Of a stretch of DNA of 64,000 nucleotides, positions 1 to 64,000 are shown piece by piece. A program made the position numbers and the translations under genes. The notes beneath the pieces are model-generated. The model saw only the letters and a program-made list of their open reading frames with translations. It searched no databases and had not been told where the DNA came from. Position 1 is the stretch's first letter; every line of letters starts with the position of its first letter. This stretch comes from Agapetus fuscipes (lineage: Eukaryota; Arthropoda; Insecta; Trichoptera; Glossosomatidae), in contig OX637337.1 of assembly GCA_951799405.1 (NCBI GenBank), positions 20,086,347-20,150,346 on the forward strand. The letters are read 5' to 3'.

Positions 1-584
1 TTACTAAAACAGCGTTAGGAAAAGTGTTATATCTGTAATAGTGATAAGCCTCATACCAATGTACCTATTAAAAATAAACAATAATAAAAATGCCATACTT
101 TTTTTTTCTTTTATATTGATATTTAATCGTTGCATTCAATTTTAGATTCTATACATTATAAGTAAAAAATATATACTTCTACTTCTATTTTTTATTTATT
201 TTTTTGTTTAGTATATAATGACTCTAAAGCAAAAATCCACCGTTAGTAGGAAGTGAAAACCCCTCTTTTCGTGCGAATCACACCAATCAACTTCACAAAA
301 CTCCGTTGCCATTTAAAATGAAAAATCTCGCAGGGAATTTAAAGAGGCCATTTTCACAAAAGCTCTGTGATGCTTTATTTTAAGCTTTATACGGGATTTT
401 TTGCGCGCCATCACAATTATTCACCCCCTGGTAAAATGATGTGGAAAAGCGGCCTTACATGATGATATTGATTTTTGTAAAAAAACAATATACAAAGCCG
501 TGAGAATTTGGATGCAAAAAATATTTTAAAATACTTTAGATCGTGCTGTAACAATTAAGGGATGAACGCTTATATTTTGGATCT

Positions 585-837
585 TTTTATTACTGCTTGA
601 TTTTCTGGTACCGGGTTTTGACCGTGGTCCATGCTTTTGCATGTCTTCTTCTTTTTTCTTTTTATTCTTTCTTGAAGACTTTCAGCTTACGTTTCGTCTC
701 CTCTGTGGGCGACTTCTTCGGAGTTTTGCTCGCTTCTAGAAGAAGACAAGCAAAAGCATGGACCACGGTGAAAACCCGGTACCAGAAAATTAAGCATCTA
801 GATCCGGCCGTGAAAGCCTAAAAACATTTTATTACTG
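585..837 (+). mobile_element. Penelope-like foldback unit with target duplication
   Basis: The element at 596-826 is flanked by an 11-bp direct repeat, TTTTATTACTG, at 585-595 and 827-837. Arms of about 58 bp (596-653 and 737-794) are inverted repeats. The right side alone has a 32-bp extension (795-826) containing CCGGCCGTGAAAGCCT. One-sided extensions beyond inverted pseudo-LTRs and long target duplications are hallmarks of Penelope-like elements. A 74-codon open frame inside is only the palindrome and not a gene. Confidence 0.6.
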
Positions 838-2039
838 TTTCTATCTAACGATGGCTTGATGTCTACTGAACAATAATCCGTCAATGTATGGATTTTTCTA
901 ATGTATAAATGGAGAAACGGAAAAATAATTTTGCCGTAAAATATAGTTAGTTTTTCTCATATTTGGCATTCATTTTATTTATCCATATGATATATCTGCA
1001 TTCTCAGAAGATCAATATAAATATTTTACTGCTATTCAAAAGATGTGCAATCTGATCCCTACAAAATATAAAAGAAAGGTTTAATTTAAAAAATGTTTTA
1101 AAAGATAAAATCTAGGGTTTCCAATCTAGAAGTCCTAATATTTAACCATAATCAACACTGATTTTCTAGATTAACCATAAACGTTCTTTCGCTTAACGCT
1201 TAAGGTTAACATAATTTGTCAATGCCTCCAAAGAATCTATGAAGAGTGCTTCCATTTTTTCTCTACGCCTCCTTTCCATGTGTAAGCCCTTTAATTTCAA
1301 ACGCAGGTTTTTTGTATGTCACTAAAAAAAAAATCGAATTCAATTACATTTTTAGCTAAACATATTATATGGTTTTCTTTTATTAGTTTAAGCAGGCTAC
1401 TGCATTTTCAAATTTGAATAGCTAAGCTTGCTTATACTCCCGCACGGGGTGCTTTATTTTTCCATTTTCCAACTGTGTAATGAAAATTTATATCGCCGTC
1501 TAATCTCACAATAAATTAAATGCTTCTTCTTCTTATTCTGTCTCATTAAAGCTAGCCCGGCTTTATCGCAGGGTGGAAAGTCGTATATTAATCATGTGAA
1601 ATAATTTTCCAAGCTTTCCAGAGAAAAAGTGAATTTATATTGCATGTTTTATTTACCTTAATTTGATAATATTGCTTTTAATTTATTGCTGCAGTTCAGC
1701 AAAAAAATGCAATGAATACATTATATTATGTTACTTTTTTTCTTGTATAATTCCTTGAAAATTGCACTCATTGAACAGCAACAAAACCAGTTATGCGAAT
1801 GCCTTTTTCTTTTCTTGCTTTGTAAGGCGATTACGGGAAAAGGAATGAATTGTTCTATATTTTGTATCTCATCCTTTAAGAAAAATAAAAAAAAACATCA
1901 CTATTTACATCAAAACCATGAGCGAAACTACAGAAAGTAGTACAACAAAAATCAATCCAAATACGCTATTAGTGAAAAAATTTCATGGAGGCAAACAACA
2001 TTTTTTTTTATCTCATGAAAATTATAGGCATGTAATATA
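838..2039. other. No gene recognised
   Basis: AT-rich intronic or intergenic DNA. A 70-codon frame at 1728 is low-complexity. Confidence 0.6.
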
Positions 2040-2296
2040 CTAATCTAATCTTATCTTATCTAAGCTGCAAGGATATATATAATTTAAGATTTATATTAAA
2101 TGCATTCCCACAAGCAGACATGTATAATTTCGCGCTAACACATGCCGCATGTGGACCTACATTATAAAAACCTAATCTCAAATGAACATAAGCCCTGCAA
2201 CTCTTGCCGTCCTTCCCTGAAACAGGGGTGACATTGGCAAAGTGAACCATTTTTTTACAGTATGGGTGGTCAGCCGCATACCAACCTATAAGTCAC
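2040..2296 (-). repeat. LINE 3'-UTR repeat, full-length tail copy
   Basis: Minus-strand copy of the 250-bp tail. TCTAATCT..AAGCTGCAAGGATATA is at its left (3') end and CATACCAACCTATAAGTCA at its right. Confidence 0.85.
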
Positions 2297-2647
2297 TTCT
2301 TTGATGAAATGATGAAAATTGAGTTGATGATTTCCAATGAACAATAAATCAAATATTTCTTTCGCTCCGCTTAAATAAAGCTCATGTTGCCAAGATGCTG
2401 CGCTGTCTATCATTCTTCCGGTGGAGTGGTCCCATCATCTCCCTCTCGCTTCGATCCATTGATTGAGTGGAATTACGGGGCTGCGTATCCACTTGAATGT
2501 TTTGATACAAGCATGTTTGCATTCGTTTAGTATTATTATGTTTTATTTCCTCAGACTTTTTCTGGATTGTATATTAATTATTTTTTGGAAAAAGTATACA
2601 TCACATATTACTGATTCTATGTTTTTTTTTTGTTCTGTGAAATTAAA

Positions 2648-2823
2648 ATTTAAATCTAAGTTGAAAAGATATGTATCGTTTGAGATTCATATTGAATGCA
2701 TTCCCATAAGCAGACACGCATAGTTTCGCGCTCACACATGCCGCATGTGGACCTACAATATAAAAATCCAATCTCAAATGAACATAATCCCTGCAACTCT
2801 TGCCGACCTTCCCTGAAACAGGT
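2648..2823 (-). repeat. LINE 3'-UTR repeat, truncated
   Basis: Copy broken off at CCTGAAACAGG. It retains the AAATCTAAGTTG end, the GCATTCCCATAAGCAGACAC block and the CCGCATGTGGACC block. Confidence 0.8.
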
Positions 2824-2854
2824 TAAATTAATAATTAATATTCCTTGTTTCTTA

Positions 2855-3297
2855 GAGCTAAATCTATAATCTAAGTTTCAGAGATGTATTACATTTTGTT
2901 TTCATATTAAATGCATGCACACAAGCAGACACGTATAAGTAGGCGCTTTCACATGCCGCATGTGATATAACAACATAATATCTCAAATCTCCCATCTTTT
3001 GCCGGCTTTTCCGGAAACAGGGGTGACACCGGAAAATTTACCCATTTTATACTGACTTTTAGGCTGACCACCCATACTGTAAAAAATGGTTCACTTTGCC
3101 AATGTCACCCCTGCTTCAGGGAAGGTCGGCAAGAGTTGCAGGGCTTATGTTCATTTGAGATTGGGGTTTTTATATTGTAGGTCCACATGCAGCATGTGTA
3201 AGCGCGAAATTATGCATGTCTGCTTGTGGGAATGCATTTAATATGAATCTCAAATGATACATATCTTTGCAGCTTAGATTTAGATTTAGATTTAGAT
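2855..3297. repeat. Two LINE 3'-UTR copies head to head
   Basis: A diverged minus-strand copy (2855-3060) abuts a well-preserved plus-strand copy (3060-3297) at AGGCTGACC. The pair forms a large inverted repeat with ATCTAAG/CTTAGAT ends outward. The right copy ends in (ATTTAG)n. Confidence 0.8.
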
Positions 3298-4499
3298 ACA
3301 ATTTGGGTGGTTAACCTATAACTTAAGAAGTTCACGTTTCAAAAAACGTTACAAATAAATATTGGAGTTAATAACTTCGAGATTAATAAGTTGCAAGCCA
3401 GTTATGAGCTCGACTTTGAAAAGGAACAAACTTAATTTGTCAATCAAAAGTGATTGGCAGATCGTAATCCGGAAGCATTAGATTAATGCAAATGCATTTG
3501 TCTACAATAAAGGACGATTAGTTTTAATAACTTGGGGCTGCTAGCAGATTAGTAATGATTAGTGGAACAATTTGTAATACGTATATTGATGGCTTCGCCT
3601 TATGTGGGCATGTGGAGACTTACAAGTTACAACTCATTTGGATGTTTACTCATCTGAGGTGCTTATAAATTCTTCAACGACGTTTCAAAGTCTTATATCA
3701 CCTTCGTCTTCTCCATTTGTGATTAACAAGTTTGGTCTGTCTCTTTATAAAACTGCTCTTCCTGCGATGTGGATTCCCAGCCGCCTTTCCACCTTTTAGG
3801 AGGTCTTTTACGTGGACGGATTCCATGAGGCTGGTTATGTAGTATGATTTATGGAAGTCTGGTATTATTTATTTTTCCTCTCTTATACTTGAAAAAACAT
3901 TTTGATGACAACAAAAACAGGCAAAAAAGCAAAGGAAGGAAGACAATAAGTTAGTAAAACTTCGTTCTTTTTGTTTCAGGAGTACCATAATCTTGTTATG
4001 ATGTTAATGTTTATATTAAACGTGTAAAAAATGCTTTGATTATCTTATTTTTCTTCTTGATTTAGATCTTTCGATTTGTGACTAAAAATCATATGGGCTC
4101 ATGGTTCCTAAAATGAGGATGTCAAGTTATCTTTCCACTTATCCTCTTTTTATGAGAAAGATTAGCACTTCAAAATGATACATTAAACATAAAAGCTTTG
4201 TTGTTTTTCACGAAGTTTTCGTAAAAAAAAATCGCTTTTGTGGTTAAATATGTGACTGAAAAACATAGGTTAACTTTATTTAGCTAAACACAAAAACTTA
4301 CATGCAAAATTGCTTAAACAGTTTTAAAGTAATACCGTTATTTGAATTATTCCATAATACGTTTTTGATTACTTGAATTTATTAAAAATGCAGGTAAAAA
4401 GTCAATAATAGCTTAGAATTAGTTATGCTAGACTACTAAATATGCCAGAATAGTAGATATGCTAGAATAGTTAATGCTATAAGCGAATTAGTCCTGCTT
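3298..4499. other. No gene recognised
   Basis: AT-rich unique-looking sequence. The frame at 3602 has no recognisable motif. Confidence 0.6.
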
Positions 4500-4662
4500 G
4501 TGTAAGAGTTTACGTTTTTAACTCAACCATAGCGTTTTCCAAAAAAAAAATGTAAACAAACCAAAACACTCACTAGATGCGCTGTTTTGATTTCCTACAT
4601 ATTATGGTTAAACGCTATGGTTGGGTTTGGTCGTTTTGTTTTATATTATACTCTTATATTCG
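4500..4662. repeat. Palindromic MITE (CTCAACCATAGCG family)
   Basis: TTTTAACTCAACCATAGCGTT on the left and AACGCTATGGTTGGGTTTGG on the right, around CACTAGATGCGCTGTTTT. Confidence 0.7.
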
Positions 4663-5475
4663 TAGTATTACGACTTGAAACAAAATGTTTATGGCATGAA
4701 TCTCTTGATTGATGCAAACACATTTGTTCTGTGGGAATGTAGTAAAACATGGGCGCTAATCTAATATGCGTGGTCCGCCTCAATAACAGTTTGTTACGAT
4801 GGCTACCGACTCGAAAATGCATATCGCTTTGACTCATTTTCTGTACTTCGGGAAAAAGATGTGTCATATAATAAGGCTTTGTCTATGCATGCTTTTTTTC
4901 AAAGATTTGTGAAGAGGTATGCAATTCACCAATCTATTCTGCCTGGCCAGAAACAGGTATTAATATCATCAATTAAGAATTCATTATTGTGTACATAATA
5001 TAATAAAATAAAAAATAAAAATAAATATGAAAAACAATATAACAGATATTAAAATGAAAATTGAAGATTTAAATTTCTAGCCGACTTCCAGGACAACGTT
5101 TCTAGCCTTCATGATTTAAAGTTTTCTTATCCTAATGGTTTTTAAAAAAAAAATTAACATTATCTTCCATAAAATGTTTTTCTAAAAAGGGAACTTCAAA
5201 AGTACTTTTGGATTTTTTTATTTTTATTTGTGTGTTTATTTATTTTCTTTAAGCAAAACCAATAATCTGTAACGAAAGCAATATCCCCGAGTACTAGTTT
5301 TTATTTCGTCCAATGGACACTAGAGACGGTCATTTATGCTTTTCATTCTTAAAAAAATGACGGTCAATGACGGAAAATGATTCTCATTTTTTATAGATGT
5401 TTTGTACATTTTAATTTTATTGTTTAGTGTTGGTTTGTTTTATATACTTAAATGTAATTAATTGATTGTATTCCT

Positions 5476-5650
5476 TGACTTATAAGTTGGCATGAAGCTG
5501 ACCCCCCATACAGTAAAAAAAATTGTTCACTTTGCCAATGTCACCCCTGTTTTAGGGAAGATTGGTAAGAGTTGCAGGGCTTATGTTCATTTGAGATTGG
5601 GTTTTTATATTGTGAGTTCACATGCGGCGTTAGTTTATACAAAAATGGCA
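5476..5650 (+). repeat. LINE 3'-UTR repeat, 3' part missing
   Basis: It starts CTTGACTTATAAGTTGGCATG and runs through CAGGGCTTATGTTCATTTGA. It is lost after TCACATGCGGCGT. Confidence 0.8.
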
Positions 5651-5879
5651 TGCAAAAGTGTTATCCTGCATCACACATAACGACAGTTGGTCTACGATCC
5701 GTTGGTTAAACTACCCGTGTATTCCACATAAATTTCCCCACTCCCTTTAAGACATTAACATGAATAAGACATCCTTCCACAATATATGCGAAGCGGAAGA
5801 TATCGAGTTATCTTCCCTTGCAAAATGTTAAACAGTATCTGGCATAACTTATTCACAAGCAACGAATCCCGTTTAGATT

Positions 5880-6180
5880 TAAACCTTGTACTTGCTGAAT
5901 GGTTGGAAAGCCTCCGGTGTATTTTTGTACTTTTTTATTTGAGAATGGCGATACACAATTGCATATTGCTACCGAAATTGATATTTGGAAGTGAAGCATA
6001 TACTACAATTGACTGCAAAATGAGTAAGGTTTGTACGATGGAAATGAAGCACTTGAGAAGTATGACAGAAAACACCCTAAGGGATAAAAATAAGAATGAT
6101 ATTGTGAAAGAGAAATACAAGCTGAAATAGGATGTGAAAGTAGGTACAAAAGAATTTGATGAGATTATTTAGAAACGTCG
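5880..6180 (+). mobile_element. Degenerate LINE polymerase fragment
   Basis: The frame reads LPKLIFGSEAYTTID, then MSKVCTMEMKHLRSMT and RDKNKNDIVKEKY. This is recognisable against LPTLMYGSEAW..EMDFLRSM..RNDFVREE of the copy at 16342. No flanking domain survives. Confidence 0.55.
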
Positions 6181-6749
6181 AAATAATAAACTATTGTCTA
6201 AAAGTCTTGTCTATTTTTGTAATTTAGTATCCTCTTGATAATGACGTGAATAAGTCGAAAGTACTTGAGGTGGAAATAAAAACTCAATTTGTGAAAATAA
6301 AACTCTGTGTTTTTTATAATTTTTTATAATTATTTATAAAAATGAATTTTCACTGTGTGAATACACAAACTTTAAAAAAGTCTAATAAACTATGTTGATG
6401 TATATAAAACCGAACTAACCTTTATAAATTTCAACGTATGTAAAACTATTAAACCTTAGTTTTTCTTGTCAGAAATAAAGTTTATATAGTTTTATCTTTC
6501 TGTGGAAACTGCAAGCTTTCAAGTATTCAGAGCGCTCGTAGAAGCACTTTTGCACTTTCGTGAAAAATTTAAATGAAGTCCCCGAACATAACCGATCTTT
6601 CCCGAACACAACCGTACCCCAGCATGAAACCTTAACGTTTGTGTTGGGCCAATAATGTGTGGAAAGTAAACTATCAGGAGGGACGCTGTTTTTTATTTCA
6701 TATAATTCTGGTAAACGCTCTCGTTGAGTTTACACCTAAAGTTTTATAT

Positions 6750-7138
6750 CTTTCTGTAATGTTATAAATATCCGTATCCGTAACCAAAATTATCGGAAAT
6801 ACGAAACAAAAAAATATCCGAAGGATATAAAAGTTTCGGATAATAATATAATTTAAATTAAGAATGACGTATTGTTTTATTATTTTATCGCCTTTTCATT
6901 TGTTATTGTAAAACTTTAATAATCATTCGAATGACTGATTATAAAATCGAATGGTTACCTAGAAATTAACTTATCCAATTTATGTTCTTATTTGTAGGTA
7001 TTATAATATGTACCAACACAATTCATCCGTAACCGAAACTAGGGATTTCCGAAATAATTCCGTATCCTAAGCCGAAATCATATCCGTAATTTCATATCTG
7101 AAATTTCATATAAGAAATTTCATATCCATAACATCCCT
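6750..7138. mobile_element. Diverged copy of the same hAT MITE
   Basis: TGTTATAAATATCCGTATCC on the left, CATATCCATAACATCCCTA on the right. The interior TTGTAAAACTTTAATAATCAT and GACTGATTATAAAATCGAATG match 40630-40720. I see no clear 8-bp duplication. Confidence 0.65.
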
Positions 7139-7599
7139 AAGATGTATCCGGGGAAGTTACCGGTCTCGCCCGAACATAGCCGATCTTTTCCGACATGCAT
7201 TTCCCGAGACGTGAACGCCGAATAAAATTTAACTCCGGCTCTTGACACACAATGTATGCAGCATACACCACTCTGTAATCTCTATTAAGGGTTTATTGTG
7301 TAGTCGATGCATTATGCGCAGGTCATTTCGCTTTATTAGGTGCCAGAGTGTGTGGAAATTTTGGCATGATAACAATTTGTAGCGAAGTGTACCTATCCTT
7401 CCTTGAATAATATTATTTTAATCGCGTCCCTATCATTTTGTGACCCTATCAAGTGACGGGGTTTTTTTTGTCAATTATAGTGCAAAATCCATTGAAAATA
7501 AAATTTAATCATTTTTTTTTATTCAACTTCATGGGACAAGTTATTATTATTTATTCTGAAATGATTATACCTCAACCAGGTAGGTACATGTGCCTGCTA

Positions 7600-7710
7600 G
7601 TATAATCTATTATCTAAGTTGCAAATATGTTCTGAAATTTCAGACTTACACTTAATGCATGCCTGCAAGCAGGTACAGAGTATGCTCAAACCCTCCTCGT
7701 ACCCGTCCTG
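7600..7710 (-). repeat. Diverged LINE 3'-UTR end
   Basis: TATTATCTAAGTTGCAAATATG and AATGCATGCCTGCAAGCAGG recall the tail's last 100 bp. The rest is unrecognisable. Confidence 0.5.
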
Positions 7711-7969
7711 TATGTATGTGTCAGAAGGACCCACAGCACATGGACGCTCATGCAAAGCTATATATTTTCTCAAGTGGCGAAAGGCCTTCCCGTGAAGTGA
7801 AAGCAACGGCACGACAAAACAAGAACCTCTAGGTCAGAGGCGTGCCCATGACTCTAAAAGTAAATGGTTCGATGTTACTGAAGCTAATAGCATACCTCGG
7901 GTGGCACTCCTTGTGGGATTGTTGCTAGATCACGAGTAGCGTAAATAAGGTACATTTAAGTTTGTTCTT

Positions 7970-8130
7970 TCTCATGCTGGTATGTGTACATACAAAATAA
8001 ACTAAACTCACATAAACATAAACCTTGCAACTCTTGTCGCCTTTCCCTGAAACCGGTGTGTTTTTTTCAAAAGTGAACCAAGTTTTTACAGCATGAGGAG
8101 TCAGCCTCATACCACACTATAAGTCAAAGA
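7970..8130 (-). repeat. LINE 3'-UTR repeat, 5' part
   Basis: CTCACATAAACATAAACCTTGC through TTACAGCATGAGGAGTCAGCC to TATAAGTCAAAGAAC. This is the same variant (GTGAACCAAGTTT) as at 43685. Confidence 0.75.
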
Positions 8131-8620
8131 ACACATCAAGTTTATTATAAACCAAAGATAAGACCGTTTAGTTTTCATTTGTTCTTTCTATTCTGGAAAG
8201 ACTGATTTATTTTAGTTTAGGCTTCATTTGGAAACCTCAAGCAAATGAGTCAGAAAAACTTTACTAAATAGAGTCGTATAAAATAAATTTCCACGCACAT
8301 TTCTCCCCAAAGATTCCACTTTAACATCAAAAAACTATAAAACCCTGGAAACTTTCCACATTCCGGCAATTTATGAACTTAATATTTCCCCCAAAATGCC
8401 GCGTTATGCTTTTCTCCTAGGAGGCCTTAGTAAAAGTAGAAATGTACCTGTGTTGCTATCGTTAAAAAAATCTCCCCTAACCGAAGTAAAATAGGCGTAT
8501 CTGATATATACCTATGATTCCACAAATCAAACAAATATGTGGTTGCAATTTTTTTACGAAGACGTGGTGAAAACACATATTTTTTGCTAGAAAATTGCCT
8601 TAAAAGTGCATTAAAAGTAT
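8131..8620. other. No gene recognised
   Basis: Short overlapping frames on both strands only. Confidence 0.6.
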
Positions 8621-8621
8621 C

Positions 8622-8705
8622 AGTGAGATTTATTTGGGGTTCGCTGTTTTTGTTTGAATCACATTTCAAAAGTGCTCTGCATGCTGGGTCATTACTAATC
8701 AGTGT
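8622..8705 (-). mobile_element. Diverged SINE-A tail fragment
   Basis: TTTATTTGGGGTTCGCTGTTT and TGAATCACATTTCAAAAGTGC match the SINE-A tail read on the plus strand (TTTATTTGGTGAGCGCTGTT). Confidence 0.45.
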
Positions 8706-8784
8706 TACTTTACCAGTGAATGGTCAAGCAAATTTTGACTAGCATATTTACAATAAAAACTATTATGTTATTTTAAAATAACAT

Positions 8785-9135
8785 ATAAAAAACAATCTCC
8801 AAGTGTACAGTGTGTTTTGTGCGTCGAACGGTCCCGGAAGCGGCCGAACTGCGCCGTGTGATCTGATCGGGCCGTCGTTCATGAGTTCCCGGCAAGATGT
8901 GAAGAGAGTCAGACGTCAGCGACCAAGCACCAAGCGGTGCAAGAGGGGGCATTACAATGGAGCTCCCTCCTCCCCATCTACTTGGATTTCCTGCCAGCAA
9001 GGCACCCGCCTTGTGGACCAGAGGCATAGGAGACGTAGTGCATAGGAGCGCCCACCCAGGGGCTCCAACGTGTGGAGGCGTCCGCCTCGTGAGCCGCCGC
9101 TAGCCTGGGGCGCTGCCCCAGGCTATTCAGTTTAG
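8785..9135. other. GC-rich island of unknown origin
   Basis: About 350 bp of GC-rich sequence in an otherwise AT-rich stretch. It has a perfect hairpin GCCTGGGGC/GCCCCAGGC at 9102-9123. Open frames of about 80 codons exist on both strands (8803-9045 plus, 9027-8773 minus), and neither resembles a known protein. An 18-bp palindrome TGTTATTTTAAAATAACA lies just before it at 8765. A retroelement terminal or leader segment, or a short CpG-rich regulatory region, are both possible. Confidence 0.5.
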
Positions 9136-9689
9136 AACTCCAGCCAACAGAGTAGGAAGTGTTTTAGTGACAAATTCAGGTCTGGCCATTCCCTTATTTC
9201 CCCTTTTTTCCCATATTAGTAAAGTAAATAAACCCTTATTTGTTCATGTTAAGCTTATCTTTTAATTATAAAACCCTTCCCAAAGTACAAGTAAGCAACC
9301 GAAAGAAAGAACCCCACGTCTTGAGAGTGATGCCGATGAGAGCTAGCCGGATGTAAGTATCCTGTAGGTACATCCTGGAGATACCTTTATATCTTAAACA
9401 TAACAAAACATTGTTGGTTCGATTCCCGTCGGGCCTTTTAACGATATATTTGACCCTGGTTCAAGATATGTCATTTGGTTACTATGAAATTATAATTCAT
9501 AAAATAATCACAATAAAGAATAAAATAAAAATTCTGATAAGTTAATTCATGATTTTTATACTTATTCCTGGCCAGATAATTAGATATAGTTAGATGTTCA
9601 ATGCATTTTTTTTATATTTATAATAAAAAAGTGCCAACTACCGTATACATTTCTTCTGAATTTTTAAAACTAAATTAATGTTTTTTTTT

Positions 9690-9775
9690 TTCTTAGCTAG
9701 GGATTGAACACACAACCTTCCGATTACGTGTCCGTAGCGTTAACTATCAGACACCGGTCTACAATAATAATGATA
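9690..9775 (-). mobile_element. tRNA-derived SINE head fragment
   Basis: Minus strand: GGTGTCTGATAGTTAACGC (A-box-like) and TGTGTTCAATCCCTAGC (B-box-like), followed by an A-run. No cloverleaf with sound stems is apparent. Confidence 0.5.
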
Positions 9776-10021
9776 AAATATCTTCATTCTACATAGTCCA
9801 AAATGGCGTGCTTTCATGCAATATCCCGCAATTGTAAGGGCTGCTACAATTTCAGCAATAATTGCCAGTTGTGTTTTAGAACGCAAATAATTCAGCCGCT
9901 TTTCCTAATCTTTCACGTAAACACCGTGTAAGCATGTAAATTCACAAACATACCAGTACCTATGTGCTGAGAGTCTGAACCATCGCACAGACCTTATCAA
10001 TACCTCAAGTATTAGACATTA

Positions 10022-10550
10022 AATGTTTACTCAACCGCAGCGTTGTACCAAAAATGTATGGACAAAATAAATTTCTTCTACCGGTTCACAAGCCTCAAAG
10101 GCTCCGGTCTCTCATACTACAATCCTCTACGACTCTCTATCTCGTGCTGCTTCCTTCCGTGGTCACCTTTCTCCCCAAACTTCGTCGTCGGCCTCGACAT
10201 TGTTGGATCTGCCCATCGCATCCTGGGACTTCAGAACGGTCTGACATCAGATGGGGCAACCACCCAAGACATTTCTGATTATCCTTTAGTTCTCTGCACG
10301 TGCTACATGTCGGTCCACTGAAGTCTTCTTGATCATCATAACTGACACCACGTATGAGTCATGGAATATGGACCTCTGTTCCGCGTTGGTACGAATGCAC
10401 CACCTGTCATCCTGATATACAAGTCCGAGAATGCGAATGGAAAATACAAAAAATCTCTGTTCTGGTCTCTATACATAGTTTGTTAGTTAAAACGCCATGG
10501 TTGAGTTTAAACGTCAAGTTGTATACTTTGGGTAGTAGTTTACAATTGCA
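10022..10550. repeat. Palindromic MITE split by about 400 bp of unknown DNA
   Basis: The left half is ACTCAACCGCAGCGTTGTACC (10030). The right half is AAAACGCCATGGTTGAGTTTA (10490), then ATACTTTGGGTAGTA. The interior 10080-10440 is GC-richer than its surroundings. Its open frames on both strands match nothing I know. Confidence 0.5.
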
Positions 10551-10808
10551 TCAAGCATTTTGTAACTACATATTAGAGATTGTATTTTTTATTGTGGCTT
10601 GCAGTAGGAATTCACAGAAATGTTTTATCACTGCTGTTACGGTACATAAATTTTCAGTTGAAGATTTTATTACCGAGGTCTGAATATTTAATTCATGCTA
10701 CAGTAGCTTTGCAAGTTTGTTGTATCGGAAAAATTTTGAAATTCATTCAAGGTGCGAAGCGTTTAAAGTAAATTGCCGCTTTATACGTTGGCATAAAGTT
10801 AAAGAAAA

Positions 10809-11100
10809 TCAATGAATGATATTAATTAAATAACACACAGTTTTAATTCACTTTTATTTTATTTAAATTATGTCTAACGTTTTCGCCTAAAAAGGCATCC
10901 TCAGGACAATGACAATTATTGTCATATTGACAATATTGACAGTAATTGTCATTGTCCTGAGGATGCCTTTTTAGGCGAAAACGTTAGACATAATTTAAAT
11001 AAAATAAAAGTGAATTAAAACTGTGTGTTATTTAATTAATATACAATGGACTTTCACTGTGTTAACCACCGAACCCTGAAAAATATATTCAATGAATGAT
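10809..11100 (+). mobile_element. Penelope-like foldback unit with 12-bp target duplication
   Basis: The 12-bp duplication TCAATGAATGAT lies at 10809-10820 and 11089-11100. Inverted arms 10821-10918 and 10943-11040 are essentially perfect over 98 bp around a 24-bp spacer. The right-hand 48-bp extension carries GGACTTTCACTGTGTTAA. The arm contains CTGAGGA (10957-10963), a GCC/GGC stem and GAAA (10977-10980), which looks like a hammerhead core. Confidence 0.7.
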
Positions 11101-12817
11101 GTTTTTGCGCAAGAAGAGAAAAAATAATTGTTTTTTTTTCACGGTTTTTTCATTGTTTTGAAACTCTGAAACATTTGTTAGTGCGTTTCTTTTAAGAATA
11201 ATATTGGAAACCTGAAACAATTGAATAAAGGTTCAAAACTGCATTTCACTTTGAATTTTTTATTGATAAACAAGGTACATATGGATAGACTAGTATTGTT
11301 AAGAATATTGTATAAAGCATGCTAGGCGTTAAATAAAACAACATGGAAAATTTCGAGTTATGGATTTTTTTTTTCAATGCAAAAAGCTTCTAATTCGCTT
11401 CTTAAGCCAAATAACTTAATCTGAAATATGTTTTCCGATAAACAGTTCTCATGTATATTATATTGTACAAACATTGTCTAAATCCTGTTGATTTATAAAA
11501 AGCCTACAACAGCAACAACTGGTCGATACTTCACAAAAGCTCCTGTAATACTTTTGCCTATACCACCCCCATCATATTGAGTGCCTCATCACTTTAGCTT
11601 TAGCCTGAAGGGCGCCCAAAGTAAATTTGTTTTTCTCGACACGCGAAGCCTTCGAGCCCGCCTATTTTTCAGTCTATCGAAAGCTCAACAGCCTTAGGGA
11701 TCAACAGAGCCTTCTAATCGCTCAATAATGGTACAAAATTATCCAAGGATTTCGTGTCGCCTTTACCCGAATAGCCTTTGTATGGATAAAGTGAGATTGT
11801 ACTTTTTTATGCGTTTTTTTAGCAAAGATAATCATATAGATTAGGTTATGACAGTACAAACCATGTATTTTTCTCTTCGCCATTTGGATTTTTTTCCAGA
11901 GGTAAGTTTAGCAGATTTATGCAAAAACTAGGACGATTTTTTTAATTGTGTTTTTATCTGATTGTCATCAAAGCTCACACGAATTGTAGGATATTCTACA
12001 CGGTTCCTGAAAATTTGGTCAAAATCTGATGAGCGGCTTAGCTTGGTATGGCGAGCAACTTTTCCATACATTTTGTATGAAAAAAATACGTGTTTTTTTA
12101 AGTAGATTTCTAAAGAGGAATGCAATTCACCATCCTATTTTGCCAGTGCCAACGCCTTATCCGCTCGACCATACCAGAGACATGATGCTAAAAAATGTCT
12201 ACAAGTCAGTTGATGTACCTACTAAAAAAACAGCAGGGAATCAAACAACAGCTTATGAGAAGGGTTTCTTTTTGGAATATTAGTTTCATTAAAACAATAA
12301 GTATCCGATTACAAATTTGATATTTATAATTTATCTTCAAAACAGATGATTAAAATTCATAGAACAAAACAACCAAAATCCAATTGTATTGATATAACAA
12401 TATTAATTTAATACCCTTGTTAATAGATTGAAATATGAATAACAAGGATGCCATAAATAAAATGTATCAGATATCCTTTTTGAATGGAAAAGTTCCTTAT
12501 CCATAAAAAGGTTTTATATTTAAGCTGGTCTAAAGCCGTTTTTTTTATAAGAATAAAATCGGTTTATACTTTAGTTCTTGGTTTAACTTATTTCATGAAT
12601 AGGAATGAGGAATTTAGTGAGCATATTATTGGATCGTGTAAACTAGAGCTCGCTGTGATAATTAGGAGCATGAGTTGTAGGAACAAACACAGAAGAATAG
12701 GATCAACGTTTTATAACGCATGAGATCATAGCTTCACTTCATTGGCGTACCGAATCATATTTCTTGCATTATTTTAAATTCATCTTTCCTTTACTTGCAG
12801 TTTGGTATGAGGCTGAC
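11101..12817. other. No gene recognised
   Basis: A repeat-like stretch around 11960-12085 (GATGAGCGGCTTAGCTTGGTA, CATACATTTTGTATGA) may be an old MITE. The rest shows nothing. Confidence 0.5.
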
Positions 12818-13440
12818 CATCCATCTAATCTAATCTAATCTAATCTAAGCTGCAAAGATATATATCATTTAAGATTTATATTAAATGTATTCCCACAAGC
12901 AGATATGTGTAATTTCCCGCTAACACATGCCGCATGTGGACCTACAATATAAAAACCCAATCTCAAATGAACATAAGCCTTGCAACTCTTGCCGTCCTTC
13001 CCTGAAACAGGGGTGATATTGGCAAAGTGAACCTTTTTTTTACAGTATGGGTGGTCAGCCGCATAACAACCTATAAGTCAAGGAACATAAATGACAAATT
13101 ACATTTTTTAAATCAATAAATAACAATATATACATGGACATAAAAAACTAAATCATAAAACCAATTTTACTTTAACAAACCCCAGCCGCCAACATCACAG
13201 ATCAACCGCCATTTCTTTCTATCCTTACATACTTCTTTCATTTCCTCCAGAGTCATAACCTTCTTCATACAAGCTCTTCTTTTATTATGACTCTGGATAT
13301 TCCATTCATTCGCAATTTCGGATATTTGGTCCATCCATACCTTTCTCGGTCTTCCTCTACCACGACATCCATCTATTCTACCAACATATACTTTCTTCGA
13401 TCCATACTTTAAAAAATGGAGCACTTTATCCAATTCCAAT
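12818..13440 (-). mobile_element. 5'-truncated LINE: polymerase C-terminus plus 3' UTR
   Basis: On the minus strand, 13439-13167 encodes VYVGRIDGCRGRGRPRKVWM..MKEVCKDRKKWRLICD, then a stop. A 3' UTR follows to the (ATTAG)n end at 12818, on the + strand TCTAATCTAATCTAA. It shows that the window-wide 250-bp repeat is the 3' end of this LINE. I favour an RTE-like clade, but this is not established. Confidence 0.75.
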
Positions 13441-13554
13441 CATATTTCAGGAAAGGGCGGCAGGAGTTCCGACACTTTTGTTAATTTTAGACTTTAGGGT
13501 TTTCATTCTATGACTACACATACATACGGCATGTGTAATAATAGTAATAATATT

Positions 13555-13800
13555 AGGATGATTTATTTGGTGAGCGCTTTTTTTGAGTGAATCACACCTC
13601 AAGAGCCCTCTGCGAGCTTGGTCGTCGCTATGGAAAGCGCCAATTCTCAAGCAAGACCTAGTTGCTGTAAGGCTGTATGGACCTTTAGTGGCCGGTCTTT
13701 GGTAAAGGTAGTTTTTGTGCTCCGCCGGGATTCAAACCGATAACCTTCCATTTACAAGTCGGAAGTGTTAGCCACTAGACTACGGACTGGTTAAAAGTGT
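13555..13800 (-). mobile_element. SINE-A copy
   Basis: Minus strand: CCAGTCCGTAGTCTAGTGGC, B-box region GGTTTGAATCCCGG, CGGAGCACAAAAACTACC, the GACGACCAAGCTCG body, and a tail with AAAGCGCTCACCAAATAAATC. Confidence 0.8.
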
Positions 13801-14235
13801 ACTCGCGAATTTTCACATGTATTCTTGTGGGTATACAATGCATTTAATATGAATCTTGAATGTGGATATATCTACCAACTTAAATTATATAGATTAAAGA
13901 TACAATGAAGGTATTCATGTAAGTATCTGCATATTTTACGTTTTATGGCTATAATAATCAAAAAAATATTTAAAAAAATAAAAATAAAATGGCGAGAACC
14001 TTTACTTTACAGAATTAATTGGTAACTTTTATTTAAAAAGGGTTTATAATAGTGTGCAGATGTAAACTTGAAAACTTCATTCGTCTTCACAAAATTATTT
14101 TTAAATTTAAATAAAGATACGTCAATGCTCTGAAGGGGTCTATTCAGAGTACCCCGCTGCTAAAACAATGGGAGGCTTTACAAAAGACTATCAGCGTTGA
14201 TTTAACAGAGTTCGAAAGCGAACGCTGTCGTTCAA

Positions 14236-14402
14236 AACAGTACCTCAAGCGTAAAATAACGTTTAAACTCAACCAAAGCGTTTCACCAAAAAATATATGG
14301 AAACTAAAAGAGCAAGGTTAGTGAGAGTTTTACTTTACATATATTTTTGGTAAAACGGCATGGTAGAGTTAAAATGTAATGTTCTATACTTGGGGTACGG
14401 GA
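14236..14402. repeat. Palindromic MITE (CTCAACCATAGCG family)
   Basis: GTACCTCAAGCGTAAAATAAC and TAATGTTCTATACTTGGGGTA are the outer inverted ends. The inner ends are CTCAACCAAAGCGTTTCACC and GGTAAAACGGCATGGTAGAG. Confidence 0.75.
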
Positions 14403-15069
14403 TGAGAACCTGCGCCCCCCGGACAGCACCCCTGGATATCAAAAACCTTTCGGCGAGTTCAAATTATGCATTAAAAATTTAACCCTACCTTTAAATCTCT
14501 ACTTGGAAAAAAACATACAAAAAATTATCTAATCAAAGGTTAAACGTGTTACTAGATTTTTGTCTGAATTGGAGTTTGATGAAATGAAATAGAAGGTTGA
14601 AAAATGTTTTATATCGTTAATATTTTGTGAAGCTATTATTCGTAGATTTTTTTTTAACGAATTTTGTGTTTGAATAAACATAAAATATAGGTGTGTGATT
14701 TAATGAAGTACAAATAATGAAATAAGGATTCTCAAATTTGATTTCTTCTAATCAAAAACTAAATATTCGATAGTCATCGCGTTTGTAACCCGAGCGTATG
14801 ACGTCACTACTTTTTCATACGTATAAAATCTGCGTATCTTCTTGAATACATAATTATTTAATTAAATCATTAAAAATTGAACACTTTCTGAACTGCGAAA
14901 ACAGCATCTGAAAAAGCAAGAAAATGTATGGAAATGTGATGGATATGAATGAATTGAGAGAGGTATGCAAGGATTAGAAGAAGTGAAGTCAACTCTGCAG
15001 AGGTTCTGACCAACCTTAGTGTGAAATAGTTACAGTGACAGTACTTGCAACAATTTTTATTTATTTTGA

Positions 15070-15305
15070 CAGGTCTATAGTCCAGTGGTAACACTTCGGA
15101 CTCGTTAATGGAAGGTTATGGGTTCGAATCCCGGCGGAGCACAAAAAATATACCATTTATATTTTCAAATTTGCTCTTCGCTAGGTTGAAAAATTCATAA
15201 ACCTTTACCAAAGACCGGTCATCAAAAGGTCCATCCAGCCTTATAACAACTGGACCTTGCTTGAGAATTGGCGCTATGAAGCGACGACGACCAAGCTCGT
15301 AAAAA
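15070..15305 (+). mobile_element. tRNA-derived SINE-A (5' half of composite)
   Basis: tRNA-like promoter: A box TAGTCCAGTGGTAACAC and B box GGGTTCGAATCCC. It is followed by GGCGGAGCACAAAAAATAT and the body AAGACCGGTCATC..GACGACGACCAAGCTCG. It runs straight into SINE-B at 15306. Confidence 0.8.
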
Positions 15306-15575
15306 GGTCGATAGCTCAATTGGTAGAATGCTTGCATTCCTTGCTAAGAGCAAGGGTTCGATCCCAAGATGTCTCAGCTTTCACATGAAATGAGAACCAG
15401 CCCCCCGGGAGCTGGAAAACCCCACTTCAATTGAAAGTGAATGGTGTGAGGCCGGCCCCCTTACCCGTAAAAATAAATAGGTCCCGAATCGCCACATGCG
15501 ACCCCTTCGGGGATTACGCAGGCATGAAGTTACACTATACGTGTAGCTTAGTTGCGTTTTGCGCAAGTTGAAATC
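15306..15575 (+). mobile_element. tRNA-derived SINE-B (3' half of composite)
   Basis: A box ATAGCTCAATTGGTAGAATG and B box GGGTTCGATCCC. The body has GAGAACCAGCCCCC, GGAGCTGGAAAACCCC, CCCCCTTACCCGTAAAAATA and GAAGTTACACTATACGTGTA. Confidence 0.8.
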
Positions 15576-15761
15576 CTAATAAATTAATTATTGTATTGGA
15601 AATTCTCAAGTTATATCAATACGGAGGCTTCTTTATTGAATTATGCATGTACCTACTAAGCAAAGGCTTAATTCGATTTATGGATTTTCCTTGGAAGCCT
15701 GTTGTAACCGGATTATTTTATTTTCTCAGACCTTACCAGTCCATACTTTTAATTGTAACAT

Positions 15762-16695
15762 TAATATCTAATCTAATCTAAGCTGCAAAGATATATATCA
15801 TTTAAGATTTATATTAAATGCATTCTCACAAGCAGACATGTATAATTTCGCGCTAACACATGCCGCATGTGGACCTACAATATAAAAACCCAATCTCAAA
15901 TGAACATAAGCCTTGCAACTCTTGCCGTCCTTCCCTGAAACAGGGGTGACATTGGCAAAGTGAACCAATTTTTTACAGTATGGGTGGTCAGCCGCATAAC
16001 AACTTATAAGTCAAGGAACATAAATGACAAATTACATTTTTAAAAATCAATAAATAACAATATATCCATGGACATAAAAAACTAAATCATAAAAACCAAT
16101 TTTACTTTAACAAACCCTAGCCGCCAACATCACAGATCAACCGCCATTTCTTTCTATCCTTACATACTTCTTTCATTTCCTCCAGAGTCATAACCTTCTT
16201 CATACAAGCTCTTCTTTTATTATGACTCTGGATATTCCATTCATTCGCAATTTCGGATATTTGGTCCATCCATACCTTTCTCGGTCTTCCTCTACCACGA
16301 CATCCATCTATTCTACCAACATATACTTTCTTCGTCAGTCTTTACTCATTCATTCTCTCCATATGCCCAAACCAACTTAACAAACTTCTTTTAATCTTCA
16401 CTTTCACACTTTCTCTTGCACCACATTCTTCTCTTACAAAATCATTCCTCACCCTGTCACTTCGTTTTTTCCCAATCATACTTCTTAGAAAGTCCATTTC
16501 AACAGTATGGACTTTACTAATTTCACTTTCATTCACCGTCCAGGCCTCGCTTCCATACATCAAGGTGGGTAAAAGTATGCCACTGCGTACCGCCAATCGA
16601 GCATTTTTAGATATGTTTTGATTTTTGGCGATACAAGCTGTGGCACCCAGTACACACCTGCCCTTCATTACTCTTCTTTCAAATTCACCGGTCAC
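15762..16695 (-). mobile_element. Longest copy of the same LINE 3' end
   Basis: The minus strand from 16695 encodes MTGEFERRVMKGRCVLG, LAVRSGILLPTLMYGSEAW, EMDFLRSMIGKK and LLSWFGHMERMNE. An in-frame TAA (about 16342) precedes RLTKKVYVGRIDG and the GRGRPRK..DQI box, then the 3' UTR to 15762. A single premature stop makes this copy inactive. The 3' UTR half is nearly identical to 12818-13160. Confidence 0.8.
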
Positions 16696-16699
16696 ATAT

Positions 16700-18849
16700 C
16701 ATTCTATTATTATCAGAATTGCGGGGACATAAATATTCAAGTTTCCGATTTCACTTACTTCTTCTTCTTTCTCAGCCTTTCTTAGGTAACTTTTAGACGT
16801 AGGCCTTCACCAATCTTCTCTACATCTTTAATTCGGATTTTTGTTCATTTTTATTTATTATTCGACATTTCTATGTAGGAAATAGGGCCTTAAGTCACCA
16901 AATTTACCAGACGGGTTGGTGACTAGTTGTTGGACCGTGGAATCATTTTTTGTTCATCTTCACCCTCCAAGCAAGCCATATGATTTTAGCAGTTAAAATA
17001 CATTACATTGGATAAAATTATAACTAAAGACTTTTGCTTTTAATTTTAATCTGAATAATTCAGCTACAATTTTTGTGCTTTGCTAGTTTATCATGTCACC
17101 TTGTTTACTTCGTTTTCTCCATCTTTATCTGAAATACATTTTCTTCTCCGGCCGTCATTCCACTACGGGGTCCAGTATCTCGTAGATGTGTCTTCACTTT
17201 GCTCTGTCCTTGCAAGTTTTTAACCCCCCCATTCATCACTCTGCTCATGCATTATCTTTTCTTTTGAAAATCTGTACCTCTAGTATAAAACATCGCCTTA
17301 ATTCTTTACGATCGCGTAATTAGAAAAATATATGAAAGCTAAATCACTCAGTAGGGGTGCCGTTGTGTCTTTAATATTTTTTTCTCTTTAGCCGAAGGTG
17401 GGGAATAAACGCAATGTTTTATAAAAGGTGGCTTTTCAGTTTGTTTACAGCCCAACACAAAAAAGCACTGCGGTCTTTTACTTTGAGTATCGTTAAAAAA
17501 ATAAAACATTATTTTGATTCTGAAAAAAAACGAAATATATAAGATAAGTAGAAGCAGCAGACGAAGAAATAAAAAATAAGATGTAATGCTTGACTGAATA
17601 AATATTTTTTAATTATGTTGAATATTCAGTTACTATCTCAGTTTGTTTTATGAAATTCTTTTGTCTAACCGACCACCATTTAAGAGCTCCATTTAATTAA
17701 TCCAGTCAGATCAAAATGTCCGTCAGTCAAATTTCAAAAATGGAATAGAAGCTAAGCCCCATGGAGGCATTCCAAACATCTTTAAAAAAAATAACACGAG
17801 CATTGAAAATATTCGCTAAATTTTAACATGAAACTTAATTAAACATTCAAATGGTGTGGTTTTATGTTGTAAATAAGTCATTCTTTATGTTTGACTTTTA
17901 GTTTCGATGTGAAATGAATAAATTATTCATTATCTTGGACAAATTATAAGTAATACGTAATACAGGATATTCTATTTTCTTGTCCAACGACAGATGATGA
18001 GTTGATGAATTCTTTAGAACGCTTGGATAAAGAAAAAATATCACGTTTATTATGCCGTTCAGAATATGATTCTCAGATGTGTTTAGTACAAGCAGTTTGA
18101 CCCGTTGTATTGTACACGCCCCATTGTATAGGATTTTAATATGGTGAGATTGTTCCCACAAAGGATTAAACGCTTGGACTGACGATAGTGATTAATGGAA
18201 GACCATAAACGCGTGAAACGATTAAATACGATGTCTTAAAACAAGATTTTTTTACCCCACAGATGCGTGGTCTATATTCGTAATATGATATTTAAACCGT
18301 CATGTATATATGACTCTTATTTTTTGTCGAATTAATTACTACCTATTGTTTCTTTTCGTATACATATTTTAATACATTTATTTTTGTGTTGGTTTTTTTT
18401 TATCTACGGGTTTTTTGTATCTATGTTTTTTTTTGTATGAATATTTGTTGTACACGTATTTTTATTTCTGCTCATTTTATTCCACGACTCTATGGATCAA
18501 TGATGAAAATAATGATTCTTGGAATTTGTGATAAAAATATTGTATATTTCTGCTTATCTTGCGACTTATTATTTGGTTCCGGGTTTTGCCCACTCGAAAG
18601 ATAAAATTTCAAAGGCAAGTGATTAATGGGAAGACCGGAAGGAGAGCAGCTTTCAATCACGAGTCCGAAGCGTAAACCATTAGACTACGGACTGATAACA
18701 TATACTTATGTACATAATATTACGTATTTGATTATTTTTTTTAGGTAAAATGTCAAGTTACTTTCGAAACTCTAATATTTTGGCAATGCCAATGACCATA
18801 TTGAAACTTAACGCAACTTCTCAAGAAATTTTCAGAAGTATAAATTTTA
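16700..18849. other. No gene recognised
   Basis: Only one diverged MITE at 17280-17445 and a decayed tRNA-like SINE head near 18625-18700 (CGAGTCCGAAGCG, CATTAGACTACGGACTG). Confidence 0.5.
17280..17445. repeat. Diverged palindromic MITE
   Basis: AGTATAAAACATCGCCTTAAT at left, AACGCAATGTTTTATAAAAGG at right. The centre CTCAGTAGGGGTGCCGTTGTG is related to the family core. Confidence 0.45.
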
Positions 18850-18955
18850 CGTTTTCCTAAAACATGTATAAAAATAAAAACAGCTCCTCTAGTGAGCGTT
18901 GAGTTTCCAAACATGTTTTGTGAAGTTTTATATTTGAGCTAAAACAGAAAACTTC
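18850..18955. repeat. Partial palindromic MITE
   Basis: Contains AAAACAGCTCCTCTAGTGAGC between CATGTATAAAAATA and AACATGTTTTGTGAA. Confidence 0.45.
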
Positions 18956-19221
18956 ACTCAAATATTTTTAAGTTACACCCCCGTTTCCTTGAAGTTTCAT
19001 TTTCATCCTCTAGGATTCACCCGCCCGTCCTTCAGGTTTCATCTCCATACTTCCTGTTCTCGGCGATCCCTTCTTCAACAGTCTGGTCACGTACTTGAAA
19101 CTACAGCCCTTGAGAGAGCGGGCCTTTAATACGGGAATATCCCCCCTGCCTTTCTTAGCACCTGGCCTAATGCAGGATATTACTGAAACTGTCATATGGT
19201 GATTATATTTAATACATGTAT

Positions 19222-19485
19222 TACGGCTGACTATCCACCTGATAATGTTTAAAACGTATTATGAAATTGAGAAAATGTTCTGATTAAAAATTGTTCACTT
19301 TGCCAATGTCACCTCTTATTCAGGGAAGGTTGGTAAAAGTTGCAGGGCAATAGAGATTTAGAATTTATTTTGCAACCTCACTTGGAGAATGTGTAAGCGC
19401 ATACTTACCCGTGTCTGCTTGTGGGCATGCATTTAATTTGGGTCTTGAATTATATTATTATATCGTTGCAACTTAGATTATTATT
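19222..19485 (+). repeat. LINE 3'-UTR repeat
   Basis: GGCTGACTATCCACCTG, then TTGTTCACTTTGCCAATGTC, GTCTGCTTGTGGGCATGCAT and GTTGCAACTTAGAT, with a spacer insertion after the first block. Confidence 0.75.
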
Positions 19486-20404
19486 ATTACAAAAATAGAT
19501 TCCCGATAAGCAGGGAACTTTGCTATTTTACAGCATTGTAAAACATATGCAGAGAGTTATTCTAAATGAAAAAGGTAGCGTTTTAGTGCCTTTTCAAACT
19601 ATCTACGTAATTTTGTCTTAAAGTGACTCTCTCTCTCTCTTGTTATGAATGTTGGTGTGTGGTGTTGTATTGGTATATATTGTTAATGTTATTGTATTGG
19701 TGTTGTATTGGGGAAAAACATTTTTCCCTTATATTTTAAATGTGCTTAGGCCCTCAGTTTACAAAAATTGAGAATCATACCTTAAACATTACGTAAACAA
19801 CGAAAATAACCCGTACTTAATCATAAATGGATAGAACCTGTATATTTTCACAAGTGAAGAGGCCAGCTTTTTGTTTTTCAATCCCCCTTTTTTCTTAATA
19901 CGACTTGACACAATTACTCACAAAAATAAAAACTCCTTCATAACTTTTAGGATTTAAATTGACTTCCAGTTTTCTCACCATTTTTTGAGCGGAGAGCCTT
20001 GACATTAAACCTAATAGGCATTATTCAATAGATTGGTTGAACACAACATCAGAGTTAAACCAGCTTATTAATCTGGGAAAATCGACTTAATACTAGTTTA
20101 AAATTTAACACCTTTTTATGAATAATGTGGAATGATTACAGAAAAATCTTTAACCAAAAATCAAAACTTACATCTTACAAAAAATATGATGGTGGACGTT
20201 CGGTATGGATTAAATTCAAAGGATCTTCGCACCCCGTAAAAAAGGACACCCTTTGTTATAATATGTAAAAGGTTGTCGTTGAATTTCATAGTGCAACAAG
20301 ATAGATTTACATTTTCATGGAACCTAAAGGTGCCTGTTTATGTGCTATTACACTTATTTACAATAGGTTTATATAGGTACATTTTACAATAAGTTTAATA
20401 AGCA

Positions 20405-21085
20405 TTCATAGACGTCTAGAAATAATGGATGATGAACGACTGTTAAAAATAATGTACAAAAGTGAATGTGGAAACGTAAGACCGAGGAATAACGTAAAGA
20501 TCAAATAAGCAGGATATTCAATGACTTTAAACTGCAGAGAGAGAAAAAGAAAAGAGCAAGCATGAAGAGAGTGATGAATGCCGAGAAGATAAAAGAAGTG
20601 TGCAAGGACAAATCAAAGTAGAGATCCATCTGCGGAGGTATAGGCCGCACCAAGTGTAGTAGTGGCTGGATACAGGTACAATTACATAGGTGCATGTTTT
20701 AAACACATTTAAAACGATTATTTTACACATTTAATACAAGTTTTATACTTATTTATACAAGTAATGTACATAGGTGCATTTTTAAAAAGTATGCAAAGTT
20801 CTTTTTTATATTTAAATGTAATTTATTATTCATATTCCTTGACTTATAGGTTGGTATGAGGCTGACCACCCATACTGTAAAAATGGTTCACTTTGCCAAT
20901 GTCACCCCTGTTTCAGGGAAGGTCGGCAAAAGTTGTGGGGCTTATGTTCATTTGAGGTTTGGATTTTATTTGTAAGTACACATTCAGCATTTGTAAGCGC
21001 GAACTACACTTGTTGGTTTGTAGGCATACATCTGAGAGCTTTAAATGAATATATCCTTGCAACTTAGATTATAGATTATAGATGT
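20405..21085 (+). mobile_element. Degenerate LINE 3' end with 3' UTR
   Basis: The segment 20415-20640 recalls MDDERLLKIMYK.. and MKRVMNAEKIKEVCKDKSK, ending near ICGGIG as in the copy at 29039. The standard 3' UTR (GTATGAGGCTGACCACCC..) runs from about 20850 to 21085. Several stops and indels are present. Confidence 0.6.
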
Positions 21086-21111
21086 ACAAGTTTTTACTCA
21101 TTATTGGTAAG

Positions 21112-21195
21112 TCATAGATATAGACACTTTTTGTATCTAGATATACGTATAACACTTTTTGTATCTAGATATAGACACTTTTTGTATCTAAACGT
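21112..21195 (+). repeat. Short tandem array CACTTTTTGTATCTAGATATA
   Basis: Three copies of GACACTTTTTGTATCTA-type units with AGATATAC spacers. Confidence 0.7.
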
Positions 21196-21589
21196 TTTTA
21201 AATAATCATCGTAAGTAGGTATACAATTTCAATATCCACTTTTTCACTAATACAAGATGTAAACACATCAAACATAGCTTTTACCCTACACCTTATTTTA
21301 TGATATCCCATGCATGTTTCCACGTGGAGTTTAGTGACGTTGTAAAAAGTTATACGGCTCCATAATGCCAGCCTAATACAGTCGCACCTTTTAAGGCGCT
21401 TTTACAATCTTGCTTCATCAAGAATTCAAACACTCGGAGGTGCCATATACCGCGTAATTCAATTAAAAAGTGTTGAGGTGCGCATTGGGTACTTGAAAAA
21501 GTGAAGACAAAAGCTTTTAAACAATTTCAATACCACTATTTAGTATTTTTCTAAAAACTTTCTCTAAACAGGTTTCAGATGAAAATTTT

Positions 21590-21850
21590 ATACAGCTTGG
21601 TGGTTAACGCTACGAACTCGTAAACGAAATGTCATGAATTCGGTTCCCAGTGGAATTTGAAATTAGCTCTTAACCGGGTTGAAAATTTGAAATTTCTTTA
21701 CCAAAGACTGGTCACCGAAGATCCATTACAGCAATTGGGTATTTCTTGATAATTGGCATTGTTATAGTGACGACCAAGCTCTCAGAATGTTCTTGAGGTG
21801 TGTTTCACACAAAAACAGCGCTCACCAAATAAATCATCCTAATATTAGTA
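21590..21850 (+). mobile_element. SINE-A copy, diverged
   Basis: A-box remnant CTTGGTGGTTAACGCTACG, body AAGACTGGTCACCGAAG, GTGACGACCAAGCTCTC, and tail GAGGTGTGTTTCACACAAAA followed by CGCTCACCAAATAAATCATC. Confidence 0.75.
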
Positions 21851-22136
21851 GGTATTATAAAGGTTCAACTTGATGTAGTTAGTTATTACTATAAGAAAGT
21901 TGCTCGCAAATTGCTATGAAACATCTTTGAGATCGTGATTAACTCTGCTTGTATTTTTACTACAGCAAAATATTTGTTATTGCTTGATAAGGACCCTAGT
22001 CACATAGATGTGCGACTATTGCCCGTTGAGAAAATCATTATAATTTCAGATTCATGTTTATTCCATCGCAAAATATACCGTTTGTACCTACTTGGGCCAT
22101 TTTATGAGAAAAATTGAATACCGCCTTCTCCATCTT

Positions 22137-22330
22137 ATCATATAGGGAAATATTGAGGGGAGAAGAACTCAAGGACGCCGAAGGACATCGTGGCTGAAAA
22201 ACTTGTGGTAATGGCTCAACAAAGCACAAAAATGATTGTCGATCTTCGACAGATTTGGCACTGAAAGAAGAAGGTCTCTCTGCAGGGTGTACTAAATTCA
22301 CTAGGCGAGCAGACGGAATGGGTTTGGGAG
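22137..22330 (+). mobile_element. RTE-type LINE 3' remnant
   Basis: One frame reads GKIEG..RTQGRRRTSWLKNLW. after the GAAATATTGAGGGGAG start, like the QGKIEG-GRRR-SWLKN end of RTE polymerases. It is the same domain that breaks off in the copy at 45183. A minus-strand ORF of 112 codons across it is a shadow. Confidence 0.5.
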
Positions 22331-22614
22331 TCTTTAGCCTAACTTTTCTAATAAGAGTATTTTTTAAACTGCACACACCATTGCAGCGCTAAAGAGAGTT
22401 TGAAATTGTTTGAGAGCGCTTGAAGTTTGTTAATTTATGTGTTTGCTTGGGAAGTTCTTTGACGAAAAAAGAAGAAAAAATATTCTTCTTTTCAGTAATG
22501 TGATCTGAAAAGTAAATAATTTTTTTTTGTTTTTAAAATAATGAGGTCGAAACATTTTTTAATTTGAAAACGCGGCGAACAAATGAAAGTCTCAGATATG
22601 GTACTACCATCCTA

Positions 22615-22740
22615 TGCAATTAATAACAAAATATTTGTATGTTTTTTACCTAGCAACGCGGCCGGGTGACAAAACGATATTGGCTATGTCAATTCACATG
22701 CGGACCTCATTCTCAATTTGAACTTAGTACCTAGCCGGAG
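22615..22740. repeat. Repeat family GCAACGCGGCCGGGTGAC
   Basis: CTAGCAACGCGGCCGGGTGAC, TATGTCAATTCACATGCGG, ACCTCATT. A sister copy lies at 58235-58325, and partial relatives lie at 32055-32130, 50040-50115 and 51495-51600 (shared TAGCAAC..AACAAAATATTTG or CCCGGC..GTGAC). Confidence 0.5.
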
Positions 22741-22754
22741 TGTAAAAAAATTTG

Positions 22755-22865
22755 TGAACGCCCATCGATCGCGTAAATAGAAAATGTATAAAAGGTAACA
22801 CAGCACCTCTGGTGAATGAGTTAATTTCTATTGATATTTTCAAAACTATACAAAACGTTCAATGG
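22755..22865. repeat. Partial palindromic MITE
   Basis: GATCGCGTAAATAGAAAATGT, AACACAGCACCTCTGGTGAAT. Same subtype as 34660. Confidence 0.45.
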
Positions 22866-23261
22866 ACCGTAATTCTAATTTCACATCATGAAACAGAATA
22901 TTGTTACAATGCCTAGGATGATCTACCTACAGCTGTTTTTGTAGTGGAATAAGCTGTAGCAAAGTTTTCAGGATAATAGAACGGTAAGTTGTGATCTGGG
23001 ATACATTTTCCTGCGGTCTAACTTTACGGTGCTCGGTTCCCACAAAACACAACCTTCACTTGGATAATTATAGCCCTGTCCTTATATTTTAGACCTCTGA
23101 CATTTTGTTCGGACCTCTAAACACAGAATGAACTATAATGTGCATATTTTGTTCTTTCATAATTAAACATTCTCGGCTACTTTCTCGTGATTATATACGT
23201 AGGTAGATTGAAGACTTTTTTTCTGTACGCTTCAATTTATCAATAGAAGTGCACTGTCGGT

Positions 23262-23600
23262 AGCTCAGTTTGTAAAACGCTTGTGCTCCATGCCAGAAGG
23301 CTAGGATTCGATCCCCACCAAGGATCTCAGAAATGATTTCCCGTTTCGGTATTTATTTCAAACCAAAAGTAAAATGCCGGCAAGGTTTACACAGTCTTCA
23401 CCAGAAATTAGAACCAACCCCTCGGGAGCTGAGAAAATCCCACTTAAAGTATTTGGCGTAAGGCCGGCCCTCATACCTGTAAAAAGAAATAGTTTCCATA
23501 CGTGGCGCTTTTTGTACGGCTTAGCTGCATTTTATAAATCATTACTGATAATGACCAAGCGGCCTAAGGCCAAGACGTACCTATGTTTTAAATAAAACAA
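23262..23600 (+). mobile_element. SINE-B, single copy, long form
   Basis: GGTAGCTCAGTTTGTAAAAC and GGATTCGATCCCCA, then TCAGAAATGATTTCCCGTTTC, AGAACCAACCCCTCGGGAG and CCGGCCCTCATACCTG. It contains the GATTTCCCG segment shared with 60775-61125. A 73-codon ORF here is not a gene. Confidence 0.75.
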
Positions 23601-23944
23601 CGCAGGTTAGTCCCCCGTTTGGTCTGCTGCAGTCGCAATATATACGCTACTAAGCTGCATACATAGTGCAAATACTTATCGCATTGTCCCCGAACAGGTC
23701 ACATGTGACGTGTGGATCCTATTTATTTACCCAGGTAATTGAGTTGGCCTTAAGCAAGCAACTTAACTTGAAATGGCGGTTTTCCATCTCCCGATGGGTC
23801 TGGTTTCACATTTTTTCTGACGGCTGAACCATCTGTTAGCATCCTAGGGGAGAGAAATCAAATCATTTCCCTAGTTTTATTAGACTCTATGAAATAACCA
23901 TTGGGAACAAAATTTCTATACTAATAGGACAATCGATTAGACAT

Positions 23945-24745
23945 GGGCAGCCACATCTAGGCGCGACCATCTATTGGTCAATGGGGTAGCACTCTCTATA
24001 GGAGGTAAGCTGATCCAGCCTTCTGATTCGATGAGACTTCTAGGAATCTTACTGGATCGGAACCTGACATTAGAAAGGCAAATATATGCCACAATAGCTT
24101 CCTCCTTTTTTTCACTGCGCCAAATAAAGGCGATTAGAAAGTGTCTTCCGTCAGATGCGGTTAAGACCCTGGTGAGTGCGTTTGTGATGTCTCGGATTGA
24201 TTATTGCTCAACGCTTAATAGTGGTCAGCCAAAGAAGCATTTCAACCGCTTTCAATCTGTGTTAAATTCAGCAGCAAGGCTCATATTCGGGAAAACCAAA
24301 TTCGCTCACATCACTCCGCTGTTAAAAAAACTACACTGGCTTCGTTTCCCGGAGAGGGTGGTCTACCGTGTTTGTCTGATGGTATATAAAGCCATCAATG
24401 GCTTGGCTCCACCTTATCTGACTGACATGATTTCGCCTGTTGAGATGGGTGTGAGGAGGCAGACACTCAGATCTGCAGGCGATGGTGCAATCAGTTTGGT
24501 TCAGCCGCACCGTCAGATCCGTACAAATTTTGGAGACCGTGCTTTCTGTGTTGCGGGTCCGGTGGAGTGGAACAGACTGCCACCCGGAATCTATGGGTAT
24601 ATTTCGCGGAGCTCTCAAGACGCACCTTTTCAAAAAGTCTTATCCGTGATCGGAGAGGGCCCTTGAGGTGTGACACACACAAAAACGGCGCTCTCTTATT
24701 ATGTGTAATTTAAAATAAATAAGCCTGATATATATATATATAGCA
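23945..24745 (+). mobile_element. CR1/L2-like LINE 3' fragment, copy 1
   Basis: The open frame 23974-24666 encodes VNGVALSIGGKLIQPSDSMR, then FVMSRIDYCSTL, LHWLRFPERVVYRVCLMVYK and GLAPPYLTDM. This is the region C-terminal of the polymerase palm in CR1-like LINEs. A short deletion near 24589 relative to copy 2 shifts the end, so the final KTHLF motif is out of frame. The 3' tail GAGGTGTGACACACACAAAAACGGCGCTC is followed by a TATA-rich end. The 5' border coincides with that of copy 2. Confidence 0.8.
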
Positions 24746-25392
24746 CATTTATCAGAAAAATCTTGGAAGATGAACAAGAGGTCGCCCAAGAACTTTGTAC
24801 TTCCAGCATTTAAAGTGGCTCATGGATATCTCATAATATTCGTAGCTCAAGAGGATGGCAACCAACAGAGACCTATTGTTTGCACCAGGCACTGTCTTTA
24901 GAAGATGATAAAAAATAAAGTAAAATAAATAAAAAGTTACGATAAGAAGTATTTATAATGAAAATTGTATAAATGTGTGCATAAGTTAGACAATGGCGGT
25001 TTTTTTTTTGTATTATCATGCATTAAATTTTATGTTTTATGCTGCTGCATGATGAATATTTTACCCGCAACCATCAAGTTTTAATGTTGTTCCCATTTTA
25101 AGTGCTTTTCAGAGGCTTTTGTTTGAGAAATGCAAGATTTTTCCGCATTGTACTCGGAGCAATTTCCCGAGCTCGGGAAAACAGGCTCGTAAAAGTCTAC
25201 ATCAACACGGCTGCAGTTTCTGAAGAACTGAACATACAATATTCATGCTATTTCATTTACATACAATACAAAACGTAGTGTAACGTTATTAGTTATTTTC
25301 CTGGGATGCATTTGGTTATAAAAAACGTGTATGAAAAGACTACAGGCACCATGTATTCTGGAAGAAGAAACTTTTGAAAACATCCTTAAGAA
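24746..25392. other. No gene recognised
   Basis: AT-rich with no repeat I can place. Confidence 0.5.
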
Positions 25393-25532
25393 TGACCCAA
25401 GCTAGACCATGTGGGGTCTGAATCGAGCTTCGGCCGTTGCACGGTCAACTAATATTACATACATTTTGTATGGCCTTTTCTTACTTTTCTACGGCCGAAG
25501 CACGGCTAGACCCGACCCGATATAACGTGAGA
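25393..25532. repeat. Short inverted-repeat element
   Basis: GGGTCTGAATCGAGCTTCGGC and GGCCGAAGCACGGCTAGACCC face each other around ACATACATTTTGTATGGC. No target duplication identified. Confidence 0.4.
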
Positions 25533-25667
25533 CATCCTTCATTCAGTTGAAATCTTCAAATGATGAGATAAGTAAAAGACAAAGGAGTCCTCACAAATGG
25601 CATAGACAAAATAAGTCGACTAGGCCTGTGAAATATTCTATTTTCTGACTATTCTGACGTAGGTGCA

Positions 25668-25912
25668 GTTTAAGCTGGTATGAAGCTGGCCACCGAAACT
25701 GTAAAAACTGGTTCAATTTTCCCATCTCACGCCTGTGTCAGGCACGTATTGTAAGAGTTGCAGGGTTTATGTTAATTTGAGGTTTAGGATTTTATTGTAT
25801 AAGTATACTCATGCAAAATGTATATGCGAGTTTACAAGTGCTTGTGAGCGTCAATTGAAAATGAATCTTAAATTAACCCATGTTTTTGAAACTTAGATTA
25901 TAGATTTAAGTA
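25668..25912 (+). repeat. LINE 3'-UTR repeat, diverged
   Basis: GGTATGAAGCTGGCCACCG to AACTTAGATTATAGA. Several CpG and point differences suggest an old copy. Confidence 0.75.
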
Positions 25913-26107
25913 AGAGAAAATCTCTTTTTCCGATGTGTTATTCTCATATGGTTATTCTACATGGAACGTAATAAACGAGTATAATATCGAACCAAACTAT
26001 ATAGGAAGCTCTAAAAACCCACAAATTATTTGTTGAAATAATAAAGTAGTGACCAGAGAGTGGGAACTTATAAAAAATTCAATCACCAGGTCTCAGGTGG
26101 ACGTAAG

Positions 26108-26282
26108 GCATTACAGTACCTCGAGTAGGTATAAAGCTCCATGCCTAAACTCAGCCGTAGCGTTTTACAAAAAATGTGTGGAAACTGGCATACTGAATAT
26201 AGGCGCTATTTTAGATTTCATAAGTTTTCGGTAAGACGCTATGGCTGTGTTTAAACGTATAGCTGTAAAATGTAGAGTGGAA
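26108..26282. repeat. Palindromic MITE (CTCAACCATAGCG family)
   Basis: CTAAACTCAGCCGTAGCGTTT and AAGACGCTATGGCTGTGTTTA around TAGGCGCTATTTTAG. Confidence 0.7.
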
Positions 26283-27364
26283 CAGATCCCTTGTTCAAGC
26301 ATGACACCTAGTAGAACCATGCTGTACGTTAGCATGCTATAAAAGCATTACTATGGGGTAAGTTGATAAGTAGTACTTCAGCTTTTTTTCAGAGGTTAAA
26401 TTGACACATTTTTAGGATCAGATTAATTTTGAGTGTAGCATCGATACTAGTGCGCAGGTCGGTTGAAAGCCTGCTTAAAATGCTGTTTTCGCCGAATCGG
26501 TCTGGAAATTTAAATAAAAGTATCCAGGTGTAATAAAGAAAGAGAAAGATATTGAATTTGCGTTAAAAAAAATAGAAACTACTTATAATCTCAGTTTATT
26601 TTTCTACCGTTTTGAAAGAAAATAAAGATTGCCAACTTGCCGCTTTATTCAATTTAATTAATGGCTAGAGCAAGAGTTTTGTCCACATTGGTTTTTCTGA
26701 TTTTGTGAGATTTTATCAGTGTGTCGAAACTTACTGGAAAAATAAATTCTTCATTCCGTAAAGAAGAATGAGCGTTTATTTTCAAAATCTTCTTTATTTC
26801 CCTACAGGACCAAGTAGTTACCACTATCAGAACCATACCTACCTCAAATAGGGTTTCAAGTCTCACCTTTCTTTTGACACAAAAAGTGTGATATCTTCTT
26901 AGATTCTTTACTTTTAAAGTTGCAGAAAAGATTTATTTATTTTTAAAAAAACTAAAATAAACACAGTATCGCTTGATATTCCAATGTCATTTTTTAACTG
27001 AAAAAATGGGTATTACAAACGCAAAATAACTTTTGACACCCAGCCGAATCCTTCCTCCGCATCTAGTAGAACAAACACACTATCATGCCACTATGCATAG
27101 TATGTGTTGATAGTAGATTCGAGAACATTGCTGCAAAGCTTCGCCGGGTAAAGTTTGGGTAGTTTTTCACCGCAGGGGATGAGGGGATGGGGCAAAGTGA
27201 TTTTAGAAACCTTTGGACGCCATGAGAGAGGCGAATTTTGTGATTTAGTATTTTTGTATGTTTTCCTTTTAAATATAAGATGTGTCAGTGAGCTGTGTCA
27301 ATTTCTAAGCTTTCAATATAAAGAAAAATATTAGAAAAGTAACTTTTACTAATTTCTGAACTAG
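26283..27364. other. No gene recognised
   Basis: The minus frame at 26654-26866 has no family motif. Confidence 0.5.
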
Positions 27365-27585
27365 TGTAAATTAATTCACTTCGTCAATGTCATCCCTATT
27401 TCAAGGAAAGGCAGCAAGAGTTGCGGGGCTTATTATATTCATTTGAGATTTGTTTCTTTATTTAGTTTGTAAATAGGGTACACATGCGAAATATTTAAGT
27501 GTGAATTCACATGTGTCTGCATGTGAAGATGCATTAAATATCAGTCTTTAATGTTAGGATATATTTGCAACTTAGATTATAGAAG
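27365..27585 (+). repeat. LINE 3'-UTR repeat, 5'-truncated
   Basis: It begins within TTCACTTCGTCAATGTCATCC and ends TTTGCAACTTAGATTATAG. Confidence 0.75.
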
Positions 27586-28539
27586 TTATGGAAGTGCTGT
27601 ACTAAGTCAATAGGTATTAAACGTGAAAAAATTTCGATCTCCTTTACGAAATTTAATGAACATCACTATAATCACAGGAAGAGCTTTCTATACATTGAAC
27701 GACTTTTTCCAGCATCAAAATCATATTTCCTTTCATGGTCCATATACTTTCTATCGATTCTTCGGCGGCTTCAATGTTCGTTGAAAAATATTATTTCTAC
27801 AGGTGTTTTTACGGTAGGTACATGACAAAAATAACATTCCGTTAAAGATTTCATTCAATGAAACTTGCTAGCAGATACATACAAAGGCATGAAAGGGGCA
27901 CGTAGCCAAAGTGTGTGAGACAAAGAAAAACGAAGGCGGCCTTTGAGAGATTCCGATGAATCATTTGTTTTTACAAAAAAACATATTTTCTTCTTTCTTA
28001 TGGACTGTATTCCAACGCACATGCTTACAAATTTTACACTCGTTCTTCCAGTGTCACTAGTATTGAAGATCGACGATCGACGATCACGTTGATTTTAACA
28101 TTTTTTAGGGAATTTTAGAAATTCTTAGAGCAAGAACTTATCTATAAGTGGTTGGATGTACAACTTATCAAAATATTGTTAGAGCTAGAGCTTATAATAC
28201 GTACCTAATGGTTTAGTATATAAGATATTCAAAATGTTGTGAAGACTTGGTGTGTAAGAGCATATTAGATATTATACAGAAGTTAACACTCTACTTAGGA
28301 GGTTACCCGACGAAGTATTTAGTAATTAATATATGAGGGAAACATTATTGTATACATTTCAGACAAGATTGCTTTTAGCTACTGAAATTCTCTCTGGCAA
28401 TGTTTACTCGGAGTCAGGCAACAACTAAATTCTTTGTTTGGGTATGACTCTAAATTCCGTTGAGGAAAAATCATTTAAGCTTTGTCATTTTTACAGCAGA
28501 AATAAGCAAGAAAGTTAATTATTTAGATGGCATTGTATG

Positions 28540-29400
28540 TACGGTTGAAATGGCTTACCTGAGAGCAATGGCTGGAAAGACACTGAATAATAGAGTACGT
28601 AATGACACAATCTTAAAATTTTTTTCTCGGGTTGTGTAGCCATGTTCTATCGGAAGTTTGTTACACTTTTTTGTTACACTTTTTTCCGGACGTTTCGCCC
28701 ATTATCTGCGATGGGCCTCCTCAGCGTATTTTTTCTTCAGGCGTTCTGATTTTCTTAGCACGGAACTGTCAACGGCCTGTGGGTTGGTTATTGTTGTCCC
28801 AACAATAACCAACCCACAGGCCGTTGACAGTTCCGTGCTAAGAAAATCAGAACGCCTGAAGAAAAAATACGCTGAGGAGGCCCATCGCAGATAATGGGCG
28901 AAACGTCCGGAAAAAAGTGTAACAAAAAAGTGTAACAAACTTCCGATAGAACATGGCTACACAACCCGAGAAAAATTTTAAGATTGTGTCAAGTGCCGGC
29001 CGTGAAAGCCTTAATGTACAAGAGTACGTAATGATTGGGTGATGAACGAGTGTGGTATAAAAGAGAATATGAGAATGCAAGTACAAAAAAGTACGATGAG
29101 ATGGTTCGGACATCTCGAAAGAATGGATGATGAACGACTAACGAAGAAAGTGTACAAAGGAAATGTCAGAGGAAAGCGCGGAAGGGGAAGGCCGAGGAAA
29201 GAATGGTTAGACCAAATAGGTGAGATTGCGAAAGAATGGAACCTGCAGAGTGAGAATAAGAGAAGAGTATGTATGAAAAAGGTGATGAATATTGAGGAAA
29301 TGAAAGTGGTTTGTAAGGACAGAAAAAAGTGCAGGCGCATCTGCGGAGGTACCGGCCACCCCTAGTGGAACGGCGGCAGGATACAGAGACAGAGACATTG
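28540..29400 (+). mobile_element. LINE reverse-transcriptase C-terminal remnant, interrupted
   Basis: The 5' part at 28540-28605 reads TVEMAYLRAMAGKTLNNRVRND. It continues after the foldback insertion at 29035: DWVMNECGIKENMR, MRWFGHLERMDDERLTKKVY, GKRGRGRPRKEWLDQI and MKVVCKDRKK. This is the C-terminal region of a LINE polymerase of the same family as the copies at 13167 and 16342. It is not followed by the usual 3' tail. After 29400 nothing further is recognised up to 29920. Confidence 0.75.
28592..29034 (+). mobile_element. Penelope-like perfect foldback inserted in a LINE fragment
   Basis: The 14-bp duplication AGAGTACGTAATGA lies at 28592-28605 and 29021-29034. The unit at 28606-28988 is an almost perfect palindrome centred at 28797 with virtually no spacer (arms about 190 bp). 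A 32-bp extension follows at 28989-29020 with GCCGGCCGTGAAAGCCT, the same core as in the unit at 596. Both strands therefore encode the same spurious 78-residue peptide. The arm holds CTGAGGA (28872), a GCCCAT/ATGGGC stem and GAAAC (28900), a hammerhead-like core. Confidence 0.75.
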
Positions 29401-29919
29401 TGATGTCACACGACCTGGTTGCTAGGGAAAGGGGAAACAATAATATTTTTAAACTGTTGCTACCACAGATCACGGAACATAAAGTTGCTACAGTCCGAAG
29501 ACCCAAACAACTACGAGTTCTGAATTGAAATTGATATCTACCAGTGATCTGTGATATCTACTCAGCTATTTAGAAAATCCCTTCCGACTACATTATGTAT
29601 GTAGGTACCTATACAAATAATAAAATGAGGGTGTACTTAGATAATCTTATCATGCTTTTTGCTTAACATTATTTTCCACTTTGCAAAAAGGAATCAGAAA
29701 GATGTTGACATTTTCCGGTATTTTTACTATGATACATATATTATGTCTTCCGTTTGAAACGAGAAGAGATTGAAAAACCCCCGACGATTTTCGTGCATCA
29801 GTCATAAAACACTCCAAATTGAAGACATAAATCTTTTTTTCTGCATTACAAAAAACCGCTTATAAATCTTCCGTCTGCAGTTTGCATTTTATAGATATAG
29901 CGTAGCTTTACTGTAGACC

Positions 29920-30072
29920 TCATACATAAGTAGCATCAGAACAGTATAGCGTTTTCAAAAAAAAAGTATTGGAAACAAAAACGCTGACTGAAATCGCTGT
30001 TTTAGATTTCTTATATATTTTTTGGTGAACGCTGTGTTTGGGTTAAAAAATTGAGTTTAATATTTTGAGTAT
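29920..30072. repeat. Palindromic MITE (CTCAACCATAGCG family)
   Basis: ATAGCGTTTTCAAAAAAAAAG at left and TGGTGAACGCTGTGTTTGGG at right, with CTGAAATCGCTGTTTTAG at the centre. Confidence 0.6.
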
Positions 30073-30320
30073 ATTCTAATCTAATCAATTCTAAGTTGCA
30101 AAGATATTACATTACTATATGCATTCTTACAAGCAGACACGAACCAGTTTGCGCTTGCACATGCCGCATGTGAACCAACAACATAAAAACCAAATCTCAA
30201 ATGGACATACACCCTGCAACTTTTGCAGTCCTTTCCTGAAACAGGGGTGATATTGGCAAAGTGAACCATTTTTACAGCATGGGTAGTCAGCCGCATACCA
30301 ACCTATAAGTCAAGGAACAT
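30072..30320 (-). repeat. LINE 3'-UTR repeat
   Basis: TATTCTAATCTAATCAATTCTA at the 3' end, CCGCATACCAACCTATAAGTC at the 5' side. It directly follows a palindromic MITE. Confidence 0.85.
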
Positions 30321-30607
30321 ACACGACATATTTTTTTTTTTAATCAATAAATAATAACACGTCTAGATGATGACGTGTATTATATGTAAAAATAAACGCT
30401 TAGATTTCTAGAATGAACAAAGCCTCAACAGAATTCTCTCCTTCATTTATTTGTTTGCCTCTTTTTACATACATAATTCTTTTACAATCACTATATATTA
30501 AACACCATCCTTTAAAAAATTCACCTATCTGTAGAAATACAAGCATTTTGCGGTCTACGGAAAAAAAAGTTGAGTAAGTGTAGCTGTTTTAATATGACGT
30601 AATCTCG

Positions 30608-30782
30608 TATAGAAACCAGTACACAAGGTACAAAACATCACGTCTAAACTCAACCGTAGCGTTCTACCAAACACGGAGAAAGCTAAAGGGCTCACCCAGG
30701 GGTCTGTTTTAGGTACCATGCCTTTTCAGTGGAACGCCGAGGTTGGATTTTAGTGTAATGTTTTATAACTTGGGTTACAGAA
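30608..30782. repeat. Palindromic MITE (CTCAACCATAGCG family)
   Basis: GTACAAAACATCACGTCTAAA, CTCAACCGTAGCGTTCTACC, and on the right TAGTGTAATGTTTTATAACTT. Confidence 0.7.
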
Positions 30783-31111
30783 CGGGCGGATGCCATTCAT
30801 CATCCCCAACCCCTCAAATTTACATTTCCACCCGCAAAAAGCTGCGAGAGTTTTTCTGCGAGAGGTCTTTAGCCACTGTGTACACAATCTTGTCGATTTG
30901 TTTCCGCAGCATCCCGCCCGTTAGAGCCTTCGCATTTGCCCGAAACGCGCAAAACTTTTGATAGAAAAAAGCTCCGCCGGCGAATCGATCAATAAAATGT
31001 AATTTGTTTGTGAATCTTTTTTCTACAACTCTGCGAATTTTTTATATTTTAGATTTTGTAGGGATAATACTGAGTTTTTAATCGTGTTGGTATCTCTTTT
31101 TTCTTATGTTT

Positions 31112-31362
31112 CTTGGCTTATAGATTGGTATGAGGCTGACCACCCATTCTGTGGAAATTGGTTTACTTTGCCAATGTCACCCCTAATTAAGGGAAAGTCG
31201 AAAAGTTGCAGGGTGTATGTTAATTTGAGGTATGTGTAGCATTATGTAAGTAGTTACACGCACAGCGTGTTTAATCGCGAACTTATTCGTGTTTGCTTCA
31301 GGACATGCATTGATTATGAATCTAAAATGCAATAACAACTCATCTTATAGATTATATAGTTT
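31112..31362 (+). repeat. LINE 3'-UTR repeat
   Basis: CTTGGCTTATAGATTGGTATG start; ends CATCTTATAGATTATATAG. Moderately diverged. Confidence 0.8.
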
Positions 31363-32654
31363 ATTTTGTTTTGAGTCCAACTTATCTATTGAATAACGTC
31401 GTGAGAGTTATTGCCAAAATCATCCACCTTGCATTCATTTTACGATCGGTTGATTCCTTGTTTTTCCTCAAATCTAATTACTAATTTCTCCGTCAGAGAT
31501 TTACAATTTTGATTGAAGTCGTTTTTTTGCAGCCGTCGAGAAGACATCTCATTCTTTTTCATCCCAGAGCCAGAGTCAAACTAGAAAACGATTGTCTCAA
31601 CTTGAATAATGCCTTTACAATTTATGTCAGGTCTTACATTCAAATTTGCAAATCCCATTTTCATTTCAAATTCAAACAAAACCTTTTTATGTAGATGTCT
31701 TGTAACTTGGGTATTTTGTAACTTTTTTGCCATGCAAAGCGCTTTTTGCAATTTCATATTCAAATGGTGTTAGTGAATGCTGAAAATAAAGTTGATTTAG
31801 TTATTTGGGCTCCGTTTGAACTCAGTAATACCTACATACATAGAAATTGCTTGATGTGACATCAGATTATTATTTTACGTATTTTTTGCGGATAAATCAT
31901 CAGTTAGTTAACTGTTAATCAATTGATATTGGTGATGTTTTTAAATTCCTGGTTTCGTAACAATTTTCACTTAAAAATTTAAGAAAATGGGCTCATCACA
32001 ATTTAAAATTTAGAGATTATTTTCTCGGCGGGCAAACGTCACACTTGTACGGGACTACGGTGCTAAGTAACCAACAACAAAATATTTGTTTGACTTCTCC
32101 CTTGCAATCCGTCACAATTTTTTTGTCCATGAAATTGGTTCCGAGTTCATTCTTCTACAAATGATGTCGTTCATTGATAATAATTGATTTCGAGGAAAAT
32201 AATGAAAAATCCTCTTATGGTATGTGTGATTTTCTTTACGACGGTGTGTGATTTTATCAATTTTACTTACAATTCTAGTCGAATTTCCCCAAAAAAACAA
32301 ATATAGCACTAAACACTTACAAAAATAATTTAACTTAAAAAAGTGTTTCAGTAGCAGAAAGATACATATAACATTAGTGACATAATACAGAAACAGTAGA
32401 TACGTCGAACGTAGATACCGAGTTCAATAATTCCTTAGCTGTAAAAGTAAACACAGTTTCAAATGTATGAGATAGCGGGTGCCATGTGCGCGCCAAGACG
32501 TGAGCTTCAGCCAGGCGTGCTTTGTTTTTCTTAGAAGACGCCCCGCCCCGCCCGGACTTATTATGGAATTGAGATTTATCTGTCTGAGGAACACCATAAG
32601 CTAAAAATATAATGCGTCCATCAAAGCCGAGATATCTGTGCTTACACAAAACTT
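31363..32654. other. No gene recognised
   Basis: A moderately GC-rich patch at 32460-32580 has no recognisable coding potential. Part of 32055-32130 belongs to the GCAACGCGG repeat family. Confidence 0.5.
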
Positions 32655-32795
32655 TACGGTGAAACTTCAACATGAAGTTGTACCAAAAAATGTGTGAAAA
32701 CTAAAACAGCGCCTTTAGTGAGCTTTTTAATTTCCATCCATTTTTTGGTTGAGATTAAACGTAATGGTTTATACTTAGGGTACTGGGCTTGTATA
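32655..32795. repeat. Palindromic MITE (CTCAACCATAGCG family)
   Basis: CTAAAACAGCGCCTTTAGTGA centre, TTAAACGTAATGGTTTATACT and TAGGGTACTGGG right end. Confidence 0.65.
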
Positions 32796-33510
32796 AAACG
32801 ACATGACCACATGCATGCCTGGCTGAAATATTTTTAGTCTCTTTTACACGTTTATTATTTCGTGGTTCCATTCCACTGGAATTTTGTGGATATTTGTTCA
32901 TGTTTAGGTACTAAAACTGGTAGCTTGGCAAATTGATGATAGTAGGAATTTTTTGAAACCAATTTTATGACCACGTGGATACAAATGATTTTCGATTACA
33001 TTTTTTGTTCTATCCTGAAAAAAACCTAATAGCTAAATATATACTTAGATTACTATTTTGTTACACAAGGAAAAATATTTGAGCATAAACCTGAGAACAA
33101 ACTATAGGTAGTAAATGTACTAATGCAATTTCAGTAGTAAGATGTATTTCGAATTGAGACCTTCATACCTTTATTAGACCTTAGTTTCCTAATAAAAACA
33201 TGGAGCATATGAACTGTCCGCATTCTGCTGCTTGGATTCTATTCAAAAACCTGTTTCAGAAGGAACCTGGAAAGATATAAAATCAAATATTTTACGTAGA
33301 GTAGAAATTATTCAATTTTCAAATACTTTCTTCTCTTATTTTTTTAGACTTTACTTGTAACACGTGAACTGAATAATCATCTATGTATGTTGATTTTATG
33401 ATGTTAACTTACTTCTTATCTTACTAAAACCATCTATATTATAATTATGTATGTATTGTTTTTTTTAAACTATTTCCTAATGAATTGATATTTTTCATGC
33501 TTACCTCCAG

Positions 33511-33522
33511 GAACACTGAAAT
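33511..33522 (+). CDS. CadN: Possible 12-nt CadN micro-exon
   Basis: Twelve bases lie between a good acceptor (TTACCTCCAG) and a consensus donor (GTAAGTAT), 555 bp before the first clear CadN exon. Length divisible by three preserves phase 1. Joined to 34078 it reads ..TLKYTDNQRV without a stop. This is inference from splice signals and phase only. The preceding exon is not in the window, and chance occurrence is quite possible. Confidence 0.3.
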
Positions 33523-33777
33523 GTAAGTATTTTCTTATATGTTATTTTCCATTTTATTTTCATTCATTACTTCAATACAATTTATACCGTCACCTACTAA
33601 AATGAAGATTAGCAATGTGCAACTTAGTTGAAAACAATTGAAGTCTTGTGACATTCCATCACATTCCAGGGGTTAACACTTTCAATTATACATCAAATAA
33701 TTTTCTGTTAATAAATGTATTGAAAAACAGTCTTCCTATCCCCTAGAGCTGACTTGCTTATCAGCCACTACACACTA

Positions 33778-33890
33778 GACGCTTCTGCCAGGTCGGAAGT
33801 CGGTATTGTTTGGAGATGTATAAAAGCTTTCACAGTTTGTCTGGTAATCCATAGACAATTCGTGCAGAATGCGTTGTGTATGAAATATTT
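33778..33890 (+). repeat. Low-copy repeat shared with 41782-41885
   Basis: GGTCGGAAGTCGGTATTGTTT, TATAAAAGCTTTCACAGTTTG, GTAATCCATAGACAAT, GAATGCGTTGTGT. The other copy is in the CadN intron after the alternative exons. Nature unknown. Confidence 0.6.
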
Positions 33891-34077
33891 CTATGAATAC
33901 TCACCAGTTTACCTGAAAATACAACTTTTTAAACTTTATCAAAATCATAAATCTAAAAAAGAAATAACATTTTATTTAGATCTATGGTCAAAACGTTCAT
34001 TGAATAATCTAGCATAAGAAAACCTAGCAAATTGACAATAAATACTTTATCTTAACAATATAATTGTTTACTTACAG

Positions 34078-34379
34078 ATACGGACAACCAGCGCGTCATA
34101 ATCCACGTGAAAGATATCAACGATGAACCTCCGTACTTCATCAACCGCCCGCTGCCCATGCAAGCTGTGGTACAGCTGAACGCACCTCCCAACACTCCAG
34201 TCTTCACTCTGCAAGCCCGTGATCCTGACACGGACCACAACATCCACTATTTCATCGTCAGGGACCGCACTGGTGGAAGGTTTGAAGTGGATGAACGATC
34301 CGGTGTGGTCAGAACGAGGGGAACGGATCTGTTCCAGCTCGATATGGAGTATGTGCTGTATGTCAAGGCAGAGGACCAG
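34078..34379 (+). CDS. CadN: CadN exon: end of one EC repeat and most of the next
   Basis: The acceptor TTACAG and donor CAG|GTAAGA frame 302 nt. The exon enters in phase 1 (its first two bases, AT, finish a codon) and leaves in phase 0. It reads TDNQRVIIHV, then the linker DINDEPPYF, then a new EC repeat with the DPDTDHN calcium motif and LDMEY near its end. An ATG or GTG inside is not a translation start. High GC and codon regularity contrast with the AT-rich introns. Confidence 0.94.
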
Positions 34380-37300
34380 GTAAGATTTAACTTTTGTGAC
34401 AGAATCTGGAACATGTTTGTATAGACTATTATTGGAACTCTTCTTCTAGTGCCTCTTCAGGGAAGTTTAATGATCATCGTAGCAATTTGCACCTTTGACA
34501 CTGCTGCACTAAACACAAATCTTGTGTTCTGCCAAACCACTGTCTCAGGTTAAGGTTAAGTTGGAATGGTAATGTTGAACAATAAATACCTAATCTATGT
34601 AATTTTGAACTATTAAGTATAGCAAAACAATGAATGATTTAACATCATTTTAAAAGATAAGTACCCCGAATACAAAATATTGCACTCTTTGATTGCAAAA
34701 ATAGGAAAATGTATGGAAGATACCACAGCACCTCTAGTGAGCGATTGAGTTTTCATACATTTTTCTATTTACGTGATCGAGGGGAGTTTACGTCTTCTAC
34801 TTGGAGTAGAGGAACTTACTTTGTTTAATTTTCCATTTTCAATGCCTTAGGAACATAAAACACAAGTTTCTTAAAGGTTGTTTAGATTGAAACAATACAG
34901 AGATAAAAGGGCAAGAATACTCATACCTAGGTATTAAAGATCTACAGATTTGTAGACTTTGTTAATCCACTCAGGTGCATAGAACTTGTTTTCCTTCTTC
35001 TTCTTCAATGGCGCTACAGCCTTGGCTTTCTTCAACTTCTGTCTCCAACTCCACCTGTCCTCCAACACGTTCTTCCATCTTAATCTGGGCCTTTCCACTT
35101 CTACCTTCTCCCGGGTGGCCAATCATTAATATTTTAGGAATCTGTGTGGCTGGTATTATGTGAAAATGTTCAGCCCACCCCAACCTTTGCAGTCTTATAA
35201 AGCTTGAAATACTGGGTGTATGGTATATGCTGGGCAATTTATCCTTCCGCCTTATGCGCCAATTGTTGTTTTCCTAATATTGTGTTAACAGAATACAAAG
35301 CAGACGTTCAAAAGCTCTTTGAAATAATATCTCTGCAATAAATTAGTAAATTTTTGCTTCAATACCTCATCACCTTTGCATTGATAGACTGTACAATGGT
35401 TTTTAATCAATAAAATGTTAAATTTCAACATTGAATGTTCCAGAGTGGGCGTGTTGATGAGCGTCGCTTCCAGTCTACCCCAGAAGAGCGCTTGTCCATC
35501 GTGGGAGGAAAGAGGGCTCCACAGTTCTACATGCCAAGTTACGAAGCAGAGATACCTGAAAACCAGAAGAAGGACTCTGAGTAAGCTTATTTATGGGTCC
35601 TATAGAACCAATTGTGCCAATCGGGATTTTTTTTTTACAAGATAAATATATGAAAATACAGAGAATTTAATATTCTAAATCTAATCTAAATCTAAGTTGC
35701 AAAGATATATGCCATTTGAGATTCATATTAAATGCATTCCCACAAGCAGAGGCGTATAAGTTCGATGCTGCATGTGGACCTACAATATAAAAACCCAATC
35801 TCAAATGAACATAAGCCCTACAACTCTTGCCGACCTTCCCTGAACACATTTTTGAAAAAAATCCTGGATTGCCCCCTGTATTCATACTTACCTACGAATA
35901 TTATTTGAAACATTAAATAATTATCAAAGTCCAAAAAACTATTTTGAACAGATATCAAAATCCTCAACACCTTTGCGGCACTTGAATAGGTGTCATAGAC
36001 CTTCAATAACATAAAATCTGAAGGCTTCAACACACAATACCTTAAAAAGAAACAGATCTATGGAAACCATGAAAACTTTTCCTGTAATAAAATTAAAATA
36101 TAAGATCCTTCATTATTCAAAAGCTGAAAAAAAGACACATTTTCACAAAGCCCATATAAAAAAACTGAACAAGCTGAAAGTTTACAATGTTAATGCCTCA
36201 TTAATTGAGCTGAAAGACTTTGAATCACACTTTTAAAATGATACCATAAAATCACACCTTTTCAAGGGGAAATATAACTATTTCAAATACTGTTTTTTTA
36301 AACATAATATTACCTATTGCTTTCCAGTATAATATCCGTGAAAGCCAAGTCTTTTGCTGATCGTGAGATCCGCTACACCCTGAAGGCTCAAGGCCAGGGT
36401 GCTGGCACCTTCAACATTGGCCCAACATCCGGGATCGTCAAGCTGGCCAAGGAATTGGACTTTGAGGACCTCCGACAACCACATGTCTACTCGCTGGTGG
36501 TCACCGCTACTGAAGATTCTGGTGGATTCTCCACATCCGTTGAGGTAACATATTTTTTAAGATTTCTAAATTCCTCTCTATCTCTGAGGGTTCGAGAGCC
36601 CAAATCCCAAAAATAAGAACATAATTTAAAGATGCCAAAACCTTAAAGTGTCCAACAAGTTAGTGTGTTTGAGTGGGAAAGTTTGAATGAAATACCTATC
36701 CATAAAAAAATACCTTACTTTACATTACTTTTTGGAAGGGGATTGACAATTTGATTTCACTGCACCATTGCTGTGTCACTTCGTCGAAGTTTTAAATTGT
36801 TGACCCTTGTCGGTCAACCACAGCACCGCCTCCAGAGTCGCCCTGTGGATGTCCATCTAGTCTCCTTGGTATCTTATCACAGGCCACTCCACCACAAAGT
36901 GTTTTATTGTTATTTGTCCCACAGTAAAACTCCGGAGAACCTTTTTACCATTTCCACAATAGGTAGTTGCAGCGCCCTCGTTCCGAGCTGATTCCATTTT
37001 GTTGAACCCAAACTTATAGGGGGAGGTTGTAGCCAGGGACCCTTTCGTTGGGATCTTTGATAAATGTTTAATCTCAGTTAAAATAAAAACTATAAAGATT
37101 AATTGAATATCATTATTCATGTTCTACTGTAAGAATAACTTTAAAGGATAAATGATTTATTGTGCAGATAATTTAAAAATATATTCACCATATTTTCAGC
37201 TTACCATTCGAGTGACAGATGTAAATGACAATGCGCCAAAGTTTGAGCTTCCTGACTACCAGGCTCACAATGTTGACGAAGATATTCCTCTGGGGACCTC

Positions 37301-40300
37301 TATACTGAAGGTCAAGGCTATGGACTCCGATTCTGGAAAGAATGCGGAGATTGAATACTTGGTGTCAGGTTGTATTCCATATTTTTTGGTAAAATATTGC
37401 TGAATTAAAAAACAGTCTGACTACTGCCATCTATGATTTTTTAAGAAAGCTTTTTAGGTCAGGTGTTTTTACTTTCACTGTCTAACAACAGATGGCAGTG
37501 CATTAAATTTTAAATTTGTTTTTATTTTTATGAATGAATTTAATATTAGGTATATAATGGGAACTTCTATTCCTATGTATTTCTTAAATTTCATTTAATT
37601 AAAAAAAAACATCAAAACAAAGTTGCAATATATTATAATTACTTTTTTCAACATAGAGACATCCCAAGCCTCGACCAATCATATTTTTTATTTGCTGACT
37701 TTTTCCCTTGCAACTTAGTCGATGGATGTCATAAATTTTTGTTAAACCATTTTATTAGGAAATAAGCTTTTACAACTTGCCATCTATTTTACAAAACAAT
37801 TTAATAACATATAATAATTGACGTTTTCTATGATTACAGATGACCACTTCAGCGTAGACTCCAGTGGAATTATCACCAACAACAAACAACTAGATGCCGA
37901 CAACAACAATGCATACTACGAGTTTGTCGTTACGGCAAAAGACAAAGGAGAGCCCGCCAAAACTGGAACCGCCACAGTCCGAGTCTACACCAAGAATAAG
38001 AACGACGAAGAGCCAAAGTTCTCCCAGCAAGTGTACACACCAAACGTAGACGAAAATGCCGGTCCCAGTACGCTAGTAACAACAGTAGTAGCTTCAGACA
38101 AAGATGGAGACAATGTAAGGTTTGGTTTTGTTGGAGGCGGAACACATTCGGGGCAGTTCGTCATTGAAGAAATCACCGGTGTCATCCGACTGCACGCAAA
38201 GGCTATTTCTTTAGATAGAGACAAGTATGAATTGAATGTCACTGCGCTTGATGATGGAGCTTGTTGTGTAAATGGAGATGCAACCATTCACACTTCGACC
38301 GCGGTTGTAGTTGTGTTCATAACAGACGTCAACGATAACAAACCTATATTCAAAGATTGCAGTAGTTATTCACCAAAAGTTGAAGAAGGCGCTCCGAATG
38401 GAAGTCCGGTGATTAAAGTACATGCAACTGACGAAGATAAAGGAGTTAACGGTCAAGTTAAATACTCAATTGTACAGCAGCCGAATCAGAAAGGTACTAA
38501 GTTCACTGTTGATGAAGAAACTGGTGAGGTATCGACAAATAAAGTATTTGACAGAGAAGGCGATGATGGGAAGTTTGTCTCGGTGACTGTGAAAGCGACT
38601 GATCAAGGAGAGCCATCTTTGGAAGGTGTTTGTTCATTCACTGTAGAAATAACAGACGTTAACGATAATCCACCACTCTTTGATCGACAGGTATTGTAAA
38701 ATGCAAATGCATGAAATTCAATGTTTCTGTGTTGATTTCTTGGGTTTAGCTTGTAAATATAATGTTGATTGTTCTTTTCAGAAATATGTTGAGAATGTTA
38801 AACAAGATGCCAGTATTGGAACTAATATTTTAAGAGTTTCTGCATCTGATGAGGATGCTGACAACAACGGTGCAATTGTTTACACTTTGAGTGCACCTTA
38901 CAATCCTGGAGACATTGAATACTTTGAAATCCAACCGGAATCCGGTTGGATTGTACTTAAAAAACCCTTGGACGTAAGTTGATGCACATAATAATGAACT
39001 ACTTAAGGATTACAATTAAGTTTAGATTATTGTTAAGTCTCGAATAAGTGAAATATTTACGAAGTGTGCGTTGACGTGTGAATGATAGCGACCTAGTTTT
39101 AAAGAATGATAATTTGTCTGGTGGATGAATGCTTAAAAGATCTGGGATTTGGGAAATTGGATGTGGCTTTTGTAATATAAGCAATGTAAATTGTAAAGAT
39201 CATCACTTCCTATATAAATATTGATCCTGGCTCTTGAGAGCTTCATCCATCACTGTAGTTGGATCTCCGCAGAATCTGACGCCCCCGTGCAGCATCGTCT
39301 GGTCTAGCTGCCCAGCAGTGTTAGGTAGCTTCTTCTTCCTTTCAGCACCGTTTGTTTCAGTTGCAGTCTGGCCACCCCCGGCCAGGCATCTCAGTACATA
39401 TTATTATTACGATGGGTTTATTTCTACGGCACCTCTTCCATTACAACTCTTGTCGTTCTCTTACAATATACTATGTACTATATACAACAACAAACCAACT
39501 GCTGTAAATATTTCACTGTCGACTTTTTATGTTTAGTTGTAAAACATGTACAGTTTACGTATAACTGCACTTCTGTATATCCTACGCACATAGTAATTTA
39601 TTATTGGTTGTTGGTTTTTACGATGATTTGAAAGGCTTTCAGCTTTTGGATATACTTTTGTACGTACATGTTTTGTTACTAACGTGTGTGATTTCCTTGA
39701 GAGCGTAGTTGGTTGCCGAGGTGCTGGAGCCGCGCTCATGTCTTGTGTTCTCACTGCCGACGACATCTCATCCTGTATGATATCTCATGAATGACTCTGT
39801 GGTGATTTGTTTTCAGGAGAGAAGGAGATGTGGTATTATATATAATGTAACATGTGTGCGAAGGGGGCGCTCAGGGTACTCCCTGTACAATATCAAGTGC
39901 CTTGACCGCCAGCCTTCCTTGTGACATATTCCTTCTGTGAAAGGGGCGACGTACTGTAATATACCGCGAATCAATACAAACGTCCATCGTTTCTGTGTAA
40001 ATTTCAATGAGTGTCGTTCCACTGTAAATTACTAGTCAACATGAGGTCAAGATAACTATATTTTATGACATCCTGACCTTCTCCCGCCATTTTATGGAAT
40101 GCCAAGCTCCGCATGCAAAAGCCTGCTTTCAATTTTCATTTTTAGTTTAGTTATGTACGTAAATTTTTTTTTCAGTAATTTTTGCATATATTTTTCTTGT
40201 ACATATTTTGAAAAATCTTGTAATTATCATCATCATTTTTTTATTCTTTCTGACTGCACAATTGTTTTCTTCGGCAATTGGCCACATCCAGGGATGCTAT

Positions 40301-43300
40301 CCAGTAAGTAGGTGCAATGTACTATATCAGAAGTGTGATTGTGGATTGTGCCCGGAGAACATCACATCCATCTGCGTGCTTGGGACGGATGAACGAGTAG
40401 ACTTTACTTATGTAGGAGGAAGACTTATAATTTCTTACCATTTGGTTTCTAGCTTTGGGCGAGAGTATAGCGTGAGTGAGTTGCAGACCAGGGATGTTAT
40501 GGATATCCTTATCTTTAACTGAAACTATTGAATATCCAAAATTAAAAAAAATATCCATATCCTAAAAAACATATAAAAGTATCGGGTAATTTCGGATAAT
40601 ATTAAATAATGCAATACAGGTTACGAATGTTATTCGGTTTTATTGTGATATTGTTTTTGCATTTTTAAGGGAATAGCTACATACAATACTCATTCATATG
40701 ACTGATTGTAAAACCAAACGATAACCTAAAACGAAAGGCATACAATTTATGTTCTTCTTTATAGGTGTAATACAATTAAAAATCTCATATCCGTAACCAA
40801 AATTATCCGAAATTAGCGGATATCCATAATTCCACATCCGTATCTGTACCTGAAATAATATTATTCCCATATCCTTATCCATTTCCATGCCTAAAATTTC
40901 ATATCCATAAGATCCCTATTGCAGACCCACAAGGGGTTTTTGAGCAGGACACTTCCTGTCTCGTAGTTCACAATCAATGACATTGGTATATTGTGTATTG
41001 TTGTTTGTTGGTTAGCTGAGTGAGTGGTTGGATTTCTTATGATTTGTTTTGTTGTTGTGTTATGATTTGTTATTGTTTTGTCCGCTGCCCTCCCCTGTTG
41101 CCAGCGTGACAGGTACCGCCTGCGAGTGCGCGCCGCAGACCGCGGAGAGCCGCCTTCCCACGCGGACGTGGACGTTGAGTTAGACGTCGTAGACAGGAAC
41201 AATAAGCCTCCTCTGTGGGATAAGAGCACGTACGGCCCCGTTCACATCAAAGAGAATGTCACAGTGGGTACCGTAGTGACCTGCATAAAGGCAAGGTTGG
41301 TATCTCGAGCGGGCCGCCTGGCTGGCCCAGCGGCTCGCCCGCCCCCTAACCCTACTAACGACGTGGTTTTGTTTTTTCCATTGCGTTCTCCTGATAGCGA
41401 GAAACTTACAAGCTGGAGGCGATGGCCCAGGATCGGGGCTTCCCCCCCCTGTCGCGCACGGTCGAGGTTCAGATAGATGTAGTGGACCGCGCCAACAACC
41501 CGCCCGTGTGGGACCACGTGGTCTACGGGCCCATCTACATACGAGAGAACATGCCCGTGGGCGCCCGGGTCATTGCGATCAAAGCAAGGTCTGTGCTCAT
41601 CTGCCGCACGGGCAACGCACGCTGCCCCATCACTATTGCACGCAGTGTGGTGTGTGGCGTTCCTCCCAAACCCCAGGCATCTGTACTCTGTACTCTGGTA
41701 GTCCGTGTTGCAGCCATCACACCCTAGACGCATTCTGTCACCATTCTGGCCGGTTTGTCTAAGTTTTTTCTATCCGGCACCGGGTCGGAAGTCAGTAATG
41801 TATGGAGATATATGAAAGCTTTCGCACAGTTTGTCCGGTAATCCATAGACAATCTGGGCAGAATGTGTTGTGTCTGAAATGGCCCTTAGTGGCGCCCAAT
41901 CTCTTCTCACGGCTCACTCAATGTTGTGCACAGGCAGAGACTGCTATCGCGAGCGCTGATTTCCTTCCCTTCCTCTGCATCTCAACTCCAACTTATATCA
42001 AGCATCTCTCCTCTCCTCTCGTTACATCCATTCTTCTGCATATCAACTCCAACCAACATCAAGCATCTCTCCCCTCCTCTCGTCACATCCACTCCTCTGT
42101 ATCTTAACTCCAACTAACATGCATCTCTCCTCTCCTCTCGTTACATCCATTCTTCTGCATATCAACTCCAACCAACATCATGCATCTCTCCCCTCCTCTC
42201 GTCACATCCACTCCTCTGTATTTCAACTCCAACTAGCATGCATCTCTCCTCTCCTCTCATCACATCCATTCCTCTGCATATCAACTCCAACCAACATCAT
42301 GCATCTCTCCTCTCTTCTCATCACATCCGTGTCCAGCAAACACAGCCACCACGAGGCACCCTGCTTCAGGATGTGGGATCACGGGTTTCATTCATTTCAC
42401 CCCCATCACCCAACCAATGCAATTCATTTCATTCAACAAAGATAATCAAACTGATTCAAATTGAGAATCTCATCCCATTTGCAAAATTTGAATCACCTCC
42501 ATTTAAAAAAAAATAGAGCAAAATTTATAAATTCACGCATTGAATAATTGATTCAACATCACCCTGTGCTTTTTCTTCAAATAAAATAATCAAAATCGGG
42601 AAGGGAATAACACACAATGAGATATTTTGCATGTAGGCAACTAATAGCGCATTGTCATACCTACTCGAGTACAATTAACTAACTAAAAATTAACCCAGTA
42701 AATTATTATGGTCTCAAATTTAGCATGAACTGAGACCTCCGCAGATATATTACTTATGTATTGAAAATTGTTTGATCATTTTTATATCATTTTTATTTTG
42801 CTTCAGTTATTTTGATGAATCAAAGTAAAGTAGGAAAACATCTAGAAAGTTCATCTTGAATCATAGTCGTTTTTTTTATTTTTATGTTTCTTTGTATCAC
42901 AAATATATATCAGAGGATAAATAATTGTTTTGAAATAAAAATGTTACCTTCTTGTGTGAGATGCGATTAGTTTACTGCATTTTTATATTATTTCACATTT
43001 TACAAGCGATCACAACTAAAACGGTGATTGCTACATCTTCTTTTTCTTTTCTATTTTTTTTCCATCAGATCACCACAATTTCTTTTATTTTTAATACTAC
43101 ATTGAATGTGCCATTATAATTGAATTAAATAAAAAAGTAATGAATATTTTATGAAACTGTAGACACCATATAAAAACATCAGCATAGAATTATATTAATC
43201 AGCTTATCATATCTAGGAAAATTTCCATTGCATATTGTTGGTAAGAAAAACAAAATTTGAAAATCTTAAAAAATTCCACCATTGTTCTGGTAAAATTTCC

Positions 43301-46300
43301 AAATTATATTTTGTAGTATCAATTAAATTGCTGTTAATTTCCATTAAGTATGCTTTGAATACAAAAATGATTATTAAATGTTGTCATGTGTATTTGTTAG
43401 TAATGTTATATTGTACTGCACATGTTTTTTATGAAGATTTCTAATCTTTTTTTGTGTTTCCGCAGCTCGGGTATTGAAAATAATCCGACGGTATTTTACC
43501 GATTAATGCCTGGTTCGACGGCCCAAACAAATAAGTTTCACACATTCTATTTGCAACAAAGGGCGGATAATGGGTTCACATGGGCCGATATAAAAGTAAA
43601 TCACCCGCTGGATTATGAGAGCATCAAAGAATACAATCTGACGGTCCGAGTAGAGGTAAGCTGACGATTCATATCAATTTTAAGGAATCCATAATCTAAA
43701 TTGCAAAAATATATTAACATATCATGTGATGCATGCCCACAAGCAGGCACATGTAAGTTCGCGCTTACACATGCTGCATGTGTACCTACATACAAATTGA
43801 ACTAAACCTCACATGAACATAAACTTTGCAACTCCTGCCGCCTTTCCTTGAAACCGGATTGCCATGGGCAAAAGTGAACCAAGTTTATACAGCATGGGGA
43901 GTCAGCCTAATACCAACCCATCAGTCGAAGAATAATCAAAATATATGTAAATTTTAATGAACTTCTAGTGAAGAATGCGTATTTCTTGGGTTTTGTTATA
44001 TGAGTCCTATAAAATCAAAGACGGCAATCAAGAATTATTTCCAAAAATGAGATACTTGCATAAAAATTAAGAGAAAATGATTCCATATTTTTATCTCAAT
44101 ATTGAAAAAAAACCTAGGTTGCCATTTTTGATTCTATATGACTCATATCTAACATCTTTAGGAGGTTTTCCTGTTTTTGCGATTAACTAGAACAAACAGC
44201 CATCTTAACTAAAATACATAGCACCTACATAAAAATATTTCTACTCTTTTTTCTACAAAAACTTTACAATGCAAGGATCCCAATTGGCATCTTGTAACAA
44301 TTGTAAAAACAAAATTAAAAACCAATCATTTAACTTACCTCAATTGGTTAAGCATCTGCTTTCTGAATATGAGACTTGTGTTCGATGATTTCTTGTTTCT
44401 TGAGCGGTTGACAAAAGGCTGTCTTCCTTATCTGTGAAAATAAAAAAGTCCCATAAGTGAACGCTGATCCTTCCAGAATACAGCTATTGTTGCATTACAG
44501 CTGTTGCACTCTAAATATGTTTTTTTTTAAGTAATAGGTACCTACTTTGCTTTAGGAACGAAGCAATAATGAGTTAGCCAGTATTTATTATGTTCTTGTT
44601 TTTATTTCATTTTGCCTATTAAAATCCTTGAAAAACTAAATATTTGACAGTAAACAAAGAGTTGTCAAATTACTTAAACCATATTGAAATTGGGTATTTC
44701 AGAAAGAGAATAATGTTTTTTTAGAGACAAAAAACTTATTCTTGAATAAAAAAAACACTACTTACACCGAATTTATTAACTATGTACCCCCTCTTCAGCT
44801 TAAGTCAGCGTAAGGCTAGCCCCCTTAGAGCCCGTTCCCACTTGTCAGGTGTCGGGTCCGTATATTGATCGGAGGTTCCAGTGGCAGAACATTATGTATA
44901 GAGCATAGAGCTATGGAGCTATTCAGACTTGTCGGAACCCGATATTGTCCGAAATGCTATGCCACTGGAACCTCCGATTAATATACAGATCCGACACCCG
45001 ACAAGTGGGCTCTAAACTGTAAAAATAAATGGTTTCCACTCGACACATGTTCGGGGTGAACGCAGAAAAAAGTTTCACTACATGTGCAGCTTAGTTGTAT
45101 TTTTTTATGTACCTACATCTATTTTGGACTAGTGAAAAGTGTAGGAGTTAGCTCTTAAATTGATTCACACATAAAACTTCTTCTTCTTCTCGTGCCACTT
45201 CTATCGAAGATCGGCGATCATCATGCCTATTTCGACTTTGGATGCTGCTGCTCGAAACAGGGACTTGATGCTTCTGCCGAACCACTGTTGCAGGTTTTTC
45301 AGCCATGTCCTTCGGCGTCCCCTCAATCTTACCCTGTATGATAAGAAGAAGGAGACGGTATTTCTCATTTCTCAAAATGTGACTGAAGTCCATCAGTTTT
45401 CTCTGCTTACTGGTGGGCAGAAGCTCCTTTGTAGTGCGCATTCGTTGGAGGACTTCTTCATTGGTGACTCGATCACCCCAAGAGATCCGTAGCATTTTTC
45501 GGTAGAGACACATAAAACAGCGCTCACTAAATAAACCATCCTATTATATTATAATTCCAGAACAACGGAGCTCAACAGTTGGCTTCGGAGACAACTGTTT
45601 ACATCATGCTGGAAGACGTGAATGATGAGATTCCCCTGTTCACCGAGCGGGAGCAGGAGACTGTGCTGGAGGGGGAGCCCATCGGGACCAAGGTCACCCA
45701 GGTCAACGCCATCGACAAGGACGGCACATTCCCTAACAATCAAGTAAGGAAAATATCATCATCTAATCTAATCTAAGTCGCAAAGATATGTAACATCGAG
45801 GATTCACATTATATACATTTTCACAAGCGACAAAACACATATAAGTTTGCACTTGTACATGCCGCATGTGAACCTACAACATAAAAACTCAAATCTCAAA
45901 TGGACATACACTCTGCAATTCTTGCCGACCTTCCCTGAAACAGGGGCGACATTGGCAAAGTGAACCATTTGCAATGGCATGGGTGGTAAGCCACATACCA
46001 ACCTATAAGTCAAGGAACATACACAACAAATTACATTTCTTTAAGTATGGCTTCATGGATTGAACCTGCAAGAAAAATCAAATCCATGAGACCAAAAATT
46101 CTGCAAGAGCTTACTCAACCTCTGTCAGAATTATATCCCAAGCCATTTTCTCACGGCATTTGTACCACCAGTATAAAAAAAACTAGTGACCCAATATGTT
46201 GTAGGTATGGAGTAAAAAATGTATGGAAGTTTGCATTTCCATTTACTCTCACCGGAGGCGCTGTTGAATCTTTGTATGAAGATTCAATAGCACCATTAAA

Positions 46301-47589
46301 TGGCAACAAGACCTTCCATACATTTTTTACCCAACACAACATGTAAACCTGTGTGTTTTAAGTCTAGACCTTCGAACAGAATAGCAGGATTGCAAATACC
46401 GCCATGAATCAAGCAAAACATATGTGCTATCAGATGTTTGTTCCGTTTTGATCCATTCAGTCCGTTCTTTTAGATCTTTTACTCTAGGTCGGGGGTCGGC
46501 AACCTGCAGCTCGCGAGCCACATGCGGCTCTTTGAGTGTGATGTTGCGGCTCTTTAGTTCCATACGCAAATATTAAGATTTATCAAAAAAAAACACTTCC
46601 GATTGAAAAACACAAAAATCGTTCTGAATCGATCAACGAGGATTAGGCGCCGATTCTATCTCTCAGCTACTTTTACTCGCTTTTAAACCCCCCTCCCTTG
46701 ACGCTATTTATTGTTGGCAAGAAAACAGTTGTGGCTCTTTACACACTTTGAAATATGCAAATTGTAATTTTTGGCTCTTCCAACTCAAAAGGTTGCCGAC
46801 AAATAGTAGCTAGCTTTATGAAGCAGACCTGCAAGAAAAAACAAAGGTTTCATATTTTATTGAAAGATATTTCTGAAAAGCAATTATAAAAGTATTCTTC
46901 TTCTTCCTTCTTCCTCAGCCTTTCTCTGTCCTCTCCTGGACGCAAACCTCCTACAATCTTCTTTGTGTTTGTTTATCGGCTGCTGTGTTTAGCCATCCCT
47001 GGCCTGCAGTTCCCTTGATGTTGTCCAGCCACCTCAGTTGGGATCTCCTCACTCCCCGCTTGGACATCCGGGGCCGTCACTGGGCGCTCCTTTTCAGCTA
47101 CCTGTTATGATCCTGCTTTGCAACGTGACCTGCCCCGCGCTACTATAAGCAGGCCACTCGTTGTATAACACCAGTGACACCAGTGCGTCTATGGACCTCC
47201 TGGTTTGAAACCCTGTCTCTGAGGCTGATCCCCAGCATCGTCCTTTCAAGGGATCATTATCATGTCCCAGTCGAGCCAAATTAAGAAGAGACTAAAACAT
47301 TGTTGAACAACTCACCCAACCTCTGTTCACTGCCAAATTTCTTATCGGAAGCCACCTTTCTCCCCAACATCTGATTTTTATTTGTTATCTTATCTTCAGG
47401 TGTACTACTACGTGGTGGACTCACCCAGAAACGAAGGCAAGGACTTCTTCGAGATAAACCTGCAGTCCGGAGAGGTGTTCACCAAGATTGTCTTCGACAG
47501 GGAGAAGCAAGGAGCCTACGCACTGGAGGTGGAAGCGAGGGACGGGGCCCCATCCGCCAGACCCAACTCTAACTCGCAGCCAAATTCAG
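34078..47589 (+). CDS. CadN: Cadherin-N, internal exons (partial gene, both ends outside window)
   Basis: Classical-type cadherin of neurons: a single-pass membrane adhesion protein that mediates calcium-dependent homophilic contact, axon patterning and synaptic targeting in insects. The conceptual join is 34078-34379, 35444-35580, 36328-36544, 37200-37368, 37840-38690, 38782-38973, one of 41105-41295 or 41398-41588, 43466-43655, 45561-45743 and 47400-47589. It gives 2622 nt, about 874 codons, with no stop and matching phases at every junction. Repeated EC linker motifs are seen: DINDEPP, DVNDNAP, DVNDNKP, DVNDNPP, DRANNPP and DVNDEIP. DxD and LD(R/Y/A)E-type calcium residues are also present. 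The sequence follows my memory of Drosophila CadN almost residue by residue. The window lacks the signal peptide, first EC repeats, EGF/LamG region, transmembrane segment and catenin-binding tail. Flanking introns are over 33 kb upstream and over 16 kb downstream. Confidence 0.95.
34660..34812. repeat. Palindromic MITE in CadN intron
   Basis: GTACCCCGAATACAAAATATT, ACCACAGCACCTCTAGTGAGC, and GAGTTTACGTCTTCTACTTGG. A full-length copy with moderate divergence. Confidence 0.65.
34960..35240 (-). mobile_element. LINE polymerase C-terminal remnant
   Basis: On the minus strand, RLQRLGWAEHF..IPKILMIGHPGEG is followed in another frame by VEVERPRLRWKNVLEDRWSW. This is the RLRW-GH..RIPK..GRPRLRWKD end seen in many arthropod LINEs, with one frameshift. 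It lies in a CadN intron. Confidence 0.55.
35444..35580 (+). CDS. CadN: CadN exon: EC linker exon
   Basis: This 137-nt exon starts after TTCCAG and ends at GA|GTAAGC. It enters in phase 0 and exits in phase 2. It encodes SGRVDERRFQSTPEERLS, then GGKRAPQFY, and ends in PENQKKDS. It joins the end of one EC repeat to the first strand of the next. The split GA joins T of the following exon to make Asp, as expected for the conserved DSD. Confidence 0.93.
35676..35850 (-). repeat. LINE 3'-UTR repeat in CadN intron
   Basis: TCTAAATCTAATCTAAATCTA end, through CCTACAATATAAAAACCCAA to GACCTTCCCTGAA, where it is truncated. Confidence 0.85.
36328..36544 (+). CDS. CadN: CadN exon: EC repeat core
   Basis: The acceptor is TTTCCAG, the donor GAG|GTAACA, and the length 217 nt (1 + 216). 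It encodes the body of an EC repeat, from IISVKAKSFAD through GTFNIGPTSG and ELDFEDL to the SGGFSTSVE strand. The ELDFED segment is the family LDxE signature. Confidence 0.93.
37200..37368 (+). CDS. CadN: CadN exon: linker and start of the next EC repeat
   Basis: The exon follows TTTTCAG and covers 169 nt. It begins LTIRVTDVNDNAPKF, a canonical EC linker, and runs to AEIEYLVS. Its donor is G|GTTGTA, a weak site lacking the usual A at +3 and +4. The choice is fixed by phase: G plus AT of the next exon restores the Asp of LVSDDHF. Reading through gives an immediate unrelated tail and a stop. Confidence 0.9.
37840..38690 (+). CDS. CadN: CadN large exon: more than two EC repeats
   Basis: An 851-nt exon between GATTACAG and CAG|GTATTG (2 + 849 nt, exit phase 0). 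It encodes the end of one EC repeat (DDHFSVDSSG, LDADNN), the linker KNKNDEEPKF, a full repeat to DVNDNKPIF, and another to DVNDNPPLFDRQ. Calcium motifs SDKDGD and TDEDKGVNG are visible. An INxG-like DVNDNK/DVNDNP spacing of about 110 residues fits EC repeats. Confidence 0.96.
38782..38973 (+). CDS. CadN: CadN exon upstream of the alternative pair
   Basis: A 192-nt exon after TTTTCAG, ending at GAC|GTAAGT, phase 0 on both sides. It encodes KYVENVKQDASIGTNILRVS with the SDEDADNNG calcium motif and ends in KKPLD. The next residue in the family is R of the LDRE motif, which both alternative exons supply (RDRY or RETY). Confidence 0.94.
38974..40480. other. CadN intron; no exon recognised
   Basis: A moderately GC-rich patch at 39225-39400 and frames at 39234, 39533 and 40208 show no EC motif. 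Confidence 0.55.
40489..40918. mobile_element. Non-autonomous hAT element, 430 bp
   Basis: An 8-bp duplication TTGCAGAC lies at 40481-40488 and 40919-40926. Terminal repeats are CAGGGATGTTATGGATATCC and, inverted, TAGGGATCTTATGGATATG. The interior has many imperfect GGATAT/ATATCC motifs. No transposase frame is present. Confidence 0.85.
41105..41295 (+). CDS. CadN: CadN mutually exclusive exon, first variant
   Basis: A 191-nt exon between CTGTTGCCAG and GGCAAG|GTTGGT. It starts in phase 0 with RDRYRLRVRAADRGEPP, has the linker VVDRNNKPPLW, and ends ENVTVGTVV..IKA with two bases of a split Ser codon (AG|C). It is the paralogue of the exon at 41398, with about 33 of 63 residues identical. Drosophila CadN has pairs of mutually exclusive exons, and this sequence resembles one member of such a pair. 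Base composition is markedly GC-rich. Confidence 0.93.
41398..41588 (+). CDS. CadN: CadN mutually exclusive exon, second variant
   Basis: Exactly 191 nt, between TCCTGATAG and AAAGCAAG|GTCTGT, with the same phases as the exon at 41105. It encodes RETYKLEAMAQDRGFPP, the linker VVDRANNPPVW, and ENMPVGARV..IKA. Including both variants would frameshift the message: each ends in phase 2 and each expects phase 0. Reading frame therefore enforces exclusivity as well. Confidence 0.95.
41782..41885 (+). repeat. Low-copy repeat, second copy
   Basis: GGTCGGAAGTCAGTAATGTAT, TATGAAAGCTTTCGCACAGTT, GTAATCCATAGACAATC, GAATGTGTTGTGTCTGAAAT match 33795-33890. Confidence 0.6.
41965..42335 (+). repeat. About 60-bp minisatellite with 120-bp higher-order unit
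   Basis: About six pyrimidine-rich units of the form CATCTCTCCTCTCCTCTCG..ACATCCA..CCTCTG..TCAACTCCAACC. Two unit types alternate: one with GTTACATCCATTCTTCTGCAT, the other with GTCACATCCACTCCTCTGTAT plus a shorter TAACATG/TAGCATG junction. This gives a dimeric 120-bp period. It lies in the CadN intron downstream of the mutually exclusive exons. Confidence 0.85.
42336..43465. other. CadN intron; no exon recognised
   Basis: AT-rich, nothing seen besides poly-T tracts leading to the acceptor at 43466. Confidence 0.6.
43466..43655 (+). CDS. CadN: CadN exon downstream of the alternative pair
   Basis: A 190-nt exon after TTTCCGCAG, ending GTAGAG|GTAAGC. The entering C completes Ser with AG from either alternative exon. 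It then reads SGIENNPTVFYRLMPGST, an EC repeat core, and the LDYES motif, ending YNLTVRVE. Confidence 0.94.
43685..43932 (-). repeat. LINE 3'-UTR repeat in CadN intron
   Basis: ATAATCTAAATTGCAAAAATA to TACCAACCCATCAGTCGAAG. It starts only 30 bp after the CadN donor at 43655. Confidence 0.8.
44335..44470 (+). mobile_element. tRNA-derived SINE fragment in CadN intron
   Basis: TACCTCAATTGGTTAAGCATC (A-box-like) and TTGTGTTCGATGATT (decayed B box), followed by AAAGGCTGTCTTCCTTATCTG and GAAAATAAAAAAG, similar to the SINE-B body. Confidence 0.5.
44790..45110 (+). mobile_element. SINE-B 3' part split by a MITE
   Basis: GTAAGGCTAGCCCCCTTA (to 44827) continues after the MITE at 45013 with ACTGTAAAAATAAATGG, GTTTCACTACATGTGCAGC and TTAGTTG. 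Confidence 0.65.
44828..45012. mobile_element. 185-bp palindromic MITE with TA target duplication
   Basis: Ends GAGCCC..CACTTGTC and GACAAGTGGGCTC, flanked by TA at 44826-44827 and 45013-45014. Arms share GGTGTCGG, ATATTRATCGGAGGTTCCAG and TGGCA. It sits in the SINE-B body at CTTA|CCTGTAAAA. Confidence 0.75.
45183..45520 (-). mobile_element. RTE-type LINE polymerase C-terminal remnant
   Basis: The minus strand encodes MCLYRKMLRISWGDRVTNEE, then VLQRMRTTKELL and MDFSHILRNEKYRLL..IIQGKIEGTP. This is the well-known MW.YRRMLRISWTD..TNEEVL region of RTE-like retrotransposons. Frames beyond QGKIEG are shifted. It lies within the CadN intron just upstream of the exon at 45561. Confidence 0.75.
45561..45743 (+). 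CDS. CadN: CadN exon: EC linker DVNDEIP
   Basis: A 183-nt exon, phase 0/0, between ATTCCAG and CAA|GTAAGG. It encodes NNGAQQLASETTVYIMLE, then DVNDEIPLF, then a new EC repeat with GEPIGTKV and AIDKDGTFPNNQ. A short SINE-tail-like fragment and a LINE remnant lie immediately upstream, up to within about 20 bp of the acceptor. Confidence 0.94.
45755..46022 (-). repeat. LINE 3'-UTR repeat in CadN intron
   Basis: ATCATCTAATCTAATCTAAG to ACCTATAAGTCAAGGAACAT. It starts 12 bp after the CadN donor at 45743. Confidence 0.85.
46196..46350. repeat. Palindromic MITE in CadN intron
   Basis: GTAAAAAATGTATGGAAGTTT mirrored by ACCTTCCATACATTTTTTACC. The centre GGCGCTGTTGAATCTTTGTAT folds on AAGATTCAATAGCACC. 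Similar peptides on both strands are artefacts. Confidence 0.65.
46494..46805. mobile_element. hAT-type MITE (GGTCGGCAACC family)
   Basis: Starts GGGGGTCGGCAACCTGCAGC, then GAGCCACATGCGGCTCTTTG, and ends AAAAGGTTGCCGACAAATAG. This terminal repeat belongs to a widespread animal hAT non-autonomous family. It lies in a CadN intron. Confidence 0.65.
46905..47095 (-). mobile_element. LINE C-terminal remnant
   Basis: The minus strand reads RRSQLRWLDNIKGTAGQGWL, NTAADKQTQRRL, then a stop and VQERTEKG. This is the RWLDDI..W..A.DR..W end of LINE polymerases. It lies in the intron before the last CadN exon. Confidence 0.5.
47400..47589 (+). CDS. CadN: CadN last exon in window
   Basis: A 190-nt exon after TTATCTTCAG, ending TTCAG|GTCAGT in phase 1. 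It encodes VYYYVVDSPRNEGKDFFEIN, the VFDREK motif, and ARDGAPSARPNSNSQPNS. The split G fits the Val that follows in the family. No continuation is visible in the remaining 16.4 kb. Confidence 0.93.
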
Positions 47590-48718
47590 GTCAGTTTTAT
47601 TTTTAAAATTTTCATGTTAAACAGCAGTTTAAGACTTACACGGCCAGTTGTTGAAACTGGAGAGCTGCTTTCCAGGATCTTTTTCCGTGGTCTATCGGAG
47701 TCGGACCTTTCCAATGTTTTGCCTATGTCTGCGATGGGCTTCACCCAATTTTAATCTTAACTGCCTAGAAGGTCGTCTTCATTCTGGAAACAAAACAATC
47801 ATATTATTGAACAGTAGCTATAGGCTTTCAAGGCTGGCGGTTATCACTTGAGGGTTGATTTTCGGCATCTAGTTTATCAGACACGTCACATATTTACGAT
47901 GGGATTCTTCAGCATGTTGATAATGTGATGTGAAATTGATGAAACTGTTATGAAAATTTAGAGTTAACTTGAGATATACATTAGATTCACAAACCAGGCA
48001 CTTAAGAGTTTTAAGAACGTGAGAATTGATTTTCGGGGTCTGCTGCCGTGGTCCATCGGAGCTGGAGCTTTTGTGCGTTTTGACTTCTTCTGGGTGATGA
48101 GATGTGAAAATAAAACAACGTTCTAAACAAAAAATAGTGTTTTTTTCAAAAAACATACCTACCTAAATCAATCAACATGAATTTTCACAGTGTTAATACA
48201 CAATCCATAAAAAATATAAATAAAGTCTGCTCGCCAGTGATATTATTTCCCTGGTATAAAGCAACTAAAATATACAGCGTCATTCTCAGTGAGGATATGT
48301 TTATAACTTACAGCCAATGAGTTCTAGGTTGTTGGAGAAAAAACACAAAAAATGCACTGAATTAAAGGGGATGCCATTTTGTCTAGTCAGTCTATGAGTA
48401 GGAAGATTACATTTCTGATTCTTGTAGAATTTTCTGGCAAAGCCATATTTTGTAATTCACACTTTTAAAAACTCAAAGCTCATACTTACAGATTTTCATG
48501 GTTTAGAATTCATTCTTAAAAGAACTGTGGCATTCTCCTGATGCCAAAATTCATTTTTTTAATTCATAGAAATTGTTGCCGCACTTCAAAACACACAAAA
48601 ACATTTGGAAAAATATTTAAACATACCTTAATAAGTACTTAATTAGATTCCTTTTAAAATTTTAAAAACATACTTTCATTCCAGTGAGTTTTAGAAACAT
48701 ATATACATAGGCATCAAT
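47590..48718. other. CadN intron with decayed Penelope-like pieces
   Basis: GTGGTCTATCGGAGTCGGAC (47690), GACACGTCACATATTTACGAT..TCTTCAG (47880), GTGGTCCATCGGAGC (48050) and AATTTTCACAGTGTTAATACA (48180) resemble parts of the foldback units and their extensions (compare 11047). No frame survives. Confidence 0.4.
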
Positions 48719-49740
48719 ATCTAATCTAATCTAATCTAATCTAAGCTGCAAGGATATATATACTGGGCAGCCACATCTAGGCGCGACCATCTATTGGTCA
48801 ATGGGGTAGCACTCTCTATAGGAGGTAAGCTGATACAGCCTTCCGATTCGGTGAGACTTCTAGGAATCTTACTGGATTGGAACCTGACATTGGAAAGGCA
48901 AATAGATGCCACAATAGCTTCCTCCTTTTTTTCACTGCGCCAAATAAAGGCGATTAGAAAGTGTCTTCCGTCAGATGCGGTTAAGACCCTGGTGAGTGCG
49001 TTTGTGATGTCTCGGATTGATTATTGCTCAACGCTTTATAGTGGTCAGCCAAAGAAGCATTTCAACCGCTTTCAATCTGTGTTAAATTCAGCAGCAAGGC
49101 ATTCAGCATTCGGGATATCCAAATTCGCTCACATCACTCCGCTGTTAAAAAAACTACACTGGCTTCGTTTCCCGGAGAGGGTGGTCTACCGTGTTTGTCT
49201 GATGGTATATAAGCCAAGCCATGAATATAGGCCAACCAATATATGAGCCAAGCCATCAATGGCTTGGCTCCACCTTATCTGACTGACATGATTTCGCCTG
49301 TTGAGATGGGTGTGAGGAGGCAGACACTCAGATCTTGTGGTCCGGTGGAGTGGAACAGACTGCCACCCGGAGTGAAGAACTCCAAATCTATGGGTATATT
49401 TCGCGGAGCTCTCAAGACGCACCTTTTCAAAAAGTCTTATCCGTGATCGGAGAGGGCCCTTGAAGTGTGACACACACAAAAACGGCACTCTCTTATTATG
49501 TGTAATTAAAAATAAATAAGCCTGATATATATATACCATTTAAGATTTACATCAAATGCATTCCCACAAGCGGACATGTATAATTTCGCGCTAACACATG
49601 CCGCACGTGGACCTACATTATAAGAACCCATCTCAAATGAACATAAGCCCTGCAACTCTTGCCGTCCTTCCCTGATACAGGGGTGACATTGGCAACGTGA
49701 ACCATTTTTTCACATTATGGGTGGTCAGCTAAATGAGCTA
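48719..49740 (-). repeat. LINE 3'-UTR repeat split by the CR1-like copy
   Basis: The (ATTAG)n end and the first 40 bp lie at 48719-48763. The remainder is at 49530-49740, after the inserted CR1-like element. Confidence 0.85.
48764..49536 (+). mobile_element. CR1/L2-like LINE 3' fragment, copy 2, nested
   Basis: It is about 95% identical by eye to the copy at 23945. It starts at the same base (TGGGCAGCCACATCTAGG) and is inserted into a LINE 3' UTR repeat at GATATATATAC. A local duplication near 49215-49245 (AAGCCAAGCCAT..GAGCCAAGCC) breaks the frame, and about 80 bp corresponding to 24476-24556 is missing. It keeps the segment GTGAAGAACTCC lost from copy 1 and reads to KTHLFKKSYP-stop. Confidence 0.8.
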
Positions 49741-50826
49741 AGAATGCAATCCTGAGAATTAGGAATGCACCAACGCACACATTCTACAAAAATGCAAATT
49801 CAGTCAATCGGTGACCCAACTGACAACAGGTGAGTTGATTTGTCAAAATAATAATCAAAAAAGTGACAGCCATTTCTAGAACTATGTTGCAATGTTCCAG
49901 TATGTAGGTACTTGCTTGTTTACTATGTTTGCGCCTTGCGATAATAGATAGGTACTTGTGCAAATCATCCCGTTCCATGTCGTTTGGGACAAATCACATT
50001 TATAGCCACTCACTTGGAACAAATCACATTTATATAAAGTCGTCATGGGACTGGCGCTCTTAGCAACTAACAAAATATTTGCATTTCTTAAGTGACACAC
50101 AATATTGTCTATGACATATTTTTTGTTTGACTTACCTACTGATGGACATACCTTGATCCCAAGTGAAAATTTGCACCTCAACATCAATTAATACTTTAAC
50201 TCTCCATTTTTTTTCCTTCATCACAGTAATTAATTCAGATAATGGATGGATGACCGGGTTTTGAAGAAAAAAAAAAACAAAAACAGGATCATGTCAACTG
50301 CAAAAGAAAAATCACAATTAATAATGGACTATTGTTTTACTTACAAATGTCATTTTAACAACAAAAAAGGGACAATATAACTTCACAATAAATTATTCAA
50401 AAATGAAAAACATTTTGACAGCTTTATCAGGTTTGTTCAGAACACACATTGATTTACGCGTCGAATTAAAAGCGGAAAATGGAATTATTATTAAAGTAAA
50501 CATCGTGTTCACCTACGTACGTGAAAAAAATTGACAAATCATTTTACAACACGGCCACTTATCGATTTTAATCGAATCGACCGGCGTTTTTATAAAGTTC
50601 GCCCGCCATATTTGAAATTTAATTTTGACGTTTCGATGGCAGCATTAGGGTAATTGCAATGGTGAGCAATATGGTTGAAAACGATATTTTTGTGTAGATT
50701 ATAAGTCAAGGATCTCAACTATATTTTTTTTAAGTGGTAAAATTGGGCTTTTCATTTTTAATTTTGTAAAATAAAATGCCGACAAATCGAGTCCAATTCA
50801 AACGCGACGCTATTGGCTGGAGCTCG

Positions 50827-50844
50827 TGTGACGTCATTGGATCC
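50827..50844 (+). promoter_or_regulatory. CRE-like subterminal motif, left end of transposon
   Basis: TGTGACGTCATTGGATCC contains the palindrome TGACGTCA. It lies 179 bp from the left end and about 150 bp before the transposase ATG. A reverse-complement partner with 15 of 18 matches is at 57021-57038. A promoter or transposase-binding role is inferred from position and symmetry. Confidence 0.5.
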
Positions 50845-50976
50845 AAGTGGCGTGAGTGACGTGTGCGACGTGTGTTTGTAGTATTAGAAAGCCGGCTGTC
50901 AGTGTGAAAATACGTGCTATTATCAAGCTTCCGAGATCCGACAAACATAATATAAACTCACAACAAACCTTGAAAA

Positions 50977-53164
50977 ATGTCTTCGAAGTATCATAAATAT
51001 TGTGTAGTTCCGATGTGTACAAATACGTCACGTGCAACACCGGATAAAAAGTTTTTGCGGATGCCCCGCGATCCAGCTATCCACAAAAAATGGTGTCTTG
51101 TGATGAAGCGAGACGAACTTCTGTCTTCCAAATCTACCCGCTTCATTTGCGAAGACCATTTTAATGTAAGTTATAGTATTTTGTTGTTATTTAATTGCAT
51201 ACCTATGTATAAAATATGTTATTTCTACATGCCTTCGTAAATAAATCACGTGGCTCAAGAAATGGCATGTGAAAACGCTGTCAAACGTGTCAAAATTAAA
51301 ATCGATTTGTTTTTAACAAATTGATTAGAAACTCATAGTTTTTTTTGTCAGTAATGATCAAAAACATCCTCAAATATTGTTTGATTCCGTAATTTATAAA
51401 AAAACAAGTGTTAACATAGCAAAGTTTTTGTACTTGTTTCTTTAGGAAGGCAGCAATGGACTGGAATGTAAATATAATATTTTCTCATCGGCCAAAGGTC
51501 ACAGGTCTATGGGACTGGACCCCTTAGCAACCTATAATAAAATATAAGCTTGCCTTTGCCCTGACAACCCGGCTGTGTGACATCACAACTTTTTTATCCT
51601 AGAAGTTTGTGTGCATACTTAATAATAATATATTGTCATGTACTAATGTGTCTAACCTACCTTTTTACTTTTTGTTGTAGTAGTTGTGTGAACTACATGC
51701 TCTCATATTATGTTATTTATATTTTTACAGCTCCAGGACGACTTGGAAAACTTTATGATGGGCAGATTGATGGGAAGCAATATGCGCCTGAAGAAAGGAG
51801 TTTTGCCGCACAAATTTGAGTGCCAAAAAGCTAAAAAGACTGTGGATAGGAAAACCGGCGAGATTAGAAAAAGAAAAATGCTAGTGATGGAACTTTTAAG
51901 AGAAGCAAGTCTGAACGCTACAAACTCTGAAGCATCCACATCAGTTGATGTGGATGCTTCCGCATCCGTTGATGTGGATGCATTCACATCAACTGATGTG
52001 GATGCTGTGGAGCAGTCAACGCATCTGACTTCTGCTCCATTGGATAAAGCAGTGCAGGTGAATATGGTACCCACCTACAGGAGCAAAGCAACCAACACCT
52101 TGAATGTGAGACCCCCGACCACTCACAGTAGCTGCTCACCGATCAAGTTGAAACCTGTGGAATCTCCTCTGGAAAAATTGAATGTGGAAGCTGTCTATTC
52201 ATCTTCCAGTTCAGACCCTGAAGATAGTGATTCTGATCTTTTTGTGGACTATGGTAGTGGCTCGGATTTTGAAGACAACAATATGGAAATGGACGCGCTT
52301 AACGTTGAGATGAAAAGAGGTTATATTTTGCTTGTGCAACGCCAACCTCAACTGTATTTAGGCATTCCAAAAGAAATGTACCATGTATTGGCTATTCTGC
52401 AAGATACAGTTTGTGCACCTATTATAGATATAATGATTTGCCTAAAGAAAATTAGGTTGAATTTTTCATATAAAGTAATAGGTGCACATTTTGGAATGTC
52501 AGATTCCTCTATATGTCGCATTTTTAAGAAAACGATTCCCATTTTATCAGGGGTACTCAAAGAGTTGATTATATGGCCATCTGCAAAACTCATAAGGTTG
52601 GAATTGCCCATTGCATTTCGAGCTCGATATAGGAACGTCCGTTCCATTATTGATTGTCTTGAAATTCAAATTGAGAAACCAGGCAACTCGCTGCACCAAT
52701 CATTAACGTGGTCTGAATACAAGGCCTGTAATACGGTAAAATATCTAATTTCTTGCACTCCAGATGGTCTCATTAATTTCTTATCATGTGGGTATGGAGG
52801 CCGAGCAACCGACTCTACTATTGCTCAGGACTGTGGCTATTTCGACAACATCGCCACAGGAACATGGGTGATGGCAGATCGGGGGTTTAAGAATATTTCC
52901 CATGTTTTAGAGGAAAAGGGTGCTCACCTTGTTCGCCCTCCAAGCGTGCTGCAGAAAAGTACCCTTAGCCAAAACGAAGTTAAGGAAGCAAAGCGAATTG
53001 CCGCTTTATGTATTCACGTAGAGCGTGTGATAAGCAGAGTGAGAGAATTTCATATGCTCACTATGCATTCAACTATCGACCACAACCTCGTGAATCGCTT
53101 GGATGAAATTATTGTGATTGCTTGTGGTCTGATCAACTTACAAAAATCATTGATCAAAGTTTAG
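50977..53164 (+). CDS. THAP-domain DDE transposase (exons 50977-51165 and 51731-53164)
   Basis: The product binds transposon ends and catalyses cut-and-paste transposition in the nucleus. The spliced protein is 540 aa. Exon 1 (63 codons) is a THAP zinc finger with C9, C14, C58 and H61, plus W39. The donor AAT|GTAAGT joins the acceptor TTTTTACAG in phase 0 to LQDDLENF, completing the EDHF..LMG..RLK..VPHKF region typical of THAP transposases. A low-complexity acidic VDVDA repeat (about residues 135-160) and a Ser/Asp-rich stretch follow. The catalytic core is a DDE_Tnp_4-like nuclease with candidate triad D371 (IIDCLE), D446 (MADRGF) and E494 (HVERVISRVR). The frame is fully open to TAG at 53162-53164. 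The start ATG follows an A-rich AAAA context and is the first in frame with the THAP motif. The convergent neighbour is the YqaJ gene. Confidence 0.9.
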
Positions 53165-53224
53165 AAGGGTTAGCCACCCTTAGACATTACTTTTAAAATT
53201 CAATTTTTATTTTCAGTACTTATA

Positions 53225-53705
53225 TTTAACCTTTATGCTTTTGAGCTTATGACTGATATTACTTTTTAAATCTCAAGTGTTTTTATTTACCTTGGTCGCT
53301 TTTATCTATTTTACACCATTCAACTCTTCATTTCACTTGTATGACTGAGATTATTTTTTAAATCTCATGTGTTTTTATTTAACTTGGTGGCTTTTATCAA
53401 ATTTTTACTATTCAACTCTTCATTTCACTTGTATGACTGAGATTATTTTTGAAATCTCATGTGTTTTTATTTAACTTGGTGGCTTTTATCTATTTTTTAC
53501 CATTCAAATCTTCATTTCACTTGTATGACTGAGATTATTTTTGAAATCTCATGTTTTTATTTAACTTGGTGGCTTTTATCTATTTTTTGCCATTCAACTC
53601 TTCATTTCACTTGTATGACTGAGATTATTTTTAAATCTTAATGTGTTTTAATTTACCTTGATAGCTTTTATCTAATTTTTACTATTCAACTCTTCATTTC
53701 ACATG
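53225..53705. repeat. About 92-bp tandem repeat, five copies
   Basis: The marker GACTGA starts at 53251, 53343, 53435, 53527 and 53617, giving spacings of 92, 92, 92 and 90 bp. Each unit contains the same series: ATTATTTTT, AATCTCATGTG, TTTTTATTTA, CTTGGTGGCTTTTATC, ATTCAACTCTTCATTTCAC. It lies between the two convergent transposon genes. Confidence 0.9.
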
Positions 53706-53825
53706 TTGCTTACTAAGTTACATTTACTATTCTGGTCAATTTTTCTGAATCTCACTTTACATCTGTTGCAACATGTACATAATGAGTATTAATGTTTGTA
53801 TTAATAATGGAAAGCCTTTTTTATT

Positions 53826-53831
53826 AATAAA
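53826..53831 (+). terminator. Polyadenylation hexamer after transposase gene
   Basis: AATAAA lies about 660 bp past the transposase stop, directly after the 92-bp tandem repeat array. It is the first good hexamer in this direction. Confidence 0.4.
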
Positions 53832-53954
53832 GTACACTTCAATCAACAACTTCTTTATTTTTATTAGAAAAACCAACAGAAAGATGATACCTACATAATA
53901 AGAACATATGAAAAACTCCAATACCAGGTATTGTTAAGTAGTGCATTTTTACAT

Positions 53955-54165
53955 TATAATCTAAATGGTAAAGATACACATGACTTTATGATTCATATTA
54001 AATACATTTCTATAAGCAGGCATATTGTGTTAGTTAACGTTTACATAATATGCTGCATGTTCATTAACAAAATAAAGACCCAAATTTAAACTGAATGCAC
54101 AAGCCCTTAAACTTGACGCTCTTCCCTGGAACAGAGGTAATATTGGCAAGTGAACCTTTTGTTAA
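53955..54165 (-). repeat. Old LINE 3'-UTR copy inside the ISL2EU transposon
   Basis: ATAATCTAAATGGTAAAGATAC to TATTGGCAAGTGAACC. Strongly diverged from the window consensus. Confidence 0.65.
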
Positions 54166-54324
54166 CAAAGTAGTTATCACATATATCAAATATAAAAAAG
54201 TAGTTAAGAAACAGCAGTTATAAAATACATAAATAACTATACTTTAAAATTGTTAGACTTTGGTAAATATGCATTAAAACACCTTATAGCTATACTTTTC
54301 AAAGTACCCACAGTGTAATACATA

Positions 54325-54578
54325 AAGTCTAATGTAATCTAGGTTGAAAATATACATAAACATTTAAAGTTCCTACTAAATACACACCCACAAACAGACA
54401 AGTGTAAGTTCTCGCTTACAAATGCTGCATGTGTACTTACAATTCAAAAACCATATAAATGAATACTCAAATGAACAAAAGCCCAGCAACTTTTGCCGTC
54501 CTTTTATTGGCAAAGTGAACCATTTTTTACAGCATGGGTGTTCAGCGTCATACCAACCTATAAGTCAAGGGATACAAA
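54325..54578 (-). repeat. LINE 3'-UTR copy inside the ISL2EU transposon
   Basis: AATGTAATCTAGGTTGAAAAT to CCAACCTATAAGTCAAGG. Diverged, with a deletion before TATTGGCAAAGTGAACC. Confidence 0.75.
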
Positions 54579-54687
54579 CAATAAATAATATTCTCAAGTA
54601 TATAATTATTCAGAATGTTGAGAGAATAAGAACAAGAATAGCAGATCAACATTACAGATAAAAATTAATTCATATAAAATAAAACAT

Positions 54688-56861
54688 TTATTGAAATAAT
54701 CTAAAAAATAATGTTTTAGTCCAAAATTCACATGCTTTTTCCATTAAATCTAAACAATAATTTTCATCATACTCCACAGTGCATTCAACGGTCTCACAAC
54801 TCTTTTCAAAATCCGGTTTGGCAACACAGAATATTCCTCTTTTCTTTTTTGTAAAATGCATTTGCATTTGGATTTGTGCAAAGAACTTCGGAGTGGGTTT
54901 GTCTTTGACAAAATATTTCTCCATCCATTTTTCGGTGCTTGGACATTTTATCTCAAGTACATATTCTTGAGATACTCCATCAGGAGAAGCTCCAAAAAAT
55001 GGATAATGCTTGGATAGCAATAATCCACATTTTTTCAGATCGGGATATTGCTTTTTGATTTTTTTGAAAACCAACTCTTCCAGTTTTCGGCCACGTGTCA
55101 CAGCTGCCGTCTCAAAAATTTTTCCTCCCAACAGCTGCTCCACAAGAGAGCCATCAGGAGTGTGACAGCGTGACGCTTCATGGATCTTGGATGCTGTGAT
55201 TCTCCCATACCTCAACTCGTACCAAAGAGTGCAATCAGCCTGCTCCAGAGTTTCCTTGGCTGCCTCGTTGCACGCCTTAACACTCATTCTATTTTCACAG
55301 TATGTTTGAAATTGCTGAGGGGTCGTGCCTTTTCCATCGTCTATAAATTCCTCCATTAATCTATGGATGCTAAGGGATTCTATAGGATTGCCCTCCTTAA
55401 AATACTTCATAAGGAGGACATCCTTGACGTCAGCTTCCTTCGTTGCTTTAACGACGGATGCCAAAAACTTTCCGTTACTCGAAGGCCCAGCTGTGAAAGT
55501 TTTAAGTTCTCCTAAATCCCTACATTTTATGAATTTCACAGCTGAGCCTATCTCTGCCATCTTTGACCGCTTCCAGTAACATTTCACTTCTGTCTTTGCT
55601 GGCTCTTCGCTGCGACGATGCACCCATGACAGAAAGGCTACTGCATGCTTGCAACCTCCTGTAAGAGAGTAAAAATAAAAAAATGTTTCATTTTGATTAA
55701 TACAGATGCAAATAATGTAGACCTCTGCTTTAATACTTTATATATTGATGAATTAACAAAAAATATTCACTTATTTTGTTGACATAAATTTTAAGTAAAA
55801 ATTGGAATATTTTTTCACAAAATATTGTTTTCTTTAGAAAAATAATGAAATTAAAAAGAAAAAATATTTGCAGTCAGCAAGGCCATAATGTTGGCCAATG
55901 GATTGATATGAGTCTGACCGCCCACACTATAAAATATGTTTCACTTTGCCAATGTCGCCCGTTTCAGGGAAGGTCGGCACCAGTAGCAGGATGTATGTTC
56001 GTTTGAAGATTGGATTTTAATTTGTAAGTAGGTACACATACAGAATTCGTAAGCGCGAACTTACACGTGTCCGTTTGTGGGCATGAATCTTAAATGTTAA
56101 CATATCTTTGCATCTTAGATTACAGATAGCAATTATTTGGTGAGCCGAGCCTGCTAATTAGATCTCTTACATTTTATTGCTTTTACAAAGGAATCATGAC
56201 ACCTCGTGAATCTAATATTCATTACTGACCTTGAGATGCTGGACAATCTTCACAGACACATGATTCAACAGTGCCTTGTTCCTCATCGGTGATCAAGGTT
56301 ACCGCGTATGCTTTTGTACGGACTTTGTGTTCTGGTGTTATACGGGCCTTAACAGTGCAAATGGCTCCATCGCGTTTCACTTGCACATAGCCAATGGCAT
56401 TGTCTCCGTAACTTTCTCTCGAAGATCTAAAAACAAACAAACGGAATAAGGGTTAGGATATATTGCAAGTGCACAACCCTTGACTGGTGTAAAGTAAGGT
56501 TATGTGATTAAAAACAACTTTTAATGATGTAATAAAGGAAGTAAGCTTTATAAACAATTAATTTAGCCTTTATATTAAGATTTAGAAGCTATGACATGGC
56601 AGTATTGCAATTTAAATAAGTAAGGTTACAGAATTTGTAAAGGAAAGATGTTTGCATGAAAACGTATAATATCTGGAGAATTTATGAATCTAAATGAACT
56701 TTGACACATAAACAGAACTATTTTTCTTACCTTGAAGCTTTTACTCCACGTAATTCTGAACTTATGAAGTCCATGTTCTTGGAGAAATACACATACATCA
56801 TCATAGCATCGACCTCCGGTAAATTGTCAGATTGAGCCTTTTCAAAGCCCTTTTCAGTCAT
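54688..56861 (-). CDS. SWIM zinc finger + YqaJ-type exonuclease protein (three exons)
   Basis: Exons on the minus strand are 56861-56731, 56426-56230 and 55658-54688, joined in phases 2 and 1 at GT/AG sites to give 432 aa. The N-terminus is MTEKGFEKAQSDNLPE. A SWIM finger C-x-C...C-x-H is formed by C100, C102, C112 and H114, and its last two ligands come from exon 3 (GGCKHAVAF). The C-terminal half is a lambda-exonuclease/YqaJ domain, with RYGRITAS at about 260, RGRKLEE (E303/E304), GASPDG (D336) and VLEIKCPS (E345, K347). These are the D...ExK metal-binding residues of the fold. The family processes DNA 5' ends. In ISL2EU transposons it is an accessory protein of unproven role. The stop TAA overlaps an AATAAA hexamer at 54686-54691. 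The gene is convergent with the transposase gene, with 1.5 kb between stops. Confidence 0.88.
55890..56132 (+). repeat. LINE 3'-UTR copy in intron 2 of the YqaJ gene
   Basis: GGATTGATATGAGTCTGACCG to TTTGCATCTTAGATTACAG. Opposite in orientation to the host gene. Confidence 0.75.
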
Positions 56862-57020
56862 CTTTGATGATTACACCAATTCAATTATACTTTATACACG
56901 GCACAACTAACTTTAAAGTGCAAATAATAGTTGAAATTGATGAAAATAGATATACTCGTCAAATGTAAACAAATCCGCCATACAAAAATACACACGACTG
57001 AATGACAGCTGAGCCGAATG

Positions 57021-57038
57021 AGATCCATCGACGTCACA
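57021..57038 (-). promoter_or_regulatory. CRE-like subterminal motif, right end of transposon
   Basis: Read on the minus strand it is TGTGACGTCGATGGATCT, 170 bp from the right end and about 160 bp upstream of the YqaJ-protein ATG. It mirrors the motif at 50827. Confidence 0.5.
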
Positions 57039-57211
57039 TCCGCCCAAATGCAAAAAATGGGCCGTTTCACAGGAAATGGAAAAATGACAAATTTAAAAGC
57101 GCCCTAATTCAAAAAATACGCATTATTAAAAAAAAAAAAAAACGGGAGACTATTTTAATAACTTTAATCTATCAATTTACGAAAGAAAAAAAAAGTGTGA
57201 AATTACCCTAT

Positions 57212-57682
57212 TAGAAGCTAAAAAGGGCTAGATCGGGCTAAAAGGAGCACAAAAAGAGTTGGTGTAAAAAAAGGCTAAAAAAACACCTGGACTAATGATT
57301 TCAATTATGTACCTATTTATTTTTTAGTTTGAATCACAATAATTTTTTTCAAAATTAGGTTCAAAAATTAAAAATATTAGTTATTTTACAAACTAAAATT
57401 AACAAATTTTCCATTTAGAATCATTTAGTTGCTATAGATATGTTGCCATAATCGAACAAATGGTATCTACAAAAAAAAAACAATAGATATGACAAAAATC
57501 GCAAAAGTTCGATGTTATCGCGATGTTAGCATGGCGCAAATTTCAGATTTTCGTACAATATTTTTAAGTAAATGAAAAGGGCTAGATAGCCCTTTTCGGG
57601 CTAAATCATTAAACAACGAGTTCACCTACCGTAAAAAGTGCTAGATCTAGCCCCAAAAGGGCTAAGGTGGCAACACTGGCAG
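57212..57682. mobile_element. hAT-like element fragment adjoining the ISL2EU right end
   Basis: The right end reads AAAAGGGCTAAGGTGGCAACACTG, the complement of a CAGTGTTGCCA-type hAT terminus. GGGCTAGAT motifs recur at 57228, 57588 and 57642. The left terminus is absent, as though cut off at the transposon junction. Confidence 0.5.
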
Positions 57683-57941
57683 CGAGTTCTAGCGGAGAAA
57701 TTTGAAACTTTCACTCATAGACAATAATTCCCAGCAGGTCAAACCTACAAATGTTATTATTATGTTGAATTACATGTACAATATTCATTCTTCTCTTTTG
57801 CACGGTCAGTAAAATCCGTTTTTTCACTCTTTCAAATGTCTAACGACCGTAATCTTTAATTATATTCAAATTATTTTATTAAAATACTAAGATAACAGAA
57901 CATGACATAACTGTAAAAATGCAATTTATTGTCGATGCTCT

Positions 57942-58225
57942 TTTACTTATAGGATGGTATGCGGCTGACCACCCATGCTGTAGAAAATGGTTCACTTTGC
58001 CAATGTCACCCTTGTTTCAGGGATGGTAGACAAAAGTTGCAGGGTGCATGTTTATTTGAGATTTGGGTTTTTATGCGTACCTACCTACTTATACTTACTT
58101 AGGTTCACATGCGGCATACGTGCAAGTGCAAACTTATACGTGTCTGATTGTGAGAATACATCATTTTAAATGAATCCCTAATGTTACAAATTATCTCTGC
58201 AACTTAGATGAGATTAGATTATGTA
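57942..58225 (+). repeat. LINE 3'-UTR repeat
   Basis: CTTATAGGATGGTATGCGGC to CAACTTAGATGAGATTAGATT. A CTACCTACTTATACTTACTTAG expansion interrupts it. Confidence 0.8.
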
Positions 58226-58234
58226 GATACCTTT

Positions 58235-58325
58235 TCCTTACCAACCCGGCCGGGTGACGACACAATTTTGTCTATGCCAATTCACGCGCGGACCTCATTG
58301 GTGCTCCGCACGTGATGTCCTACGA
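58235..58325. repeat. Repeat family GCAACGCGGCCGGGTGAC, copy 2
   Basis: ACCAACCCGGCCGGGTGACGA, TTGTCTATGCCAATTCACGCG, GGACCTCATT match 22660-22720. Confidence 0.55.
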
Positions 58326-58624
58326 TTACGATAAATAAGGCTTTTCGATTTTTAACACTACATTTTTACATTTTTAATAATGAACCAGAAAAAAAACATG
58401 AAAGACGTATTTTGCAGGAGCCAAGAAGTTACAATAATTCGCAATCTTTCAAAGGGAAACTTTTTTTATGAAAAATCCAAAATGAAAAAGAGTGAAACGT
58501 AATTATTTTACTTGCCAAGGGAAAACTACCTAGTTGCTAAAAAAAACTCTAGAGTTGCACAAGAAGTTGGGAAGAGGTGGAAAATATTGTGGAGTCATGG
58601 AATGATAACAATATCACTCATTAC

Positions 58625-58790
58625 AGGGAAGCGTACCCCTAATATAAAACTTTACATTCAAACTCTACCAAAGCGTTTCACCAAAAAATATACAAACTAA
58701 AATTTTCTCTAGAGGTGTTTTTTTATTTTCCATACATTTTCGGTGAAACGCTTTGAAACGTGATGTTTTGTAGTTGGAGCTGCAGCCAAG
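58625..58790. repeat. Palindromic MITE (CTCAACCATAGCG family)
   Basis: GTACCCCTAATATAAAACTTT, ACCAAAGCGTTTCACCAAAAA, and GGTGAAACGCTTTGAAACGTG. Confidence 0.65.
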
Positions 58791-60774
58791 TATTCGCAGT
58801 AAAAAGTTTAACGTTTAAATTCGCGAGAGAAGTTTTTCAGAAAGTAGAATGCAAATTGCATTTACTTGAATTACAGCACTTAGCCAAATGCGCAGCCGAG
58901 CGTCAAAACACACAAGTCTCGGCGCTATAATGGCGGCCATTTTGAATTTTGTGGCTTTGCAATCAGTCACAGACTGAATTTAGAAAGTCAAATTTATTCA
59001 ATATGATTCAATGGACTCTTAATATTTGAAATTTGGAAAATATTTGTTAAATCACCTAGCTGGATTAAAGAGAGAACACTTCAATAGTTACCTACTGTAT
59101 TGTGTAGGTCTTTTGAAACGACACTAAAGCGCTGCGTATTGCATTAGAATAACGCTGAAGGAAATGCTGAAAAACTTCACCAACGCCATAACCAATGCTC
59201 CACATTTAGAGCACCAGAATCTAAGAAAAATGGCAGGTCCTTTAGGACCAAAAAGATGGTTACAAAAAGATGATGAAATTATGCAAAAAATTAAGACACA
59301 TAGGTAATAGATAAGTTTATTAAATTGAAATCGATTGCTGTTGTAAAATTAGTTTTCCTTGTAAATTAAGACTACCTAAGTACCTACTTACCTACCAGTA
59401 ATCCGTCAACAAAAAAGGAAATTAGTTCAACGTATGGAAATACTAAAATTTAAAAATCGAATTTCTTTAATCGAAAATGCCTCCTTGGTAAAATTTTGAA
59501 ATTGGAACGAATGCAAAGACATTTATGAATGAACATTGTTTCATCTTGACATAAACATTTTAATAAGATCTTAATTAAAGTTTCTATGAATCGCATAGTT
59601 AGTAGAAAATTATTTTAAAAAGAAAATAAATAAATATAATAATGGCAAGGCTGAAAAGACCGTTCGCCCAAAGACAACTTTGCTGCGCTCGGGTAAACCG
59701 CGAATTTACAGTCTTCTCTTTACAATTTAAACATTTATTTTTCTTTTACCTCTTTTTTAATTACGATATTGTTGCAGTTCCCGCCGTCTGCCGCATTCAG
59801 ACATTTAATTTCGGTCATAAAAATGTTCCCGAGTTGTAAATGTGCATAGATATAGAAGAATGCCTTTATATACCTACTTCCATAAAACGTTTTCATAAAC
59901 ATACGAGTACATGGTACAACTATGTTTTTATTTCTCTACAATTTATTTCATGTCTTGATTTCTTGCGTAAGTTCGTACTCGCACGTGCTATTTTTGTACT
60001 AACAAAAAAATCTTTACATCGAATGCAACATCAAAATTAATCAATTTTTAATGAATGGATGGTTACTCTCATACCTATCTAGAATCTAAATTTTATATAA
60101 TAGCCAGAAACTTAATAAATTTCAATTCAATCTCACCTTTCTTTAAAAGGTTATTAGAGGACGTTGATACTTAAAAATAACTCTTTAATAAGTATTTCAT
60201 AAACATTTCATGAAAGTTACTTTTATGTGCATTTATTAACCTATGAAAATTCTCCATCCACTTACCACGGTATTTTCATTAAATATTATAATTAGTATTA
60301 AAAAGTAAGTACGTTGTCTAAGATAATATTAAAAGGCTTTAATATCATCACCCCCCTTCCAAGACTTTTAACTTCGTCTTTAAACAAGAAGAAGCATATA
60401 ATTTTTTTTTTCACATCATGTTTTTTTTCATCATAGAAGTTGGAAAGAAACTATAATAGTGTATTTAGCTATTTAAAAAAAAATGCCCGAGATCGCGTTG
60501 TATCTTATAGCTTTTGAAACGGTATTTTTTGTTAAATATGAAAATATAGCACCTAAAAATAATTGTTGGTGTTGGTAACTAGAGATCGTATGATTTCATG
60601 TCACCATTGATTTTTTTATAGTATGCCGTAAAAAATGTACAAAATCAAGATTCAATCATAAGCGGTTGTCAGTTTTTTTTATGTTGTAATTTTAATCAGT
60701 GCTGTTCTTCTTTCATCGATTTTCAATAATTTAAAAAAAAAAAACTTTAAGCATTTGTATTAAAATCATATACG
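58791..60774. other. No gene recognised
   Basis: AT-rich. The frame at 59642 starts within an A-rich tract and has no recognisable domain. Confidence 0.5.
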
Positions 60775-61125
60775 CCAAAAAAACGCAACTAAGCTGCACA
60801 TAAAGTGTAACTTCTTGCCGCGTTATCTCTGAAGGGGTCGCATATGGTGAGTGAACCTATTTGTTTTTACAGGTAAGGGAGCTGGTCTTACGCCAACCAC
60901 TTTAGTGAAGCGGGGGGTTTCCCAGCTCCTGAAGGGGTTGGTATTCATTTCTTGTGAAGACTGAGTAAACCTTGCCGGTTTTGTTTATTTAAGGTTTGAA
61001 GTAGAAGAAATCATTTCCCGAAGCGGGAAATGATTTCTGACACCCTCGTCGGGATTTGAACCCGAGCTCTCGGCATAGAATGCAAGCACTCTATCAACTG
61101 AGCTATCTACCGGACCGGACATACT
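60775..61125 (-). mobile_element. SINE-B, single copy, long form
   Basis: The minus strand starts CCGGTAGATAGCTCAGTTGA with B box GGGTTCAAATCCC. It has a hairpin AATCATTTCCCG/CGGGAAATGATT, then the SINE-B body to AGCTTAGTTGCG. The tRNA-like head is the best preserved in the window, but it continues into the SINE body, so it is not a tRNA gene. Confidence 0.8.
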
Positions 61126-62821
61126 TTAGTTAAAAATATTTCAAAACAAAAATATTTAACAATTTTCTACAGAAAATCTCTAAAATAAATTATTGTACCT
61201 ATTTTACTATCTAAGAAAAATAAGTATATGTTTTTAATAAAATTCATTTTACATTTTCAAATGTACCTATAACCTTCTTAAAAAAACTCCAGCCACTAAA
61301 TTGTTTCATCACATCACTTCATTTTTTTTTTCAATTTATCACTCACGATTCACATTTTCTCTTTTTTTCACATCAATCCATCCGGCCCTTTCTCATTCCG
61401 ACCATATTAAATTCATACTACAAAACGAAAATTCAATTTTGAATAGCTCAGTCATTGAGAACACTCGCCGCGTATTATTTTGTGTGAATAAAAATCATCG
61501 CATTGTAATGTATGCAGATTGCTTGGAAAAATTGACATCTACTCTACAGGAGAGGACAGACCTGTCATTGACGTTTTTCGTTTAATGTAAAAACAGTTGT
61601 TCTGAACCCCAAAAAACAACTTCATAGAAATAATTTGCAAAATGTATGAATGATCTGAGCCATTAGTATGACAGAAGCACAAGATACCTGTATCTTTCAT
61701 GATGCAGTATCAAAGGTGCAAAATGTTATTATGATTGCCAATCTTCATCAAAAAGCCACAAGAAGAAGAAGAGAAAGAAGAACGCATAACTTCTGACAGC
61801 CTTACGTTAAGGGGGATTTGAGACCCAAACAACTTTAGCTGTTCAAAAAAATAAATATACGGTTGTCTTTATATATATTTAAAAACAATGAAAATATTTT
61901 TTTTATTTTTTTTTTCCTTCAAGTCAGCTGGAAATATGCAAAAAACCAATTTAAAAAGGCTCATTTTCCAAGGCGACTCACGTTTCTTTTCTTAATATTT
62001 CAAAACCAAATATACAATTTAATGATAGAGTATGTATTCAGCTAAATTACCACGATTTCCGAAAATTCATTACTTACTTAGTTACTGAGTTATTAATTTT
62101 TTTTAAAACGTATTTACGTAAGTTTTTTTCGTACGCGTTTTAAGTTCCTCCGAGTAATTTTCCGCAAACATCACATCGCGATTAAATGAAAGAAGTGTTT
62201 TTAATTATTTTCGTAAAAGTTTCATTTCTTTAACTTAAACACCTAATTTTTAAATAATTATTGTAATTCTCTATTTGTTTATTGTTTTATTTGTTACACA
62301 GATGGCGCTGGTGTCCCCAATTGCGATATTTTGGCCAACAGTGAGGATAAAACAGTTTACTTCATGTCCGACCAATGGGCTCATGTATAAATACATCAGC
62401 TGTATATGTATAAAAATTCCGAGCCATGTCGTATAGACACTGCAACTATATAACTATACGAGGCATGGACACAGTCGGCCATATGCAAAAATACTCAACA
62501 AACGTTTGACTATTTTGATCTTATCATCAAAGGGTCAAAAACGAGTTGCGGACATAATATAAAATTTGAATGGGAATGGAAAAAAGGCGATTTTGTTTTA
62601 TTTTTAAATTACATCGCCACTTAATGCTTTTTGCAGTTTTTTTTTGTATTTCGATACGCTTTTCATTTACTTTACTCTGATAATTTTAGAATTCAGTAGA
62701 GATCACCAGTTTTTATGAAAAAGCTGAAAATCATTAGGGGACACACGCACAAGACAAAAGTTACAGATTTCGACGGCGATACCCTTATATTAGGTTTCCA
62801 AGCTCCCAATGGGCCTGAATG
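61126..62821. other. No gene recognised
   Basis: AT-rich with low-complexity T runs. Frames at 61301 and 61863 are not supported. Confidence 0.5.
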
Positions 62822-63015
62822 GAAGGTTGTGAGTTCGAATCCCGGCGGAGCACAAAAAATATTCCATTTATATTTTCAAATTTGCTCTTCGCTGGGTTGA
62901 AAAATTCATACACCTTTACCAATGACCGGTCACCTAAGGTCCATCCAGCTTTACAGCAACTGGGTCTTGCTTGACAACTGGCGCTTTGTAGCGACGACGA
63001 CCAAGCTCGTAAAAT
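62822..63015 (+). mobile_element. SINE-A, 5' truncated, composite copy 2
   Basis: It begins AAGGTTGTGAGTTCGAATCCC and ends CGACGACGACCAAGCTCGTA. It is fused to SINE-B at 63016 exactly as at 15306. Confidence 0.8.
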
Positions 63016-63242
63016 GGTCGATCGCTCAATTGGTAGAATGCTTGCATTCCATGCCAAGAGCAAGGGTTCGATCAGCCTTGACAAGAAATGAGAACCAGCC
63101 CCCTCGGGAGCTGAAAAACCCCCACTTCAACTGAAGTGGTTGGTGTAAATCTGGCCCCCTTACCTGTAAAAATAAAAAGGTTCGGAATCGCCACATGGGA
63201 CAACGCAGGCAAGAAGTTACACAATATGTGTAGCTTAGTTTC
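63016..63242 (+). mobile_element. SINE-B, composite copy 2
   Basis: GGTCGATCGCTCAATTGGTAG and GGGTTCGATC, then GAGAACCAGCCCCCTCGG, CACTTCAACTGAAGTGG and CCCCTTACCTGTAAAAATAA. A deletion lies after the B box. Confidence 0.8.
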
Positions 63243-63330
63243 GTTCTGTGCTCCACCGAAAATTGAACTTATGACCTTCCGATTATGAGTTGGAAGCGTA
63301 ACCACTAGACTACAGACCGATCTTTTGCAC
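63243..63330 (-). mobile_element. SINE-A head fragment
   Basis: Minus strand: TCGGTCTGTAGTCTAGTGGT and TCATAAGTTCAATTTTCGGTG. Only the tRNA-related head remains, directly after the composite SINE. Confidence 0.65.
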
Positions 63331-63714
63331 GCATTTGAAAAAAAATTACGAATTCTAAGATTATAATATTATCAATGAATATTATAAATAAAAATGGAAT
63401 TCAAGTTTTTACCCGAAGAAATAAGAAATATTATTATGTATTATTGTATAACAAGTAGGTAGGTACCTACCTTTTGTAGTATTTTGGCATCCAGTTCGTG
63501 TGTCTCCATACTATAATATTATTTGTGATGCAGGTGTTCAACTATTTAAGTAGGGCTGTCAAAAATATATTGTCTTCATGCGTAAAATTAATTTAAAAAT
63601 ATTTTTTCGTTACTGTGGCTTAGCTTAAAATCTATAATCTATAAAGCCCTATTGCCATTTAAGTGCGGCACATATTAAATGCATAACCTCACATGTTGTA
63701 CAATAATAGTAAAA

Positions 63715-64000
63715 AATATAGGATTAGGATGATTTATTCGATGAGCGCTGTTTTTGTGTGAATCACACCCTCCCTCCCTCGAGCCCTCTGCGAGCTTGGT
63801 CGTCGCTGTAGAAAGCTCCAATTCTCATGCAAGACCCAGTTGTTGAAAGGCCGGATCGATTTATTGTGACCGACCTTTGACAGAGACAGATTAATTTTGC
63901 AACCCAACGAAGCGCAAATTTTAATAATGATATCTTTTTTTGTGCTCCGCCGGAATTCGAACCCACTTTTTTCCAATCTGGATTCAAAGTTGTGACCACT
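63715..64000 (-). mobile_element. SINE-A copy, runs off the window end
   Basis: Minus strand: GGGTTCGAATTCCGGCGGAGC, CAAAAAAAGATATC.., AGACCCAG and AGCGCTCATCGAATAAATC. The 5' head continues beyond 64000. Confidence 0.75.

What the first reader, a model, noticed from the sequence alone, without database searches (positions are those of the whole stretch)
50648..57208. Two-gene transposon pairing a THAP-DDE transposase with a SWIM-YqaJ exonuclease, both open
Both spliced frames are uninterrupted (540 and 432 aa) with the DDE triad and the YqaJ D..ExK residues present. A cut-and-paste transposase travelling with a lambda-exonuclease-like nuclease suggests coupling of excision to end resection or recombinational repair. 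THAP+YqaJ pairing is known for ISL2EU elements. The mechanism is, to my knowledge, unresolved. This copy appears competent and sits in a CadN intron.
Basis: partly seen in the sequence, partly recalled or inferred. Interest (0 to 1): 0.8.

Follow-up and report, generated by a model that had tools for sequence, protein, structure and literature searches.

The report
Young two-gene ISL2EU transposon burst
This is a very recently multiplied jumping gene of a known kind in an animal (probably insect) genome, and its sister copies carry natural variants that could show what its unusual DNA-chewing helper enzyme does.

Summary
Window 50647-57209 is a complete two-gene DNA transposon: a 540-aa THAP-HTH-DDE transposase and a convergent 432-aa nuclease with a SWIM-like zinc motif and a YqaJ (lambda-exonuclease) domain. 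It fits the known ISL2EU group. At least 39 further 5' ends lie in the same 618-Mb genome, and 8 of 22 fully read copies show no substitution outside a 92-bp array, so the family moved very recently. Empty sites read AATT, not AATATT, which fits the published ISL2EU target A|AT|T with an AT duplication. "Appears competent" needs a caveat: this copy has Cys at transposase residue 490, four residues before the catalytic Glu, where all 120 listed homologues have Arg. Cys490 has spread to 14 of 37 readable copies; Arg copies persist and moved recently too. A pair of copies sharing a broken nuclease shows that such a copy also moved. The nuclease active site is nearly invariant in the 120 listed homologues, so nuclease activity is probably selected. 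Its role, perhaps resecting the donor break so that homologous repair restores the element, is inferred, not shown. New member of a known kind.

The parts
50647..57209 (.). ISL2EU-type transposon (AGGGTAATT...AATTACCCT), 6563 bp
   Evidence: Same ends in 35 copies read at both ends; empty sites AATT
50645..50646 (+). 5' flank dinucleotide TT where AT is expected (this copy reads ATTA|GGG; AATA in the other 34 of 35)
57210..57211 (+). 3' copy of the AT duplication (CCCT|AT|T)
50647..50655 (+). 5' terminal inverted repeat AGGGTAATT
57201..57209 (-). 3' terminal inverted repeat AGGGTAATT
50977..51165 (+). transposase exon 1 (THAP zinc ligands C9, C14, C58, H61)
51731..53164 (+). transposase exon 2 (HTH_Tnp_4, DDE_Tnp_4; D371, D446, E494)
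53009..53011 (+). codon of residue 490: Cys here, Arg in 120 of 120 listed homologues and in 23 of 37 readable genomic copies
51929..52006 (+). 24-bp coding repeat in the transposase linker, variable in number between copies
53186..53706 (+). 92-bp tandem array between the convergent genes; by length about 4 to 13 units in the 22 fully read copies
56731..56861 (-). nuclease exon 1
56230..56426 (-). nuclease exon 2 (first Cys pair of the SWIM-like motif)
54688..55658 (-). nuclease exon 3 (CKH of the SWIM-like motif; YqaJ domain E303/D336/E345/K347)
54328..54592 (.). nested copy of a dispersed ~230-280 bp repeat frequent in the window
55903..56127 (.). second nested copy of the same repeat, in a nuclease intron

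Best explanation
A complete, very recently mobile member of the ISL2EU group of Harbinger-like (PHIS) cut-and-paste transposons. Shown: the transposase has THAP, HTH and DDE domains; the ends are AGGGTAATT; insertion is at AATT; sister copies are nearly identical; the partner belongs to the lambda-exonuclease fold with a conserved active site. Inferred: the THAP/HTH part binds the ends, and the DDE core excises the element and inserts it at A|AT|T. The partner, as an active 5'-3' exonuclease guided by its zinc-binding N-terminal part, resects the break left at the donor site, so that homologous repair from a sister or homologue restores the element and copy number rises. This particular copy is mobile DNA with a sound nuclease gene, but its transposase may be impaired (Cys490) and it may have moved through Arg490 copies.
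For: Domains. 22 full-length loci; 8 of 22 substitution-free among themselves outside the array; 10 substitutions in 77,920 site-copies in the 13-copy Cys clade. Empty sites AATT. Nuclease: D336 117 of 119, E345 118 of 119, K347 119 of 119, S266 120 of 120 ungapped rows among the 120 listed of 385 homologues. The model of a homologue matches lambda exonuclease and LHK-Exo, best E 2.1e-10. Linked inheritance: 14 pairs, Mantel r 0.48, P 0.0002. Transposase frame open in 22 of 22 copies, nuclease frame in 19 of 22; splice sites kept in 22 of 22.
Against: No assay and no expression data. No excision footprint or donor-site repair product was observed. L011/L012 share the same nuclease lesions yet sit at two sites, so the gene is not needed in cis; that is expected if it acts in trans, but it gives no positive support. 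Array-length changes and one truncated copy are equally ordinary repeat instability. Arg to Cys at residue 490 lowers confidence in this copy's own transposase.
Confidence: 0.5

Rival explanations
1. The YqaJ protein serves mainly as a DNA-binding or nuclear-import helper that brings transposase to the ends, as the Myb-like protein does in Harbinger; nuclease activity is incidental.
For: The Harbinger second protein is described as doing this (passage of PMC9179366). The conserved zinc-binding-like motif C102/C105/C112/H114 could bind DNA or transposase.
Against: Active-site residues are near-invariant in the 120 listed homologues, which a binding-only role would not require.
Confidence: 0.2
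2. The nuclease acts on the transposon itself (end or intermediate trimming, removal of unproductive excised DNA), not on the donor break.
For: Kolobok lineages, another superfamily, also carry nucleases; degradation of intermediates is proposed for the DnaQ type (passage of PMC9587614).
Against: No ragged ends seen: the terminal 12 bp are identical in 22 of 22 copies, and GGGTAATT is exact at the 5' end of 17 of 17 further ones.
Confidence: 0.2
3. The Cys490 lineage is catalytically defective and spread only in trans through Arg490 copies.
For: Arg in 120 of 120 listed homologues. Arg copies are abundant (23 of 37), and L027, L028 and L029 show no substitution to one another outside the array, so helpers were active in the same genome.
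Against: The Cys clade is young and large (14 copies; of the 13 fully read, all have identical transposases and 12 identical nucleases, the 13th being frameshifted). In the bacterial IS1634 family only 5 of 32 members have the equivalent Arg (passage of PMC2266710), so the residue is not universally required. On the looser set of 59 columns conserved in 95% or more, the window departs in 1, the same as the median row.
Confidence: 0.55
4. Harbinger or another TA-duplicating element, as implied by the reader's TA boundaries.
For: TA adjoins GGG/CCC at both ends of 22 of 22 copies.
Against: Empty sites read AATT, not AATATT, in four comparisons; no Myb domain at E<=1.
Confidence: 0.02

Closest known systems
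ISL2EU group of the PHIS superfamily (Han et al. 2015, PMC4482050)
   Same: THAP+HTH+DDE transposase, YqaJ second ORF, AATT target with AT duplication, short G-rich inverted repeats, animal host
   Different: An A lies between the AT duplication and GGG (published inverted repeats usually start GG); 6.56 kb against ~4.84 kb average, partly because of nested repeats and a 92-bp array
Spy (sister clade of ISL2EU in PMC11304231, passage)
   Same: Related transposase, AT-rich target
   Different: Spy is described as lacking a duplication, inserting at AAATTT and mostly having one ORF; this has two genes and AATT
PIF/Harbinger
   Same: DDE_Tnp_4-type transposase plus a second protein
   Different: Harbinger has a TWA duplication and a Myb-like second protein
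KolobokE
   Same: Cut-and-paste transposon with a lambda-exonuclease-like nuclease
   Different: There the nuclease is described as encoded downstream of the transposase domain (passage of PMC9587614); here it is a separate gene on the opposite strand
Phage lambda exonuclease / LHK-Exo
   Same: Fold, Pfam YqaJ, D..ExK residues
   Different: N-terminal SWIM-like part; no annealing-protein domain among the Pfam hits of the two proteins

Membership tests
ISL2EU | DDE transposase with HTH and THAP domains | tested here: met
ISL2EU | second ORF with YqaJ exonuclease domain | tested here: met
ISL2EU | target A|AT|T, AT duplication | tested here: met
   Flanks AATA in 34 of 35 (5') and TATT in 33 of 35 (3') copies; empty sites AATT. 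The window's own 5' flank reads ATTA. Sequence alone cannot separate an AT duplication (AGGG..CCCT) from TAGGG..CCCTA with none
ISL2EU | inverted repeats usually starting GG | tested here: inconclusive
   AGGG if the duplication is AT; 'usually' in the source
ISL2EU | restricted to animals | tested here: met
   Host carries a Neural-cadherin exon; every source that names an organism among the 120+120 listed homologues is an arthropod; no relative found in viral contigs or, for the transposase, in genome contigs
ISL2EU | DDE clade placement in a PHIS tree | not tested
   No labelled ISL2EU/Spy/Harbinger reference sequences at hand
PIF/Harbinger | TWA duplication, Myb/SANT second protein | tested here: not met
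Spy | AAATTT target, no duplication, mostly a single ORF | tested here: not met
   Two genes; target AATT, outer A/T not fixed; absence of a duplication cannot be judged
lambda-exonuclease-like nuclease | PD-(D/E)XK fold and active-site residues | tested here: met
   activity not testable here

The most novel reading that the evidence does not exclude
ISL2EU elements may turn cut-and-paste into net copying by carrying their own lambda-type 5'-3' exonuclease that commits the donor break to homologous repair. In this genome a transposase with an altered, otherwise invariant active-site-helix arginine (Arg490 to Cys) drove or rode the youngest expansion.
Probability: 0.3. Interest if true: 0.7.

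Novelty: new member of a known kind. Interest (0 to 1): 0.42.

Why it matters
The role of the YqaJ nuclease in ISL2EU is unexplained in the papers seen, and one of them states that no proof of ISL2EU activity was known to its authors in 2022 (PMC9179366, passage); one gain and one loss were counted in Daphnia lines (PMC8594854, passage). A family with many near-identical intact copies, a natural nuclease-broken copy that still moved, and a natural Arg/Cys split next to the catalytic Glu gives ready material to test which protein does what.

Tried and rejected
TA duplication: rejected by empty sites.

No-duplication reading from off-consensus flanks: the window (ATTA) and L014 (TACA) first looked like insertions without duplication, with P about 1e-4 for two later substitutions in 120 flank bases. 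The L014 empty site (six of six fetched copies read AATT) showed that L014 simply lost 3 bp, so the argument fell. The window's mismatch alone is weak. The window's empty site was not found: its right flank begins a different high-copy repeat.

Subterminal motif: TGTGACGTC occurs inverted near both ends (180 and 171 bp in), but other 9-mers are shared too. Not pursued.

Relatives in viral and prokaryotic collections: none confirmed. Distant matches of the nuclease to phage exonucleases: 7 records, 28-32% identity over at most 52% of the query. Foldseek of the transposase model gave nothing at E<=0.001; retroviral integrases and a THAP domain appear only weakly.

Census by the 3' end: not completed, so nonautonomous derivatives sharing only 3' ends are not counted.

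Full report
The finding is real. On the + strand, exons 50977-51165 and 51731-53164 splice by GT-AG to a 540-aa protein with THAP, HTH_Tnp_4 and DDE_Tnp_4 domains. On the - strand, exons 56861-56731, 56426-56230 and 55658-54688 splice to a 432-aa protein with YqaJ and Viral_alk_exo matches. The genes converge on a 92-bp tandem array at 53186-53706. The inverted repeats are only AGGGTAATT; the rest of the ends aligns poorly. On their own they are not beyond chance (25 of 100 shuffles).

Homologues: 385 proteins match the nuclease and 475 the transposase at E<=1e-3. The best 120 of each were listed, and every source in those lists that names an organism is an arthropod; many entries have no named source. 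In the 120 listed nuclease homologues D336 is kept in 117 of 119 ungapped rows, E345 in 118 of 119, K347 in 119 of 119, S266 in 120 of 120 and E303 in 116 of 117. The zinc-type motif C102/C105/C112/H114 is kept in 116 of 116, 114 of 115, 119 of 119 and 118 of 119. A model of homologue P0001, from a 56-row alignment chosen from those 120 (mean pLDDT 86, pTM 0.59), finds lambda exonuclease and LHK-Exo first. By sequence PDB 3syy (LHK-Exo) matches at 8e-8. Genes of the two families on records of the same listed contig length were paired by eye, so others may have been missed. Thirteen such pairs plus the window gave correlated distances (Mantel r 0.48, P 0.0002). Three of these contigs are chromosome-sized, so those pairs are less sure, and one ambiguous chromosome-sized match was left out.

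Genome copies: the host assembly has 618 Mb in 148 contigs, and the window is C5:20086347-20150346. A first search returned 22 loci with both ends, all fetched. They are 99.4-100% identical to the window copy. A search with the 5' 333 bp returned 40 ends, all that were scored of 484 candidates: the 22, a second 5' end at L013, and 17 more. Counts are lower bounds by the tool's own statement. Thirty-five copies were read at both ends: 5' flank AATA in 34 (window ATTA), 3' flank TATT in 33 (L014 TACA, L025 TATA). Copies truncated or interrupted, or with no 3' end found in the pieces fetched (L033/L065, L034, L038, L045, and the outer L013), were left out of that count.

Empty sites: (i) inside L013 a copy sits within another copy, at a place that reads GCGAATTGCC in the window element and GCGAATA|GGG at the junction; the right-hand remainder is gone, so only the left junction is compared. 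(ii) L065, a similar locus, holds the L016 site empty..TTAATAATTG.., against ..TTAATAATA|GGG..CCC|TATTG.. in L016; both sides are compared. (iii) L016's left flank holds the L065 site empty, CTTAATTAGG, against CTTAATA|GGG; left side only. (iv) L014 lies in a high-copy repeat with 40 scored matches across the join; six of six fetched read GACCAATTACAG. All read AATT. A TA duplication would need AATATT and is refuted. The published ISL2EU target A|AT|T (PMC4482050, parts 1 and 2 of 4 of the text read) fits, with element AGGG..CCCT. The same letters also fit an element TAGGG..CCCTA without duplication; flanks cannot separate these. L014's odd 3' flank is a 3-bp loss. The window's 5' flank, ATTA, stays unexplained.

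Age: outside the array, 8 of 22 copies (window, L010, L015, L016, L018, L020, L022, L023) show 0 substitutions to one another; L022 and L023 have one small deletion each. In the 13-copy Cys clade 10 substitutions were counted in 77,920 site-copies. Array length differs even among the 8 (about 6 to 10 units), and from about 4 to 13 units over the 22.

The caveat on competence: residue 490 is Cys here and Arg in 120 of 120 listed homologues. Of 23 columns invariant but for at most one row, 114 of 121 sequences depart in none and the window departs in this one. On the looser set of 59 columns conserved in 95% or more, the window departs in one, like the median row. The window also has His36, where 54 of 60 ungapped homologues have Arg and 5 Lys; His36 is in 22 of 22 copies. 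In the model of homologue P0121 the corresponding Arg524 and Glu528 lie in one helix. The spacing Arg-(3)-Glu-(6)-Arg/Lys resembles the Y-R-E-K signature of IS4 transposases. That comparison is mine, and in the IS1634 family only 5 of 32 have the Arg (passages of PMC2266710). Over the genome 14 of 37 readable copies have Cys and 23 Arg; two further loci (L033, L034) could not be read there. Outside the array L019 differs from the main Cys sequence at two places only, both amino-acid changes (Arg490 in the transposase; Glu237 for Lys in the nuclease, a variable position). In the unrooted copy tree the Cys copies fall together next to L019; with Arg general in homologues, Cys is the derived state. 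Arg copies also moved recently: L027, L028 and L029 show no substitutions to one another outside the array, though L029 differs by indels. So the Cys clade may be active or may have been moved in trans; I favour trans, weakly.

Nuclease-broken copies: L011 and L012 share the same deletions in the nuclease gene, differ by one substitution outside the array and have different flanks, so a nuclease-defective copy moved. L014 has an independent 1-bp loss. The transposase frame is open in 22 of 22 copies and the nuclease frame in 19 of 22; splice sites of both genes are kept in 22 of 22. The nuclease is therefore not needed in cis while other copies supply it.

Host gene: part of the exon at 37818-38696 matches Neural-cadherin over 57 aa, although the whole exon scores best against CELSR1. 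A cadherin cytoplasmic-tail exon lies on the same strand at C5:20604350. An intronic position in CadN is likely.

Literature: searches on ISL2EU with YqaJ, exonuclease, Lepidoptera, domesticated and excision, plus YqaJ with THAP and transposon, and YqaJ with SWIM and insect, found no experimental test of the nuclease in the listings, abstracts and passages seen. PMC9179366 (passages) says no proof of ISL2EU activity was known to its authors. PMC8594854 (passages) lists one gain and one loss of PIF-ISL2EU in Daphnia lines. KolobokE carries a lambda-exonuclease-like nuclease (PMC9587614, passages). Passages of PMC11304231, PMC12730594, PMC4026531 and PMC2705183 were also seen; none tests the nuclease. 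The pairing is thus known, and the present case is a fresh, very young member.

Mechanism: lambda exonuclease digests the 5' strand and leaves 3' overhangs (recalled). A transposon-encoded version at the donor break would steer repair to homologous copying and regain the element. This is inference. Conservation supports an active enzyme but not the substrate.

Noticed in passing
window 23941-24666 and 48740-49246: Two closely similar open frames that look, from memory, like reverse-transcriptase C-terminal fragments of a LINE-like element, both on +.
   Followed up: no
window, many places e.g. 2049-2295, 12834-13105, 20815-21071, 45762-46037, 54328-54592, 55903-56127: A dispersed ~230-280 bp repeat, 66-86% identical to the two copies nested in the transposon, at more than 15 places in the window; it also lies in the flanks of several insertions (L010, L017, L025, L026, L029).
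   Followed up: partly
L065:373-1987 (C22:3264100-3268100): Truncated transposon copy: 5' 1624 bp kept, the rest plus about 40 bp of right flank lost relative to L016; a possible abortive repair product.
   Followed up: partly
L013 (C20:13490517-13500097): Copy inside a copy whose 3' remainder is gone, consistent with collapse between direct repeats.
   Followed up: partly
window 57213 onward: Right flank starts a different high-copy repeat; 38 further scored matches at 94-100% in the genome.
   Followed up: no
window 51929-52006: 24-bp repeat in the transposase coding region that varies between copies (proteins of 538, 540 and 548 aa).
   Followed up: partly
L014 flanks: Another high-copy, 99%-identical repeat (40 scored places) that hosts the L014 insertion; identity not determined.
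   Followed up: no
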